From NCBI GenBank assembly GCA_026004935.1, contig BPKC01000001.1:1403491-1467490 (forward strand): a DNA stretch of 64,000 bases. The letters are read 5' to 3'. Position 1 is the stretch's first letter. Each line of letters starts with the position of its first letter. Positions 1 to 64,000 of the stretch are shown piece by piece. The position numbers and the translations under genes are program-made. The stretch is from Rhodothalassiaceae bacterium (lineage in GTDB: Bacteria; Pseudomonadota; Alphaproteobacteria; Sphingomonadales; Rhodothalassiaceae). A model generated the notes under the pieces. It was not told where the DNA came from. It did no database searches and saw nothing but the letters and a program-made list of their open reading frames with translations.

Positions 1-42
1 AGGGACGGGCCTGAGCCGCCGGCATCCCCGAGCGGGAGAGGA

Positions 43-342
43 TCAGGCATGATCCGCCGCGGCATACCGCGCAATGGCGCGGGCCATGACGATGTCGCGC
101 TCGGTCACGCCGCCGGCGTCATGGGTGGTGAGCCGGATCGTCACGCGGTTGTAGACGTTCGACCATTCCGGGTGGTGGTCCATCCGCTCGGCGAGCAGCG
201 CGACCCGCGTGATCAGCGCGAAGGCGGCGTTGAAATCCGCGAATCGCAGATGGCAGGTGATCGCCTTGCCGTCCTCATCGATCCGCCAGCCCGGAAGCCC
301 GGCGAGGGCCTCTTCGATGGCATCCCGTGACAGGCCGGTCAT
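43..342 (-). CDS. phhB: pterin-4a-carbinolamine dehydratase
   Basis: A 99-residue protein of the usual length for 4a-hydroxytetrahydrobiopterin dehydratase, which regenerates the pterin cofactor of aromatic amino acid hydroxylases in the cytoplasm. The family signature is visible as HHPEW at residues 56-60 and a downstream THD at 73-75, the histidines and aspartate of the active site. The start at 342 is chosen because an AAAGGAG ribosome-binding site sits just upstream; an in-frame upstream extension has no such site. No phenylalanine hydroxylase lies in the window, so its partner is elsewhere or the protein serves another pterin enzyme. Confidence 0.93.
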
Positions 343-572
343 GGCACTCTCCTTTCTGCGTGTTGAAAAAGACAAGCTTCAAAGACTGATGGAGCGTCAT
401 TTGTAATCTCATGCGTCCCATCTTGGGCCGGCCGGCCGCTTTCTGCAATCATGAGGTGCCGATAATTCTGGAAGACCGGTTTCCGTCATGCTACATTGTT
501 GGCGCGTGAACCGGGGAGCAGGAGAAGCCGCAAGGCGGGCCGGGTCGCGACGGGGGTACGGCGAGGACCCCG
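343..572. other. intergenic region between divergent phhB and PAS gene
   Basis: About 230 bases without a supportable gene. It must hold the promoters of the two divergent neighbours. A stretch at 361-410 is less GC-rich than its surroundings. I see no clear promoter boxes, palindrome or RNA structure that I would defend. Confidence 0.4.
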
Positions 573-1082
573 ATGCAACAGGTGGATATCGCCGGGACAC
601 CCGGCTGGATCGATTTCGCGCCGGAAGAGCTGCCGCACGAGAAGGCGCGGCGGCTGCACGCCCTGTGGGTTGAACGCAAGGGCGAGGGCCTGCTTCCGCT
701 GCGCTCGGCCTTCCATGTGCGCGATCTGCGTTTCTGCCTGACCGAGATCGCGCTGGTGGAGGTGGTGGACGGTCCGCCGCACTTCATCGTCCGCGTCTTC
801 GGCTCGGACGCGGCCGATCTGTCGGGCCGCGAGCTCACGGGCCGGCCGATGGATTTCAAGGGCCCGCGCGAGCGCGGGTTCTGGATGCTCCGGCACAGGA
901 AGCCCTTCTTCGTCGAGGATCAGCGGGTCACCTGGTCGGACCGCTTCTATCGCCATTACGACGTGCTGGCGCTGCCGCTCACGCGTGATGGCGAGACGGT
1001 CAGCCACATCCTCTACTGGTTCCACTTCTACGTCGGTGCGCTGGAGATGAGCGAGGCCGCCGACGGCACCAACGGCCGCTGA
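573..1082 (+). CDS. PAS domain protein (PAS_5/PF07310-like)
   Basis: A 169-residue soluble protein that looks like the single-domain PAS_5 family common in Alphaproteobacteria. The body from about residue 35 to 155 carries the family pattern: an RDLRFCL segment, an FIVRVFGSD strand, LTGRPMDF, then RKPFFVEDQ and a YDVLALPL strand. No transmembrane segment or output domain is present, so it is probably a small sensory or adaptor protein. It ends six bases from the convergent small gene on the other strand. The ligand and partner are unknown. The family call rests on pattern recognition only. Confidence 0.75.
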   Translation: MQQVDIAGTPGWIDFAPEELPHEKARRLHALWVERKGEGLLPLRSAFHVRDLRFCLTEIALVEVVDGPPHFIVRVFGSDAADLSGRELTGRPMDFKGPRERGFWMLRHRKPFFVEDQRVTWSDRFYRHYDVLALPLTRDGETVSHILYWFHFYVGALEMSEAADGTNGR

Positions 1083-1088
1083 GCGCCC

Positions 1089-1289
1089 CTAGCGCGCGCC
1101 GCGCCTGCCGCCGCCGGCCTTGCGCCAGAGCGTGCGCAGGAGGGCCGCCAGCTCCTCGGAGCCGTCGAGGTAGGCGCCGAGCCGGTCGTGGAGGAGGCGT
1201 TGCGCCGCGCGCCGGTCCGCCGGCCGCTCGAGCCGGATCAGCGTCGCCGCGACCCGCTTCAGCCCGTCCGCATCCATCGATGCCATCAT
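1089..1289 (-). CDS. small hypothetical protein
   Basis: A 66-residue reading frame rich in Arg, Ala and Leu, predicted helical, with no recognised motif. It sits in a 300-base gap between the PAS gene and the DUF885 lipoprotein gene and starts with two consecutive ATG codons; a GGAG lies about 11 bases upstream, which is weak. It could be a real small cytoplasmic protein or a GC-driven chance frame. Confidence 0.4.
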   Translation of the reverse strand: MMASMDADGLKRVAATLIRLERPADRRAAQRLLHDRLGAYLDGSEELAALLRTLWRKAGGGRRGAR

Positions 1290-1387
1290 CGTGCCGCCGT
1301 CTCCGCGCTCCGCGTTCCGTCTTCACGCACGAGGATCGCGCCCGCAGGTTACGATATCATGACGCCACCCGCGCGCGGCCGCCACGA

Positions 1388-3289
1388 TCATCCGGCCGGC
1401 GCGGCCGCCGCCCAGGCCATGATCCGCTCCTCCAGGATGTCGAGCGGCAGCGGGCCGTTCTCCAGCACGCGGTCGTGGAAGGCGCGGATGTCGAAGGCGT
1501 TCCCCATCCGCGCCTTCGCGCGCTCGCGCAGCTCCAGGATCTTCTGCTTGCCGATCATGTAGGCGGTCGCCTGGCCGGGCATGACGATGTAGCGCTCGAC
1601 CGCCTTGACGATGTCGCCCTCCGGGTTCGGCGTGTTCTCGAGGTGGTAGCGGATCGCGTCCTCCCGGCTCCAGCGCTTCCAGTGGATGCCCGTGTCCACG
1701 ACCAGCCGCACCGCCCGCCACAGCTCCATCGCCAGCCGCCCGAAGTCGGCGTAGGGGTCCTCGTAGAAGCCCATCTCCTTGGGCAGATACTCGGCATAAA
1801 GCCCCCAGCCTTCGGTAAACGCCGTGAAGCGGGCGTAGCGCTGGAAGCGCGGCACGCCCTCCAGCTCCTGGGCGATCGCGATCTGGAGGTGATGGCCCGG
1901 CACGCCCTCGTGATAGGCCAGCGCCTCGAGCTGGTAGGTGGGCATGTCCGCCATGCGGTAGAGATTGACGTAGTAGACGCCGGGGCGCGAGCCGTCGGGC
2001 GCCGGCTGCTGGTAGAAGGCCTTGCCGGCCGCGCGCTCGCGGAAGGGTTCGACCCGCTTGACGACGAGGTCCGCCTTCGGCAGGCGGCCGAAATACTGCG
2101 GCAGGCGCTCCTTCATCGCCGCGATCACGGCGCGTGCGCGTGTCAGATAGGAGGCGCGGCTCTCCTCGGTCTCCGGCAGGTAGAAGCGCGGGTCGGTGCG
2201 CATGAGCTGGAAGAATTCCTTGAGCGTGCCCTGGAACCCCACGCGGCGCATGACGGCGCGCATCTCGTCGTGGATGCGCGCGACATGCTGCAGGCCGATG
2301 TCGTGGATCTGGGCGGCGGTGAGCGCGGTGGTCGTATAGGTCTCGAGCCGGTTCTGGTAGTAGGCCTCGCCCTCCGGCAGCTTCCAGGCGCCGTCCCGGT
2401 CGTCGGCGCGGGTCTGCTGGTCCTCGAGAAAGGCGATCAGCCGGCGATAGGCGGGGGCGACCGCATTGGTGAGCGCATGGCGCGCTTGCGCAAGCAGCGC
2501 CTCGCGCCGCGCGGCGGGAAGGTCGAGCCGCCCGAGCTTCGCCTTGAAGTCAGCCCACAGCGCGGAATCCGCCGCATCGGGCTGGAATGGCGCCCCGCTG
2601 ATGACGTTGCGCGCCGCCTCGATCACGATCGGATAGACGAAGCGGGGCGGCATCACGCCCCCGTCTTCCCGGATGCGCAGCTGCTCGATGAGCTGGTCGA
2701 CGAGCTGGGGCACGCGTTCCAGCCGGGCGACGTAGTTTTCGGCGTCGCGCTCGTCGGCGATCCGGTGGATGTTGATGAGAAAGCTGGGGATCTGCTGCTG
2801 CCAGCCGAACATCTGGTTGACGGGGTAGGAGTGGTGGCGCCAGCGGTCCGCCGCGATGGCCTGCTCCGTCAGCTTCTCGAACAGCCGCCAGCTCAGTCGC
2901 ACGCGCGGCGAGAGCGTTTCGGGGTCGATCTCATGGAGCTCCGCGAGCTGGCGGCGGAGCAGCGCGACCGTCTCGTCGGCGTAAGCGTCGGTCAGGTCGT
3001 CCCAGCGGTCCGCCTGGTCGGTGATGCCGAGGGTGCTCTGATACATGGGCGAGCGGGCGAGCCGCTCGTCGAAGGCCCGCTCGAAGAAGGCGAGGGCCTT
3101 GCGGTCCGCCTCCGAGACGGCGGCACCGGCCGCCGCATCGCCGCTTGAGCCGGTGCGACCGTTCTCCGCCTTCTCCGCCGCCGGCCGGTCGCAGGCCGCA
3201 AGGGCCAGCGCGACGACGAGCCCGCCGGCCAGCATCCCGAGCCGCCGCCACGCCGGGACGGCCCCCATCGCCCTCTTCTGCCGCATCAT
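1388..3289 (-). CDS. DUF885 family lipoprotein, putative zinc peptidase
   Basis: A 633-residue protein with a lipoprotein signal: a hydrophobic segment at 18-30 ends in LAAC, with Cys33 as the lipidated residue. The rest matches the DUF885 family (about 550-600 residues). The metal-site motif HEGVPGHH is at 460-467 and a downstream FTEGWGLYAE at 491-500 would give the third ligand Glu, the arrangement of gluzincin-like peptidases. It is probably an envelope-anchored metallopeptidase of unknown substrate. A GGAAGG site precedes the tandem ATG start. It is transcribed divergently from the MaoC-like gene. Confidence 0.88.
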   Translation of the reverse strand: MMRQKRAMGAVPAWRRLGMLAGGLVVALALAACDRPAAEKAENGRTGSSGDAAAGAAVSEADRKALAFFERAFDERLARSPMYQSTLGITDQADRWDDLTDAYADETVALLRRQLAELHEIDPETLSPRVRLSWRLFEKLTEQAIAADRWRHHSYPVNQMFGWQQQIPSFLINIHRIADERDAENYVARLERVPQLVDQLIEQLRIREDGGVMPPRFVYPIVIEAARNVISGAPFQPDAADSALWADFKAKLGRLDLPAARREALLAQARHALTNAVAPAYRRLIAFLEDQQTRADDRDGAWKLPEGEAYYQNRLETYTTTALTAAQIHDIGLQHVARIHDEMRAVMRRVGFQGTLKEFFQLMRTDPRFYLPETEESRASYLTRARAVIAAMKERLPQYFGRLPKADLVVKRVEPFRERAAGKAFYQQPAPDGSRPGVYYVNLYRMADMPTYQLEALAYHEGVPGHHLQIAIAQELEGVPRFQRYARFTAFTEGWGLYAEYLPKEMGFYEDPYADFGRLAMELWRAVRLVVDTGIHWKRWSREDAIRYHLENTPNPEGDIVKAVERYIVMPGQATAYMIGKQKILELRERAKARMGNAFDIRAFHDRVLENGPLPLDILEERIMAWAAAAPAG

Positions 3290-3508
3290 CGCTCCTTCCC
3301 TGATCCCTGATTCCGTCCTCGGCGGGTCCGGGCGCCGTCGCGGCGGCAGCCTGTCGGAATGCAGGTGCGGCCCGCCCTTGCAAGGAGACGGCCGCCGCGG
3401 GCAACATCACCCTCCGACAATGCCCGCGACGGCGGCCGGCACGCAAGCCCGACCGGCGGCGGGCCAACGACGGTTTACGGTTCCGGGCGCGGAAGGAAGG
3501 CAGGACGG

Positions 3509-3982
3509 ATGGCGGATGCGCAGCGTGGCGCGGATCTCCTGAGCGCGCTTGAAGCGCGGATCGGATCGGAGCTGGTGCGTTCCGGGTGGCTCACCATCAC
3601 CCAGGAGATGGTCAACGCCTTCGCGGACACGACGCGCGACCACCAGTGGATCCATGTGGACGTGGAGCGGGCCCGGCGCGAGAGTCCCTTCGGCGGGCCG
3701 ATCGCCCATGGGTTTCTGACGCTCTCGCTGCTGCCGGCCTTTCTCGACGGGGCGTTCGCCGGCTTTCCGGTGCGGCAGATCATCAACTACGGCTGCGAGC
3801 GCGTGCGCTTTCCGGCACCCGTGCCGGTGGGCGGCCGCCTGCGCGGGCGCGCGGAGCTGAAGGCGGTGGAGCCGGGGCCCATGGGCTCCTTCAAATGCAC
3901 GATCGCGGCGGCGATCGAGCTGGAGGGCTCGGACAAGCCGGCCTGTGTGGCCGAGCAGCTCTTCCTGCTCTTCCCGCGCTAG
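3509..3982 (+). CDS. MaoC-like (R)-specific enoyl-CoA hydratase / dehydratase
   Basis: A 157-residue single hotdog-fold protein of the MaoC dehydratase family. The hydratase-2 motif is intact: Asp44 and His49 in the DHQWIHVD segment, then GGPIAHGFLTL at 62-72. Proteins like this hydrate short enoyl-CoA thioesters. The start at 3509 has GGAAGGAAGG upstream; a longer in-frame extension to 3359 is low-complexity and has no ribosome-binding site. It lies 57 bases before an SDR gene on the same strand, and the pair plausibly works on an acyl-CoA or feeds the PHA synthase encoded further on. The exact substrate cannot be read from the sequence. Confidence 0.88.
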   Translation: MADAQRGADLLSALEARIGSELVRSGWLTITQEMVNAFADTTRDHQWIHVDVERARRESPFGGPIAHGFLTLSLLPAFLDGAFAGFPVRQIINYGCERVRFPAPVPVGGRLRGRAELKAVEPGPMGSFKCTIAAAIELEGSDKPACVAEQLFLLFPR

Positions 3983-4039
3983 GCCGGCGGCGTGCAGCGG
4001 CCCCGCGCCGGGCCGGAACCGGTGGAGGAAAGGCATCCC

Positions 4040-4834
4040 ATGACCGACGTTCTCGCCCCCTATCGCGAGCTGTTTTCCCTCAAGGGCCGCACGGCGATCA
4101 TCACGGGCTCCTCGCGCGGCATCGGGCGCGCGATCGCCGAGGCGATGGCCGCCCATGGCGCCCGGGTCGTGATTTCCTCGCGCAAGCAGGGGCCCTGTGA
4201 GGAGGTGGCGGAAGGCATCCGCGCGGGCGGCGGGGAGGCGATCGCGGTCGCCTGCAACATCTCCGACAATGCCGCCCTCGAAAACCTCGTCGCCGAGACG
4301 CGGCGGGCCTTCGGCCGGGTCGACATTCTCGTCTGCAATGCCGCCTCCAACCCCGTCTACGGCTCGATGGCGGAGACCAGCGACGAGGTGTTTCACAAGA
4401 TCATGCACAACAATGTGCGCGCGAACATGAATCTGGCCCATCTCGTGCTGCCGGAGATGGCCGGGCGCGGCGACGGCGCGATCATCATCGTCTCCTCGAT
4501 CGCGGGGCTCAAGGGCTCGAAGAACATCGGGCTGTATGCCATCTCGAAGGCCGCCGACATGCAGCTCGTGCGCAATCTCGCCGCCGAATGGTCGCCCAGG
4601 GGCGTGCGGGTGAACGCCATCGCGCCGGGGCTGGTGAAGACGGATTTCGCGCGCGCGCTGTGGGAGAATCCGGAGATCCGCGGCCACGTGGAGCGGCTCA
4701 CCCCCCTGCGGCGCATCGGCGATCCCATCGACATCGCCGGTGTCGCGGTGATGCTGGCCGCACCCGCCGGGCGCTTCATGACGGGCGAGACGGTGGTCGT
4801 CGACGGCGGCGCCACCATCGCCGAGCCGTTCTAG
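4040..4834 (+). CDS. SDR family NAD(P)-dependent oxidoreductase
   Basis: A 264-residue classical short-chain dehydrogenase. The cofactor motif TGSSRGIG is at 22-29, the CNAAS motif at 99-103, the catalytic Ser around 152-153, and Tyr166/Lys170 in YAISK. GGMIS-type ends are replaced by the common MLAAPAGRFMTGETVVVDGG C-terminus. The acidic-residue pattern after beta-2 (ISSRKQ) suggests NADP(H) rather than NAD, which is an inference. An AGGAAAGG site precedes the start. Position right after the MaoC-like gene suggests a shared fatty-acyl or hydroxyacyl pathway. Confidence 0.9.
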   Translation: MTDVLAPYRELFSLKGRTAIITGSSRGIGRAIAEAMAAHGARVVISSRKQGPCEEVAEGIRAGGGEAIAVACNISDNAALENLVAETRRAFGRVDILVCNAASNPVYGSMAETSDEVFHKIMHNNVRANMNLAHLVLPEMAGRGDGAIIIVSSIAGLKGSKNIGLYAISKAADMQLVRNLAAEWSPRGVRVNAIAPGLVKTDFARALWENPEIRGHVERLTPLRRIGDPIDIAGVAVMLAAPAGRFMTGETVVVDGGATIAEPF

Positions 4835-4899
4835 AAGATCCGCCCGCGGCTGTTGTCCGCCGGCCCTCCTTCTTTCGCCGCGCGTCGGCCCGAGGGGCC

Positions 4900-5215
4900 T
4901 GCGCACGCCCGTGCCTCGTCACCCGCCGGCACCCTCTCCCGTCACCCGCCGGCTTGACCGGCGGGTCCAGCGGGAAGCGGGGCCGATTCCCTGCGCCGGA
5001 GCCGTCACGCATCGCGGCTGGATTCGCCGCCTTCGCGGCGAATGACGAAAGAGGAGAGCGTCACCTGCCGGCACCCCCTCTCTGCGTCAGCCGCCGATCA
5101 AGTCGGCGGGCGAGGAGGGGGGGATTGGACCCTCCGGTGACGCCGGCGGGTGACGAGGGAAGAGCTGGTGCCGCCGGTCACGCGGGCGGCGGATGCGCTC
5201 AGGAGGAAGCGGATT
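4900..5215. repeat. palindromic repeat block 1
   Basis: Intergenic block between the convergent SDR and SIR2 genes, made of short GC-rich inverted repeats. One clear element spans 4944-4966 (ACCCGCCGG, loop CTTGA, CCGGCGGGT). Others are the TTCGCCGCC/GGCGGCGAA type near 5025-5045 and the CCGCCGATCAAGTCGGCGG type near 5090-5110. The same three palindrome classes recur in the blocks at 13.4-14.1, 31.3-31.7 and 47.0-47.5 kb. Elements resemble REP-like sequences of alphaproteobacteria. Frames through it are repeat translations, not genes. Confidence 0.85.
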
Positions 5216-8200
5216 CGGGCGGTGCGTCCGGGTCGATACCCGCCCGCCGCACCAGCTCGGCAAGCCGCTGGTAGCGCCTATCCTGCACAAGTTCGGGTTG
5301 CGCCTGACGGATCTGGCGCAGGAAGTCGGCAAGTTCGGTAGAAATCGGGTTGCGAGGGGAGCCGATGATGGTGTCGAGAAGGGTGAGCGTCTGTTCGGGA
5401 AAATTTGCAGGGAGGTCGGCACTCTCCAGGTCACGGAACAGACGGGAGGGCCAATCGAGCGGGCGCAGCCAAGGCCGGATCTTCTTCAGCACCTCGGGGA
5501 AGAGGGACTTCGACTCGATCGCCATTCTGGCGAAAGCCTCTGCGGTGCGGTCGTCATGGAGCGTCTTGTCCTTCGGCCAGCCCCAGCGGAGGAGGGGCCG
5601 AAGCCGACCCGTCCAGAAGTCTTCGGGCGCTTCGGCGACGGCAAGGGGTCGTGCGAGGAGCGTGAGAACATGCGCGCGATCCTCGTGTGACAGGGCTTGG
5701 AGGATGCTGCGGATCGGTTCGTAGCGGGCGCTTTCGTCCCCCGGACTGTCCTCGGCAAGCAGCCACTCCGGCCCGCGCAAACCGATGTCGGTCACCAGGC
5801 TCAGGTAATCTTCCGAATAGTGGCCGAGTCTTTTCAAATGGCCTGCCGTCTCAATGAACGCCTCACGAACGGCCCGGAGAAAGTCGACACTGATCCGGGA
5901 ATTCCAATAGAGCAGGATCGCCCACGCGATTCGCGCCTCTTCGGGGCTCTGCTTACAGTCGAACGGGCTCTGATTCCAGTCGAACAGGGGCAGGACATGC
6001 CGCCCGCACCATTCGGGATCGAGAGAATAGAGATTGGGTGCGAAGTCTGCCAGCCAGCCGCGGGCGAGGCGCCGATAGGGCTCGCCACCGGCCAGGATCG
6101 GCCGCAGAAACCGCTCGAGATCCTCCGGCAGGCGGTCGCCCGCCGCCGGGCCGTCCTGTGCAAAAAAGGCCGAAATGATGGCCCGCACCGCAATGGGTGC
6201 GGGCTCGTTGAGGGCTTGGGTGACCGGATCATATCGGCCGTCTGCCTCGGAATGCTCCCCCTCTTCCAATGGAAAGGGAAAATCCCGCAGCCATGCCGCG
6301 ACGGGAAGGGCATCGCGCCAGGATTGCCCGCCCTGTTCCAGAACCAGCTTCATCCAGCGTGCCAGCATGAAGGCAAACGGCAGCGCGGCGCGTTTGTCTC
6401 CACCAACTTTTTCCGGGATCCGGGAAAGCGTCGGCAGCAGGCATCGCCACAGCCGGACCAGCCGGCGCAAAGCATCTTCCTGATGGTACCAGGTTTCCAG
6501 CGTCATTCTCCAGGCATGAAGCGGCCAGACGTCTTTGGCCGCAAGGTCAGAGAGCACGCGCGCGACATGCGCGGGGTGGCGCCTTGCCGCCTCCGCGAGG
6601 GCGGGAATGTTCGGCGGCATACCCGAAACGGTTCCGTGGGCCTGAGGAGCGCCTTTCTCGGCCTGTTGGAGCCATTCTGCAAAAGCCGGGTGGTCGCGCG
6701 GATCAGGTGGCGGGGGCGTTTCGACACGCGGGCGGACTTCATCGGTGGACAGGATCCGCGCGCCGTGCAGGAAGCTCAGGAATTCGTCGCTTTCATCGGC
6801 CGCAAGCTGCCATTCGGGATCCCGGGCGGAGAGGGAGCGAAGAGTTTCCGATGCCTTGGCCGTAAGCGCGCAGCCGCCTGCCTTGAGCTTGGCCAACCGA
6901 AGCCGGATGGCACGGTCGCGATCCTCCGTCCACTCCTCGTTGGACAGGTTTTCTCTGAAATATTCCCGCGGCGGACCTTCAAGAATCGCGCTCTCCAGCT
7001 TTTCGAGCGGCCTTCCTGAAAGACCGGCTCCCTGCTTGACGAGCAGGCGCATGACTTCGCGCTTCGCATAGAGTTCCCAAAGCCACGGCAGGCTGCCTCT
7101 GGCGAGCCAGGACACCCATTCGCGCGGCGGGACGGCACCCTGGCCGGCGGCAAAAAGGGCCAGGCGGTGAAAGACGGGGTGGGGCGAGCGCGCCCACTCC
7201 CGCGCGATCGCCCGCGCGCGCCCTGGATCGTGTTTCCAGATCTGCAGCCAGCCGTCGCGCACGAGCTCGATGAGGACGGTCCAGTCAGCGGCATGTTCAT
7301 TCTGAGAGGACTCCTCCACGGACCGAAGAGCAATCCAGAATCGGTAACGCTCCTGGTCCTCGAACAAGGCATTGATAAGATTGACCGCTTTTCGAAGGTT
7401 TCTGACAAGAAGAGCGAAACCATAATTGCATATTTTCGAATACAATTCATTGTTATCTTTATTTCGGACAACTGATAAAAATTGTGCACGAGGATTGGAA
7501 ATTGCGAGAACAAGATCAGAATAAAATACATTCGTGCTATCTCGTTCCTCCCGATATGAAGTCTCAACGATCTCAATGCACGGTGACAGGAGTTCGATCA
7601 GCTTCTCAATGTAAGTACTCCGGTGTTCTTTCTTTAACAACTTAACGAGTTGGCGAATCGCACGAGAGGAATTCTTTTTGTCAATGCGCTGACAGAACCC
7701 CAGCGCATAATGGGTCCACGCTGCGCGCAGGGAGGGCGAAACATTTGCGTGCGCAGCCTCTTTCCCAAGGGCATCCAGGATACGTTCTCGCAGCTCGGGA
7801 TGGGGTGAACCGTCACCATAACCCGCCAAAGTGGCCAGCAGGCGCCAGCTTTGCGCCTCATCCGCCGTGATGTGGCGGCAGAGCCAATGCGCGAGCCCCC
7901 GCATTCGCGCATCCCACCGGGATGGCTCGCCCGACCAGGGCGACATCCGCGGGGCAAGCTCCGAGGGAGTCGGTCTGTTCAACAGCGAAAACTGGAGCTC
8001 TCGCTTCGCACGCTGCCCGGCAGCGGGTGATAGTGCCGCTCCAAACCTTGAAAGATCTGCAACTTGGAACCGGCCATCCAGGAATTCGTCAAGCCAACAA
8101 AGGGGTGGCGGTGGCTCCATTGTCGCAAAGGTGTGCGCCGGCGCGCCACTTTCATCCGACAGCGCCCACAGCACGCGCCCCACGAAGTCGTCATCTTCGC

Positions 8201-9206
8201 TTTTGTCCGAGGATGCCGGGTCCTTATGAGCGAATTTTGTTACGATCGCGGTTTTCGCTTTGGTCGGCGCCTCCGCCACCGTCGCCCAGGTTTCCAGTGT
8301 CCTGCAGAGCTGCCGATGATCATCCGTCCCATCAGGTTTCTTCAGAACCTTATAGAAAACGGGAAGGACGCCCTTTGTTTGCCACGGGATGGCCTCCTTG
8401 CGTTTTTTCGTCCCTTCTTTGAGGGGGGCGAAGGCATAGACGGTGGCAGCATCCGCCCCCATGGCGCGCTCCGCCGCCAGCGCATCCAGCAGATACCGCA
8501 TTACCGTGTCGTTCGCAGAGTAACCGACGAAGCAGAGGGTATATCTTTCGAGGAGCCCCGTGATGAAGCGCGCCGCCCAGCCTTCCTTCAGATAGGCGAG
8601 TCCGAAATCGCCGCTGGTCAGCACGAGACTGTTGGAGCCGGGAACGTCATCTTCGTTGTCCGGCAGTCGGCCATGGAGGTGGACAAGTCCATCCCAGCGG
8701 TCCAATCCGGGACGCGGCAGAGCCGGGCCCGAGTAAATCTCGATCCGGCGGCCCTGACATTGAGCCGCTTTTTCGAACAGTCGATCGAAATTGGTGGTGA
8801 CAAGTCTCAAGCGTCCGTCGCCGCCGGTCCCCAGTGTCAACAAGGCCTCGTGGAGTACGAGGCTGGAGCCGGGCTCATCCGCCGTCGAACCGGGATCGAG
8901 AACTGCTCGAACGATATCGCGGACCCACCTGCGTCCCTCAACGATGCGGTTTTCGAGCAGGTGGAGAGCCCGATCGTATTCGCCGCGGTCGAAGGCCTCC
9001 CGTTCCTGGGCCGAGGGGGGCTCACCAATCTCCTCATAGATCCGCGCGACCAGCCCCTCGAAATTCGGCAGCCCCGCGGGCATGGAGATGCCCGCGCCGC
9101 ACAGAAAGACCAGCCGCCCTTCCTGCTGCGCGTCCAGCAGGCCTGCCGGCAGATGGGCCGTGCCGGGTTCGAGCTGGATCAGCGTTTCCTGCGAATCGGC
9201 GTCCAT
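5199..9206 (-). CDS. large SIR2-domain protein, putative anti-phage sirtuin
   Basis: A 1335-residue protein with an N-terminal SIR2-like NAD-binding domain at about 28-265: GAGIS at 37-41, TTNFD at 137-141, the catalytic HLHG at 176-179, and a VGYSANDTVMRYLL segment at 227-240. The remaining thousand residues are mostly helical and match no domain I can name surely. The architecture (SIR2 plus long helical C-terminus in one gene) is that of defence-associated sirtuins such as Dsr1/Dsr2, which deplete NAD on infection; that function is inferred. The stretch encoded by 7380-7680 is strikingly AT-rich with different codon use, a sign of transfer. Start is uncertain: ATG at 9206 or an in-frame TTG at 9245; neither has a good ribosome-binding site. 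Confidence 0.85.
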   Translation of the reverse strand: MDADSQETLIQLEPGTAHLPAGLLDAQQEGRLVFLCGAGISMPAGLPNFEGLVARIYEEIGEPPSAQEREAFDRGEYDRALHLLENRIVEGRRWVRDIVRAVLDPGSTADEPGSSLVLHEALLTLGTGGDGRLRLVTTNFDRLFEKAAQCQGRRIEIYSGPALPRPGLDRWDGLVHLHGRLPDNEDDVPGSNSLVLTSGDFGLAYLKEGWAARFITGLLERYTLCFVGYSANDTVMRYLLDALAAERAMGADAATVYAFAPLKEGTKKRKEAIPWQTKGVLPVFYKVLKKPDGTDDHRQLCRTLETWATVAEAPTKAKTAIVTKFAHKDPASSDKSEDDDFVGRVLWALSDESGAPAHTFATMEPPPPLCWLDEFLDGRFQVADLSRFGAALSPAAGQRAKRELQFSLLNRPTPSELAPRMSPWSGEPSRWDARMRGLAHWLCRHITADEAQSWRLLATLAGYGDGSPHPELRERILDALGKEAAHANVSPSLRAAWTHYALGFCQRIDKKNSSRAIRQLVKLLKKEHRSTYIEKLIELLSPCIEIVETSYREERDSTNVFYSDLVLAISNPRAQFLSVVRNKDNNELYSKICNYGFALLVRNLRKAVNLINALFEDQERYRFWIALRSVEESSQNEHAADWTVLIELVRDGWLQIWKHDPGRARAIAREWARSPHPVFHRLALFAAGQGAVPPREWVSWLARGSLPWLWELYAKREVMRLLVKQGAGLSGRPLEKLESAILEGPPREYFRENLSNEEWTEDRDRAIRLRLAKLKAGGCALTAKASETLRSLSARDPEWQLAADESDEFLSFLHGARILSTDEVRPRVETPPPPDPRDHPAFAEWLQQAEKGAPQAHGTVSGMPPNIPALAEAARRHPAHVARVLSDLAAKDVWPLHAWRMTLETWYHQEDALRRLVRLWRCLLPTLSRIPEKVGGDKRAALPFAFMLARWMKLVLEQGGQSWRDALPVAAWLRDFPFPLEEGEHSEADGRYDPVTQALNEPAPIAVRAIISAFFAQDGPAAGDRLPEDLERFLRPILAGGEPYRRLARGWLADFAPNLYSLDPEWCGRHVLPLFDWNQSPFDCKQSPEEARIAWAILLYWNSRISVDFLRAVREAFIETAGHLKRLGHYSEDYLSLVTDIGLRGPEWLLAEDSPGDESARYEPIRSILQALSHEDRAHVLTLLARPLAVAEAPEDFWTGRLRPLLRWGWPKDKTLHDDRTAEAFARMAIESKSLFPEVLKKIRPWLRPLDWPSRLFRDLESADLPANFPEQTLTLLDTIIGSPRNPISTELADFLRQIRQAQPELVQDRRYQRLAELVRRAGIDPDAPPESASS

Positions 9207-9287
9207 CGCTTGTGCCCAGCGCTCATGCGCGAGGCATGGTAGCAATTCGTGCTCGTGCCGGCAAGAAAGCCCCGCCGTTTACGCCGT

Positions 9288-10451
9288 TTACGCCGTCTCC
9301 TCGAAGAGCTCGCGGCCGATGAGCATGCGGCGGATCTCGGAGGTGCCTGCGCCGATCTCGTAGAGCTTGGCGTCGCGCAGCAGCCGGCCGGTCGGATACT
9401 CGTTGATGTAGCCGTTGCCGCCCAGCGCCTGGATCGCCTGCAGCGCCATCTGCGTCGCGCGTTCGGCCGCGAACAGGATGCAGGCGGCGGCATCCTTTCT
9501 CGTCTGCTCGCCGCGGTCGCAGGCGGCCGCCACCGCATAGACGAAGGCGCGCGCGGCCGACCAGTCGGTATACATGTCGGCGATCTTGCCCTGCATGAGT
9601 TCAAAGGTGCCGATCGGCTGCCCGAACTGCTCGCGCTCATGCACATAGGGCAGCACGACGTCGAGGCAGGCGGCCATGATGCCAAGCGGGCCGCCCGCCA
9701 GCACGACGCGCTCATAGTCCAGCCCGCTCATCAGCACGCGCACGCCGCGGTTCTCCTCGCCCAGCAGGTTCTCATGCGGCACGAAGCAGTTCTCGAAGAC
9801 GAGCTCGGAGGTGTTCGAGCCGCGCATGCCGAGCTTGTCGAGCTTCTGGGCCGGGCGGAAGCCTTCGAAGCCCTTCTCGATGATGAAGGCGGAGATCCCG
9901 CGCGGGCCCGCGTCCGGATCGGTCTTGGCATAGACCACCAGCACGTCGGCGTCCGGGCCGTTGGTGATCCACATCTTGCTGCCGTTGAGGATGTAGCCGT
10001 CGTTGCGCTTTTCGGCGCGCAGCTTCATCGAGACGACATCCGAGCCCGCGCCCGGCTCCGACATCGCGAGCGCGCCCACATGCTCGCCGGAGATCAGCTT
10101 CGGCAGATACCTGCGCTTCTGCTCCTCCGTGCCGTTCAGGCGGATCTGGTTGACGCAGAGATTGGAATGCGCGCCGTATGACAGGCCGACGGAGGCCGAG
10201 GCGCGGCTGATCTCCTCCATGACGATGGTGTGCGCGAGATAGCCCATGCCGGCGCCGCCGTATTGCTCCTCCACCGTGATGCCGAGCAGGCCGAGCGCGC
10301 CCATCTCGGGCCAGAGATCGCGGGGGAATTCGTTCGTGCGGTCGATCTCGGCCGCGCGCGGGGCGATCCGCTCCTGCGCGAAGCGGTGGGCGGTCTCGCG
10401 CAGCATGCGGATCTCCTCCGGCAGGTCGAACTTGAGCGCGGGCAGGTCCAT
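9288..10451 (-). CDS. ivd: isovaleryl-CoA dehydrogenase
   Basis: A 387-residue acyl-CoA dehydrogenase, the standard length for isovaleryl-CoA dehydrogenase of leucine catabolism. It has the family signatures [12 protein letters not shown] at 127-138 and the C-terminal [13 protein letters not shown]. The catalytic glutamate is in the [14 protein letters not shown] helix (Glu247), the alternative position that distinguishes this enzyme from short- and medium-chain dehydrogenases. It donates electrons to ETF. The usual neighbours, methylcrotonyl-CoA carboxylase and hydroxymethylglutaryl-CoA lyase, are not next to it; the SIR2 gene begins within 85 bases of its end instead. Confidence 0.93.
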
Positions 10452-10613
10452 GGCATCCGTCTCCCGTGGCGGTCCCGTTCATCCGGCGGCGTCGCGGCGC
10501 CTTTCTGGCGCAGGGGCGGCAGCGGGTCAATCCGGCACCGCCGCCGCGCGGCCGGGGGCCGCCCCGCGGCGGCGGCCGAGCGGGGGTGCGCCTGCGTCGA
10601 TGGCCGGCACGCG

Positions 10614-11456
10614 CTACCGCGGCTTGACGAATTTGAGCGTCATGCGGTCGGACTCGCCGATGGCGAGATATTTGTCGCGGTCCTCATCGCCGAGGGCCAG
10701 CGTCGGCGGCAGCGTCCACACGCCGCGCGGATGATCGCGTGTGTCCTTCGGATTGGCGTTGATCTCGGAACGCGCAACCAGTTTGAACCCGGCCGCCTCG
10801 GCGAGGCGGATCATCGTCGATTCCTTGACATAGCCGTTGTTGGCGAGCGTCAGATCATCGCGCGGGTCGTCTTCGGCCGCGCGGTGCTGGACGACGCCGA
10901 AGACGCCGCCGGGTTTCAACGCCCGGTAGACGTTGGCGAGCGCCTTCTCCGCGATGCCGTTGCGGATCCAGTTGTGCATGAAGCGGATGCCGAGCACCAT
11001 GTCGACGCTGCCGGGATCCGCATAGTCGCCCCTGACGACATAGCCGACGCGTGCGCGCGGGCCGTAGAAGTCGGGATTGGCCTTCACGCGCGCGGGCAGG
11101 CTTTCCATGGCCGCACGGAAGCGCGAGCCTTCCGGGAACAGCTCGGGATCGTAGTCGGCCCCGATCCAGGTGCCCCGGTCGTGCAGGAGCGGCGCGAGGA
11201 TGCGCGTGTACCAGCCGGCGCCGGGATGCAGCTCGACCACCGTCATGTCCGGCCGGATCCCGAAGAAGCGCAGGGTCTCGACCGGATGCCGATACTTGTC
11301 CCGCGCGCGGTCCTCGGGCTTGCGCCAGGGGTTGTGCGTGACGGCGCGCAGGATGGGATCCTCCCCGCCCTCCTGCGCGGCGGCCGGCGGCAGCGCGCCC
11401 ATGAGCAGCAGCGCCGTGAGCGCCGCAAGCATGCCCGTCCAGCGATGCGTCGCCAT
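10614..11456 (-). CDS. secreted class I SAM methyltransferase-like protein
   Basis: A 280-residue protein with an N-terminal signal peptide (cleavage near AAA-Q, residue 27) followed by a class I methyltransferase fold. Motif I is VVELHPGAGWYTRIL at 73-87, and the later VYRALKPGGVFGVVQHR segment is the usual post-motif III region. It resembles the predicted methyltransferase family COG4798, whose members often carry signal peptides. A SAM-dependent enzyme in the periplasm is puzzling, so an actual methyl-transfer role is uncertain. It stands alone, on the minus strand, divergent from the AidB-type gene. Confidence 0.8.
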   Translation of the reverse strand: MATHRWTGMLAALTALLLMGALPPAAAQEGGEDPILRAVTHNPWRKPEDRARDKYRHPVETLRFFGIRPDMTVVELHPGAGWYTRILAPLLHDRGTWIGADYDPELFPEGSRFRAAMESLPARVKANPDFYGPRARVGYVVRGDYADPGSVDMVLGIRFMHNWIRNGIAEKALANVYRALKPGGVFGVVQHRAAEDDPRDDLTLANNGYVKESTMIRLAEAAGFKLVARSEINANPKDTRDHPRGVWTLPPTLALGDEDRDKYLAIGESDRMTLKFVKPR

Positions 11457-11656
11457 CGTCCTTCTCCCGCGATCCGCCCCGTCTCGACGGTCAGCCTAGC
11501 CCGCCGGCGCGGCAAACGGAAGAGCGCAGGGCGGCCCGCTCGCCTCAACGATCGCTTGCCTTCGCCCGGGACGGAACGCATATCGGAGGCGGCAAGCCGT
11601 CCTGCCGGTCCGCCGCCCCCGGGGCGGCCGGAGGCTGAAGACGAGGGGAGAGGACG

Positions 11657-13339
11657 ATGGCCTGGTACCGTCCGATGACGCGGCTGCGCACCCACGAGGT
11701 GACCAACCAGCCGCCGCCGCTCGAGGATTACTCCCTGTTCGAGACCGATCCGGTGCTTCAGGGCTGGGTGGCGGGCGTCGGTGACGAGGCGGTCGCCGAG
11801 CGGCTCAGGGCCTATGGCGGGCTGCTCGGCAGCGCCGAGATCCTCGAGGCCGGCGATCTCGCCAACCGGCACGCGCCGGAGCTCATCCGCTACGACCGCT
11901 ACGGCCAGCGCGTGGACGAGGTGCGCTTCCATCCCGCGTATCACCGCCTCATGGAGCTGGGGATTTCCCATGAGCAGCACGCCGCGGCCTGGACATGGGA
12001 GCGGCACGGGCATTTCCTCCACGCCGCGCTCGAATACTTGATGCACCAGGTGGAGGCCGGCGTGTGCTGCCCGCTGTCGATGACCTACGCCGGCGTGCCG
12101 ACACTGAAGGAGAATCCGGCGCTGGCCGCCCACTGGCTGCCGAAGATCCTCTCGCGCGCATACGACCCGCGCTGCCGGCCGGTGGAGGACAAGCGGGGCG
12201 CGACCATCGGCATGGCGATGACGGAAAAGCAGGGCGGCTCGGATGTCCGCGCCAATGCGACGAAGGCCGAACCGCTCGCGCCCGACAGACCCGACGGAGT
12301 CCACGGCCTCGGCCCCGAATACCGGCTGACCGGGCACAAGTGGTTCTGCTCGGCGCCGATGTCCGATGGATTCCTGACGCTGGCCCATGCGCCGGGCGGG
12401 ATCACCTGCTTCTTCGTGCCGCGCTGGACGCCGGAGGGCGAGCGCAACGGCTTTTTCGTCGAGCGTCTGAAGGACAAGCTCGGCAACCGGGCCAACGCCT
12501 CCAGCGAGATCGAGTATGACGGCGCGCTCGCCTTCCGCGTCGGCGAGGAGGGCAGGGGGGTCAAGACCATCATCCAGATGGTGCATCACACCCGCCTCGA
12601 TACCATGGTGGGCGCGGCCTCGCTGATGCGCCGGGCGCTGGTGGAGGCGGTGCATCATGCCCGCCACCGCCGCGCCTTCCAGAAGACCCTGATCGACCAC
12701 GCGCTCATGCGGAACGTGCTGGCGGACCTGACGCTCGAATGGGAGGCGGCGACCCACACCGCCCTCCAGGTCGCCCGCGCCTTCGACGCCGCACATGAGA
12801 GCGAGGCGGCGGCGCTCTTCGCACGCCTTGCGGTGGCGCTCAGCAAATACTGGCTGAACAAGCGGGTCGTCGGCGTCGTCTACGAATGTCTCGAGGTGCT
12901 GGGCGGCAGCGGATACGTGGAGGAGGCGCCGCTCGCCCGGCTCTACCGCGAGGCGCCGCTGAACGGGATCTGGGAGGGCTCGGGCAATGTGATCGCCCTC
13001 GACATCCTGCGCGTCCTGGTGAAGGAGCCGCAGGCCTATGACGTCTTCTTCGCCGAGGTCGAGGAGGCGGCCCGGGGCGAGCCGGCGCTCGCCGAACAGC
13101 TCGAGCGCATCAAGGCGCGGGTGCGCGGGCGCGCGATCACCGAATGGGATGCCCGCCATGCGGCCGAGGAGATGGCGCTGCTGCTGCAGGCGGTGCTGAT
13201 GCGCCGGCATGCCGGCGGCGCGGCGGCCGACGCCTTCATCGCCACGCGTCTGGGAGGGCGGCGGGGCCATGCCTACGGCACGCTCCCGCCCGGTACCGAC
13301 GCCCGCGCCATCCTCGCCCGCCTGTGGCCGGACGCATAG
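11657..13339 (+). CDS. aidB: AidB-like acyl-CoA dehydrogenase family protein
   Basis: A 560-residue flavoprotein of the AidB branch of acyl-CoA dehydrogenases, matching that branch in length (about 540-560). Diagnostic segments are GMAMTEKQGGSDVRAN at 185-200, KWFCSAPMSD, and LEVLGGSGYVEE near 410. E. coli AidB is induced by alkylation, binds DNA and FAD and is linked to protection against alkylating agents. No ada/alkA genes are nearby. Start has a GAGGGGAGAGG site. It ends just before repeat block 2. Confidence 0.9.
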   Translation: MAWYRPMTRLRTHEVTNQPPPLEDYSLFETDPVLQGWVAGVGDEAVAERLRAYGGLLGSAEILEAGDLANRHAPELIRYDRYGQRVDEVRFHPAYHRLMELGISHEQHAAAWTWERHGHFLHAALEYLMHQVEAGVCCPLSMTYAGVPTLKENPALAAHWLPKILSRAYDPRCRPVEDKRGATIGMAMTEKQGGSDVRANATKAEPLAPDRPDGVHGLGPEYRLTGHKWFCSAPMSDGFLTLAHAPGGITCFFVPRWTPEGERNGFFVERLKDKLGNRANASSEIEYDGALAFRVGEEGRGVKTIIQMVHHTRLDTMVGAASLMRRALVEAVHHARHRRAFQKTLIDHALMRNVLADLTLEWEAATHTALQVARAFDAAHESEAAALFARLAVALSKYWLNKRVVGVVYECLEVLGGSGYVEEAPLARLYREAPLNGIWEGSGNVIALDILRVLVKEPQAYDVFFAEVEEAARGEPALAEQLERIKARVRGRAITEWDARHAAEEMALLLQAVLMRRHAGGAAADAFIATRLGGRRGHAYGTLPPGTDARAILARLWPDA

Positions 13340-13348
13340 GCGGCTGCA

Positions 13349-13378
13349 GGTCATCGGTCATCGGTCATCGGTCGTCGG
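13349..13378. repeat. heptamer tandem repeat at left edge of block 2
   Basis: A short tandem run of the 7-base unit GGTCATC, three perfect copies and one variant, starting ten bases after the aidB-like stop codon. The reverse-oriented unit (GATGACC/GATGACT) recurs at 13806-13829 and 14259-14276, so heptamer runs in opposite orientation lie on the two sides of the palindrome-rich block. Confidence 0.75.
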
Positions 13379-13399
13379 TTTTCAGAGGAGGGACGCGTG

Positions 13400-14160
13400 C
13401 CGGCGGCGGATGATGGGAAGTGCGCCCCGGCGGTGACGCTTTCCTTTTGCGTCGTTCGCCGGCTTGACCGGCGAACCCAGCCCACAGTGGTGACGGCACC
13501 CGGGTCAGGAGATCGGCCCCGCATTCCGCTGGATCCGCCGATCAAGTCGGCGGATGACGAGGTGAGGGACTGGACCCGCCGGTCAGGCCGGCGGGTGACG
13601 CTCTCCTTTTGCGTCGTTCGCCGGCTTGACCGGCGAACCCAGCCCACTGTGGTGACGGCACCCGGCTCGGGAGATCGGCCCCGCATTCCGCTGGACCCGC
13701 CGGTCAGGCCGGCGGGTGACGAGGGGGATATGGACCTGCCGGTCAGCCTGACGTCCGACGCCGGGGAGGGCGCGCCGGCGGGCGACGCTCGTCGTGCAGG
13801 TGTGCTGATGACTGATGACCGACGACCGATCCCTGAATCGTCGTTCGCCGGCTTGACCGGCGAACCCAGCCCACAGTGGTGACGGCACCCGGGTCGGGAG
13901 ATCGGCCCCGCCACCGGCTGGATCCGCCGATCAAGTCGGCGGATGACGAGGTGAGGGACTGGACCCGCCGGTCAGGCCGGCGGGTGACGAGGAAGGGGAA
14001 GATGGACCCGCCGGTCAGGCCGGCGGGTGACGCGGAAGGAAAAGGGGGGCGCCGGCGGGTGACGACGGGAGGGCGCCGGGTGACGAAGAGGGGGCGCGGG
14101 CGGGTGATGAAGAGAGGGCGCGGGCGGGTCACGAAGAGAGGGGTGGCGGCCGCCTGAAGA
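13400..14160. repeat. palindromic repeat block 2 with tandem composite units
   Basis: The largest repeat block of the window, between the convergent aidB-like and purK genes. A composite unit beginning GTCGTTCGCCGGCTTGACC starts at 13451, 13613 and 13840; each copy continues through a conserved non-palindromic stretch (CCCAGCCCACAGTGGTGACG and GAGATCGGCCCCGC) into one or two further palindromes of the CCGATCAAGTCGG and CCGGTCAGGCCGG kinds. From about 13980 the copies degrade into CGGGTGACG-type pieces joined by purine-rich linkers. All long frames across it are translations of repeats. Confidence 0.88.
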
Positions 14161-14258
14161 GAGAGCGCGCGGGAAGGTGACCAAGAGAGAGCGGCGGTCG
14201 GACCCATCGCGCAGGTCAGGGGTGACGCTCGCCATTCCGGTCACTCACCCACTTATCA

Positions 14259-14276
14259 CTGATGACTGATGACTGC
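14259..14276. repeat. heptamer tandem repeat at right edge of block 2
   Basis: Run of the unit CTGATGA/GATGACT, the reverse complement type of the unit at 13349-13378. It lies 18 bases from the purK stop codon, closing the repeat region on the right. Confidence 0.6.
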
Positions 14277-14293
14277 TCACCGCGATCGGCGGC

Positions 14294-15388
14294 TCAGAGC
14301 GGGCGCACCCAGGTGACGTGTCCCATTTTCCGGCCCGGGCGGACCTCGCGCTTGCCGTAGTGGTGGATGTGCGCGTCGGGCTCGCCGAGCAGCTCCTCGA
14401 AGCGGTCGATTTCCGCGCCGATCAGATTCTCCATGACGACGCGCCCGAGCGCGTCCGTCGCACCCAGCGGCCAGCCCGCGATCGCGCGGATGTGCTGCTC
14501 GAACTGGGAGGTGACGGCGCCCTCGATCGTCCAGTGGCCGGAGTTGTGGACGCGCGGCGCGATCTCGTTGACCAGCACCCGCTCGCCATCGATCTCAGCC
14601 CCCGCCGGCAGCACGAACATCTCCACCGCCATGGTGCCGACGAAGGAAAGCCGCGTCGCAAGCCGCTCGGCGATGGCCCGGGCGCGCGCGATCACCTCCT
14701 CGTCACAGCCGCAGGGCACCTCCGTGCGGCGCAGGATGCCGCCGCGGTGGTCGTTGCGCGAGGGGGGGAAGCTGCGGATCATGCCGTTGGCCGTGCGGGC
14801 GAGCACCACCGAGATCTCGGCCTCGAAGGCGACCACGCGTTCGGCGATCGCGGGCCGTCCGGCGAGCGCCGTCCAGATCCCGGGGATCTCGTCCTCGCGT
14901 CGCAGGCGCCACTGGCCCTTGCCGTCGTAGCCGAAGCGGCGCGTCTTCACGATCACCTCGCCGAAGGCGGCGAGCGCGTCCGCGATGTCGCGCGGCGAAT
15001 CCACCCGCCGCCAGGGCGCGACCCCGATGCCCGCCGATTCGACCAGCATCTTCTCGCTCAGCCGGTCCTGGGTGACCGCGAGCACCTCGGGGTCCGGCAG
15101 CACGGGTCTGAGCGCCGCAAGATGGCGCAGCGCCTCGGCGGGCACGTTCTCGAACTCGAAGGTGACCACGTCCACCGCGGCCGCAAGGGTGCCGAGCGCG
15201 TCGAGATCGTCGTATTCCGCACGGATGAAGCGCGAGGCGAGCTGGGCGGCCGGCGCATTCTCCTCGGGCGCCAGCACGACGGTCTCAAGCCCGAGGCGGG
15301 CGGCAGCGGCGCAGAGCATGCGGCCGAGCTGGCCGCCGCCCAGAATGCCGATGCGATCAAGCGGCTTGAGGCTCGGCAGGCGCGCCAT
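14294..15388 (-). CDS. purK: 5-(carboxyamino)imidazole ribonucleotide synthase
   Basis: A 364-residue ATP-grasp enzyme that makes N5-CAIR from AIR, bicarbonate and ATP in de novo purine synthesis. The N-terminal IGILGGGQLGRML at 13-25 is the PurK signature, VTFEFENVP follows at about 74, and the ATP-grasp core runs to the C-terminal NEIAPRVHNSGHWTIEGA segment. It follows purE with a six-base gap, so the two steps are made from one message. Confidence 0.96.
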   Translation of the reverse strand: MARLPSLKPLDRIGILGGGQLGRMLCAAAARLGLETVVLAPEENAPAAQLASRFIRAEYDDLDALGTLAAAVDVVTFEFENVPAEALRHLAALRPVLPDPEVLAVTQDRLSEKMLVESAGIGVAPWRRVDSPRDIADALAAFGEVIVKTRRFGYDGKGQWRLRREDEIPGIWTALAGRPAIAERVVAFEAEISVVLARTANGMIRSFPPSRNDHRGGILRRTEVPCGCDEEVIARARAIAERLATRLSFVGTMAVEMFVLPAGAEIDGERVLVNEIAPRVHNSGHWTIEGAVTSQFEQHIRAIAGWPLGATDALGRVVMENLIGAEIDRFEELLGEPDAHIHHYGKREVRPGRKMGHVTWVRPL

Positions 15389-15394
15389 CGCGGC

Positions 15395-15940
15395 TCAGTC
15401 CCCCCCTGCCGTTTCCTCTTGCGGGTGTTCGGGTACGGCTGCGCTCTGACGCGCGCGCCAGGCCTCCACGCGGGCCGCAAGCTCGGGATCGCCGAGCGCG
15501 AGAATCTGGGCGGCGAGCAGCCCCGCATTGCGGGCGCCCGCATCCCCGATCGCAAGCGTGCCCACCGGCACGCCGCCCGGCATCTGGACGATGGACAGGA
15601 GACTGTCGAGGCCAGAGAGCGCGCTGCTGCGCACCGGCACGCCGAGCACCGGCAGGCGCGTCATGGAGGCGATCATGCCCGGCAGATGCGCCGCACCGCC
15701 CGCGCCGGCGATGATGACCCGGATTCCGCGCCCGGCCGCCTCATGGGCGAAGCGGTAGAGCCGCTCGGGCGTGCGGTGCGCCGAGACCACGCGCACCTCG
15801 TGCGCGACGCCGAGCTCCTCCAGGATCCCGGCCGCACCGCGCATGGTCGGCCAGTCCGAGCGCGAGCCCATGACGATCGCAACGAGCGGTGATGGGCGGG
15901 GATCGTCCGTCGCGGTCACGGCGGCAACCTTTCGCGGCAT
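15395..15940 (-). CDS. purE: N5-carboxyaminoimidazole ribonucleotide mutase
   Basis: A 181-residue class I PurE, which converts N5-CAIR to CAIR, acting directly after PurK. Signatures are IVMGSRSDW at 22-30, SAHRTP at 53-58 with the catalytic His55, and [11 protein letters not shown] at 79-89. The start at 15940 is chosen for family length; there is no strong ribosome-binding site, and longer in-frame upstream extensions look non-homologous. Confidence 0.95.
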
Positions 15941-16097
15941 CTGATGGGGACCGTCGCTCGACGCCCCGGCTGCAGGGCCGGGCATTATAAGTTTCGCGCC
16001 GCGCCGCGCAAGACCGGGATCATCGCACGGTCCCGGCGCACGCACCGCGCCCCGCATGCCGCCATCGCGCGCCCGTGGCCCGCGCCGGCCGAAGCGG

Positions 16098-16313
16098 TCA
16101 TGCGATGATGTCGGGCAGAAGCTGGTCCTCCAGCAAGCGGATCTGGTCGCGCAGGAAGAGCCGCCGCTTCTTCAGCCGCTGCATCCGCAGCTGGTCGCAG
16201 GCGGGGCTGCGCGCCAGGGCCTCGATCGCGGCGTCGAGATCGCGATGTTCCTGCTTGAGCGCCTCGAGGCGGGCACGCAGCGCCTCCTCGCTGATGACTG
16301 CGCCATCATGCAT
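16098..16313 (-). CDS. DUF465 / YdcH family protein
   Basis: A 71-residue, highly charged helical protein of the DUF465 (YdcH) family. The typical pattern of a first helix ending in HRDLDAAI, a short break, then [16 protein letters not shown] is visible at about 24-65, and suggests a helical hairpin. Function of the family is unknown. Start at 16313 is favoured by family length; in-frame ATGs at 16346 and 16358 are possible. A weak AGGGGCGG lies upstream. Confidence 0.85.
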
Positions 16314-16585
16314 GTCGTCGTTTCCGCCCCTGATCGTGGTGACCATTCCCGCATCCAACCCGATGCGGACGAACCCTCACCGCACCGGCCCGTGAGGTGC
16401 CGGCCGCGATGCGCCGTGCCGCCCCCTCATATACCACGATCGGCGCCGCGACGCCACAGATCCGCGCCGCAGCGGGCGGGGTGCCGGCGCGCAGCTTTTG
16501 GCACGCTCAGACAAGCGCGCGGGACGATTTCCTGCTAAATTCGGCACAGAATCAGAAAATCCGTATCGGAAGGAGGAGACGGAAG

Positions 16586-18961
16586 ATGACGACCAGCCCC
16601 TTCACCACCCCTGTTTCCAGCCGGTTCCTGCGCCCGCTTCTTGCGGGATGCGCGGTGTTTGCGCTGCTCGCGGCCCCGGTGCGGGCCGCCGAGCCGGAGG
16701 CGCCGGCCGACGATGCGGCTCAGCAGGAGGGCGGCACCAAATCCGCCCGCACGGGTGCGATCGAGGAGATCGTCGTCACCGCCCAGAAGCGCGCCCAGCG
16801 GCTGCAGGACGTCGGCGTGTCGGTGACGGCCTTCACCGAATCGATGCTCGAGCGCATCGGCTTCAAGGACAGCACCCAGATCGTTCAGCAGGTCCCGAAC
16901 TTCAACTACGGCACCCCGGTCGGCCAGGGCAACAACCCGGCCTTCGCCATGCGCGCCGTGGGCCTCGTCAATCCCTTCGAGGACAACCAGGAGGGCAAGG
17001 TCGCGATCTACCGCGACGGCGTCTACCAGGGCACGCTCGCCGGCCAGACCCTGCAGATGTTCGACCTCGAGCGGGTCGAGGTGCTGCGCGGCCCCCAGGG
17101 CACGCTCTATGGCCGCAACTCCACGGGCGGGCTCGTGAACTTCATCCCGAGGAAGCCCGGTGACGAGCTCGGCGGCTTCGTCGAAGGCGTCGGCGGCGAA
17201 TTCAGCCAGGTGCGGCTGACGGCGGGCGTGGACCTGCCGGTCTCGGACCGCGTGCGCACACGCTTTGCGATCGACTTCAACCGCGACGACGGCTATGTGC
17301 GCAACCGCTTCCGCGCCGAAAACTTCAACACCGCCGGCGTACGCGGCAACGACACCAACACCTTTGCCGGCCGCGGGCTGATCGCCATCGATCTCGATGA
17401 CGACACGGACCTTCTGTTCAACGTCCACGGCAGCCGGGTGGACCAGCTCGCACCCTATTATCAGCACCAGGGCGTGCTGCGCGAGGACCGCTCCTTCTGC
17501 TCATCGGAGGAGATGCAGCAGATCAACGGCTGCTTCGACTTCTTCGACTACGCCGACCAGGACAACCACGACGCCTTCGCCGGCAGCTACGACCGCCGCG
17601 GCGTGCTCCAGATCAAGAATGTCGGCGGCTACATGACGCTGACCCGCCGGTTCGCGAACGGCATGGAGCTCGTCTCCCAGACGGCGGTGGAGCATTTCAG
17701 CAAGCTCCACCAGGAGGACACCGACATGAGCCCGGTGGCGCTGATCGAGCCGGATTTCGGGGTGAATGCCACGCAGTTCAGCCAGGAGCTGAGGCTGTCG
17801 GGTTCGGGCGCGCGCAGCAAGTGGGTGGTGGGCGCCTATTTCTTCCATGACGACCGCGACACGCCCAGCGGGCGCCTGAAGCTGACGCTGTTTGACGACG
17901 AGCTGATCCAGGCGCTGATCGGCCTGCCGGGTGCGCTGGTCTTCGACGGCCGCTGGGCGCAGAAGACGACATCGGGCGCGGGCTTCGCCCAGTTGGAATA
18001 CGACGTGCTGCCGACGTTCACGGTGGTCACGGGCCTGCGGTTCACGGCGGAAGAAAAGAAGTTCCGCTATGACGTCTTCCGCAACGACCTGGGGCCGGTT
18101 GCGCCGGGGCGGATTCTGGACGACAGCCGCAGCTTCTCGGGGATCAGCGCGCGGGTGAACCTGAACTGGCGGCCCAACGCCGACCAGCTCTACTACTTCG
18201 CCTTCTCGCGCGGGTTCCAGTCCGGCGGATTCAACGGCGGCTTCGCCATCGGCGCGCCGCTCGGGTCCTTCGGCAAGGAGATCCTGAACGCCTTCGAGGT
18301 CGGCGCCAAGACCGAATGGCTCGACCGCCGGCTCAGACTCAATCTCGCCGCCTTCTACTATGACTACAACAAGGCCCAGCTGCTGGACTTCGACCCCGAG
18401 TCGCTGTCGAACATCGCCGTCAACGCCTCGCAGGTCACCATCTACGGCGGTGAGGCGGAGCTGGTGGCGGCGCCCGTCGAGGGGCTCACCATCACCCTCA
18501 ACCTCGGCCTCCTCGACTCCGAGATCAAGACGCGCCCCGGCGAGATCGTGCTGGGCGGGCCGCTGCAGGCCTCGGCGCCTGACGGCCGCCAGATCGACAT
18601 CCGCGGCAACCAGCTGCCGCTGGCGCCCCATGTGTCCTCATCCGGGATCGTCCGCTACGAGCACCCGCTGGGCGCGGGCCGCGGCCGGCTCGGATTCCAG
18701 GTCGAGTACAGCTACACCTCCAAACAGTTCTTCTCGCTCACCAACGACCCGATTCTCGGCGAGAAGAGCTATTCGATCTGGAATTTCCGGGTCGACTGGA
18801 CGAGCGAGAACGAGAAGCTCACGCTCAGGCTCTTTGCCAACAACGCCTTCGACAAGGTCTACAAGGTCTGGACCTTCGACTTTACGCCGGACTTCGGGTT
18901 CCTGCAGCAGTTCATCGGGGATCCGCGGCGCATGGGCGGCTCGCTCATCGTGCACTTCTGA
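16586..18961 (+). CDS. TonB-dependent receptor
   Basis: A 791-residue outer-membrane receptor. It has a signal peptide (hydrophobic 18-33, cleavage after VRA), a TonB-box-like EEIVVTAQ at 60-67, a plug domain with DVGVSVTAFTESML and a VEVLRGPQGTLYGRNSTGGLVNF segment, then a long 22-strand-type barrel ending in Phe (SLIVHF). An AAGGAGGAG site fixes the start. It opens a co-directional run with an aldehyde dehydrogenase 20 bases on and the amine dehydrogenase cluster, so it may import a substrate, cofactor or siderophore for that pathway. The substrate cannot be told from sequence. Confidence 0.93.
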   Translation: MTTSPFTTPVSSRFLRPLLAGCAVFALLAAPVRAAEPEAPADDAAQQEGGTKSARTGAIEEIVVTAQKRAQRLQDVGVSVTAFTESMLERIGFKDSTQIVQQVPNFNYGTPVGQGNNPAFAMRAVGLVNPFEDNQEGKVAIYRDGVYQGTLAGQTLQMFDLERVEVLRGPQGTLYGRNSTGGLVNFIPRKPGDELGGFVEGVGGEFSQVRLTAGVDLPVSDRVRTRFAIDFNRDDGYVRNRFRAENFNTAGVRGNDTNTFAGRGLIAIDLDDDTDLLFNVHGSRVDQLAPYYQHQGVLREDRSFCSSEEMQQINGCFDFFDYADQDNHDAFAGSYDRRGVLQIKNVGGYMTLTRRFANGMELVSQTAVEHFSKLHQEDTDMSPVALIEPDFGVNATQFSQELRLSGSGARSKWVVGAYFFHDDRDTPSGRLKLTLFDDELIQALIGLPGALVFDGRWAQKTTSGAGFAQLEYDVLPTFTVVTGLRFTAEEKKFRYDVFRNDLGPVAPGRILDDSRSFSGISARVNLNWRPNADQLYYFAFSRGFQSGGFNGGFAIGAPLGSFGKEILNAFEVGAKTEWLDRRLRLNLAAFYYDYNKAQLLDFDPESLSNIAVNASQVTIYGGEAELVAAPVEGLTITLNLGLLDSEIKTRPGEIVLGGPLQASAPDGRQIDIRGNQLPLAPHVSSSGIVRYEHPLGAGRGRLGFQVEYSYTSKQFFSLTNDPILGEKSYSIWNFRVDWTSENEKLTLRLFANNAFDKVYKVWTFDFTPDFGFLQQFIGDPRRMGGSLIVHF

Positions 18962-18981
18962 GCGCAAGGGAGGCGGAAGCA

Positions 18982-20499
18982 ATGGACGAGGCAAGAACGG
19001 CTCCCGACCCGCTCGCGGCCGTGCCGGCCACGGTGGCCGCCTTCGTGAAGGCCGAAAAGCGCCTGTTCATCGGCGGCCGATGGGTGGAGGCCTCCTCGGG
19101 GCGCGTCTTCGACGTCTTCGACCCGGCGACCGCGCGCGTGATCGCGCAGGTTCCCGAGGCGGGTGCGGAAGATGTCGATCGGGCGGTTCAGGCCGCCCGC
19201 GCGGCGCTGGAGGAGGGCGAATGGTCGCGCCTTGCGCCGGCCGACCGCGAGCGGCTGCTGTGGCGGCTGTCCGATCTTGTCGAGCGGGAGGCGGATGATC
19301 TGGCGGCGCTGGAGGCGCTCGACAACGGCAAGAGCGTGCGCATGGCCCGCATGGTCGATGTCCAGGGCGCGATCGACTATCTGCGCTACATGGCCGGCTG
19401 GGCCACCAAGATCGAGGGGGCGACGCTCACCCCCTCCTTCAAGGGCATCCCGGCTGCGCGGCATGTGGCCTTCACGCTGCGCGAGCCGGTGGGGGTGGTG
19501 GCGGCGATCATCCCGTGGAACTTCCCGCTGCTGATGGCGGTCTGGAAGATCGCCCCGGCGCTGGCCGCCGGCTGCACGGTGGTGCTCAAGCCCGCGGAGG
19601 AAACGCCGCTGTCCGCCCTGCGGCTGGCCGAGCTCTTGGAAGAGGCCGGCTTTCCGGCCGGCAGCGTCAATGTGCTCACCGGCCCGGGCGAGACGACGGG
19701 TGCCGCGCTCGTGCAGCATCCGGGCGTCGACAAGATCGCGTTCACGGGTTCGACCGCCGTCGGCAAGATCATCGGCAAGGCGGCGATGGAGGGCCTCAAA
19801 CGCGTGTCGCTGGAGCTCGGCGGCAAGTCGCCGGTCATGGTGCTGGAGGATGCCGACATCGACATGGCCGCCCGGGGTGCGGCGCAGGCGATCTTCTTCA
19901 ACCACGGCCAGGTGTGCACGGCCGGCTCGCGGGTGCTGGTGGCCGAATCCGCCCATGACGCGCTGGTCGAGCGGCTGTCCGCGATCGCCTCCTCGCTCAC
20001 GCTCGGCTCGGCCTTCGAGGAGGCGGACATGGGCCCGCTCGTCTCGCAGGCGCAGCAGGAGCGGGTGCTGGGCTATGTCGCATCCGCGCGCGAGGAGGGC
20101 GGCGAGATCGCCTGCGGCGGCGGCCCGGTTGACGACCGGGAGGGCTACTTCGTCAAGCCCACCGTGATCGCCCGCGCGCGGCCGGGCATGCGCGTGGTGG
20201 AGGAGGAAATCTTCGGCCCCGTCGTGGCGGTCCAGACCTTCCGCGACGAGGAGGAGATGATCCGGCTTGCGAACGCCACCCCCTACGGCCTTGCCGCCAG
20301 CATCTGGTCCAATGATCTCGGGCGCGTGCATCGCCTGATCCCGCGGATCAAGGCGGGGACCGTGTGGGTGAACGCCCACAATCTGGTGGATCCCGCGCTT
20401 CCCTTCGGCGGCTACAAGCAGTCCGGCCTGGGCCGCGAGCACGGCCGCGAGGCCATCAATCTCTACACGGAGGTGAAAACCGTGTGGATGGTGGTATGA
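18982..20499 (+). CDS. aldehyde dehydrogenase, likely arylacetaldehyde-type
   Basis: A 505-residue NAD(P)-dependent aldehyde dehydrogenase with Asn180 (IPWNFP), general base Glu278 (LELGGKSP) and nucleophile Cys312 (HGQVCTAGSR). The stretch LDNGKSV ... YLRYMAGWATKIEG at 113-145 resembles phenylacetaldehyde dehydrogenases. It lies directly before the amine dehydrogenase genes and overlaps none, 32 bases from the next start. The role inferred is oxidation of the aldehyde released by the amine dehydrogenase, giving an arylacetate. Substrate preference is an inference from context. Confidence 0.92.
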   Translation: MDEARTAPDPLAAVPATVAAFVKAEKRLFIGGRWVEASSGRVFDVFDPATARVIAQVPEAGAEDVDRAVQAARAALEEGEWSRLAPADRERLLWRLSDLVEREADDLAALEALDNGKSVRMARMVDVQGAIDYLRYMAGWATKIEGATLTPSFKGIPAARHVAFTLREPVGVVAAIIPWNFPLLMAVWKIAPALAAGCTVVLKPAEETPLSALRLAELLEEAGFPAGSVNVLTGPGETTGAALVQHPGVDKIAFTGSTAVGKIIGKAAMEGLKRVSLELGGKSPVMVLEDADIDMAARGAAQAIFFNHGQVCTAGSRVLVAESAHDALVERLSAIASSLTLGSAFEEADMGPLVSQAQQERVLGYVASAREEGGEIACGGGPVDDREGYFVKPTVIARARPGMRVVEEEIFGPVVAVQTFRDEEEMIRLANATPYGLAASIWSNDLGRVHRLIPRIKAGTVWVNAHNLVDPALPFGGYKQSGLGREHGREAINLYTEVKTVWMVV

Positions 20500-20531
20500 T
20501 GCGCGGCGCAAGCGCGAGGAGGAGTGTGCCG

Positions 20532-21701
20532 ATGCGCCCGATTCTGCTCTGCCTGCTCGTGGTCGCGGGCCTGGCTTTTTCCGCCTCCTGCCGGGCGCAG
20601 CCGCCGCTGCCGGCCGAGGAGGTCGGCGTGGCGGGGCCCGTCGCCTGGTCGCCGCATCTCCTGTGGGTCAACGACATCGCCTTTCCCGCGATGCCCGACG
20701 GGCGCGCCATGCTGGTGGACGCGGATACCGGCCGCATGCTGGGCATGATCTCCGGCGGCTACGGCCACAACAGCCTGCTGTTCTCGCCGGACGGCCGGCG
20801 CATCTACAACACCGAGACCTATTACGCCCGCGGCACCCGCGGCGCGCGGACCGACGTCATCACCATCTATGATGCCGGCAGCTTCACGCCGCTGTCGGAG
20901 ATCGTGATCCCGCCGAAGCGCTTCCTGTCCATGCCGCTGCTCGCCAACCAGCGGCTCATGGACGACGGGCGGCTTGCCGTCGTCTACAACTTCACGCCGT
21001 CGCAGACGGTGAGCGTGGCGGATGTCCGGGCCGGGCGCATGCTCGCGGAATTCGACACGCCCGGCTGCAGCCTGATCTTCCCGCTCGCCGCGCGCCGCTT
21101 TGCGATGCTGTGCGCCGACGGCGGACTGCTGGACGTGGAGCTCGGCGACGACGGCCGGCCCGTGCTGCAGGAGGCGCGCGCCCCCTTCTTCGACGCCGAC
21201 CGCGACCCGCTGTTCGAGAAGCCCGTGTTCGGCGGCCGGCGCTGGATGTTCCTGTCGTTCTCGGGCGCGGCCTACGCGCTCTCGCTCAAGGACGGCAAGG
21301 CGGCGGGCGAGGCGCTGGGCTGGCGCGTGGCGGCGCCGGATTCCGGCTGGCGGCCCGGCGGCATCCAGCCGCTCGCCTTCCATGCGCCGAGCGGGCGGCT
21401 GTTCGTGCTGATGCATCAAGGCGGGCCCGGCACCCACAAGGATCCGGGCATGGCGGTGCGGGTCTTCGATGCGGCAACCGGCAGGAAGCTTGCCGAATGG
21501 CCGCTTGCCGCGCCTGCGACCAGCATCGCGGTGAGCCCGGATGCGGATGATCCGCTGCTCTATGCGGCGCTCATCGGCGATCCGAACCTGCGCGTCTATT
21601 CGGCGAAGGACGGCAGCCTGCGCCGCACGATCCCGGAGACGGGCATCACGACGACGATCCTCCAGCCCGTGCCGCCACCGGCCGGGGAGGGGGCGCGATG
21701 A
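20532..21701 (+). CDS. aauB: amine dehydrogenase large subunit (MauB/AauB)
   Basis: A 389-residue periplasmic protein with a signal peptide (MRPILLCLLVVAGLAFSA), matching the seven-bladed propeller heavy subunit of methylamine and aromatic amine dehydrogenases. Recognisable segments are SPHLLWVNDI, MLGMISGGYGHN, TYYARGTRGARTDVITIYD and MHQGGPGTHKDPG. It cups the quinone-bearing small subunit encoded three genes on. ATG at 20532 is chosen because GAGGAGGAG lies upstream and the signal peptide begins there. Its stop overlaps the next start (ATGA), as expected of a coupled operon. Confidence 0.92.
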   Translation: MRPILLCLLVVAGLAFSASCRAQPPLPAEEVGVAGPVAWSPHLLWVNDIAFPAMPDGRAMLVDADTGRMLGMISGGYGHNSLLFSPDGRRIYNTETYYARGTRGARTDVITIYDAGSFTPLSEIVIPPKRFLSMPLLANQRLMDDGRLAVVYNFTPSQTVSVADVRAGRMLAEFDTPGCSLIFPLAARRFAMLCADGGLLDVELGDDGRPVLQEARAPFFDADRDPLFEKPVFGGRRWMFLSFSGAAYALSLKDGKAAGEALGWRVAAPDSGWRPGGIQPLAFHAPSGRLFVLMHQGGPGTHKDPGMAVRVFDAATGRKLAEWPLAAPATSIAVSPDADDPLLYAALIGDPNLRVYSAKDGSLRRTIPETGITTTILQPVPPPAGEGAR

Positions 21702-22267
21702 TCGACCCTCTGCTTGCCATCGCCGCCCGCGGCCTGCTCGCCCTGCTGCTGCTCGCGGCGGGCATGGCGAAGCTCAAAGACGGCGCGCGCTTCGATGCGG
21801 CGGCGATCGGCTATCTGCCGGCTCTGGCGGCATGGCCGCGCCTGCGGCTTGTGGCGCGCGGCATGCTGGCGGTTGTCGAGCTCGGGCTGGGAGCGGGGCT
21901 TCTGGCCGCGGCGGTCCCGGGCGCGGCCGGGGCATGGATCGCCGCCTGCGGGCTCGGCGCGGCGGCGCTCATCCTCTTATACGGCGGGCTGATCGCGGCG
22001 GCGCTGATGGCCGGCCGGCGCGGCTTCGACTGCGGCTGCGGCGGCTTCGCGGGCAGGCGCCAGCCGGTGGGATGGCCGCTCGTGCTGCGCAACCTCCTGC
22101 TGGCCGCGATTGCCGTCGTGGGTACCCTGCCCGCCACGGCCCGTCCGCTGGGGGTGTTCGACCTTGCAAGCGCCCTGGGGGCGGTATCGGCATCCGCCTT
22201 CCTCTATGCGGCGGCCGAGACGGTGCTCGCCCTGCCGCGGCCGGTGCGCGCGCGGGAGGCGGTGTGA
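21698..22267 (+). CDS. aauE: MauE-type membrane maturation protein
   Basis: A 189-residue integral membrane protein with four to five hydrophobic segments, of the MauE/DoxX-like family. In mau and aau operons MauE is needed, with MauD, to form the many disulfides of the small subunit. A DCGCGG cysteine cluster lies at about 110-115 between membrane segments and could be a redox site. Start and stop overlap both neighbours by an ATGA or TGATG arrangement. Confidence 0.9.
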   Translation: MIDPLLAIAARGLLALLLLAAGMAKLKDGARFDAAAIGYLPALAAWPRLRLVARGMLAVVELGLGAGLLAAAVPGAAGAWIAACGLGAAALILLYGGLIAAALMAGRRGFDCGCGGFAGRRQPVGWPLVLRNLLLAAIAVVGTLPATARPLGVFDLASALGAVSASAFLYAAAETVLALPRPVRAREAV

Positions 22268-22926
22268 TGACGCTGATCGATGCGCTGCTGTGGTCGCAGG
22301 TGCTGCTGTGGGTCGTCGTGGTCGCGATGGCCTTTCTGCTGTTCGCCCTGATGCGCCAGATCGGAGCCCTGCATGACCGGGTGGCGCCGGTCGGCGCGCT
22401 GACGCTTGCGGGCGGGCTGAAGCCCGGCGAGGCGATCCCGGCCATGGTCGTGCACGACCTCTTCGGCGAGCCGGTCCCGGTCTCCGGCACGAGCCCGGAC
22501 GGGCGCGCGCGGCTGCTCGTGTTCACGGCGCCCAACTGTCCAGTCTGCCGGGAGCTCAAGGAGACGCTGGCCGTGATCGCACGGCAGGAGCGCCGCTGGC
22601 TGGCCGTGATCCAGGTGAGCGACGGGGACCCGGCCGAGCACCGCGCCGCGGCCGAGGAGGCGCGCGCGGCCGGCATGCGCTACGTGCTGTCGCGGAACCT
22701 GGGGGTGCTGCTGGAGGTTTCGCGGCTGCCGACTGCCGCGCTCGTCGACGAGAAGGGCGTGCTGATCGCCAAGGGGCTCGTCAATTCGCGCGAGCATCTC
22801 GAAAGCCTGTTCGAGGCGCGCCGGCAGGGCCATGCGAGCCTCCAGGATTTTCTGAAGGGCCGGAGGCCCGACGGGTCGCCCTCGGCGATGACGCAGGACG
22901 GGGAAAGAGAGCGTCACCATGCTTGA
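22267..22926 (+). CDS. aauD: MauD-type thioredoxin-like disulfide protein
   Basis: A 219-residue protein with an N-terminal membrane anchor (about 8-29) and a periplasmic thioredoxin-like domain carrying CPVC at 91-94, the MauD motif. It is believed to shuffle or form disulfides in the amine dehydrogenase small subunit. The C-terminal tail (RRPDGSPSAMTQDGERERHH) is polar. It overlaps aauE by one base and its end overlaps the start of the small subunit gene. Confidence 0.93.
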   Translation: MTLIDALLWSQVLLWVVVVAMAFLLFALMRQIGALHDRVAPVGALTLAGGLKPGEAIPAMVVHDLFGEPVPVSGTSPDGRARLLVFTAPNCPVCRELKETLAVIARQERRWLAVIQVSDGDPAEHRAAAEEARAAGMRYVLSRNLGVLLEVSRLPTAALVDEKGVLIAKGLVNSREHLESLFEARRQGHASLQDFLKGRRPDGSPSAMTQDGERERHHA

Positions 22927-23455
22927 ACGCAAGCTCGATGCCTGGATGGAGCGCCGCGCCCGGCGGCTCTATCGCCGGACCTCCCGGCGCAGCGCACTCG
23001 CGCGGCTGGGGGCCTGGCTTGTCGGCGGGGCGGTGCTGCCGCTGCTGCCGGTCGCGCGCGGCGCGGCGCAGGAGGGCGGTCACGGCGCGGCGACGGGGGC
23101 CGTGCAGGCGGATGATCCCACCGCCTGCAATTACTGGCGCTATTGCGCGATCGACGGATTCCTGTGCGCCTGCTGCGGAGGCTCCGCCAGCCAGTGCCCG
23201 CCGGGCACCGAGCCCTCGCCGATCACCTGGATCGGCACCTGCCTCAATCCCGAGGACGGCCGGCACTACGTGATCTCCTACAACGACTGCTGCGGAAAGA
23301 CGAGCTGCGGCCGGTGCTTCTGCAACCGCAACGAGGGCGACAAGCCGGTCTACGTCCCCTTCCAGTCCAACGACATCAACTGGTGCCTCGGCACCCAGGT
23401 GGGCGAGGTCTACCACTGTTCGACCGCCGTGGTGATCGGTGTCGCGGAGTCATGA
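22919..23455 (+). CDS. aauA: amine dehydrogenase small subunit with TTQ cofactor (AauA/MauA)
   Basis: A 178-residue quinoprotein subunit. A twin-arginine-type leader (RRTSRRSALARLGAWLVGGA, 19-38) exports it folded. Trp104 and Trp155 line up with the two tryptophans that are cross-linked into tryptophan tryptophylquinone, and Asp123 with the catalytic base. Cysteines at 70, 76, 83, 85, 93, 108, 124, 125, 133, 135, 156 and 167 match the six disulfides. The segments FLCACCGGS and SPITWIGTC resemble aromatic amine dehydrogenase rather than methylamine dehydrogenase. The residue after Cys167 is Ser168 where the family has a conserved active-site Thr. Oxidises primary amines to aldehyde and ammonia in the periplasm. 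Confidence 0.95.
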   Translation: MLERKLDAWMERRARRLYRRTSRRSALARLGAWLVGGAVLPLLPVARGAAQEGGHGAATGAVQADDPTACNYWRYCAIDGFLCACCGGSASQCPPGTEPSPITWIGTCLNPEDGRHYVISYNDCCGKTSCGRCFCNRNEGDKPVYVPFQSNDINWCLGTQVGEVYHCSTAVVIGVAES

Positions 23456-23916
23456 GGAAGGCGTGGCGGCGGGCGGTGAATTTGCGGAGCTTTGCGGCTG
23501 TCATGGTCGCGGGGCTCGGGCTTGCGGCCGGCGCGGGGCGGGCGGATCCCGCCCTCGACTATGTGTTGAACTGTCAGGGCTGCCATCTGCCGGACGGCCG
23601 CGGCGCGCCGGGCAGGGTGCCGCCTCTCAAGGATCATGTGGCGCGCTTTCTCGCGCTGCCCGAAGGCCGCGCCTTCCTGATCCAGGTGCCGGGTGTGGCG
23701 CGGTCGGCGCTGTCGGATGAGCGGATCGCGGCGCTGATGAACTGGCTGGTCGCGCGTTTCGATCCGGAGCATCTGCCCGCCGACTTCCGGCCCTATACGG
23801 CCGGGGAGGTGGCGGCCCTGCGCGCGAATCCGCGCGCGCAGGTGTCGGCCCGGCGCGCCGAGCTTCTCGCCCGCATCGCCGCGATCGAGGGCGCGGCGGG
23901 CGACGGACGGGACTAG
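23452..23916 (+). CDS. periplasmic monoheme cytochrome c
   Basis: A 154-residue protein with a signal peptide and a single CQGCH heme site at 41-45 right after the presumed cleavage site. It overlaps the small-subunit gene by ATGA. A small c-type cytochrome gene also follows aauA in the Alcaligenes aromatic amine dehydrogenase cluster, and an electron-acceptor or cofactor-maturation role is likely. The distal ligand is not obvious; Met in ALMNWL at about 99 is a candidate. No copper protein (azurin or amicyanin) gene is found here. Confidence 0.88.
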   Translation: MRKAWRRAVNLRSFAAVMVAGLGLAAGAGRADPALDYVLNCQGCHLPDGRGAPGRVPPLKDHVARFLALPEGRAFLIQVPGVARSALSDERIAALMNWLVARFDPEHLPADFRPYTAGEVAALRANPRAQVSARRAELLARIAAIEGAAGDGRD

Positions 23917-23987
23917 GCGGGCGCGCCGCGGGGCCTTCAACCCGGGTCCGCGGGCGCGCCGCAAGGCGTAAGCAGGAGAGGTGAGCG

Positions 23988-24944
23988 ATGGCGAAGGCGT
24001 TCGCAAGTCAGGCGGATCTGGAGGACAAGCAGGTCACCTTTGCGCGGCTGTCGGACCATGCCTGGGCCTATACGGCCGAGGGCGATCCGAACACGGGCGT
24101 CATCATCACGGACGACGGCGTGATGGTGATCGACACCCAGGCCACCCCCGCCATGGCCCGGGACGTGATCGCGCGGATCCGGGAGGTCACGGATGCGCCG
24201 ATCAGATATGTGGTGCTCTCGCACTATCACGCGGTGCGCGTGCTGGGGGCCTCGGCCTACGGCGCCCATGACATCATCGCAAGCCGCGGCACCTACGAGC
24301 TCATCGTCGAGCGCGGCGAGGCCGACTTCAAGTCGGAAGCCGGGCGCTTTCCGCGGCTGTTCCGGGGCATCGACACGATTCCTGGTCTCACCTGGCCGAC
24401 GATCGTCTTCGAGGAGAAGCTGACCGTCTTCATGGGCGGGCTGGAGATCCAGATCCTGCACCTGGGCCGCGGCCACACGAAGGGCGACACGGTCGTCTGG
24501 CTGCCGGCCGAAGGTGTGCTGTTCTCGGGCGATCTCGTCGAATTCGGCGCAACCCCGTACACGGGCGACGCCTATCTCAGGGACTGGCCGGCGACGCTGG
24601 ACCGCATCGCGGCATTGCAGCCGAAGGCGCTGGTGCCGGGGCGCGGGGATGCGCTGACCCGGCCGGAGGACATCGCCAAGGCGCTCTCGGGCACGAAGGC
24701 CTTCATCACGGACCTTTACGAGAGCGTGGCGGCTGGCCGGGCGGCGGGCAAGTCGCTGAAGGAAATCTATCGGGAGACCTACGACCGGCTCGCGCCGAAA
24801 TACGGCCGGTGGGTGATCTTCGACCACTGCATGCCCTTCGACGTCGCCCGCGCCTATGACGAGGCCGGCGGAAAGACCGATCCCGAGATCTGGACCGCCG
24901 AGCGCGACCGCGAGATGTGGGCGGCCCTCGAAGGCGAGACCTGA
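23988..24944 (+). CDS. metallo-beta-lactamase-fold protein with altered metal ligands
   Basis: A 318-residue protein with the metallo-beta-lactamase layout: an NTGVIITDDGVMVIDTQ strand pair at 35-51, LSHYHAVRVLGAS at 78-90, GRGHTKGD at 161-167 and LFSGDLV at 178-184. His79, His81, His163 and Asp182 are kept, but the usual Asp and His that complete HxHxDH are Val83 and Arg84, and the late PGHG is PGRG (Arg219). It may bind one metal ion or none. It follows the amine dehydrogenase genes and precedes the flavin monooxygenase, which suggests a shared pathway; the reaction is unknown. Confidence 0.88.
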   Translation: MAKAFASQADLEDKQVTFARLSDHAWAYTAEGDPNTGVIITDDGVMVIDTQATPAMARDVIARIREVTDAPIRYVVLSHYHAVRVLGASAYGAHDIIASRGTYELIVERGEADFKSEAGRFPRLFRGIDTIPGLTWPTIVFEEKLTVFMGGLEIQILHLGRGHTKGDTVVWLPAEGVLFSGDLVEFGATPYTGDAYLRDWPATLDRIAALQPKALVPGRGDALTRPEDIAKALSGTKAFITDLYESVAAGRAAGKSLKEIYRETYDRLAPKYGRWVIFDHCMPFDVARAYDEAGGKTDPEIWTAERDREMWAALEGET

Positions 24945-25062
24945 ACGTGGCAGGATGACGTTTGGGGCCGGCCGTCCGCCACCACCGAGAACATGACCCG
25001 GCGGCCGGCCCGGCGGAGAGGAGAGATCCCCTGTTCCCGCGTAACGAGGCAGGGGAGAGGGA

Positions 25063-26745
25063 ATGATGACGAAACGCGCCAGACGGACCTTCGCTTTCGC
25101 ACCGCCGCCGGAGCTGAAGACCGGCGAGGGTGCGGCACCGATCGTGGTGGTCGGCGCCGGGCCGGTGGGCCTGTCGGCCGCGCTCGATCTGGGGCTCAAG
25201 GGCCACCGGGTCGTCGTGCTCGACAAGGACAACATCGTCTCCGACGGCTCGCGCGCCATCTGCGTCGCCAAGCGCACGCTCGAGATCAGCGACCGCCTCG
25301 GCATCGGGGACCGGCTGCTGGACAAGGGGGTGAAGTGGAACGTCGGCCGCGTCTTCTTCCGGGACGAGGAGGTCACCAGCTTCAACCTCCTGCCGATCCC
25401 GGGGCAGAAGTTTCCGGCCTTCATCAACATCCAGCAGTACTACTGGGAGGAATATCTGATCGACCGGCTGGCCGGGGTGGACACGGTCGAGCTGCGCTGG
25501 CTGTCGAAGGTCACGGCCCTCGAGCAGGAGGCGGACAGCGTGCGGCTGACGGTCGAGACGCCGGAGGGAAGCTATCGCCTCCATGCCGACTGGGTGATCG
25601 CCGCCGACGGCGCCCACAGCACGCTGCGCCGGCTCATGGGGCTCGAATTCAAGGGACGGGTGTTCGAGGACAACTTCCTCATCGCCGACGTCCGCTTCAA
25701 ACATGAGCACCCGGACGAGCGCTGGTTCTGGTTCGACCCGCCCTTCAATCCCGGCAAATCCGCCCTCATGCACAAGCAGCCGGACGACGTCTGGCGGCTC
25801 GACTTCCAGCTCGGCTGGGACATCGACCGCGAGGCGGCGGTGAAACCCGAGAACGTGACGCCCTATGTGCGCGGCATGCTGGGCGAGGACGTGGCCTTCG
25901 AATACGAGTGGATCTCGATATACACCTTCCAGTGCCGGCGGCTCGAACGCTTCCTGCATGACCGCGTGATCTTTGCGGGCGACGCCGCGCATCTCGTCTC
26001 GCCCTTCGGTGCGCGCGGGGCGAACTCCGGCGTGCAGGACGCGGACAATCTGGCCTGGAAGCTGGATCTGGTGATCCGCGGGCTCGCCCCCGCATCGCTG
26101 CTGGAGAGCTACGATTTCGAGCGCACCCAGGCGGCGGACGAGAACATCCTGAACTCCACGCGCTCCACCGAGTTCATCACGCCGAAGTCGCCCCAGAGCC
26201 GCGCGTTCCGTGATGCCGTGCTGGAGCTTTCGCGTCATGTGGAGGGCATCCGGCCCTTCATCAACTCCGGCAGGCTTTCGGTGCCGAAGATCTACGAGGA
26301 TTCCCCGCTCAGCACGCCGGACCGTCCGGGCGAGTTCCGCACCGGCCCGGTGCCCGGCAGCCCGGCCGTCGATGCGCCCGTGGGGCTGGCGGATGGCGGC
26401 GAGGGCTGGCTGCTGGACCGGCTCGGCGGGCGCTTCCAGCTTTTCGTCTTCGCGTCCTCGGCGGCGATGGCGCGCAGCATGGAGCAGGCGCTCCGGCCTC
26501 TGATCGAGGGAACCCCTCAACTTGAGCCGCTGTTCGTGCTGCCGCCGGGGATCACGCCGGAAGGGGTGCGCAGCCCGGCGGTCGCCGACGTCCAGGGCCT
26601 CGTCCAGGAGCGCTATGCGGGGCGGGCCGGCACCGTCCATCTGCTGCGGCCGGACCAGCATGTGGCCATGCGGCGCCGGCATCTGGAGCCGGCCGAGATC
26701 GCGGCCGCTCTCGCGCGCGCCTGCGGGCGCGCCGCGCCGGCGTGA
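25063..26745 (+). CDS. class A FAD-dependent aromatic monooxygenase
   Basis: A 560-residue flavoprotein hydroxylase of the PheA/TfdB/MhpA type. VVVGAGPVGLSAA at 28-40 binds ADP of FAD, ADGAHS at 181-186 is the DG motif and FAGDAAHLVSPFGARGAN at 304-321 the GD motif with ribityl contacts. The C-terminal 130 residues form a thioredoxin-like domain typical of the family. Such enzymes add oxygen to phenolic rings with NAD(P)H. The neighbouring small DUF2783 gene is a recurrent partner of these flavoproteins. A hydroxylated arylacetate or similar is a plausible substrate; this is inferred from context only. Confidence 0.9.
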   Translation: MMTKRARRTFAFAPPPELKTGEGAAPIVVVGAGPVGLSAALDLGLKGHRVVVLDKDNIVSDGSRAICVAKRTLEISDRLGIGDRLLDKGVKWNVGRVFFRDEEVTSFNLLPIPGQKFPAFINIQQYYWEEYLIDRLAGVDTVELRWLSKVTALEQEADSVRLTVETPEGSYRLHADWVIAADGAHSTLRRLMGLEFKGRVFEDNFLIADVRFKHEHPDERWFWFDPPFNPGKSALMHKQPDDVWRLDFQLGWDIDREAAVKPENVTPYVRGMLGEDVAFEYEWISIYTFQCRRLERFLHDRVIFAGDAAHLVSPFGARGANSGVQDADNLAWKLDLVIRGLAPASLLESYDFERTQAADENILNSTRSTEFITPKSPQSRAFRDAVLELSRHVEGIRPFINSGRLSVPKIYEDSPLSTPDRPGEFRTGPVPGSPAVDAPVGLADGGEGWLLDRLGGRFQLFVFASSAAMARSMEQALRPLIEGTPQLEPLFVLPPGITPEGVRSPAVADVQGLVQERYAGRAGTVHLLRPDQHVAMRRRHLEPAEIAAALARACGRAAPA

Positions 26746-26773
26746 TCGGGCGAGGGATCCGAGGAGAACCGCC

Positions 26774-26986
26774 ATGGCGAAGCTGATGACGGAGGCGCGC
26801 ATCGCGGATCCCGACGGGATCTACGAGGCGCTGGTGGCGATGCACGAGGGGCGCGGCCTTGAGGAGAGCCTGAAGCTGCAGGCGAAGCTCATTCTGCTGC
26901 TCGCCAACCACATTGGTGACGACGAGGTGGTGCGCGAGGCGATCGCGCTGGCAGCCGCCGCCCGCAGCCCCGCGGGCCATGGCTGA
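26774..26986 (+). CDS. DUF2783 family small protein
   Basis: A 70-residue helical protein starting after a GAGGAGAACC site, 28 bases from the monooxygenase stop. Segments DGIYEALVAMHEGR and LQAKLILLLANHIGD match my recollection of DUF2783, a family that occurs beside FAD monooxygenases. It may be an assembly or regulatory subunit. Function unknown. Confidence 0.8.
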   Translation: MAKLMTEARIADPDGIYEALVAMHEGRGLEESLKLQAKLILLLANHIGDDEVVREAIALAAAARSPAGHG

Positions 26987-27019
26987 GCGCGCGCACCGGC
27001 TGCCGCGGGCGACCCGCGC

Positions 27020-28219
27020 ATGAGACGGCCGGAACCCGCGGCCGGGCATCTGCGCCTCGCCACGCGCGCAACCCTCGGCGGCCTGGTGGCGCTGTCGGCG
27101 GTCGCGACCGACATCGCGCTGCCGGCCCAGCCGGTGATCGCCGCCGCGCTCGGCGGCAGCGCCACCGATGCCCAGTGGGTGGTGAGCAGCTATCTCGCGG
27201 GCTTCGCCGGCGGCCAGATCCTCTGGGGCATGGCGAGCGATCACTGGGGGCGGCTGCCCGCGATCCGCCTGGGGCTTGCGGGCTTTGCGCTCGTCAGCAT
27301 CATGCTCGCCCTCGCCCCGCGGATGGACCTGTTCCTGCTGCTCAGGCTCGTCCAGGGGCTCACGGGCGGTGTCGGACCGGTCGTGGCACGTGCGATCGTG
27401 CGCGATTTGTCGGGCGGGGCGGCCGGCGGCCGGCTGATGGCGGGGCTGACCGCGCTGCTGGGTCTCGGGCCGCTGCTCGCGCCGCTGGCCGCGAGCGCCA
27501 TTCTTCTCGTTCTGCCCTGGCAGGCGCTCTTCTGGCTGAGCGCGGGCTATGCCCTCGTCCTGCTCGTCGCCGCGCGCCGCACGCTGTGGGAGACGCGCCG
27601 CGGACCCGGCCAGGGCCTGGGGCTTGCGGCCCTTGGACGCGGGGCGCGGCGGTTTCTGGCGATCCCGGCCTGCCGCACCGGGCTGCTGCTGGTGGCGCTG
27701 CCCTTTGCCGGCTATCTGACGGTGATCGCCGCCTCCTCCACGGTGCTGGAAGCGGTCTACGGCGTCCCGCCGACGCTGTTCGGCGCGGTCTTCGCCACCG
27801 CGGCCATCGGCTTTTCCGGCGGCTCGCTGATCGCCCGCCGGCTGCTGAGGCACCGGAATCTCGCCGAGGTCCTGAGCGCCGGGACCGCGCTGCTGGCGCT
27901 TTCGGCGCTCGGGCTCGGAGCGGTGATGGCCGGCCTGCTCGAGGGGCTCGTGCCGTTCTGGGGCTTCGTGAGCCTGTTCATCTTCGGCGTCGGCGTGCTG
28001 CTGCCGAGCGCCACCATGTTGGCGCTCGAGCATGTGCCCGAGATCGCGGGGCTCGCGGCGGCGCTGATCGGCACGGTGCAGCTTGCGGGCGGGGCGCTGG
28101 TCTCGGCGCTTGCGGCCGCCGCCTTCGACGGCACGCCGCGGGCGATGATCACCGTGCTTTTGGCATCGGCCGCGGCGGCGATCCTCGTGCGGCTCGCCGG
28201 CCGGTCGGACGCGGCATAG
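27020..28219 (+). CDS. MFS transporter, Bcr/CflA drug-efflux type
   Basis: A 399-residue membrane protein with about twelve hydrophobic segments. The first-half signature GMASDHWGRLPAIRLGL at 74-90 and the motif C-like RAIVRDLSGG region, plus IALPAQPVIAAALG near the N-terminus, are those of the Bcr/CflA subfamily of proton-driven exporters. It ends the plus-strand amine island and may export a substrate, intermediate or antibiotic; direction is inferred from the subfamily. Confidence 0.88.
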   Translation: MRRPEPAAGHLRLATRATLGGLVALSAVATDIALPAQPVIAAALGGSATDAQWVVSSYLAGFAGGQILWGMASDHWGRLPAIRLGLAGFALVSIMLALAPRMDLFLLLRLVQGLTGGVGPVVARAIVRDLSGGAAGGRLMAGLTALLGLGPLLAPLAASAILLVLPWQALFWLSAGYALVLLVAARRTLWETRRGPGQGLGLAALGRGARRFLAIPACRTGLLLVALPFAGYLTVIAASSTVLEAVYGVPPTLFGAVFATAAIGFSGGSLIARRLLRHRNLAEVLSAGTALLALSALGLGAVMAGLLEGLVPFWGFVSLFIFGVGVLLPSATMLALEHVPEIAGLAAALIGTVQLAGGALVSALAAAAFDGTPRAMITVLLASAAAAILVRLAGRSDAA

Positions 28220-28221
28220 AA

Positions 28222-28254
28222 GATCCCCCGCACCCGGCGGGGGTGCCGGGGATC
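28222..28254. terminator. bidirectional terminator-like hairpin between convergent genes
   Basis: Inverted repeats in the 74-base gap between the MFS gene and the convergent subtilase: CCCCCGC/GCGGGGG (28225-28231 and 28237-28243, loop of five) nested with GATCCCC/GGGGATC (28222-28228 and 28248-28254). No clear U tract on either strand, so efficiency is uncertain. Confidence 0.55.
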
Positions 28255-28293
28255 GGTCCTGCCGGCCCGATGGACGAGGTCGGGCGGGCGTCC

Positions 28294-29475
28294 TCAGTGG
28301 ACGCAGATGGGATCCGGATTGCCGTCCGGATCGTTGATGGCGAAGCCGTCGGTGCGCGGCTGGCCAAGGAGCAGGATGCCGGCCAGATGCGGGGTCGCCA
28401 TCGAGGTGCCGGACAGCGTGGCATAGCCGCCATCCTTGAAGGTGGAGAACACCGACACGCCCGGATCCGCGCAGTCGATCGGCGGGTTGCCCCAGTTCGA
28501 GAACGAGGCGAAGACGTCGTTCGAATCGATCGCGGATACCGTGTAGACGTTCGGGTGCTCGGTGCTGGCCGGCGAGACGTTGAGCGCGTTCTGCGACTCG
28601 TTGCCCGCCGCGATGGCGAATTTCACGCCCTTGTCGGCGGCCGCGGCCACCGCATCGTTGAGCGCCTGACTGAATCCGCCGCCGAGGCTCATGTTGGCGA
28701 CATCCCCGGGCTTGCCGTTGGCGCCGACATAGTCGACGCCCGCGATCACGTCGGCGAAGGTGCCGGAGCCGTTCGCATCGAGCACGCGCACGGACACCAG
28801 CGTCGCACCGGCGGCCACGCCGATGACGCCGATGTCGTTGTCGATGGCCGCGATCGTGCCGGCGACATGGCTGCCGTGGCCGTTCTGGTCGTCGGGCGTG
28901 TTCTTGCCGCGGGCGAAGTTCACCGAGCGCGAGACGTCGACATTGAGATCGGGATGGTCGAGATCGATGCCGGTGTCGATCACCCAGGCCGTGCCGGTCG
29001 CCCCCGAGACGCCTCCGTTCACGCGCGTGATGCCCCAGGGCACCGTCTCGGGCGGCTGGGAGCCGCCACCGCCCGGCTTGCCCTTCTTGGCGGAAGGATT
29101 GTGCCCGGCCGCTGCCGGAAGATGGTCGAACACGAAGGCAGGCTGGTCCTTCTCGTAATAGGCGATGGACGGATTGCGCGCCATCATCCGTTCGGCCGCC
29201 TGGGGCGAGACATAGGCGGCGAACCCCCGGATGCCGCCGGTATAGACGCGGTCCACCCGTCCGCCTTCCCGCGCCACCATCGCCTCGGCGCGGGCGGCGG
29301 CCTGCTCGGGCAGGACCTCGTGCGTGAACACGAAGATGTAGTGGTTCTCGAGCGCCATGCGGGTCTCCGCCGGCACCCCGAACTGCTGGGCGGCGGCCGG
29401 CTGAGCGAGCGCGGTGGCGCCCAGCAGCCCCGCGATGATCGCCCCGCCCAGGCGGACTCTCCTCGATGCTTTCAT
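28294..29475 (-). CDS. secreted subtilisin-like serine protease A
   Basis: A 393-residue S8 protease: signal peptide (cleavage near AAAQ, residue 30), an I9-like propeptide at about 45-115, a Gly/Ser/Pro-rich linker, then the catalytic domain with Asp167 (WVIDTGID), His200 (NGHGSHVAG), oxyanion Asn292 (AAGNES) and Ser358 (SGTSMATPH). It ends in NDPDGNPDPICVH. Only two cysteines exist, Cys335 in the domain and Cys391 in the tail. Start at 29475 follows an AGGAGAGG site. Paralogous to, and divergent from, the protease at 29973. Confidence 0.93.
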   Translation of the reverse strand: MKASRRVRLGGAIIAGLLGATALAQPAAAQQFGVPAETRMALENHYIFVFTHEVLPEQAAARAEAMVAREGGRVDRVYTGGIRGFAAYVSPQAAERMMARNPSIAYYEKDQPAFVFDHLPAAAGHNPSAKKGKPGGGGSQPPETVPWGITRVNGGVSGATGTAWVIDTGIDLDHPDLNVDVSRSVNFARGKNTPDDQNGHGSHVAGTIAAIDNDIGVIGVAAGATLVSVRVLDANGSGTFADVIAGVDYVGANGKPGDVANMSLGGGFSQALNDAVAAAADKGVKFAIAAGNESQNALNVSPASTEHPNVYTVSAIDSNDVFASFSNWGNPPIDCADPGVSVFSTFKDGGYATLSGTSMATPHLAGILLLGQPRTDGFAINDPDGNPDPICVH

Positions 29476-29972
29476 GGTCCCTCTCCTATAGGTTTTGGAA
29501 TTGCGTCGCCAAATTGCGACAAATTTCAGCATGGTTCGGTTCATGCCGGGATGCCATGCGATTTGTTGCCGCAGACGACAGAACCCATGCGGGTCGGCTG
29601 CGACGATGCCCCATGCATCTTCGCCCTCAAGTAACATCCATACCGATTCGCCGGGCGTCAAAAGGCAGTTTATTATAATATGATTGTTTTATCTCGTTGG
29701 AAAACAGAAAATTTCTTCAATTTCAAATATCCTGCTTTTCTGATTCGTTTTTCGGCCGGTCATTACGTCAAACATGAAATGTCCGGCAAGATGCTGATCC
29801 TGAAGTCTCTTTCGTGGCGTGCCCCGCGGTGACTCACGAAAATGTGAGCGGCGATCGCGAAATTGTGATTTGTCGTGTGCGCACAACCGGTTCCCATTGC
29901 GTCAGAATATGTTCATGATGCATGTGCCAGCCCACAACCTCCAATGGAGACGGGAACGAGAGGGAGAGGCAC
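29476..29972. promoter_or_regulatory. AT-rich divergent promoter region of the two subtilases
   Basis: A 497-base gene-free gap with by far the most AT-rich intergenic DNA of the window, mainly 29640-29780. A TATAAT occurs on the plus strand at 29674-29679 and on the minus strand at 29672-29677, within a TATTATAATATG run; neither has an obvious -35 partner. The shared region implies coordinated control of the paired proteases. No operator palindrome could be fixed. Confidence 0.5.
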
Positions 29973-31172
<1,200 letters not shown>

Positions 31173-31881
31173 GGCCGGAGACGGGCTCCCACGGCTCACT
31201 CACGAGGCGGGCGGGCGCGCACGACTGCCCCCGAAGATCCGTCCGCCAGGGCGAAGAGCCGATGCCACGGGAGGGACGGCCGGGTGCGCCGACGGGCGGC
31301 CCGGCCGTTCTCTGCCCGGTCATCTCTCCTCGTTCTCCCCTCGTCACCGGCGGGAGACAAGGCGGCGGGTGACGAAGAGATGGCGCCGGGGCGGCTGACG
31401 TTCCTTTTGTCTCGTCACCCGCCGGCTCGACCAGCGGGTCCACTCCCCTTCTCGCGTCATTCGCCGCGAAAGCGGCGAATCCAGCAGGCGAAGAAGGCGA
31501 TCGGCGTGCTGGCGGGCGGCCCGGCTGTCGGCTGGATCCGCCGATCAAGTCGGCGGATGACGACTGGGAGTAGGCACCGACGGATGCCCTCTCTTTACGC
31601 GTCGTTCGCCGGCTCGACCGGCGAACCCAGCCGAAAGTGAAGGCAGCTCCAACGCCTGTGGTTGGCCCCGCCGGCGGCTGGACCCGCCGGTCAAGCCGGC
31701 GGGTGACGAAGAAGGGGGGCTGAATCCGCCGGGCGAGACGGCGTGTGCGGCGGCGTGCGGGAACGCTGCGCGCGGGCCGGGCGTCGGGTGCGTGGAGGCC
31801 GGGGTCGGGCTGGCGCCGCATGGCTGCCGCGTGATAGGCTGACCGCTGCCGGATGCGGTTTGGCCGACGGGAGACGGGGAG
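31173..31881. repeat. palindromic repeat block 3 and flanks
   Basis: A gene-free 709-base stretch. From about 31325 to 31720 it holds the same palindrome classes as the other blocks: CACCCGCCGGCTCGACCAGCGGGT near 31418-31440, TTCGCCGCGAAAGCGGCGAA near 31459-31478, CCGCCGATCAAGTCGGCGG near 31537-31555, TTCGCCGGCTCGACCGGCGAA near 31604-31625 and CCCGCCGGTCAAGCCGGCGGG near 31683-31703. Unlike the other three blocks it lies between two genes of the same direction, so it is not just a shared 3' end. A promoter for phaC should lie in 31740-31880 but none is clear. Confidence 0.8.
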
Positions 31882-33717
31882 ATGGACGAGGCAGGCGCAG
31901 ACAGGGCCGGGGCGCAGACCGGACGGGCGCCCCGCACGCCTTTCGACGAGGAGGCGTTCGCGGCGCGGCTGGCCGAACTTCAGGAAACGCTCGCCCGGTC
32001 CCAGAAGGTGCTGGAGACCTGGCTCGAGAAGCTGCCCGAGCAGGTCGGCCGCGACCCCGATCCGCTGCACGTGGCGCCGCTTGCGGCCGAGACGCTCGCC
32101 GGGATGATGGCCCATCCGGAGGCGCTGCTCGCCTTCCAGCGGCGCTACTGGGAAGGCCAGCTCAGGCTCTGGCAGTATCTCGCCGCCCGCCTTCAGGGCG
32201 ATGAGCCGGAGCCCGTGGCGCGCCCGCCGCGCGGAGACCGGCGCTTTCGCCATCCGGCCTGGTCCGAGAACCCCTTCTTCGACTATCTGAAGCAGTCCTA
32301 CCTGCTGCTGGTGGACAGCTGGCAGGAGGCGCTCGCCCATCTCGACGACCTGCCGCCGAAGGACCGCGCGCGCGCCGCCTTCTTCCTGCGCCAATGGCTG
32401 GATGCGCTGAGCCCCAGCAACTTCCCCTTCACGAATCCGGAAGTCGTGGAGGAAACGATCAAGAGCCGCGGCGAGAATCTGGCGCGCGGCATCCGCAACT
32501 TCCTCGCCGATCTCGAGCGCGGGCGCGGCGAGCTCATGATCCGCATGACCGACGAGAAGGCCTTCCGGCTGGGCGAGAACATCGCCGCCACGCCGGGCAA
32601 GGTCGTCTTCCGCAACGAGCTCTTCGAGCTCATCCAGTACGCGCCGATGACCGAAACGGTCCATGCGCGGCCGCTGCTCATCTATCCGCCCTGGATCAAC
32701 AAGTATTACATTCTGGATCTGACGCCGGAGAAATCCTTCGTGCGCTGGTGCGTGGAGCGGGGGATCACCGTCTTCATGGTCTCCTGGGTCAATCCGGATG
32801 CGCGCCATCGCGACAAGGGGCTCGAGGACTACATGCTCGACGGCCAGATCCGGGCGCTCGAGGTCGTGCGCGCGATCACCGGCGGCGAGAAGGTGACCGT
32901 CATCGGCTATTGCGTGGCGGGCACCCTGCTGGCGGCGACGCTCGCCTGGCTCGCGGCGAAGGAGCGTGCGGGCGAGATCGAGTCCGCCACCTTCCTCACC
33001 GCCCAGGTGGACTTCTCGGAGGCCGGCGAGCTGTGCCTGTTCGTGGACGAGGACCAGCTCGAATCGCTCAACGAGCGGATGGAGCGCCAGGGCTATCTCG
33101 ACGCGCAGGCGATGTTTTCCACCTTCAACATGCTGCGCGCGAACGACCTCATCTGGTCCTTCTACGTCAACAACTATCTGCTCGGCCGCGAGCCGCCGCC
33201 CTTCGACCTGCTCTACTGGAACGCCGACAGCACCAATCTGCCGGCGCGCCTGCACCGCGAATATCTGACCTGGATGTATCTCGAAAACCGGCTGGTGAAG
33301 CCGGGCGGGATCACTCTTGCCGGCGTGCCGATCGATCTGACGCGCATCCGCACGCCGACCTTCATCCAGGCGGCGCGCGAGGACCACATCGCTCCGCCCC
33401 GGTCCGTCTACAAGCTCACCTGGCACCTGAAGGGCAGCAAGCGCTTCGTGCTCGCGGGCTCGGGGCACATCGCCGGCGTCGTCAACCCGCCGGCGGCGGG
33501 CAAGTATCAGTACTGGACGCGCCGGCCGCCCTATCCGAAGGATTTCCGGCGTTTCCTCGAGACCGCCGAGGAACGCCCCGGCTCCTGGTGGCCGCACTGG
33601 CTGGACTGGCTGAAGCGGCATCTGGGCCGGGAGGTTCCGGCGCGCGAACCCGGCTCGCCCGATTTCCCGCCGCTCGCCGACGCACCCGGCGAATACGTGC
33701 GGGTCCGCGCCCTCTGA
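31882..33717 (+). CDS. phaC: class I poly(3-hydroxyalkanoate) synthase
   Basis: A 611-residue synthase that polymerises 3-hydroxyacyl-CoA into storage granules. The family's modified lipase box is GYCVAG with nucleophile Cys344; Asp501 (AREDHIAP) and His529 (GSGHIAGVVNPP) complete the triad. Length and the N-terminal domain (SWQEALAHLDDLPPKDRARAAFFLRQWLDALSPSNF region, about 146-182) fit class I enzymes. phaA, phaB and phaR are not adjacent. A GGGAG site precedes the start. Confidence 0.96.
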   Translation: MDEAGADRAGAQTGRAPRTPFDEEAFAARLAELQETLARSQKVLETWLEKLPEQVGRDPDPLHVAPLAAETLAGMMAHPEALLAFQRRYWEGQLRLWQYLAARLQGDEPEPVARPPRGDRRFRHPAWSENPFFDYLKQSYLLLVDSWQEALAHLDDLPPKDRARAAFFLRQWLDALSPSNFPFTNPEVVEETIKSRGENLARGIRNFLADLERGRGELMIRMTDEKAFRLGENIAATPGKVVFRNELFELIQYAPMTETVHARPLLIYPPWINKYYILDLTPEKSFVRWCVERGITVFMVSWVNPDARHRDKGLEDYMLDGQIRALEVVRAITGGEKVTVIGYCVAGTLLAATLAWLAAKERAGEIESATFLTAQVDFSEAGELCLFVDEDQLESLNERMERQGYLDAQAMFSTFNMLRANDLIWSFYVNNYLLGREPPPFDLLYWNADSTNLPARLHREYLTWMYLENRLVKPGGITLAGVPIDLTRIRTPTFIQAAREDHIAPPRSVYKLTWHLKGSKRFVLAGSGHIAGVVNPPAAGKYQYWTRRPPYPKDFRRFLETAEERPGSWWPHWLDWLKRHLGREVPAREPGSPDFPPLADAPGEYVRVRAL

Positions 33718-33773
33718 GCGGTTCCTGCGGCCGCGGTGGTTCGTTCAAGGACCGGCGGAGCCTGCGCCCCCGT

Positions 33774-33791
33774 CGTTCCCGGGCGGGAACG
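33774..33791. terminator. hairpin between convergent phaC and polyprenyl synthase
   Basis: Perfect inverted repeat CGTTCCC, loop GGGC, GGGAACG in the 104-base gap between the two convergent genes. There is no T-rich tail, so it may be a bidirectional transcript-end structure rather than a canonical intrinsic terminator. Confidence 0.4.
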
Positions 33792-33821
33792 CCGGTTCGC
33801 GCACGCGGCGAGACGGGCCGG

Positions 33822-34841
33822 TCAGAAGGCGCGGTCGATGCAGAAGTCGACGATGTCGATGAGCGCGTTGCGCATCGGCGAGTCGGGAAAGCGGCCGAGC
33901 GCGTCCTTCGCCACCGCGCCGTAGTGGCGGGCGCGGGCGATCGTGTCCGCCAGCGCGCCGTGGCGCATCAGCAGGTCCATGGCGCGGGCGAGATCCGCCT
34001 CCTCCTGGCTGAGATCCTCGAGACAGCGGCGCCAGAATTCCCGCTCCTCCTCGCTGCCGCGCAGATAGGCGAGGATGACGGGCAGGGTGATCTTGCCCTC
34101 GCGGAAATCGTCGCCGACCCGCTTGCCCAGCGTCGCCTCGCGGGCCGAATAGTCCAGCGCGTCGTCGACCAGCTGGAAGGCGATGCCGAGATTGCGGCCG
34201 AAGGCGGCGAGCGCCTCCTCCTCCTCCTTCGGACGCTCGGCCACGATCGCCCCGATCTGGGTCGCCGCCTCGAAGAGCGCCGCGGTCTTGGCGGTGATGA
34301 CCTTGAGATAGTCCTCCTCGCCGGTGGCCAGATCATTGGAGGTGGCAAGCTGCAGCACCTCGCCCTCCGCGATGATCGCGGCCGCGCGCGAGAGCACCTT
34401 GAGCACCTTGAGCGAGCCGTCTTCCACCATCAGCTCGAAGGCGCGGGCGAACAGAAAGTCCCCCACCAGCACGCTCGGCTTGTTGCCCCACAGGGCGTTC
34501 GCCGATTCGCGCCCGCGTCTCAGGCGGCTTTCGTCCACCACGTCGTCATGCAGCAGGGTCGCGGTGTGGATGAACTCGACGCAGGCCGCAAGCCGCGTGT
34601 GCCGAAGGCCCTCGTAGCCGACGAGCCGTGCGCAGGCGAGCGTGAGCATCGGCCGCAGCCGCTTGCCGCCGGAGGCGATGAGATGTCCGGCAAGCTGCGG
34701 GATCAGCGCCACCGGGCTCTGCATGCGGGCGAGGATGGTGGCATTGACCTCCGCCATGTCGGCCGCGACGAGGCGGTGAAGACGGGCCAGCGCCTCCTCG
34801 TGCGCGGGTTCCTTGCGGGGGATGGCGGTGACCTCGGCCAT
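33822..34841 (-). CDS. ispB: trans-polyprenyl diphosphate synthase (octaprenyl/decaprenyl type)
   Basis: A 339-residue prenyltransferase that builds the side chain of ubiquinone. The first aspartate motif HDDVVDES is at 98-105 and the second QLVDDALDY at 223-231, with GGKRLRPML at 58-66 binding isopentenyl diphosphate. The motif layout and length match long-chain (C40-C50) synthases; exact chain length is not readable. It is divergent from the DUF2007 gene. Confidence 0.93.
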   Translation of the reverse strand: MAEVTAIPRKEPAHEEALARLHRLVAADMAEVNATILARMQSPVALIPQLAGHLIASGGKRLRPMLTLACARLVGYEGLRHTRLAACVEFIHTATLLHDDVVDESRLRRGRESANALWGNKPSVLVGDFLFARAFELMVEDGSLKVLKVLSRAAAIIAEGEVLQLATSNDLATGEEDYLKVITAKTAALFEAATQIGAIVAERPKEEEEALAAFGRNLGIAFQLVDDALDYSAREATLGKRVGDDFREGKITLPVILAYLRGSEEEREFWRRCLEDLSQEEADLARAMDLLMRHGALADTIARARHYGAVAKDALGRFPDSPMRNALIDIVDFCIDRAF

Positions 34842-35005
34842 GCGCTGGTGACGCCTCGTCTGCCCTTGCTGCGCCGGCGCGGGGGCGAGCCCCTTGCCCG
34901 CGCAGGCTTCCGGCAGCTTATAAGGATCGGGGAAGAAACGGCAAGCGCGCTCTCGCCGCCTTCAACCACGGTTGGGGGCGCAAGCGCGGGCGGAAGGATC
35001 GGCCG

Positions 35006-35233
35006 ATGCGGCTGCTGCTCAGGACGAACGACCTCGTGGTTTTGAGCAAGGCCCGCGCCGTGCTCGAAGGCCGCGGCATCGGCGCCGTCGTGCTGGACGA
35101 GCACATGAGCGTGCTGGACGGCTCGATCGGCGCGCTGCCGCGGCGGCTGATGGTGGCAGACGAGGACGCCGCCGCCGCGCGGCGCGCGCTTCGCGAGGCC
35201 GGCCTCGGCCACGAACTGGACTCGGAGGACTGA
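35006..35233 (+). CDS. DUF2007 domain protein
   Basis: A 75-residue protein of the DUF2007 family (small alpha/beta fold, proposed signal transducer). Pattern: LLRTNDLVVLSKARAVLEGRGI then VLDEHMS and RLMVADEDAAAARRAL. Its stop overlaps the start of the methyltransferase gene, a conserved pairing in Alphaproteobacteria as far as I recall. Role unknown. Confidence 0.85.
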   Translation: MRLLLRTNDLVVLSKARAVLEGRGIGAVVLDEHMSVLDGSIGALPRRLMVADEDAAAARRALREAGLGHELDSED

Positions 35234-36006
35234 TGGCGGAGCCGGCGGCGCAGACGACGCTCGATGCGCTGCTCGGCGGCCGCATCCGCGTCGCGCAGCC
35301 GCGCCGCGGTGCGCGCGTGGCGGTGGACAGCGTCCTGCTCGCCGCGGCGGTGGAGGCGCGGCCCGGTGAGCGGCTGCTGGAGCTCGGCGCCGGCGTCGGC
35401 GCCGTCAGCCTGTGCGTCGCCGCGCGGCTGGCCGGCTGCGAGATCCTGGGGCTGGAGCGCGAGGCCGATCTGGTCGCGCTCGCGCATGCGAATGCGGCCG
35501 CAAACGGCATGAGCGCGCGCTGCCGCTTCGTCGCCGGGGATGTCGCCGACCCGCCGCCGGAGATCCGCGAGGCGGCGCCCTACGCGGCCGTCTTCCTCAA
35601 TCCGCCGCATCTTGCGGCCGCGGCCGCCGACCCGCCGCCGCAGACCCTGCGCCGGCGGGCCTTCGTGGAGGAGGGGGCGGGGCTTTCCGTGTGGATCAGG
35701 ACCGCGCACCGCCTGCTCGCGCACGCGGGGCGCATCCTCCTCATCCACCGGGCGGACCGCCTGGACGACGTGATCGCGGCGCTGCGGCCCAGGCGGCTGT
35801 TCGGGGACGTCCGGATCCTGCCCGTCCAGCCGCGCACGGGCGAGCCCGCGCGCCGCGTGATCGTTCACGCGCGCAAGGGGCTGCGCAGCCCCGCGACCCT
35901 CCTGCCGCCGCTCGTGCTCCATCGCGCCGGGGGCGACTGGAGCGAGGCCGCCGAGCGGATCCTGCGCGCGGGCGAGGGGCTTTCGGCGGTCGTCGGATGG
36001 GGTTAG
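35233..36006 (+). CDS. TrmN6-like tRNA1(Val) methyltransferase family protein
   Basis: A 257-residue class I methyltransferase of the TrmN6 (YfiC) group, which methylates N6 of A37 in tRNA-Val. The N-terminal DALLGGRIRVAQPRRGARVAVDSVLLAAAV is the family pattern, LLELGAGVGAVSL at 57-69 is motif I, and the catalytic NPPY is here NPPH (VFLNPPHLA, about 118-126), a variant common in the alphaproteobacterial branch. Start overlaps the preceding stop by one base. Confidence 0.85.
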   Translation: MAEPAAQTTLDALLGGRIRVAQPRRGARVAVDSVLLAAAVEARPGERLLELGAGVGAVSLCVAARLAGCEILGLEREADLVALAHANAAANGMSARCRFVAGDVADPPPEIREAAPYAAVFLNPPHLAAAAADPPPQTLRRRAFVEEGAGLSVWIRTAHRLLAHAGRILLIHRADRLDDVIAALRPRRLFGDVRILPVQPRTGEPARRVIVHARKGLRSPATLLPPLVLHRAGGDWSEAAERILRAGEGLSAVVGWG

Positions 36007-36069
36007 ACAGGAGCGGCGGCAGGTCGCGGACCGCCCGCGCCGTGCGGGCGGCAGGAAGGAGACGACGGC

Positions 36070-36960
36070 ATGCTGGGCCGCATCGGCTACGCGATCGCGC
36101 GGGCGCTGGGACGGGCGCGACCCGTCGTGGCGGTGCTGCGCGTGGACGGGCCGCTGCTGCCGCCGGAACGGCTGCGTGGCGGGGTGTCGCTCGAGACTCT
36201 TCGGCCGCGGATCGATCAGGCCTTCTCGCTGCCGGGGCTGAAGGCGGTCGCCATCGTCATCAACTCGCCGGGCGGCACGCCCGTGCAGGCGGCCCTCATC
36301 ATGCGCCATCTGCGCCGGCAGGCGAGCCGGCATCACGTGCCGCTCATCGCGTTCGTCGAGGATGTCGCGGCCTCCGGCGGCTATCTCGTGGCGCTGGCCG
36401 CCGACGAGATCATCGCGCACCCGGCCTCTCTCGTCGGCTCGATCGGCGTCGTCTCCGCGGGCTTCGGCTTCGCCGAGGCGATCGCCCGCCTCGGCATCGA
36501 GCGGCGGATCCACACGAGCGCGCCGGCCAAGGTCCGGCTCGATCCCTTTCTGCCCGAACGCGAGGAGGACGTCGCCTGGCTCGCCGGTCTGCAGGAGCGG
36601 CTGCATGCCTGGTTCCGCCGGCAGGTGGAGGAGCGCCGCGGTCGGCGCCTGAAGCGCGAAGACGCCGAGCGGCTGTTCAGCGGCGACGTCTGGCTGGCCG
36701 AGGAGGCCCGCGCGCTCGGCCTCGTCGACGGCGTCGGCGAGCTCGACGAGGTGCTGCGCGCGCGCTTCGGCCGCGACGTGCGGCTGCGCCATCTCGACGG
36801 CAGGCGCAAGCGGCTGAGCGAGCTCCTGCGGCCGGTGCTCGCGGGCCCGCGCGGGCGGGCGCCGGCGCGCGAGAGCCTTCCCGCGCTTTCGGGCCGCCTC
36901 GTTCCCGAGCTGCTGGCAGAGCTCGAGCGCGAGGCGTTCTGGCGGCGCTTCGGTCTGTGA
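36070..36960 (+). CDS. S49 family signal-peptide-peptidase-like protease
   Basis: A 296-residue SohB/SppA-type serine protease. Nucleophile Ser102 lies in VAASGGYLVALAA and the general base Lys154 in APAKVRLDP; INSPGG at 65-70 and GSIGV at 123-127 are the other family motifs. Only a short weakly hydrophobic N-terminus is seen, so membrane anchoring is uncertain. Single catalytic domain, like short bacterial SppA. GGAAGGAG precedes the start. Confidence 0.9.
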   Translation: MLGRIGYAIARALGRARPVVAVLRVDGPLLPPERLRGGVSLETLRPRIDQAFSLPGLKAVAIVINSPGGTPVQAALIMRHLRRQASRHHVPLIAFVEDVAASGGYLVALAADEIIAHPASLVGSIGVVSAGFGFAEAIARLGIERRIHTSAPAKVRLDPFLPEREEDVAWLAGLQERLHAWFRRQVEERRGRRLKREDAERLFSGDVWLAEEARALGLVDGVGELDEVLRARFGRDVRLRHLDGRRKRLSELLRPVLAGPRGRAPARESLPALSGRLVPELLAELEREAFWRRFGL

Positions 36961-36994
36961 TGCGCCCGTGACGGGCGGAAGCGAAGGAGCAGGC

Positions 36995-37777
36995 GTGGTC
37001 AGGATCGCAAGCTTCAACATCAACGGCATCCGCGCGCGCCTGCCGCGGCTCGTCGACTGGCTGGAGCGCAGCCGGCCCGACGTCGTCTGCCTGCAGGAGC
37101 TCAAGGCCGAGGACGATCAGGTGCCGCGGCTCGAGCTCGAGGCGGCGGGCTATCGCGTCGAGTCCTTCGGCCAGAAGGGTTTCAACGGCGTCGCGATCCT
37201 GAGCCGCGGGGAGATCAGCGACGTGCGCCGCGGGTTGCCGGGAATGGAGGACGACGAGCAGGCCCGCTACATCGAGGCGACCATCGGGGACCTGCGGATC
37301 GCGAGCCTCTATGCGCCTAACGGCAATCCCCCGGGCTCGGAGCAGTTCGCCTACAAGCTCGCGTGGCTGGACGCGCTGCTCGCCCACGCGCAGGATCTGC
37401 TCGCGCGCGAGATCCCGGCGGTGCTGGCGGGCGACTTCAACATCATCCCGGAAGACGAGGACTGCCATGATCCGGCCGCCTGGCGCGACGACGCCCTGTT
37501 CGCGCCGGAAGCCCGCGCCCGGTTCCGGGCCCTCAAATGGCAGGGCTGGCTGGACGCCATCCGCCATTGCCATCCCGGCGGCGACCAGTTCACCTTCTGG
37601 GACTATCAGGGCGGCGCCTGGGCGAAGGACCACGGCATCCGCATCGACCACGTGATGCTCTCGCCGCTCGCCGCCGAGCGCCTCGAGGACGCCGGCGTCG
37701 ACCGCATGGAACGCGCGCGCGAGAAGGCCTCCGACCATGTGCCGGTGTGGGTGCGGCTCGCGGACCCGCAGCCCTGA
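36995..37777 (+). CDS. xth: exodeoxyribonuclease III
   Basis: A 260-residue AP endonuclease/3'-5' exonuclease of base excision repair. Starts at GTG 36995, preceded by GAAGGAG at good distance; the upstream in-frame GTG at 36968 has no site. Catalytic residues visible: Asn8 in FNINGIR, Glu35 in LQELK, Tyr107, Asp147 and Asn149 in GDFNI, and the late SDHVPV with the general-base His. Length matches XthA. Confidence 0.95.
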   Translation: MVRIASFNINGIRARLPRLVDWLERSRPDVVCLQELKAEDDQVPRLELEAAGYRVESFGQKGFNGVAILSRGEISDVRRGLPGMEDDEQARYIEATIGDLRIASLYAPNGNPPGSEQFAYKLAWLDALLAHAQDLLAREIPAVLAGDFNIIPEDEDCHDPAAWRDDALFAPEARARFRALKWQGWLDAIRHCHPGGDQFTFWDYQGGAWAKDHGIRIDHVMLSPLAAERLEDAGVDRMERAREKASDHVPVWVRLADPQP

Positions 37778-38071
37778 GCGGCCCCGCGCGGCGGCGCTTC
37801 GCCCGCCCCGGCGGCGGCCGAGGGCCTTGCCGTTTCGCAATCGGCCGCGCCGAGGATCTTCGCATTTCGCAAAGCATTCCGGGGCCGGCAAAGGGTGGGA
37901 GCGCAGCCGAAGGACGCCGCGCTTTCGGCCATTTCATTGAAATTTCATTAAAATGCGACATGTCGCCGCGTGCGCGGATGAATTGGCGCGGCCTTTGCGT
38001 GTATGAGGCGCCCGGCGGCTCCGTCCGCCGCCGGCATCCGCGGGTACCACAGACCGGGAGCAGCAGAAGGG
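37778..38071. promoter_or_regulatory. upstream region of the histidine kinase-like gene with an 11-base direct repeat
   Basis: A 294-base gap. At 37931-37941 and 37942-37952 two 11-base units, ATTTCATTGAA and ATTTCATTAAA, are joined head to tail. Direct repeats at 11-base spacing are the usual target shape of OmpR/PhoB-type response regulators. The repeat lies 120 bases before the kinase-like gene. No other structure stands out. Confidence 0.45.
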
Positions 38072-39154
38072 ATGGCGGAGACGGCGGCATCGGCAGCAAC
38101 GGACAGTCCGACGCAGGAAGCCGGCGATGCAGCGCGCCGGTTCGGCTTCTGCCAGATGCGCACCGCCTTCTGGAGCGGTGTCGTCACCTATGTCGTCCTG
38201 GAGGCGACGGGGCTGTGCGGCCGGCTCCACGAGCTGACGGCCGCAAGCGGCGGCGTCTTTCGCGCCCTGCTGTTCGCCGCGGTCTTCGGAGTCCTGTTCG
38301 CCGGCGTCGCCTTCTCCAACCGTCGCCGCCGCCGCCGCAGGATCCCGGTCGCGGCCTCCCGCGCGGACATGACGGCGCGCCGCGAGGCCCTGATCGCCCA
38401 TCTCAACCATGAAATCCGCACGCCGCTCAATGCCGTGACCGGCTTTGCCGGACTGATCGCGAGCACGCCGGCCGAAAGCCTCGATGTCGGGCGCTGCCAG
38501 GAATACGCGCGCCGCATCCTCGACGCCGGGATGGAGCTCGAGCGGCTTGCTGAAGATCTCGTCGCGCAGCTCGCCAGCGCACGCGAGGACGGCGATGCGG
38601 GCGCGCAGCCGGGGTTCAACGTGGCGGCGCTGCTCGGCGAGGTGCGATCCGTGCTCTCCCCCGTGGCGCAGGCGGGCGCCCGGCGCCTGAGGATCAGCCT
38701 GCGCCCCGGCCTCGAGCACGCCCATCTCGCAGGAACCCGCGAACAGCTCTTCGGGCTGATGGGCAATCTCGTGCAGCTTCTGCTCCAGGGATGCGCGCCC
38801 GGCGAGGAGGTGCGGATCGTGGCCCTGGAGCCGCGCGCGGACGGGCGGATCGCCCTGCGCTTCGTGCTGCCGGACCGCGAAGAGGCGATCCGGCACGTGC
38901 AGCGGCTTGCCGATGCGCTCGACGGCCTCGCCGGCGGCCACGCCTGGCGGGCGAGCAGGGCGGACCCGCTGGTGAAGCTGCTCGCCACGCGCCTCGATCT
39001 TGCCGATGCCGAGCTCGAAATCGAGGAGGACCCGGACGGCGACGGCATCAATCTCACGCTGCTTCTGCCCTGCGCGCAGGACCGATCCCCGGCCGCCGCG
39101 GCCGATGGTGGAGAGGACGCGGGCGAACGCGGATTGGCGGCCCTCGCCATCTGA
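38072..39154 (+). CDS. membrane histidine kinase-like protein with no clear ATP-binding motifs
   Basis: A 360-residue protein with two likely membrane segments (about 31-47 and 62-82), an Arg-rich stretch 84-90, then a HisKA-type helix with His113 in AHLNHEIRTPLNAV. The following region should be the ATPase domain, but no DxGxG or GxGLG motif is present and the N-box position reads LMGNLVQLLLQG. It may be a phosphotransfer or dimer partner rather than an active kinase. AGAAGG precedes the chosen ATG; no response regulator gene is adjacent. Confidence 0.75.
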   Translation: MAETAASAATDSPTQEAGDAARRFGFCQMRTAFWSGVVTYVVLEATGLCGRLHELTAASGGVFRALLFAAVFGVLFAGVAFSNRRRRRRRIPVAASRADMTARREALIAHLNHEIRTPLNAVTGFAGLIASTPAESLDVGRCQEYARRILDAGMELERLAEDLVAQLASAREDGDAGAQPGFNVAALLGEVRSVLSPVAQAGARRLRISLRPGLEHAHLAGTREQLFGLMGNLVQLLLQGCAPGEEVRIVALEPRADGRIALRFVLPDREEAIRHVQRLADALDGLAGGHAWRASRADPLVKLLATRLDLADAELEIEEDPDGDGINLTLLLPCAQDRSPAAAADGGEDAGERGLAALAI

Positions 39155-39185
39155 ACGCCGGGGCCGCGCGGCAAGATCCGTCGCG

Positions 39186-39222
39186 AAAGAAGAGCGGAGG
39201 GCTTTGGTAACCCGGGCCCTCC
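39186..39222 (-). terminator. intrinsic terminator after tmRNA
   Basis: On the minus strand, GGAGGGC (39222-39216) and GCCCTCC (39202-39196) form a stem with a 13-base loop, followed by the pyrimidine-rich GCTCTTCTTT. It lies just past the coding half of the tmRNA. Confidence 0.55.
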
Positions 39223-39554
39223 AGACCGGGGGGAACGCTTCTGTTACCCGGTGCGTTCCGCAAGACCGTGGCGCATGCCACCTATCTCTGGCCGTGAAGC
39301 CGTGAGATCAGGCGGCAACCGCCAATGCCACGTCGTTGTCGTTGGCATTTGTCGGTTCGGCCCTGTAACGGCGGTACCATGCCGGGCAGAAGGTCGCGTC
39401 GTTGTCGCGGGCGTCGATCCTGTTTCGCCCCCATCAGCACGACACCCGAAGCTTGCCAGGATGCCGTCCTGGTGGAGGCGCCGGGTACTGCCCCCGGGTC
39501 CGCTCCGCCAACGGACGCGCCGTTTACTGCCATAGCCGGGTCATGCCCGGCAGT
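39200..39554 (-). ncRNA. ssrA: transfer-messenger RNA, circularly permuted two-piece form
   Basis: Rescues stalled ribosomes with SmpB. Read on the minus strand, the acceptor half comes first and ends GGCGCCTCCACCA with CCA encoded at 39472-39470; its T-arm is CGGG, loop GGCAGTA, CCCG. After an intervening 37 bases the coding half begins GGGGGCGAAACAGGATCGAC at 39432, the standard tmRNA 5' end, which pairs with the acceptor stem. The tag frame at 39346-39308 reads ANDNDVALAVAA then TGA. This order of halves is the alphaproteobacterial permutation. Outer ends are approximate. Confidence 0.93.
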
Positions 39555-39557
39555 TCC

Positions 39558-39586
39558 CATATAGGATGCCCGGGCGCGCTTGTCGA
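39558..39586 (-). promoter_or_regulatory. promoter of tmRNA
   Basis: On the minus strand a -35 box TCGACA (39586-39581) and -10 box TATATG (39563-39558) are separated by exactly 17 bases and lie a few bases before the acceptor half. It fits a strong housekeeping-sigma promoter. Confidence 0.7.
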
Positions 39587-39626
39587 GGCATGGCGTGGCC
39601 GCGGAGCCGAAACCGTGGCGAGAACA

Positions 39627-39649
39627 TGTCAGATTGTGTCAAAATGTGG
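39627..39649. promoter_or_regulatory. possible operator of ten-base direct repeats
   Basis: TGTCA at 39627-39631 and 39637-39641, with a weaker TGTGG at 39645-39649, are spaced about ten bases apart between the tmRNA promoter and the gene at 39714. It could be a regulator site for that gene. Low confidence. Confidence 0.3.
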
Positions 39650-39713
39650 CTTGTGCGGGCCGGCGTCCTGCCGCTAGCATGCCGCCGACGGGGAGGAGGG
39701 AGCGCGTGCGGCC

Positions 39714-40160
39714 ATGAGGGGCCAGTCGGCAGATCCGCTTCTCGCGCGCCTGCGGCGGCTCGCTGCGGCGGGCGGGCTGGCGCTCTTCCTGCCGGCGGTT
39801 CTGGCGCTCACGCTGTTCCAGGCGCTGGGACCCTGCCTGTGCCACGACCGCGGTGCGGGCGGGGCCGGTCAACACGTCCCCGTTCCGACCGGGCCGGCGG
39901 CGCCGCACGGCGTCGGCGCAGCCGCACCGGTCCACGCGCACGGCACCGCGCCGGCCCGGCATCCTGCCGGTCCCGCCTGCAGCTGCTGCGGCGCGGGGCT
40001 GTGCGGGCAGGCGGTGGTGGCGACCGGCCCGGTCATGCCGCCCGGTGCCGCGGCGCCCGTGGCGGCCGTCTTTCCTTTCCCCGCCTGCGAGCAGGCCGAT
40101 TGCGGCATCCGGCTTCATCACCGTCCTCCCGTCCGCGCCCCGCCCCAGCCGACCGCCTGA
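39714..40160 (+). CDS. Cys/His-rich small exported or membrane protein
   Basis: A 148-residue protein with one hydrophobic segment at about 18-42 (a signal or anchor) and a Cys, His, Ala, Pro-rich remainder. Metal-ligand-like clusters are CLCHD at 43-47 and PACSCCGAGLCGQ at about 87-99, then CEQADCGIRLHH near the end. The overall look, ending in a PPVRAPPQPTA tail, recalls DUF2946-like proteins found beside metal-transport genes. GGGGAGGAGGG lies 13 bases upstream. A metal-related role with the next gene is inferred only. Confidence 0.65.
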   Translation: MRGQSADPLLARLRRLAAAGGLALFLPAVLALTLFQALGPCLCHDRGAGGAGQHVPVPTGPAAPHGVGAAAPVHAHGTAPARHPAGPACSCCGAGLCGQAVVATGPVMPPGAAAPVAAVFPFPACEQADCGIRLHHRPPVRAPPQPTA

Positions 40161-40367
40161 GCGCCGATCCGCCGGCCGGAGACCGATACCGGCGGCGGTG
40201 ACCGCTTCCCCCACCCTCGGCCGCAGGAGGCGAGCCCGGGCCGGGCTGCGGCCCGCATCCTCGCCACGGCCGACGCCCGAGGCGCGGTCGCGCTCGACCC
40301 GCCGACGGCGCCCACGGCCGAGGACGATCGAACATGCGACGACCAACCGTCACGGAAGGATGACAGA

Positions 40368-41237
40368 ATGCCGAAACTGCATGTCCCGGGCGCGACGGGG
40401 CTTGCGCTCGCCCTGGCGGCGGCGTGGCCCGCCCCGCCCGCGGCCGCCCATGACGACGACGGTCATCATGAGGCGCCGCTGCATTTCTCGCACCCGCTGT
40501 TCACCGAATCGCCTTCGCCCGACACCAAGCTGAGGCTGGACTGGTTTTACGCCCGGCTCCCCGGCGAAGGAGAGGAGGCGGGGGCCGCAGACGAAGAAGG
40601 CGGCCTCCTCGCCGCGCCGGCCGATTTCCATACCTTCAGGCTGGAAGCGGAATACGCCTTCTCGCCATCCCTGTCGATCGAGGTGGACATTCCCGTCAGC
40701 ATCCGCAATCCGGCCGAGGGACTCGCGCAAGTGAGCGCCGTCGACACGCTCGAGGTCGGTCTCAAATACGCGAATTTCGCATTCGCCGAGCACGGTCTGC
40801 TGCTCGGCGGCGGCATCGAGTTCGGGCTGCCGACGGGATCGGATGAGAAGGGCATCGGCTCGGACCACATCGTCGAGATCGAGCCCTTCATCGACTTCGG
40901 CTTCAAGCGCGGGAGCTTCGAGCTCGTCGGGTTCGTCGCCGTCGGCCTGCCGGTCAACGACCGGCCCGAGGATGCGGAAGCCGACGCCGAGCTCGCGATC
41001 GACATCTCCGCGCTCTACCATGTGGCGCCCGCCCTGCAGCTCCTCGTCGAGCTCAACGGCGAGCATGTCTATGGCGGCGAGGAGGCCGGGCTCGATGCCT
41101 GGAACGTCTCGCCGGGGCTGAAACTGCGCCCGTGGCGGGGTCTTGCGCTCGACATCGGCGCGGGCGTGCAGATCCCCTTGAATGGAACCAAAGAGCAGAA
41201 GGTCCGCACGGTGCTTTCGCTCTTCTACCACTTCTGA
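40368..41237 (+). CDS. outer-membrane beta-barrel protein with His/Asp-rich N-terminus
   Basis: A 289-residue protein with a signal peptide ending at AAAHD, then [16 protein letters not shown], a likely metal-binding mature N-terminus. The rest alternates in barrel style and ends LSLFYHF with a C-terminal Phe, like proteins of the phenol-degradation MetA or generic transporter family. GGAAGG precedes the start. With the previous Cys/His-rich gene it may form a metal-handling pair. Confidence 0.75.
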
Positions 41238-41404
41238 GGCCGCCGCCGGCTCCACCGGCGTGCGCGAGCGGGCGTGGCCGCCGGCGACCGGCCGCGCCCG
41301 CTTCGCGCGGGCCGAGGCTTGTCTCGCGCCGCCCGCCATGGCAAGGACGGCCCGCGCGCCGGGGACGGCCCGGCGCCGGCGGTGCGACTGGAAAGATCTC
41401 GCCC

Positions 41405-42394
41405 ATGGCCGACGACATCCGGATTGAAGCCGGCGCGGGCGCCGAGGCCCTCGTGCGGCACGACTGGACGCCGGAAGAGGCGCTCGCCCTGCTGCGGCGC
41501 CCCTTCCTCGATCTCGTCTTCGAGGCCCGGCGCATCCACCGGATCTTCCATCCGGCGAATGCCGTGCAGATGTCGGAGCTGCTGTCCATCAAGACCGGGG
41601 GCTGCCCGGAAGACTGCGCCTACTGCCCCCAGTCGCAGCGCTACCAGGAGGGCACGGGGTTGAAGGCGAGCCCGCTGATGCCGGTGGACGAGATCGTCGC
41701 CGCCGCACGGCGCGCGAAGGCCGATGGCGCGACCCGGTTCTGCATGGGCGCGGCCTGGCGCGCGCTGAAAGACCGGGATCTGCCGAAGATCACGGATGCG
41801 ATCCGCGCGGTGAAGGCGGAAGGGCTCGAGACCTGCATGACGCTGGGCATGCTGACCCGCGAGCAGGCAAAGGCGCTCAAGGAGGCGGGGCTCGACTACT
41901 ACAACCACAATGTGGACACCTCGCCGGCCTACTACGAGAGGATCATCACGACCCGCACGATGGCCGACAGGCTGGCGACGCTCGAGGCCGTGCGCGAGGC
42001 GGGCATCCGCGTCTGCTGCGGCGGGATCATCGGGCTGGGCGAGAGCGAGGAGGACCGCGCCGCCATGCTGGCCTTGCTCGCCGGCCTCGACCCGCATCCC
42101 GAATCCGTGCCGATCAACCGTCTCGTGCGCGTGCCCGGCACGCCGCTTGCCGAGGCCGAGGAGGTGGACGGCATCGCCTTCGTGCGGGTGATCGCGGCCG
42201 CGCGGATCATGATGCCGCGCTCCATGGTGCGCCTGTCGGCTGGGCGCGAGCAGATGTCCGACGAGCTGCAGGCGCTGTGCTTTCTCGCTGGAGCCAACTC
42301 GATCTTCGTGGGCGAGCGTCTGCTGACGACCCCCAACCCCGGCCGCAGCCGGGACGAGGCCCTGTTCGCGAAGCTGGGACTTGTCGCTCTGTAA
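41405..42394 (+). CDS. bioB: biotin synthase
   Basis: A 329-residue radical SAM enzyme that inserts sulfur into dethiobiotin. The cluster-binding CPEDCAYC gives Cys67, Cys71 and Cys74; [10 protein letters not shown] and the later [14 protein letters not shown] and LSAGRE segments are BioB hallmarks. Start at 41405 follows GGAAAG. No other biotin gene is adjacent. Confidence 0.96.
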
Positions 42395-42437
42395 GGCATG
42401 AGCCGGTCGCCTCTCGAGCGGCCGGCGTGATGGATGC

Positions 42438-44672
42438 ATGGCCATGACGAAGCTTGAGAAGCCGGAGATCACGCCCGAGCTCATCGCCGAGCACAATCTC
42501 ACGCCCGAGGAATACGCCCGCATCGAAAAGGCCCTGGGGCGCGCACCCAATCTCACCGAGCTCGGGATCTTCTCGGTGATGTGGTCGGAGCACTGCTCCT
42601 ACAAGTCCTCGCGCGTGCATCTGAAGAAGCTGCCGACCAGCGCGCCCTGGGTGATCCAGGGGCCGGGCGAGAACGCGGGTGTGGTCGACATCGGCGAGGG
42701 GCTCGCCGCCGTCTTCAAGATGGAGTCCCACAACCATCCCAGCTTCATCGAGCCCTATCAGGGCGCGGCCACCGGGGTGGGCGGCATCCTGCGCGACGTC
42801 TTCACCATGGGCGCGCGGCCGGTCGCCAACATGAACGCCCTGCGCTTCGGCGATCCCGCCCATCCGAAGACGCGCCATCTCGTCTCCGGCGTCGTGGCGG
42901 GCATCGGCGGCTACGGCAACTGCGTCGGCGTGCCGACGGTGGGCGGCGAGTGCGAGTTCCATCCCGCCTACAACGGCAACATCCTGGTGAACGCCATGAC
43001 GGTGGGCATCGCGCCTGCGGACCGGATCTTCTATTCGCGCGCGGCCGGCGTGGGCAATCCGGTGGTCTATGTCGGCGCCAGGACCGGCCGCGACGGCATC
43101 CACGGTGCCACCATGGCGTCCGCCGAATTCGGCGAGGATTCGGAGGAAAAGCGGCCCACCGTGCAGGTCGGCGATCCCTTCACCGAGAAGCTGCTGATCG
43201 AGGCCTGCCTCGAGCTCATGGCGACCGACGCCATCGTCGCGATCCAGGACATGGGGGCGGCGGGGCTGACCTCGTCCTCCGTCGAGATGGCCTCGAAGGG
43301 CGGGCTCGGCATCCGGCTGGAGCTCGAGCGCGTGCCCTGCCGCGAGGAGGGCATGACGCCCTACGAGATGATGCTCTCCGAATCCCAGGAGCGGATGCTC
43401 ATGATCCTCAAACCCGGCCGCGAGGAGGAGGCGCGCCGGATCTTCGAGAAATGGGAGCTCGATTTCGCCGTCATCGGCGAGCTGACGGCGAGCCGCCGGC
43501 TCGAGCTCTTCTTCCACGGCGAGAAGGTGGCGGACATCCCGCTTGCCGCGCTTGCCGACGAGGCGCCGGTCTACGAGCGGCCCTGGCGGTTGCCGGAGTC
43601 GCGGCCTTCCTTGAAGCCCGAAGACGTGCCGGCCGCACCGGATCTCGGCGAGGCGCTCTTGAAGCTCATGGGCGGGCCGAACCTGTCGTCCCGGCGCTGG
43701 ATCTGGGAGCAGTACGACCAGACGGTGATGGCCGACACCATCCGCACGCCCGGCGGCGATGCCGCGATCGTGCGCGTGCACGGCACGCACCGGGCGCTCG
43801 CCATCACTACCGACTGCACGCCCCGCTACTGCCTCGCCGATCCGGTGATGGGCGGCCGGCAGGCGGTGGCCGAGGCCTGGCGCAATCTGACGGCCATCGG
43901 CGCCCGGCCGCTCGCCTTCACCGACTGCATGAATTTCGGCAGCCCCGAGCGGCCGGAGATCATGGGCCAGTTCGTCGGCTGCATCGAGGGGATGGCGGAA
44001 GCCGGGCGCGCGCTCGACTTTCCCGTCGTCTCCGGCAACGTCTCCTTCTACAACGAGACCGAAGGGGCTGCGATCCTGCCCACGCCCGCGATCGGCGGCG
44101 TCGGCCTCATCGAGAACTACGACCGGCGCGCGGATCTCGCGTTCCGGCGCAAGGACGACGTGATCCTGCTTGTCGGCCGCACCGAAGGCGCGCTCGGGAT
44201 GAGCCGGTATCTTGCGGAGGTGCTGGGCCGCGAGGAGGGCGCGCCGCCGCCGGTGGATCTGGCCGCCGAGCGCCGGCATGGCGACTTCGTGCGGGCGCTG
44301 ATTGCGGAAGGGCTGGTGGACACGGTGCATGATCTCTCCGACGGCGGGCTGGCCGTGGCACTGGCCGAGATGGCGCTGGCCGGCGGCATCGGCGCCGAGA
44401 TCACGCTGGATGCCTTCGGCGGGCTTCCCGCGCATGCCGCGCTCTTCGGCGAGGATCAGGCGCGCTATCTGATCGCGGCACCGGCCGATGTCGCCACCAC
44501 CGTCATCCGCCGGGCGCAGGCGGCCGACGTGCCCGTGCTCCGCCTTGGAGAGACGGGCGGCGAGCGGCTGACCGTGGCCGGCGTCTTCTCGCTGCCGCTT
44601 GCGCGCATCCGGCGGGCCCATGAGGACTGGTTCCCGCGCTTCATGGCCGCTCCGGCGGTGCACGCGGCGTGA
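42438..44672 (+). CDS. purL: phosphoribosylformylglycinamidine synthase subunit PurL
   Basis: A 744-residue small-type PurL that, with PurQ and PurS, converts FGAR to FGAM. Signatures: [15 protein letters not shown] near 37-51, [27 protein letters not shown] near 95-121, and GNVSFYNET. purQ and purS are not next to it in the window. It begins a co-directional run with queA and tgt (33 bases to queA). Confidence 0.97.
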
Positions 44673-44705
44673 GCGCGCCGCGGTGGTTCAAACGGCGGCG
44701 GCGCC

Positions 44706-46921
<2,216 letters not shown>

Positions 46922-46959
46922 GCGGCGCGCACTCGTCGCCCCGCCCGCCCCCCTGGCTG

Positions 46960-47480
46960 AGCGGTGCGTGCGCTTCCTTTCCCTCGTCGCCCGCCGGCCC
47001 CCCCCCTCTCTGCGTCACCCGCCGGCTCGACCGGCGGGTCCAGCGGAAAGGGAACCAACCCCGAGCGCCGGGATCGTCGCGCAGGGCGGCTGGATTCGCC
47101 GCTTTCGCGGCGAATGACGAGGAAAGAGGACGTCACCCGCCGGCACCCCCCTCTCTGCGTCACCCGCCGGCTCGACCGGCGGGTCCAGCGGAAAGGGAAC
47201 CAACCCCGAGCGCCGGGATCGTCGCGCAGGGCGGCTGGATTCGCCGCTTTCGCGGCGAATGACGAAAGAGGAGAGCGTCACCCGCCGGCACCCCCTCTCT
47301 GCGTCACCCGCCGTCGCGCCCTCTCCACCTTCGCCCACCGGCTGCTGGCTCGCTTTCACCCGTCGAGCAGCTGAAATCGTCACCCGCCGGCTTGACCGGC
47401 GGGTCCAGCCCGCAGCGGAGCTAATCCCGGTGGCGGGGGATGCGTTCGCCGCCTCATGGGTTCGCCGGTCAAGCCGGCGA
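46960..47480. repeat. palindromic repeat block 4 with near-identical 145-base tandem units
   Basis: Between convergent tgt and the ArsR-type gene. A unit of 145 bases starts at 47011 and again at 47156, nearly identical, with a truncated third at 47300. Each contains CACCCGCCGGCTCGACC GGCGGGT, the spacer GGAAAGGGAACCAACCCCGA, GGATCGTCGCGCAGGGCGG and the TTCGCCGCTTTCGCGGCGAA palindrome. Two further elements near 47380-47403 and 47458-47480 end the block. Frames here are repeat translations. Confidence 0.88.
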
Positions 47481-47573
47481 GCGAGGCCGCAGGGGAGGAC
47501 CCACGCCGGCCGGGCTTGCGCTTTCTGAAGACCGACGGCTGTCGACAGGTGAGCGGTGTCCGGCGGCCGCGCC

Positions 47574-47894
47574 TCACCCGTCGGCCCCCTCGCGGGGGGC
47601 GCAGAAGAGCTGGTAGAGCGTCTCGAGCAGCACCCGGGTGCGGTCATCCGCGATGCGGTAGTAGATGGTCTGGGCCTCGCGGCGGGTCGCGACGATGCCC
47701 TCGCGGCGCAACAATGCGAGATGCTGGGAGACCGTCGCCTGCCGCAGGCCCAGGCTCTCCGCCAGCCGGCCCACCGGCGTCTCGCCCTCCGCCAGCCGGC
47801 ACAGGATCATCAGCCGCGTGGGCTGCCCGAGGGCCTGAAGAAACCCGCTGGCTTCCTCGGCGGCGTTGATCATGCGCGCGGGCTCTATATTCAT
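47574..47894 (-). CDS. BigR/SqrR-type ArsR-family persulfide-sensing repressor
   Basis: A 106-residue winged-helix repressor. Cys32 (ILCRLAEGE) and Cys98 (LYQLFC) are 66 residues apart, the same spacing as the sensing pair of SqrR (41 and 107) that form a polysulfide bridge. The recognition helix region is GLRQATVSQHLALLRREGIV at 49-68. It is divergent from a sulfide:quinone oxidoreductase gene, the classic target. Start is uncertain: ATG at 47894 (inside the candidate operator), in-frame ATG at 47873, or TTG at 47933; none has a strong ribosome-binding site. Confidence 0.88.
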   Translation of the reverse strand: MNIEPARMINAAEEASGFLQALGQPTRLMILCRLAEGETPVGRLAESLGLRQATVSQHLALLRREGIVATRREAQTIYYRIADDRTRVLLETLYQLFCAPREGADG

Positions 47895-47908
47895 ACTTGC
47901 GAATATTC
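47888..47908. promoter_or_regulatory. candidate SqrR/BigR operator
   Basis: Inverted repeat TATTC, eight bases, GAATA (47888-47892 and 47901-47905), overlapped by a perfect GAATATTC at 47901-47908, at the 5' end of the repressor gene in the divergent region. AT-rich dyads are the usual sites of this family. The position overlapping the start codon suggests autoregulation. Confidence 0.5.
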
Positions 47909-48125
47909 CACGGCGCGTATATACTAGCAGCAACCCCGGTCCGGCTCAATGGGCTGTTATCGATTCTGCCCGGGGAAGGCAAGAACCGGCCCGGCTGAAC
48001 CGGGGCAATCGCGAAACGGCGTGAGTGGGATGGAACGTTGTGTCGGTGCCGGGTCATGACAGCGGTAAGAAACGATCGCGATCCGCGGCGGGAAAGCCGG
48101 TGACGAGAGGAGGAGGAGAACCCCC

Positions 48126-49409
48126 ATGGCGCATATCGTGATACTGGGCGGGGGCGTCGGCGGCGTGTCGATGGCCTATGAGATGCGCGAACAGGCCCGG
48201 CGCGACGACAGGATCACCCTGATATCCGACCGTGACCATTTTCAGTTCACGCCGTCCAATCCCTGGGTGGCGGTCGGCTGGCGCGAGCCGGAGCGCATCA
48301 AGGTGCCGCTTGCCGAGCCGCTGGCACGCAAACGGATTGCATTCATGCCGCATGCGGCTACCCGCCTGGATCCCGCCCATTCCCGGATCGTGCTTGCCAA
48401 TGGCGAGTCGGTGGCCTACGACTTTCTGGTGATCGCGACCGGGCCGGAACTCGCCTTTGATGAGATTGAAGGCTTCGGCCCCGCTTCCCTCGGCGGCCAC
48501 ACCGTTTCGATCTGCACCACGGATCATGCGGCAGAAGCGAAGAGGGCCTTCGACCGTTTCATCACGGATCCGGGACCGGTCGTGATCGGTGCGGTCCAAG
48601 GCGCATCCTGCTTCGGACCGGCCTATGAATTCGCCTTCATTCTGGACGCCGAATTGAAGCGCCGGCGGATCCGCGACCGGGTACCGATTACCTTCGTCAC
48701 CTCCGAGCCCTATATCGGGCACATGGGGCTTGACGGGGTCGGCAACAGCAAGGGGCTGATCGAAGCGGCCTTCCGCGAACGCGACATCAAGTGGATCACC
48801 AATGCGAAGGTCGAGCGGTTCCGCGCCGATGGTCTTGACGTGATCGAGGTGGACGAGGACGGTGCCGAGAGGAAAAGGCACGCACTGGAGTCCCGTTTTA
48901 CGATGATGCTGCCGGCCTTTCGCGGGATCGCGCCGCTCAAGGGAATCGAAGGCCTCGTCAATCCGCGCGGCTTCGTGCTGACCGACCGGCATCAGCGCAA
49001 CGAGGCCTTCCCGAATGTCTTTTCCGTCGGCGTGTGCATCGCCATCCCCCCGGTGGGCAGGACGCCCGTGCCGGTAGGCGTCCCGAAGACCGGCTTCATG
49101 ATCGAATCCATGGTCGCCGCCGCCGCGCGGAACATCCGTCAGCTTCTTGACGGGAAGGAACCCGAGCACGAGGCCACCTGGAATGCCATCTGTCTGGCCG
49201 ATTTCGGCGACACCGGCATGGCCTTCGTGGCGATGCCGCAGATTCCGCCGCGCAATGTCAGCTGGACGGGGGAGGGCAAGTGGGTTCATCTCGCCAAGAT
49301 CGGTTTCGAGAAATATTTTTTGCGCAAGGTTCGCCAGGGTCAGACCGTTCCGCTCTATGAGCGACTCGTGCTGGATCTTCTGGGCGCGCACAAGATTCGC
49401 GCTGACTGA
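48126..49409 (+). CDS. sqr: sulfide:quinone oxidoreductase
   Basis: A 427-residue FAD enzyme that oxidises sulfide to polysulfide and reduces the quinone pool at the membrane. ILGGGVGGVSMA at 6-17 binds FAD. Cys130, Cys162 (GASCFGPAYEF) and Cys356 match the three redox cysteines known in A. ferrooxidans SQR (128, 160, 356). The C-terminal VHLAKIGFEKYFLRKVRQG amphipathic region would contact the membrane. Its divergent neighbour is the persulfide repressor, and a GAGGAGGAG site precedes it. Confidence 0.93.
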   Translation: MAHIVILGGGVGGVSMAYEMREQARRDDRITLISDRDHFQFTPSNPWVAVGWREPERIKVPLAEPLARKRIAFMPHAATRLDPAHSRIVLANGESVAYDFLVIATGPELAFDEIEGFGPASLGGHTVSICTTDHAAEAKRAFDRFITDPGPVVIGAVQGASCFGPAYEFAFILDAELKRRRIRDRVPITFVTSEPYIGHMGLDGVGNSKGLIEAAFRERDIKWITNAKVERFRADGLDVIEVDEDGAERKRHALESRFTMMLPAFRGIAPLKGIEGLVNPRGFVLTDRHQRNEAFPNVFSVGVCIAIPPVGRTPVPVGVPKTGFMIESMVAAAARNIRQLLDGKEPEHEATWNAICLADFGDTGMAFVAMPQIPPRNVSWTGEGKWVHLAKIGFEKYFLRKVRQGQTVPLYERLVLDLLGAHKIRAD

Positions 49410-49493
49410 ATGAAGTTCGTATGCTGTCGAGTGCGGCATGCATCGCCGACGATGGATGGCGCGCGCAGCGAAGAAGCGTGAGGGAGGATGACC

Positions 49494-50354
49494 ATGTCCG
49501 TTCCATCGACGGGCCGTGAGGTTGGGGCGGCTTTCCGTGATGGCCGTGTTGCGGGGCGGGGCGCAAAACGATCGGTTCTCCTGCGGCTGGCGGTAGCGCT
49601 CGTGGCCGGATCCTTCGCTCTGTTCGCAGGGATGGGTGCGGCGTCGGCCGAACCGACCAGGGTCGTCGTCCATGTCCTGGCGCAGGGGGCGAAGTTCATC
49701 GGCTCCAGCGTCGGCGGCGCCGAGGTGACCATCCGGGATGCCGCGACGGGCGCGCTGCTCGCCCATGGCGTCACGTCCGGGACCACCGGCGACACCGCGC
49801 GGATCATGCGCGCGCGCCATCCCCGCAACCGCGTGCTCTCCACCCCCGACGCCGCGCGCTTCGAGGCGGTGCTGGACATCGACGCCCCGCGCGAGGTGGT
49901 GATCACGGCGCGCGGGCCGCTGGCGGCACCCCAGGCGACGGCGGAAGCGTCCACGAGGCTGTGGCTCCTGCCCGGCGTCGATCGCACGGCGGGCGACGGC
50001 GTGCTGCTGGAGCTGTCCGGGCTCATCGTCGCGCCCGTCACCCCGGCATTCCACACGACGGCGTCGGCGGGAGCGCCGGTGGCGCTGGAGACCCGGCTGC
50101 TGATGCTGTGCGGCTGCCCGATCGCGCCGGGCCTGCTGTGGGATGCGGCGGATTTTTCGCTTTCCGTGCGCGTGACGGCCCCGGACGGGACGGTGACCAC
50201 CGTGCCCCTCGGCTACGGCGGCAGGACCAGCCATTTCACCGGCAGCTTCACGCCGCCCGCCGCCGGCGTCTACCGGCTGGAGTGGCTGGCGCTGCAGAAG
50301 AGCACCGGCCAGGTCGGCCGCGCCGAGACCACGCTCATCGTGACGGCGTCATAG
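49494..50354 (+). CDS. periplasmic protein of unknown function in the sulfide operon
   Basis: A 286-residue protein with a long N-terminal export signal (hydrophobic 29-50, cleavage near ASA-EP at 52). The mature part looks like two beta-rich domains: VVVHVLAQGAKFIGSSVGGAEVTIRD then VRVTAPDGTVTTVPLGYGG and a C-terminal VYRLEWLALQKSTGQVGRAETTLIVTAS strand set. A CGC pair is at 206-208. Similar to nothing I can name. The start at 49494 has GGGAGG at six bases. It lies between sqr and the RND genes in the same direction, so it likely works with that export system. Confidence 0.75.
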   Translation: MSVPSTGREVGAAFRDGRVAGRGAKRSVLLRLAVALVAGSFALFAGMGAASAEPTRVVVHVLAQGAKFIGSSVGGAEVTIRDAATGALLAHGVTSGTTGDTARIMRARHPRNRVLSTPDAARFEAVLDIDAPREVVITARGPLAAPQATAEASTRLWLLPGVDRTAGDGVLLELSGLIVAPVTPAFHTTASAGAPVALETRLLMLCGCPIAPGLLWDAADFSLSVRVTAPDGTVTTVPLGYGGRTSHFTGSFTPPAAGVYRLEWLALQKSTGQVGRAETTLIVTAS

Positions 50355-50406
50355 CACCGGGCTCAAGCGAGAGCGGGCGGAATCGCGCGGGAGGAAAGGC
50401 CGGCCG

Positions 50407-53400
50407 ATGGGGATGCTTTCAGCCGTCATCGACTTCTTCCTGAAGCGCAATGTGACGCCCTTTCTCATCGTGTTCTCGCTGCTGCTCGGCGCTCTCGCGC
50501 TTGCGCTCACCGCGCGCGAGGAGGAGCCCCAGATCGTCGTGCCGATGGCCGACGTGCTGATCCGCGCACCGGGCCTGTCGGTGGGCGAGGTCGAGCGGCA
50601 GGTGGCGACCCCGCTCGAGAAGCTCTTCGCCCAGATCGACGGGGTCGAGCATGTCTACTCCATGTCGCTGCCGGGCCGGGCCGTGGTCACCGTCCGCTTC
50701 TACGTCGGCGAGGACCGCGAGGAGAGCCTCGTCAAGCTCTACAACAAGCTCTATTCGAATACGGACCGGATCCCGCCGGATGTCGCCTCCTGGGTGGTGA
50801 AGCCGGTGGAGATCGACGATGTGCCCATCGTCATCGCCACCCTGTGGTCGGATCGCCCCGGGGAGGTGGACGATTACGCCCTGCGCCGCATCGCCGAGGA
50901 GGTCGAGACCGAGCTCAAGGCCCTGCCGGAGACCAACCGCACCGAGATCGTCGGAGGCCGGCCCCGGCAGATCCGGGTGCTGCTGGATCCGGATGCGCTG
51001 GCGGCGCACCGCACCTCGGCGCTCGATGTCGCCTGGGCGCTCGGGGTGTCGAACCGGCAGGCGCAGACGGAAGGCTTCGACCGGGCGGACCGGCACTTCC
51101 TCGTCGATGCCGGCGTCTTCTTCCCCGATGCCGAGGCGCTGCGCCGGGCCGTCGTCAATGTGGTCGACGGCCGGCCCGTCTATCTCTCGCAGGTGGCCGA
51201 GGTGGTGGACGGCCCGGCCGAACGCAGGGCGCTGAGCTGGATCGGCTTCGGCGCGGCGGCGGCCGGCGATCCCGGGGCGGGAGAGGTGACGCCGGGCAGG
51301 CTGTATCCCGCCGTCCACATCGCGGTGGCCAAGCAGAAGGGGACGAATGCGGTCACCGTGGCCCGCCGCATCGAGGAGCGGCTCGCCGAGCTGGCCGCCA
51401 CGCATTTTCCCGAAGGCGTCCATGTGCGGATCACCCGCGACTACGGCGAGACGGCCAACGACAAGGTCAACGAGCTCCTGGAAGGGTTGCTGGTCGCGCT
51501 CGTCATCGTCATCGCGCTGTTCGCCTGGAGCCTGGGCTGGCGCGAGGGGCTGGTGGTGGCGACCGCCGTGCCGATCACCTTCGCGCTCACTCTGTTCGTC
51601 AACTGGTGGGCGGGCTACACCATCAACCGGGTGACGCTGTTCGCGCTCATCCTCTCGCTGGGGCTCGTCGTGGACGACCCGGTGGTGGATGTCGAGAACA
51701 TCTACCGGCATCTGCGGGCCAAGCTGGAGCCGCCGCTCGATGCGGTGCGCCGGGCCGTCAACGAGGTGCGCCCGCCGATCCTTCTCGCGACGCTGGCGGT
51801 GATCGTCTCCTTCCTGCCCATGTATCTGATCACCGGCATGATGGGCCCCTACATGAGCCCGATGGCCTTGAACGTGCCGGTGGCCATGCTGATGTCGATG
51901 GTGGTCGCCTTCACCGTCACGCCCTGGCTCAGCTACCATGTGCTGAAGGCCAAGGCGGAAAAGGCGCCGCCCGATCCGGCTGCGCGCGACGTCACGAAGT
52001 CCGTGATCTACCGGCGCTATGAGCGCCTGATCGCCCCCTTCATCGAAAGCCCGCGGGCGGCGGCGCTGTTTCTCGGCGTGCTGGCACTGCTGTTTTTCGG
52101 GGCGAGCGCGATGGCCGCGCTCCGGCTCGTGCCGCTCAAGATGCTGCCGTTCGACAACAAGAACGAGTTCCAGATCATGGTGAACCCGCCCGAGGGCACG
52201 ACGCTCGAGCGCACGGATGCCATCGCCCGTGCCCTCGGCGAGGTGCTGCGGCGCGCCCGCGAGGTCAAGGATTTCGAAATCTACGTCGGCACCGCCAGCC
52301 CCATGGATTTCAACGGCATGGTCCGCCACACCTATCTGCGCGAGGGGCCCAATGTTGCCGACATCCGCGTGAACCTCATCGGCAAGAAGCGGCGTGAGCA
52401 GCAGTCCCACGAGATCACCCTGCGGCTGCGCAAGGAGCTGGAGGCGGTCGCGCACCGCATGGGCAGCCGCATCCAGATCGTCGAGGTGCCGCCGGGACCG
52501 CCGGTGCTGGCGACGGTGACCGCCGAAATCTACGGTGCCCCCGGCACCGACTACGAAACCATCAGGAAGGCGGCGCTCGTCACCGCGGCGCGTCTGGCGC
52601 GCGAGCCGGGGGTGCGCGATGTCGACACCACGGTGGAGGACGATGCGCCGCGGCTCGTCTTCGTCACCGACAAGGAGAAGGCGGCGCTTTCCGGGATCGC
52701 GACGGAGGACATCGCCGAGACGCTCGACATCGCCCTCGACGGCGCCGAGGTCGGCCGCCTTCACGACCCGCACGAGGCCCAGCCGCTGCCCATCCTTCTC
52801 GAGGTGCCGCGCGCGGAGCGGTCCGGCATCGACAAGCTCGCCGCGCTCACGGTGAAGGGCCGGCCCGGCATCGTGGAGGTGAGCGAGCCCGGCGGCACGC
52901 GCGCCGGTCCCGTGCCGGTCGTGCGCCTGGGCGAGCTCGGCCGCTTCGTCGAAGAGGGAGCGGAAAAGGCGATCTACCACAAGGACCTGAAGCGCGTCGC
53001 CTATGTCTATGCCGAACCCGTCGGCCGCGCGCCGGCGGCCGTCGTCGCCGATGTAGAGGCGGACCGGCTGGAGCCGGGGGAGCCGGCGCCGAAGATCGAG
53101 GGGCGGGTGCCGCGGCCGCTGTCGGAGCGCAGCTATCTGTCCAACGGCGGCGGCGACTTCTGGTCGCTGCCCGCGGGCACGCGGGTCGAGTGGCTGGGCG
53201 AGGGCGAGCTGAAGATCACCAGAGACGTCTTCCGCGATCTCGGCATCGCCTTCGGCGTCGCGCTCGTCGGCATCTACATGATCCTCGTCTATCAGACGGC
53301 GAGCTATGCGATGCCCTTCATCCTGATGCTGTCGATACCGCTCACCATGATCGGGATCATGCCGGGCTTCTGGCTGCTGAACCAGCTGAGCGGCGCCCCG

Positions 53401-53797
53401 ATCGCGGGCTTTGCGAACCCGACATTCTTCACCGCCACCGCGATGATCGGGATGATCGCGCTCTCGGGCATCGCCGTGCGCAACGCCATCCTGCTGATCG
53501 AGTTTCTCCATGTGGCGCTCGCGCGGGGGCATTCCTCTGCGCGAGGCGGTCTGCCATGCGGGAGCCGTGCGCACGCGGCCGATCCTGCTGACCGCCGGGC
53601 CGGCGATGCTGGCGGCGATCCCGATCACGCTCGATCCCGTGTTCTCGGGGCTCGCCTGGGCGCTGATCTTCGGGCTGGTGGTCTCCACCGCCTTCACCCT
53701 GCTGGTCGTGCCGATGACCTACTACTGGGTCTACCGCAACAGGCCCGGACACGGGCTGCCGCGGGGCATGACGGTTGTCGAGGAGTTGCCGGAATGA
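50407..53797 (+). pseudogene. RND efflux permease, reading frame shifted by one base near its end
   Basis: AcrB-like permease, about 1129 residues once corrected. N-terminal FFLKRNVTPFLIVFSLLLGAL is TM1, Asp423-Asp424 in GLVVDDPVVDVENIYRH is the proton relay of TM4, and a second set of segments follows. At the G5 run 53525-53529 the frame changes: upstream encodes HVALARG, and the matching permease end (IPLREAVCHAGAVRTRPILLTAGPAML) lies in the next frame to 53797. With four G it would be continuous. As read, the upstream frame runs into the downstream fusion protein. Error, mutation and programmed shift are all possible. Confidence 0.88.
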
Positions 53798-54897
53798 AGA
53801 TGAACGGACATGCGATCTGGCGCATCGGCGAGGCGGCGGCCGGCATCCTCGTCGCCGTCCTCGTGCTCGTCTGGCTCGCCGGCGGCTTCAACAGGAAGGT
53901 TCCCCCCGGCGAGGAGGCGCTGGCCGGCCCGGCGCCGCCTCAAGGCGCCGCGACCGCGACCGCCACGCCTGAAGAGGTCGCGGTCGTCGAATGGACGAGC
54001 GGCACGCTCGCCTCCGCCCGGCGCACCGCCGTCTCCTCCCGCATCCTCGCCCGCATCCGGGAGCTCAAGGTGCGCGCGGGCGACACGGTCAAGGCGGGCG
54101 ATGTGCTCGTCATCCTCGATGCGCGCGATTACGAGGCGCGGGTGCGGGCCGCGCGCGATGCGCTGAATGCCGCAAGGGCCCGCCTGAAGCTTGCCGAATC
54201 CGAGCTCGCCCGCATCCGGCCGCTGTTCGAGAAGGGGGTGGTTCCGCGCCGGCGTCTCGACGAGGCCGAAAGCGCCCATGATGCGGCCGCCGCCGAGGTC
54301 CGCCGCCTCGAGCAGCAGCTGCGCGAGGCCGAGACCCTGCTCAGCTATACCGTGATCCGCGCCCCGGTCTCGGGCCGGGTCGTGGACCGGCTGGCCGAGC
54401 CGGGCGACATGGCGGTGCCGGCCGAGCCGATTCTCAGAATCTACGATCCGACGCTGCTGCGCGTCGAGGTGCCGGTGCGCGAGGCGCTGGCGGTGCATCT
54501 CGGCATCGGCGACCGGCTGGATGTGGAGGTGCCCTCGCTTGCGGCACGCTTCGTCGGCACGGTCCAGGAGATCGTCCCGTTCGCGGATCCGGGCGCGCGC
54601 ACGCTGCTGTTCAAGATCGCGCTTCCCAGAGACGAGCGGCTGTTCGCCGGGATGTATGCGCGGGTGGCGGTGCCGGCCGGCCGCGCGCGGATCATCGCCG
54701 TGCCCGGGCAGGCGCTCACGCGCATCGGCCAGCTCCTGTTCCTGACCGTGCTGGACGGGGACGGCCGGCCGATCCACCGCATGGTCACCGCCGGCCGCAG
54801 GCTCGACGGCGACCGCATCGAGATTCTCTCGGGCCTCGCCGCCGGCGAACGGTATCTCGTGGCCGACGCCGGAGCCGGGCCGGAATCGCCGACCTGA
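53794..54897 (+). CDS. RND membrane fusion protein (HlyD/AcrA-type)
   Basis: A 367-residue periplasmic adaptor with an N-terminal membrane segment (about 15-31). A split lipoyl-like domain flanks a coiled coil: RIRELKVRAGDTVKAGDVLVILDARDYEA, then the helical hairpin region, then YTVIRAPVSGRVVDRLAEPGD. The beta-barrel and proximal domains follow. The start overlaps the permease stop (ATGA), and no outer-membrane TolC-like gene follows, so a shared channel must be elsewhere. It would link the RND permease to the cell surface. Confidence 0.92.
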   Translation: MKMNGHAIWRIGEAAAGILVAVLVLVWLAGGFNRKVPPGEEALAGPAPPQGAATATATPEEVAVVEWTSGTLASARRTAVSSRILARIRELKVRAGDTVKAGDVLVILDARDYEARVRAARDALNAARARLKLAESELARIRPLFEKGVVPRRRLDEAESAHDAAAAEVRRLEQQLREAETLLSYTVIRAPVSGRVVDRLAEPGDMAVPAEPILRIYDPTLLRVEVPVREALAVHLGIGDRLDVEVPSLAARFVGTVQEIVPFADPGARTLLFKIALPRDERLFAGMYARVAVPAGRARIIAVPGQALTRIGQLLFLTVLDGDGRPIHRMVTAGRRLDGDRIEILSGLAAGERYLVADAGAGPESPT

Positions 54898-54990
54898 GAG
54901 AAGGGGCCGGCGTGACCGGAGCAGTTGATCCGACGCGCCGACGGTGTCGCGGTCCGGTGGTCGGGTGCTCGCCTGATGAGCCGACCGCGA

Positions 54991-55227
54991 TCAGAACCGC
55001 CACGTCCACTTCATGCCGATCTTGATTTGCTCCGCAGCGCCGAGCTTGGGCTTACATTTGCATTTGAGGGCGATGACCTCACCGGCATTCAAGGTCTGGG
55101 ACCGGGCGCTCGTCGATGCCGCCGCGGCAAAAGACGCGGCTGCAAGCAGTGTGATCATCACCAATTTCGCCGACAGGCGCAGCGCCCGATCACGCGTCGC
55201 AATTGATGGACCGACAAACATCTTCAT
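54991..55227 (-). CDS. small secreted peptide with a CKCK motif
   Basis: A 78-residue protein with a signal peptide (hydrophobic 21-38; cleavage probably in the ASTSARS/QT region near 44). The mature part is about 35 residues, basic, with KCKCKPKLG at 55-63 and a WTWRF end. No family recognised. Its start overlaps the stop of the TPR gene (ATGA), so the two are translated together. It could be a toxin, modified peptide precursor or structural peptide; none is supported by more than shape. Confidence 0.65.
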   Translation of the reverse strand: MKMFVGPSIATRDRALRLSAKLVMITLLAAASFAAAASTSARSQTLNAGEVIALKCKCKPKLGAAEQIKIGMKWTWRF

Positions 55228-56195
55228 TTCTCCCCGGAATTTCCCGGCGTGGCGCGGTCGGTCGTCAGCGTGCAGTCCGACGACCCGGCCATGGCCGCGA
55301 TGAGCGGCGAATGGGCGTTCCCGTCTTCGATGACCCCGGTGCTCGCCGCGACGAGGCGCTTCTGGTCCGGCGTCGCCGCGAGTGCGGCCGCCTCGTCGAG
55401 AGCCTTGCGGGCGGAAGCATCATCTCCGTAGAGCGCGTACGACTGCGCAAGATTCATGTAGACGCCGGAGGCCATGTCCGCCATCGCGGGATCCCCGATG
55501 GTCTCGGCAATCCGCCGGTAATCGGCCGCGACCGCCTCGAGTTCAGGAATCGCCTTGCGGCCGTCAAGGGTCACATGCAGCAGGGCGCGCTCCATTCTCG
55601 CACTGAGGGTGAGGATGTCGTCCTCGCCCCGCGTTCGCGAGAATCCCTCGATGGCCCACGCATAGAGCCTGTCCGCGCGCCGGGCCAAGGCTTTCATCTT
55701 CTTCCGGGCGTCCCGGCTGTCCATCGCCGACGCGAAGCAGTGGCGAAGATCCGCGGGGATGGTTTCGCCGCGCGCGACGGGGTCGAGACGATCCACTTCA
55801 TCCGCGAGCATGCTGGCCAGCCGGTAGGAGATCAGCGGATCACGCGGTGCAAGCCGGTGAGCTTCCTCCTGATACGCGAGCGCCCTGTCCCTGTTTCCGG
55901 ACTCGTCATAGGCGCGTCCCAGTGCGGACAGCAGGCGGGCCTCGCCGGGCCATCTCGCCGCCGCGTCTTCGCCATAGACGATCGCGTCAAGCGCATGGTC
56001 GTGCTCGACGAGACAGAGAACCCGGCTGGCCGCCCCTTCGGCGGAGTCCCTATCCGGCTCCGGGCATTCGGCGCCGGCGGCCGACGCTCTTGCCGGGAGC
56101 GCGCCGAGGCCGAGAAGAAGAAGCGCGAGCGCGGCCGTGCCCGACCGCAGCAGCCCATTCGCCCGTGCATCGATGCGGTTGCACGATCTCGACAT
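55224..56195 (-). CDS. secreted TPR-type protein
   Basis: A 323-residue exported protein: signal peptide to about residue 40, then helical repeats such as ALGRAYDESGNRDRALAYQEEAHRLAPRDP near 90-119 and MNLAQSYALYGDDASARKALDEAAAL near 246-271, which have TPR character. Two Cys near 44 and 60 may be bridged. AGGAGGGG precedes the start. It is coupled to the downstream small CKCK peptide, suggesting a partner or carrier role. Function unknown. Confidence 0.75.
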   Translation of the reverse strand: MSRSCNRIDARANGLLRSGTAALALLLLGLGALPARASAAGAECPEPDRDSAEGAASRVLCLVEHDHALDAIVYGEDAAARWPGEARLLSALGRAYDESGNRDRALAYQEEAHRLAPRDPLISYRLASMLADEVDRLDPVARGETIPADLRHCFASAMDSRDARKKMKALARRADRLYAWAIEGFSRTRGEDDILTLSARMERALLHVTLDGRKAIPELEAVAADYRRIAETIGDPAMADMASGVYMNLAQSYALYGDDASARKALDEAAALAATPDQKRLVAASTGVIEDGNAHSPLIAAMAGSSDCTLTTDRATPGNSGEK

Positions 56196-56363
56196 CGGAT
56201 CCCCTCCTCTCCAAGAAGGCCCCCCATCCGACTCCGGCGCATTTCTACATCAAGGAGGTGACGAGATCAAGGCAAATGCATTCCGGAAGACGAATGCACA
56301 ATTCCGGTGCAGAATGGAAATCGAATCTGCCGCATGAAGCGGCGCCGTACGGGCACGGGACGC

Positions 56364-57137
56364 TCACAGTTCCCCGAGGAATCCCAGCACCCGCGTCGCG
56401 ACGGGGTCGAGCGCCGGCTCGCCGACCAGCCAGTGGCCGAAGTCCGGGAATTCCTCATACGCCGCACGCCCCTCGAAGGCTCGGGCCGCGGCGCGGATCC
56501 ATCCGATCGGCACGATCGCGTCCTGCCGTCCGCCGATGATGAGGGTCGGCACCGTGATCCGGCCGCGATCGACGGCGCTGGCGCGGCGGCGGTCGAGCCA
56601 CCAGTGGGACAGCTCGAAAAGCACCCGGCCCGAATCCCAGACATAGTTCGCGAATTCGCGCCGGGCCTCGTCTTCCGGGACGCCGGCGTTGAAGACGGTG
56701 GCGCGCACGCCCTCCCACGACGGCTTGTGCGGCCGCCGCCACCAGCCGGGGCGCTTCAGGATCGGGCCGAAGACCTTCAGGGGCTTGAGCCGGATCGGCC
56801 ACATCCCGGCGCTCGGCGCCGGGGCGAGCGCAATCAGCGCGCAGCCCCGCCCGCGTGCCGCAAGCTGCTGGGCGAGCAGCCCGCCCATGGAATGGCCGAT
56901 GATCACGGCCCGCTCGTCGAAGGCCTTGAGCTTCTCATCGAGATCATCGAGATAGTCGATGAGCGAGAGCGTGCCGAGGCCATCGGGCGGCGGGTCGCCT
57001 GGCGCGATGTCGTGATGCAGGAGATCGGGCGCGGCGACGCGGTAGCCGGCCGCCTCGAGCCGCTCGGCGAACCGCGCCCAGTAGGCCCCCTTGCCCCACA
57101 TGCCGTGGATGAGAAAGACGGACCGCCGCCCGGTCAT
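56364..57137 (-). CDS. alpha/beta hydrolase
   Basis: A 257-residue hydrolase with the complete triad: oxyanion-side HGMWGKG at 11-17, nucleophile Ser83 in GHSMGG, Asp206 in GGRQDAIVP and His235 in FGHW. A lid insert of about residues 110-190 is typical. Esterase or lipase-like; substrate unknown. No obvious operon partner. Confidence 0.9.
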   Translation of the reverse strand: MTGRRSVFLIHGMWGKGAYWARFAERLEAAGYRVAAPDLLHHDIAPGDPPPDGLGTLSLIDYLDDLDEKLKAFDERAVIIGHSMGGLLAQQLAARGRGCALIALAPAPSAGMWPIRLKPLKVFGPILKRPGWWRRPHKPSWEGVRATVFNAGVPEDEARREFANYVWDSGRVLFELSHWWLDRRRASAVDRGRITVPTLIIGGRQDAIVPIGWIRAAARAFEGRAAYEEFPDFGHWLVGEPALDPVATRVLGFLGEL

Positions 57138-57301
57138 CGCGCGCTCCTTCCCGCTCCTTCCCGCATCACCCGGCCATCGTGGCCCCGCGGCCCCTGCGCT
57201 GTAAAGGGCTGAGCCCGCGCCCCGTCACCGTGCCGCCATGCGGGCGCGGCGGAGGGTGGCGACAGGATCGGGCGGCGGCGCGGGAGCGCACAAGCGCGGG
57301 A

Positions 57302-60286
57302 TCAGGAGGGACTGGCGGCCGCCGGGCCGGCGGGTGTTGCGGGCGCATCGCCGCCTGAAAGCGCCCGGTCGGCCAGGGCGGCGAGCACCTTCGCCCGCAG
57401 GGCCTCTTCAGAGGTGGGGGAAAACGTGCCGATCTGGTCCATGATCCGGTTCAGTGTCGCGAGATCCCGGGCTCCGGGGCTTTCCGGGGCGGTGAGAAGA
57501 TCGAAGAGCCCCGCGATCGCATCCTTGCCCATCGCCGTCCTGAAATCCCGGCGCAGGCGCGCGAGCGCGGCCCGGTCGTCCTTGAGGCTCAGCGCCAGCG
57601 CGTATTCCAGCAGGCCGCGGCGCTCGCCCTCGCCGAGCGGGCCGGCGGGGGGACTTGCATACAGTGGGGCGAGCGTGGCGATGAGCCGGTCCCAGTCCTG
57701 CGCCTGCCAGTAGTAGTGGGCGCGCAGAAGAATGCCCTCGCGGTCGCTGGCGCGTTCGAGCAGCGCCGCCGCCTCGTCCGCCCGCCCCAGCGCGGCGAGC
57801 GCCTGCGACTCGATGCGCCGCCGCTCGGCGATGAGCGGCGCGGGCAGGGCGTCGGTGCGGGTCGCGCGCAGGATGTCCACGGCCTTCTGCGGCTGGTTGT
57901 CGAGCAGATGGACGGCGGCCAGCGGGACGGCCACGGCCGCCTGCGCGGCCCCCTCGAGACGGAAGCGGACCTGATGCTCCAGCAGCTCGGCGGCGCGGGA
58001 ATAGAGCCCGAGCTTGACGAGCCGGCGCGCGAGGCGCCGGATCATGCGGTCGCCGTCGGCACCGAGCGGGGTGAGCTCGCGGAAATCGTAGAACAGGCCG
58101 AGGGCCTCGACGGCCGGCATCGCATCCGCAGCTCCGTCCAGGAAAAGGTGGCGGAAGAGCGCGAGCATCTTGCGGTTGATCGCGCGCACCTCGGGGTCGT
58201 TCGGGAAGTTGGCGGCGGCGATGGACCAGACGTCGAGCGCCTCGCGCGGCCGCTCGTCGTCGCGATAGAGCTCGCCCAGGGTGTCGAGGATGCGGATCTC
58301 GAGGCTGTCGCCGCGCCATGCATAGCGCAGCCGCTCCAGCTCTTCGATGGCCTGTGCGCGGGTGATGTCGCCGGCCGCGAGCCTGAGGCGCGCGAGCGCA
58401 TACCGCGCCTCCACCGACAGCCGCCGGTCGCGGGCCGCCGCGACATCCGCGTAAGCGGCGATCGCGGCGGCCGCATCGCCCCTGCCTTCGAGGAGCTGGG
58501 CGCGGCGCAGCGCCACCTCCACGCGCGCGCGGCGGTCGAGGGGCAGCGCCTCGAGCTGCTCGATCTCGTCCTCCGCGCGGTCCCAGTCCTTCAGCGCGAG
58601 GAAGGCGCGCACCGCGGCGAGACGCATCCCGGCCGCAATATCCGGATCCTGCTCGTGCAGCGCCTCGCGCCCCTTCAGATAGGCGGCCGCCGCGTCCTCG
58701 TACATGCCGAGGCTCTCGTATGCCAGCGCCCGCCACAGCCAGACCTCCATCTCGGGATCGAGGCGCGGATCGAGCAGGCGTTCGAGAGCCGCCTGCGGAC
58801 GGTGCAGCCACAGCAGGGCGATCCCCCGGGCCGCGCGGAAGGCCGGCTCGCCGGTGAGAGCCTCGTTGCCGTCCGCCAGCAGCTGCAGGACGGCGGCCGC
58901 CTCGGGGGCGAGGCGGTGGCCGAGATAGAAGCGGGCGAGATCCCAGCGCGCGGCCGTGCGATCAGCCGCGGATGCCAGCGAGACGCGCACCAGCAGGCCA
59001 CTTTCCCTGGCCGCGAAGGGCTTCGTCCCGTCACCGCGCCAGGCCGCAAGATCGATGAGGCGCCGCGGGCGCTCGCCATCCGCGGTCGCGCGCCCGAGCA
59101 TCTCCGACGACAGGTCGAGGCCGCCGTCCGCCTCGATCGCGACCCCGTTCGCGAAGCGGCGCACGCGCAGGGCGTCGTCGAAGGGCTGGACGACGACCCC
59201 TTGTGCGGATTTGAGCAGCGCGAACTGGGGATAGCTGCGGGTCTCCATCACGCCCTCGCCGTCACCGGCAAGCGGCACGACGATCAGCCGGTCGCCGAGC
59301 AGGGGATCGGTGAAGTCCACCCGCGCGCCGGGATCGGCGGCCGGCAGGAAGAGGCGGGCGAGGCCCTCGCTGCGGTCGACCCGGGCCTCGAGCGGCTTGC
59401 GGGGGATCGTGGTGGTGTCCTTGAGATAGACGTACCACCGTCCGCCGCGCCGGGAGACCGAAAGATCCCGGATCTCGCGCATCTCCGCATGGAGAATGGT
59501 GGCGCCCGCGGCATCGAGGCGCGTAAGCGGGCCGATCAGTTGCCCGGCGTCTGCGGCCGCCGGCCCGGCGCGATCGATCGCGACCATGAGCGGACGCTCG
59601 ACGACGAGCCAGAGGCGGTTGCCGCGGCGGAAGGCCGCGAGGCCGAGATCCTCGGGCAGCCGCAGCACGAGCGCGAACCCTTCCGGATCCCGGGTGAATG
59701 CGATGGCCAGTTCCGGCCCGGCCGCCGGGCTCAGCGCCGCCGCGACGGCGGCGGGCTGAAAAGACGGTGCCGGCGGCGGGGCCGCGCCTCTCTCCCCGGC
59801 ATCGGCCGCCGCCTGCGACGGCTGGGCGGCGGCGGGCTGCGCGGCGCTTGCGGGCGGTTCGACGCCGCGCCCATCGGCCGCCGCGACCCGCCCGGCGGGT
59901 GCTTCGGCGGAGGCCGGGTAGAGGTCGATGACGATCTTGTGGCCCTCGCTCTCCCACACCCGCGCCGTGGTGCCGGGTTCAAGGGTGAGCGCGAGCCTGC
60001 GCTCGCCCGGCGCCCAGGAGGCCGCCGCCACCGCCGCCAGCGCGGTCGTCTCCGCGACCGGAAGGGCCAGCGCCACCGGTTCGCCGAAGAGCAGCTCGAG
60101 CCGGTTTTCCGCCTGCGCATGGGAGTAGGAGGGAAGGGCGGCGAAATCGAGCACGATGCGCGAAAAACCGGGATGCTCCCCGACGCGCACGGCCGCCGCG
60201 GCGGGCGGCCGATCTTCCGCGGCGGCCGTCGGCGCAGCCGGGGCGGCGGCGAAGACCAGCAGAAGGAGAAGGGCGAGCCGTTTCAT
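57302..60286 (-). CDS. large TPR-repeat protein of the motility cluster
   Basis: A 994-residue secreted protein with a signal peptide (MKRLALLLLLVFAAAPAAPTAAA) and an AMIN-like beta region at about 30-130 (FSRIVLDFAALPSYS, HKIVIDLYPAS), a low-complexity Ala/Pro linker, a second beta-rich region, and many TPR-like helices from about 450 on. Its start overlaps the stop of the MotB-like gene (ATGA), so it belongs to the same transcript. AMIN domains often bind cell wall; a role in anchoring motor or flagellar parts is inferred. Confidence 0.8.
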   Translation of the reverse strand: MKRLALLLLLVFAAAPAAPTAAAEDRPPAAAAVRVGEHPGFSRIVLDFAALPSYSHAQAENRLELLFGEPVALALPVAETTALAAVAAASWAPGERRLALTLEPGTTARVWESEGHKIVIDLYPASAEAPAGRVAAADGRGVEPPASAAQPAAAQPSQAAADAGERGAAPPPAPSFQPAAVAAALSPAAGPELAIAFTRDPEGFALVLRLPEDLGLAAFRRGNRLWLVVERPLMVAIDRAGPAAADAGQLIGPLTRLDAAGATILHAEMREIRDLSVSRRGGRWYVYLKDTTTIPRKPLEARVDRSEGLARLFLPAADPGARVDFTDPLLGDRLIVVPLAGDGEGVMETRSYPQFALLKSAQGVVVQPFDDALRVRRFANGVAIEADGGLDLSSEMLGRATADGERPRRLIDLAAWRGDGTKPFAARESGLLVRVSLASAADRTAARWDLARFYLGHRLAPEAAAVLQLLADGNEALTGEPAFRAARGIALLWLHRPQAALERLLDPRLDPEMEVWLWRALAYESLGMYEDAAAAYLKGREALHEQDPDIAAGMRLAAVRAFLALKDWDRAEDEIEQLEALPLDRRARVEVALRRAQLLEGRGDAAAAIAAYADVAAARDRRLSVEARYALARLRLAAGDITRAQAIEELERLRYAWRGDSLEIRILDTLGELYRDDERPREALDVWSIAAANFPNDPEVRAINRKMLALFRHLFLDGAADAMPAVEALGLFYDFRELTPLGADGDRMIRRLARRLVKLGLYSRAAELLEHQVRFRLEGAAQAAVAVPLAAVHLLDNQPQKAVDILRATRTDALPAPLIAERRRIESQALAALGRADEAAALLERASDREGILLRAHYYWQAQDWDRLIATLAPLYASPPAGPLGEGERRGLLEYALALSLKDDRAALARLRRDFRTAMGKDAIAGLFDLLTAPESPGARDLATLNRIMDQIGTFSPTSEEALRAKVLAALADRALSGGDAPATPAGPAAASPS

Positions 60287-60915
60287 CCCGCCTCTCCCTG
60301 CCGGAGCCGAAACCAGATCGTCCCGCCTCCCGCCGGGCGGGCCCCGGCGTCACCCGCGGCGGCAAGAAGGGTGAGGGCGGCGCGGTTTGCGCCGAGGGCG
60401 GCCGCAAGCGCGGCGAGCCGCTCGGCCGTCCACGCGCCTTGCGCCGGTGCCGCGACGATCTCCGCGATCGTCCATCCGCCGGCCGCGATGGCGCGTGCGA
60501 GGCGGGTCGCGGCATCCGGCCGCGAAAGCAGCTCCTGCGCCCGGCCGCCCGGCATCGCCAGCAGCAGCCCGTCCGGTCCGAGCGGCCCGATCCGAACCCC
60601 GGGCAGGCCGAGCTGCGTCATCGCCGCCTCGAGCGCGACCGCCGCAAGCGCCGGGCGCGTGCGGCCCCCTGCGGCGTGATCGCCGGCCCGCGGGATGACG
60701 AAGGGGTCGGGGGCCGGCGCCGCATCGAGCGCGCCGGGAAGGGCGAAGCCGGCGGGCAGGCGCGGGGCGCCCATGGCGTAAAGCAGCACGAGCGAGGCCA
60801 CCATCAGCGCCAGCAGATCCGTGAAGGTGAGCCACCAGCCGGCGCGCGCCCGGGCGGCCGGCTTCGGCCGCGGCAGGATCGCCAGCCGATCGCGTCCGCC
60901 GGTGATTCCGGTCAT
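60283..60915 (-). CDS. MotB-like protein with divergent periplasmic domain
   Basis: A 210-residue protein with one membrane segment at about 26-48 and the MotB-like WWLTFTDLLALMVASLVLLYAM. Asp33 sits at the place of the proton-conducting Asp32 of MotB. The periplasmic remainder lacks the usual OmpA peptidoglycan motif; a GPDGLLLAMPGGRAQELL segment recalls its start. It overlaps both neighbours by ATGA. A stator-like or accessory role in motility is inferred; no motA is in the window. Confidence 0.72.
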   Translation of the reverse strand: MTGITGGRDRLAILPRPKPAARARAGWWLTFTDLLALMVASLVLLYAMGAPRLPAGFALPGALDAAPAPDPFVIPRAGDHAAGGRTRPALAAVALEAAMTQLGLPGVRIGPLGPDGLLLAMPGGRAQELLSRPDAATRLARAIAAGGWTIAEIVAAPAQGAWTAERLAALAAALGANRAALTLLAAAGDAGARPAGGGTIWFRLRQGEAG

Positions 60916-61646
60916 CGTTCCCCTCCCGTGGGCCCGGGATCGAGGACGGCGGGCACGATCGCAAGGGTGAGCGTCAGCGTTCCCGGTGCCAGCGCCGGGT
61001 CGAGCCGCAGCGCCACCCGTGCGGCCGGCGCGCCACGGGCGACAAGTTCGCGCCGCAGCCGCTCGAGTGTCGCGACGGCGTCGGGGAACTGATCCGTGTC
61101 GGCTGCAAGGATGAGCAGGCTGTGCGCATGCTCTTCCAGCGCGCCGGCGGCCGGTTGCAGCCAGCGTTCGGCGACGAGCGACGGGTCGCCGTCAGCGGCG
61201 AGCAGCGCATGGGCGGGCAGCGTGACGGCGACGGTCTCGGCACCGAGCCAGGATCCCGCCGCCACGCGCCCCGGGCCGTGCCGCGCGGCCGCCCGCCAGG
61301 CCGCGGCCACTTCCCGGAGGGCGGGTGCGAGCGGCCGGCGCGCCGCCTCGTCATCGGCGGGCATCAGGGCGCGCGAGGTCGGAAAGCTGCGGGCGAGCCC
61401 GGCGAGCGCCGCCTGCGTGCGCGTGGCGTCGAAGTCGAGATCCTTCAGGAGCAGGGCGAAGAGTCCGAGGAGGATCAGCTGGAGCACGAGCACGGCGAAG
61501 GTGACGGGATCGGGCAGGGCCCCGCTGCGGCCCGCCGCCGCGGGACGGGCCGGAACGGCGGCGATGCCGGGCCCCGCGGCGCCGCCCGGTCCGCGGCCGG
61601 GCGCCCCGAGCGTCGTCGGCGGGCTGGCCGGGCGGTGTGGGATCAT
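60912..61646 (-). CDS. second MotB/OmpA-like membrane protein
   Basis: A 244-residue protein with a Pro/Ala/Gly-rich N-tail, a membrane segment at about 48-68 (VTFAVLVLQLILLGLFALLL) and a periplasmic part whose ATLERLRRELVARGAPAARVAL stretch resembles the OmpA-like fold of MotB C-termini. The membrane segment has no Asp at the MotB ion-channel position. Overlaps the next gene by ATGA. Probably works as a pair with the preceding-strand MotB-like protein. Confidence 0.65.
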   Translation of the reverse strand: MIPHRPASPPTTLGAPGRGPGGAAGPGIAAVPARPAAAGRSGALPDPVTFAVLVLQLILLGLFALLLKDLDFDATRTQAALAGLARSFPTSRALMPADDEAARRPLAPALREVAAAWRAAARHGPGRVAAGSWLGAETVAVTLPAHALLAADGDPSLVAERWLQPAAGALEEHAHSLLILAADTDQFPDAVATLERLRRELVARGAPAARVALRLDPALAPGTLTLTLAIVPAVLDPGPTGGER

Positions 61647-61702
61647 GGCGGTGGTGCTCCAGCGCTTGCCGGCGATCCCGGCCGGGCCGGGACGCCGCCC
61701 CG

Positions 61703-62365
61703 TTAATCCTCGTCGTCGAAGCTGGCCAGCAGGGCGTCGATCTCGTCCTGGGAATGTCCCTGACCGTCGAGCTGGGGCCCATGGGTGAGGGCCTTTTCGT
61801 TCACGACCTCCCCGGATTCGTCGAGGGCGGCCTCTTCCTCGTCAATGACGACGTCGTCCCCGATGGCCTCGGCCAGCGCCGCAAGCCGGCGCTCGACCTC
61901 GTCCAGCACCCCCATCACCTTGGTGAGCCGCTGACCGGTGAGATCCTGAAAGCTCGAGGCCTCGAACAGCCGCACCGAGATGTCCTGCACCTTCTCCGCC
62001 CAGTCGCCGTCGCCCGAGCCCGCGATCTCGCCGAGTTCTTCCGCCGCGTCCATGATCACGCTGGCCGCCTGTTCCGTGTGGCTGACCACCGCGTCGATCT
62101 GCTCGCGCGCCCTGGGCAGCCGGGCGGCCGCCATGGTGCGCGGCTGCATCGAGACGATCTCGTTCTTCGCGCGCTCGATGAAGGCGACCAGCTCGCGGAT
62201 CTCGCGGATGATGCGTTCGTGCTCGTCGTCGTCCTCGCGCTTGAGGCCCGCGAGCAGCTCGCCGACGAGGGTTCCGACCTGATCGAGCGGAAGTGTGTCC
62301 CCATGGCGCTCGCGCAGGGCGCGCAGGCGCTCGTCAAGGGACGGGACGGGCTGGGACTGATGCAT
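61703..62365 (-). CDS. cheZ: CheZ-type chemotaxis phosphatase
   Basis: A 220-residue long-helix protein that removes phosphate from CheY-P. The catalytic region FQDLTGQRLTKVM is at 139-151, with Gln145 as the water-activating residue. The C-terminal SQDEIDALLASFD at 205-217 resembles the CheY-P-binding peptide, also seen at the FliM N-terminus. Acidic linker 170-190. It sits in the flagellar block, in the same direction as motE and fliM. Confidence 0.9.
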   Translation of the reverse strand: MHQSQPVPSLDERLRALRERHGDTLPLDQVGTLVGELLAGLKREDDDEHERIIREIRELVAFIERAKNEIVSMQPRTMAAARLPRAREQIDAVVSHTEQAASVIMDAAEELGEIAGSGDGDWAEKVQDISVRLFEASSFQDLTGQRLTKVMGVLDEVERRLAALAEAIGDDVVIDEEEAALDESGEVVNEKALTHGPQLDGQGHSQDEIDALLASFDDED

Positions 62366-62539
62366 CGTCGTTCCCCGCGCTCTGCAGCAACCCGGGTCTC
62401 CGCGCCCTGAAGTCAGGGTGGAAGGCCCCTTCGCAATTGCCTTTTTCTAGGCGCCGACCAGTAAACGGGCTGTTAATGCTCGAAGAATTTTTGCGGGAAA
62501 TCCTTGAAAGGCGGGCGCATAGACGGCCACGGGATTCGC
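62366..62539. other. gap before cheZ
   Basis: 174 bases with no gene between cheZ and motE, both on the minus strand. It has an AT-leaning piece at 62435-62515. I looked for sigma-28 and sigma-54 promoter patterns on the minus strand and found none I would defend. Confidence 0.3.
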
Positions 62540-63253
62540 TCACGGCGCCTGCCGGGAGCCTTCGGCGAGAAGCGTGTCGACCTCGGGCAGCCGGCGGGCC
62601 TTCGCCAGCCGTGCCGTCAGCGTCTTCGCCGCCTCGGGGCTCATGCTGGCCATGAGCGCCGCCACCTTCGCCGCCTTCATCTGGCGCGCGAGCCGCTCCT
62701 GGATGTCGAGGTCGAGGCGCTCGAAGATCGGGGCGGCATCCTTCGGCTTCATGCTCTCGTAGACCTTGACGAGGGCGCCGAGCTTCTCGTCCTCGGCCGC
62801 GTTGAAGCTGGCGACGAGCCGCTCGATCTCGGCCTTGATCGTCTCGAGTCGCTTGATCTCGCCCTGGATGCGCTGTTCGGTCGCGGCCAGCACCTGCTCC
62901 TTGAGCCTGAGTTTGGCCTCGCGCTCCTCGAGGGCTTTCCGGCGTTCCTCGAGATCGGCGACGATGTCGCGCTCCGCGCGGCTGAGGCTGCGCGCGGGCA
63001 GGGCGTCGGGGCTGGAGGCCATCCCGGCTTCCCGGTCGGCCGCCCCGGCGGGCCGGTCTGCCGGCGCATCGGGTGTCGCCTGCGGCTCGTTCCCGGCCGG
63101 CCGGGCCGTCTCCTGCGCGCGCGCGGTGGCCGTGAGCTCGGCCGCATCGCCAAGGGTCGCGATCCGCCCCACGCGCTCGGCCGCCGCAAGGGCGATCAGC
63201 GCGACGGCGCCGCCGACGACCAGTGTCCGCATCCGACCGGCACGCATCCGCAT
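62540..63253 (-). CDS. motE: MotE-like flagellar chaperone protein
   Basis: A 237-residue protein with an N-terminal hydrophobic segment (9-25), a Pro/Ala linker, a coiled coil at about 90-155 (ADLEERRKALEEREAKLRLKEQV) and an MgtE-N-like helical domain at 160-215 with PKDAAPIFERLDLDIQERLARQMKAAKVAALMA. That layout is that of MotE, a periplasmic chaperone of the motor in rhizobia. GAAAGGG precedes the start. Its position after fliM and the DUF6468 gene supports the call. Confidence 0.82.
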   Translation of the reverse strand: MRMRAGRMRTLVVGGAVALIALAAAERVGRIATLGDAAELTATARAQETARPAGNEPQATPDAPADRPAGAADREAGMASSPDALPARSLSRAERDIVADLEERRKALEEREAKLRLKEQVLAATEQRIQGEIKRLETIKAEIERLVASFNAAEDEKLGALVKVYESMKPKDAAPIFERLDLDIQERLARQMKAAKVAALMASMSPEAAKTLTARLAKARRLPEVDTLLAEGSRQAP

Positions 63254-63300
63254 TCCGTCCCTTTCCCGCCCTGCGTCTTCCACGCGGCGCTGGCCGCGGG

Positions 63301-63738
63301 CTAGCGCAGGGATTTCAGCGATTCGAGCACCACCACCCGCCCGGATTCGGGCCGCCCGCCCGCCCTTTCGGGACCAGGCGCCTCCCGTGCGGCGGGCTCC
63401 GCCGGGCGCCGGGCACGCGCGGCCGATCCGGCAAGCGCGGCCAGCCGGTCGGCCAGCGCCTCGCCGGCTTCCGTGATGAGCTTGAGCTCGTCTTTGAGCG
63501 CCGCGGCGGCGCGCAGGCGCTCGTCGAGATCGGCAAGGCCCGCGGCCTCCTCCTTGAAGGCGGCGAGTGCGGAGCGGGTGCGCTCGCCCGCGGATTCGAG
63601 CCGGGCGACGAGCTCCGCGAACTGCCGCTGCTCCGCCCTGAGCTGCGCAAGCCGCCGGTGCAGCAGCACGAGCCCGACCGCGACGCCAGCCAGCAGCACC
63701 ACCAGCGCGCCGTCGATGACAAGCGGCCAGATCGCCAT
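63301..63738 (-). CDS. DUF6468-type flagellar-associated protein
   Basis: A 145-residue protein with an N-terminal membrane segment (about 7-26), a coiled-coil-like middle (RRLAQLRAEQRQFAELVARLESAGERTRSALAAF) and a charged C-terminal tail ending in SGRVVVLESLKSLR. It resembles the DUF6468 proteins found between fliM and motE genes in alphaproteobacterial flagellar clusters. Role unknown. Confidence 0.7.
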   Translation of the reverse strand: MAIWPLVIDGALVVLLAGVAVGLVLLHRRLAQLRAEQRQFAELVARLESAGERTRSALAAFKEEAAGLADLDERLRAAAALKDELKLITEAGEALADRLAALAGSAARARRPAEPAAREAPGPERAGGRPESGRVVVLESLKSLR

Positions 63739-63784
63739 TGCGCCTCTCTCCCTTCGAGCGTCTGCGCATCGCCGCGCCGCCGGC

Positions 63785-64000
63785 TCAGGCGGCAGCCTGC
63801 TTCGCCTTCGCCTTCTTGACCAGGGTTTCCTCCACCTGGACGGCCACGTGCTGACCCGAGCGGCCGAGCCGGCCCTTGATCATCGCCACGTCGCCCGCGC
63901 GCAGCTCCACCGGATCCTCCGCCTTGGTGTTGAAGACGATGGTCTGGCCCACCTCGAAATTCATCACCTCGCGCAGACTCATCATCTGCTCGCCGAGCAC
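63785..64000 (-). CDS. fliM: flagellar motor switch protein FliM, C-terminal end (partial)
   Basis: The last 71 residues of FliM, cut by the window edge. The SpoA-type segment LREVMNFEVGQTIVFNTKAEDPVELRAGDVAMIKGRLGR and the QHVAVQVEE tail are recognisable. The first codon in the window is GTG, internal to the gene. It forms the C-ring with FliN, binding CheY-P through its missing N-terminus. Confidence 0.9.
   Translation of the reverse strand: MLGEQMMSLREVMNFEVGQTIVFNTKAEDPVELRAGDVAMIKGRLGRSGQHVAVQVEETLVKKAKAKQAAA

Follow-up and report, generated by a model that had tools for sequence, protein, structure and literature searches.

An SqrR-like repressor, a sulfide:quinone reductase, an exported C-G-C protein and an RND pump at a candidate sulfide-stress locus of a Rhodothalassiaceae bacterium

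The window analysed here, a stretch of 64,000 nucleotides from a Rhodothalassiaceae bacterium (contig BPKC01000001.1), carries at positions 47574–54897 the genes of an ArsR repressor, a sulfide:quinone reductase (SQR) and an exported protein, here termed EXP, together with those of an RND permease and the matching periplasmic adaptor (MFP). All five components had been named in an initial annotation and were found again, with matches in PDB, Pfam and NCBIfam; their coordinates are listed in Table 1. The plus-strand genes are separated by 78 (SQR/EXP), 52 (EXP/RND) and −4 (RND/MFP) bases, and no terminator-like site was found in the gaps between them. The ArsR gene is divergent from the rest, which makes the locus a divergon rather than a single five-gene transcript; SQR, EXP, RND and MFP share one direction, and the repressor does not. 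The permease and adaptor of the proposed tripartite efflux system are present, but no outer-membrane TolC gene was found at the locus; TolC-family proteins are encoded elsewhere in the genome, from where this component must come. In G001, a sister of the same genus, ArsR, SQR and EXP lie at the end of a different contig from RND and adaptor. Ahead of the repressor gene, the intergenic region is filled by two 145-base direct repeats with 96% identity (47001–47290), and it holds a further partial copy at 47378–47409. Just downstream of the adaptor gene, the minus strand encodes an exported TPR-repeat protein (55224–56195), for which no sulfur link was seen.

Table 1. Features of the locus, in positions of the window.
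Feature	Position	Strand	Basis
SqrR/BigR-like ArsR repressor	47574..47894	-	PDB matches, Pfam HTH_5
Predicted SqrR-type operator, ATTC-N8-GAAT	47889..47904		exact pattern match
Sigma-70-like promoter match, TTGCGA-17-TATACT	47897..47925	+	upstream of sqr, overlaps operator
Type I sulfide:quinone reductase (SQR)	48126..49409	+	PDB match, catalytic cysteines
EXP, exported two-domain protein with signal peptide	49488..50354	+	family alignment, model
RND permease, with a one-base frame break	50407..53797	+	PF00873
RND periplasmic adaptor (MFP)	53794..54897	+	TIGR01730

The repressor may start at the ATG at 47894 or at 47873, a TTG at 47933 being less likely. Its best PDB matches were 13ct/6o8l (E 1.5e-21), which we take to be SqrR, and BigR (3pqj), and the two sensor cysteines line up: Cys 45 and Cys 111, numbered in a 119-residue frame, fall on the SqrR cysteines. 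The score against the NCBIfam BigR equivalog NF040642 was 96.3 bits, below the cut-off of 155, and the protein is therefore named SqrR/BigR-like, not BigR. The predicted operator matches the deduced recognition site of RcSqrR (PMC9774250) and sits within the extended palindrome ATATTC-N8-GAATAT (47887–47906); the sister species conserves it in the same position (L018:2587–2602). The window holds three matches to ATTC-N8-GAAT, compared with 0.34 expected, the other two being located within sqr (48639) and at 56280, neither at a promoter of the operon. Sigma-70-like matches numbered two in 8 kb, compared with 0.5 expected from shuffles, and the second lies inside the permease gene. As the regulator has the SqrR pair of cysteines and an operator of the SqrR type, the earlier prediction of a persulfide-sensing repressor was supported. 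Both cysteines also occupy the SqrR positions in 27 of 43 ArsR genes found near pumps of the same RND subfamily as that of the locus.

Enzymes of the SQR family oxidise H2S to sulfane sulfur and pass the electrons into the quinone pool. Residues 2–425 of the SQR aligned with the A. ferrooxidans enzyme (3sz0; E 1.4e-144), including all three catalytic cysteines (Cys 130, 162 and 356), and on this full-length similarity the protein is assigned by sequence as a type I SQR, in agreement with its first identification. No Blh-type dioxygenase scored over the cut-off in the genome of the window; this absence fits export of sulfur but does not show it.

The frame of the permease gene is broken by one base at about 53,523–53,537. 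The first 1039 residues matched PF00873 (ACR_tran) with 456.7 bits (E 1.9e-136; cut-off 28), which places the protein among the RND (AcrB/AcrD/AcrF) permeases, and the TM4 Asp-Asp is visible in LVVDDPVVDVENI. Another frame (53510–53797) encodes the final ~85 residues, and there ACR_tran was recovered on 95 residues (E 1.5e-8). Sister G001 has the permease in one intact frame of 1127 residues, followed by a separate adaptor gene, which points to an error of assembly or a recent mutation as the origin of the break in the window. A 1496-residue open reading frame spanning 50407–54897 was considered as an RND-adaptor fusion and discarded, given the frame break and an adaptor that is separate from 53794 onwards. 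The CzcA/CusA heavy-metal type (TIGR00914) was likewise discarded, with 209.4 bits for the permease compared with a cut-off of 701.45. Among the named NCBIfam multidrug RND subfamilies, the best score for the query, which lacked the last ~85 residues, was 348 bits for NF033617, below its cut-off of 1250. The adaptor scored 189.9 bits with TIGR01730 (cut-off 94.9). Neither the readable permease (50407–53523) nor the adaptor contains any cysteine at all.

EXP, alone or as a family, gave no match in Pfam, NCBIfam or PDB sequence searches, consistent with the initial annotation, in which the middle protein had no known family. Its AlphaFold2 model (mean pLDDT 95) comprises an N domain of the transthyretin/CnaB type (Z 8–10 in fold comparison) and an Ig-like C domain of the filamin/MG4/FnIII type (Z 10–12); both folds are common and thus say little about function. 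Of the named families considered for EXP (CopC, SoxYZ, CnaB and transthyretin-like), none gave a sequence match; SoxY/Z and CopC, which appeared only among generic beta-sandwich fold matches, are improbable identities. The only two cysteines of EXP form a C-G-C motif (residues 208–210; 50109–50117), and the 23 complete family members all share this pattern, with two cysteines and no others downstream of the signal peptide, each belonging to C-G-C.

Relatives of EXP (about 34–72% identity) were found in Sphingomonadales, in other genomes of the phylum sample and in the Bacteroidota genus Niabella, and the family is rare (8/397 genomes). It stands beside SQR, RND and ArsR in the genus of the window, in genome G355 and on plasmids pISP1 and pIBU218; beside a Blh-type dioxygenase and a BigR-like ArsR in two further genomes (G019 and G092); and, in Niabella, next to genes for an MBL-fold protein and for a rhodanese. 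On the LK11 plasmid, TauE/SafE is nearby and DsbB adjoins, and in some genomes, such as Sandarakinorhabdus, EXP lies apart from sulfur genes. A DsrE-like neighbour suspected by eye in G053 had no Pfam or NCBIfam match and was dropped. As the family is rare and often away from pump and SQR, EXP was rejected as an obligate part of the pump. In genome G551 (L107 8461–15087), the genes for EXP, FccB (flavocytochrome c sulfide dehydrogenase) and a cytochrome c are in line with those of an adaptor and permease (MFP-RND) from another RND subfamily (25% identity). Here EXP again accompanies a sulfide dehydrogenase and an RND pump, in a combination separate from that of the window. The settings with SQR-RND-ArsR, with FccB and with Blh-type dioxygenase and BigR-like genes belong to separate lineages.

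A role in the handling of periplasmic sulfane sulfur or thiols is likely for EXP. It might instead be a periplasmic metal (e.g. copper) binding or thiol-redox protein, whose C-G-C motif would protect copper sites or exchange disulfides and which would be carried because sulfide disturbs metals and disulfides. The single C-x-C dithiol, the DsbB gene adjoining EXP in LK11 and a generic Ig-like fold, common to CopC, copper-binding FetP and many others, are compatible with such a protein, but the fold matches are unspecific and most genes near EXP belong to sulfide or sulfane-sulfur metabolism, and we regard this alternative as plausible, at well below even confidence.

The neighbourhood of SQR and RND was surveyed in 387 genomes sampled across the class, with the RND subfamily delimited at E ≤ 1e-80, one per genome. 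SQR of the window type occurred in 20 of these genomes, 18 of which also had the RND subfamily; the pump gene lay at most 5 kb from sqr in 13 of the 20, including the window, and at 9 kb in one more. Under random placement in genomes of 2.5–7 Mb, well under one such case is expected. On plasmids, no more than about 4 kb separates SQR and the RND subfamily in Azospirillum, Shinella, Rhizobium, Methylocella, Asticcacaulis, Novosphingobium, Sphingomonas, Rhizorhabdus and Aeromonas, as well as in the cyanobacteria Kovacikia and Pseudanabaena. Co-occurrence of RND and sqr genes, named beforehand as a test of the proposed link, was thus far above chance in many genomes.

In a phylum-wide sample, the RND subfamily was present in 124/299 genomes. 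Forty of its loci were picked by spread over the RND score, neither by neighbours nor at random, and inspected within 5 kb for SQR, SqrR-like ArsR, rhodanese, DUF2892, persulfide dioxygenase, CoA-disulfide reductase (CoADR) and YeeE. At least one of these markers was found at 27/40 loci, compared with 0/20 regions taken at random from the same genomes (Fisher p 1.4e-7), which places the arrangement well above chance, with the proviso that gene proximity is not proof of function. The leading neighbours were DUF2892 (24 loci), ArsR (19), rhodanese (13) and SQR (11). The commonest of them across these loci (L059–L098), ahead of SQR, was thus DUF2892, a YgaP-like membrane domain. Thirteen of the 40 loci had no marker, and the subfamily may therefore not be uniform in function; it was also found at sulfur loci without SQR. 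In a FastTree phylogeny, for which only local support was computed, the clade of the window's permease (support 100) is sulfur-linked throughout, comprising G525 (SQR, DUF2892, TolC), Salinivibrio (ArsR, DUF2892, CoADR, YeeE) and G677 (ArsR, DUF2892).

These counts bear on whether the genes are unrelated neighbours and the pump lacks any tie to sulfide. The 78- and 52-base gaps leave room for separate promoters and EXP stands alone in several genomes, but the gaps carry no terminator-like site, the proximity of SQR and RND recurs in many genomes and plasmids and has no counterpart in the random regions, and the SQR-RND operon of Azospira is induced by H2S (PMC5358917). Chance neighbourhood is accordingly very improbable.

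That operon, Dsui_3440–3443 of Azospira suillum PS, resembles the locus by its described make-up, as it encodes a protein of unknown function, an RND permease, an SQR and an MFP, although its gene order is unlike that of the window (PMC5358917). Bar-seq signals were reported for it, and deletion of the whole operon left the H2S oxidation rate unchanged, in an assay that measured neither tolerance nor sulfur export (PMC5358917). A 2025 survey places RND pumps, along with sqr, pdo and rhd, in the vicinity of ArsR regulators that respond to sulfane sulfur (PMC12423496); the likeness concerns the association of regulator and RND in general terms, and the main text of the survey includes neither a sqr-EXP-RND-MFP unit nor EXP. 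The SqrR-sqr system of Rhodobacter capsulatus shares the two-cysteine ArsR repressor, the ATTC-N8-GAAT site and sqr as a target, but the literature examined on SqrR names SQR and rhodanese as sulfide-controlled, and no RND pump. The BigR operon of Xylella and Agrobacterium (PMC5823870) has a regulator of the same family as the window repressor, but its dioxygenase oxidises sulfane sulfur, whereas the locus of the window has no Blh-type dioxygenase. In Paracoccus, Blh-type dioxygenase genes occur together with YeeE-like and RND genes. In an open-access search, the Azospira study and the 2025 survey were the only direct literature matches for an export function of SQR-linked RND pumps, and earlier notice elsewhere is possible. 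The SQR-RND pairing is therefore not new but known in outline, as far as the Azospira operon and the main text of the survey describe it, and what is added here is its breadth and the EXP family.

Taken together, we favour, at about even confidence, the reading that the locus is a sulfide or sulfane-sulfur stress operon, with an SqrR switch, SQR, a pump for the sulfur product and EXP as accessory. As judged from homology and the operator, polysulfide or persulfide would react with the two ArsR cysteines, and the modified repressor would leave the operator over the sqr promoter. SQR, whose catalytic residues are present, would turn H2S into sulfane sulfur, with the electrons entering the quinone pool. 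The permease and adaptor, with a TolC from elsewhere, may then clear a sulfane-sulfur product or derivative out of the periplasm or the outer leaflet of the cytoplasmic membrane, polysulfane or elemental sulfur being the favoured cargo. EXP would serve as an exported accessory, its C-G-C dithiol binding or exchanging periplasmic sulfane sulfur, as suggested by the invariant motif and the recurrent neighbours. As the pairing of enzyme and pump recurs in many bacteria, the pump probably handles sulfur left by sulfide oxidation, and its presence at loci without SQR makes a general sulfane-sulfur product a more likely cargo than one made by SQR only. Weighing against the favoured reading are the unchanged H2S oxidation rate after deletion of the Azospira operon, the broken permease frame, the 13 marker-free RND loci and the rarity of EXP.

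Alternatively, the pump may clear secondary toxic compounds of sulfide stress, such as metal-sulfide complexes, damaged quinones or lipids, and electrophiles, rather than a sulfur product, with SqrR control linking a stress pump to sulfide. RND pumps have a broad substrate range, and the loci without SQR are compatible with this role as well. Export of metal sulfides was proposed by the authors of the Azospira study (PMC5358917). The permease of the window, however, falls far below the TIGR00914 cut-off for heavy-metal RND proteins, and the sampled neighbours are sulfane-sulfur rather than metal genes, with the reservation that the scored markers were sulfur genes and metal genes were outside the set. 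We regard secondary-toxin clearance as a serious possibility, at less than even confidence.

How the sulfane sulfur made by SQR exits the cell, or is survived, is poorly known, and no transporter for it was found in the open-access literature examined. Concrete candidates open to testing are the pump subfamily, which at most sampled loci has sulfide or sulfane-sulfur genes nearby, and the EXP family, with its one invariant dithiol and sulfur neighbours. More tentatively, and in our estimation rather unlikely as a whole, the RND-MFP(-TolC) subfamily could be specialised for exporting sulfane sulfur, as polysulfane or elemental sulfur made by SQR and related enzymes, across Pseudomonadota and Cyanobacteria, and EXP could found a new family of periplasmic C-G-C proteins acting as sulfane-sulfur carriers for systems based on SQR, flavocytochrome c or persulfide dioxygenase. 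If this were true, the usual label of "multidrug efflux RND" would mislead for many such genes.

Of the plasmids noted above, pISP1 (L023 1–16702) and pIBU218 (L024 1–16699) carry TolC, DUF2892, SQR, rhodanese, MFP, RND, ArsR, DUF3365 and EXP, and both were typed as conjugative by PLSDB. This cluster is possibly a mobile sulfide-tolerance island. A cytochrome bd oxidase cluster, including a TlpA-like protein, adjoins these genes.
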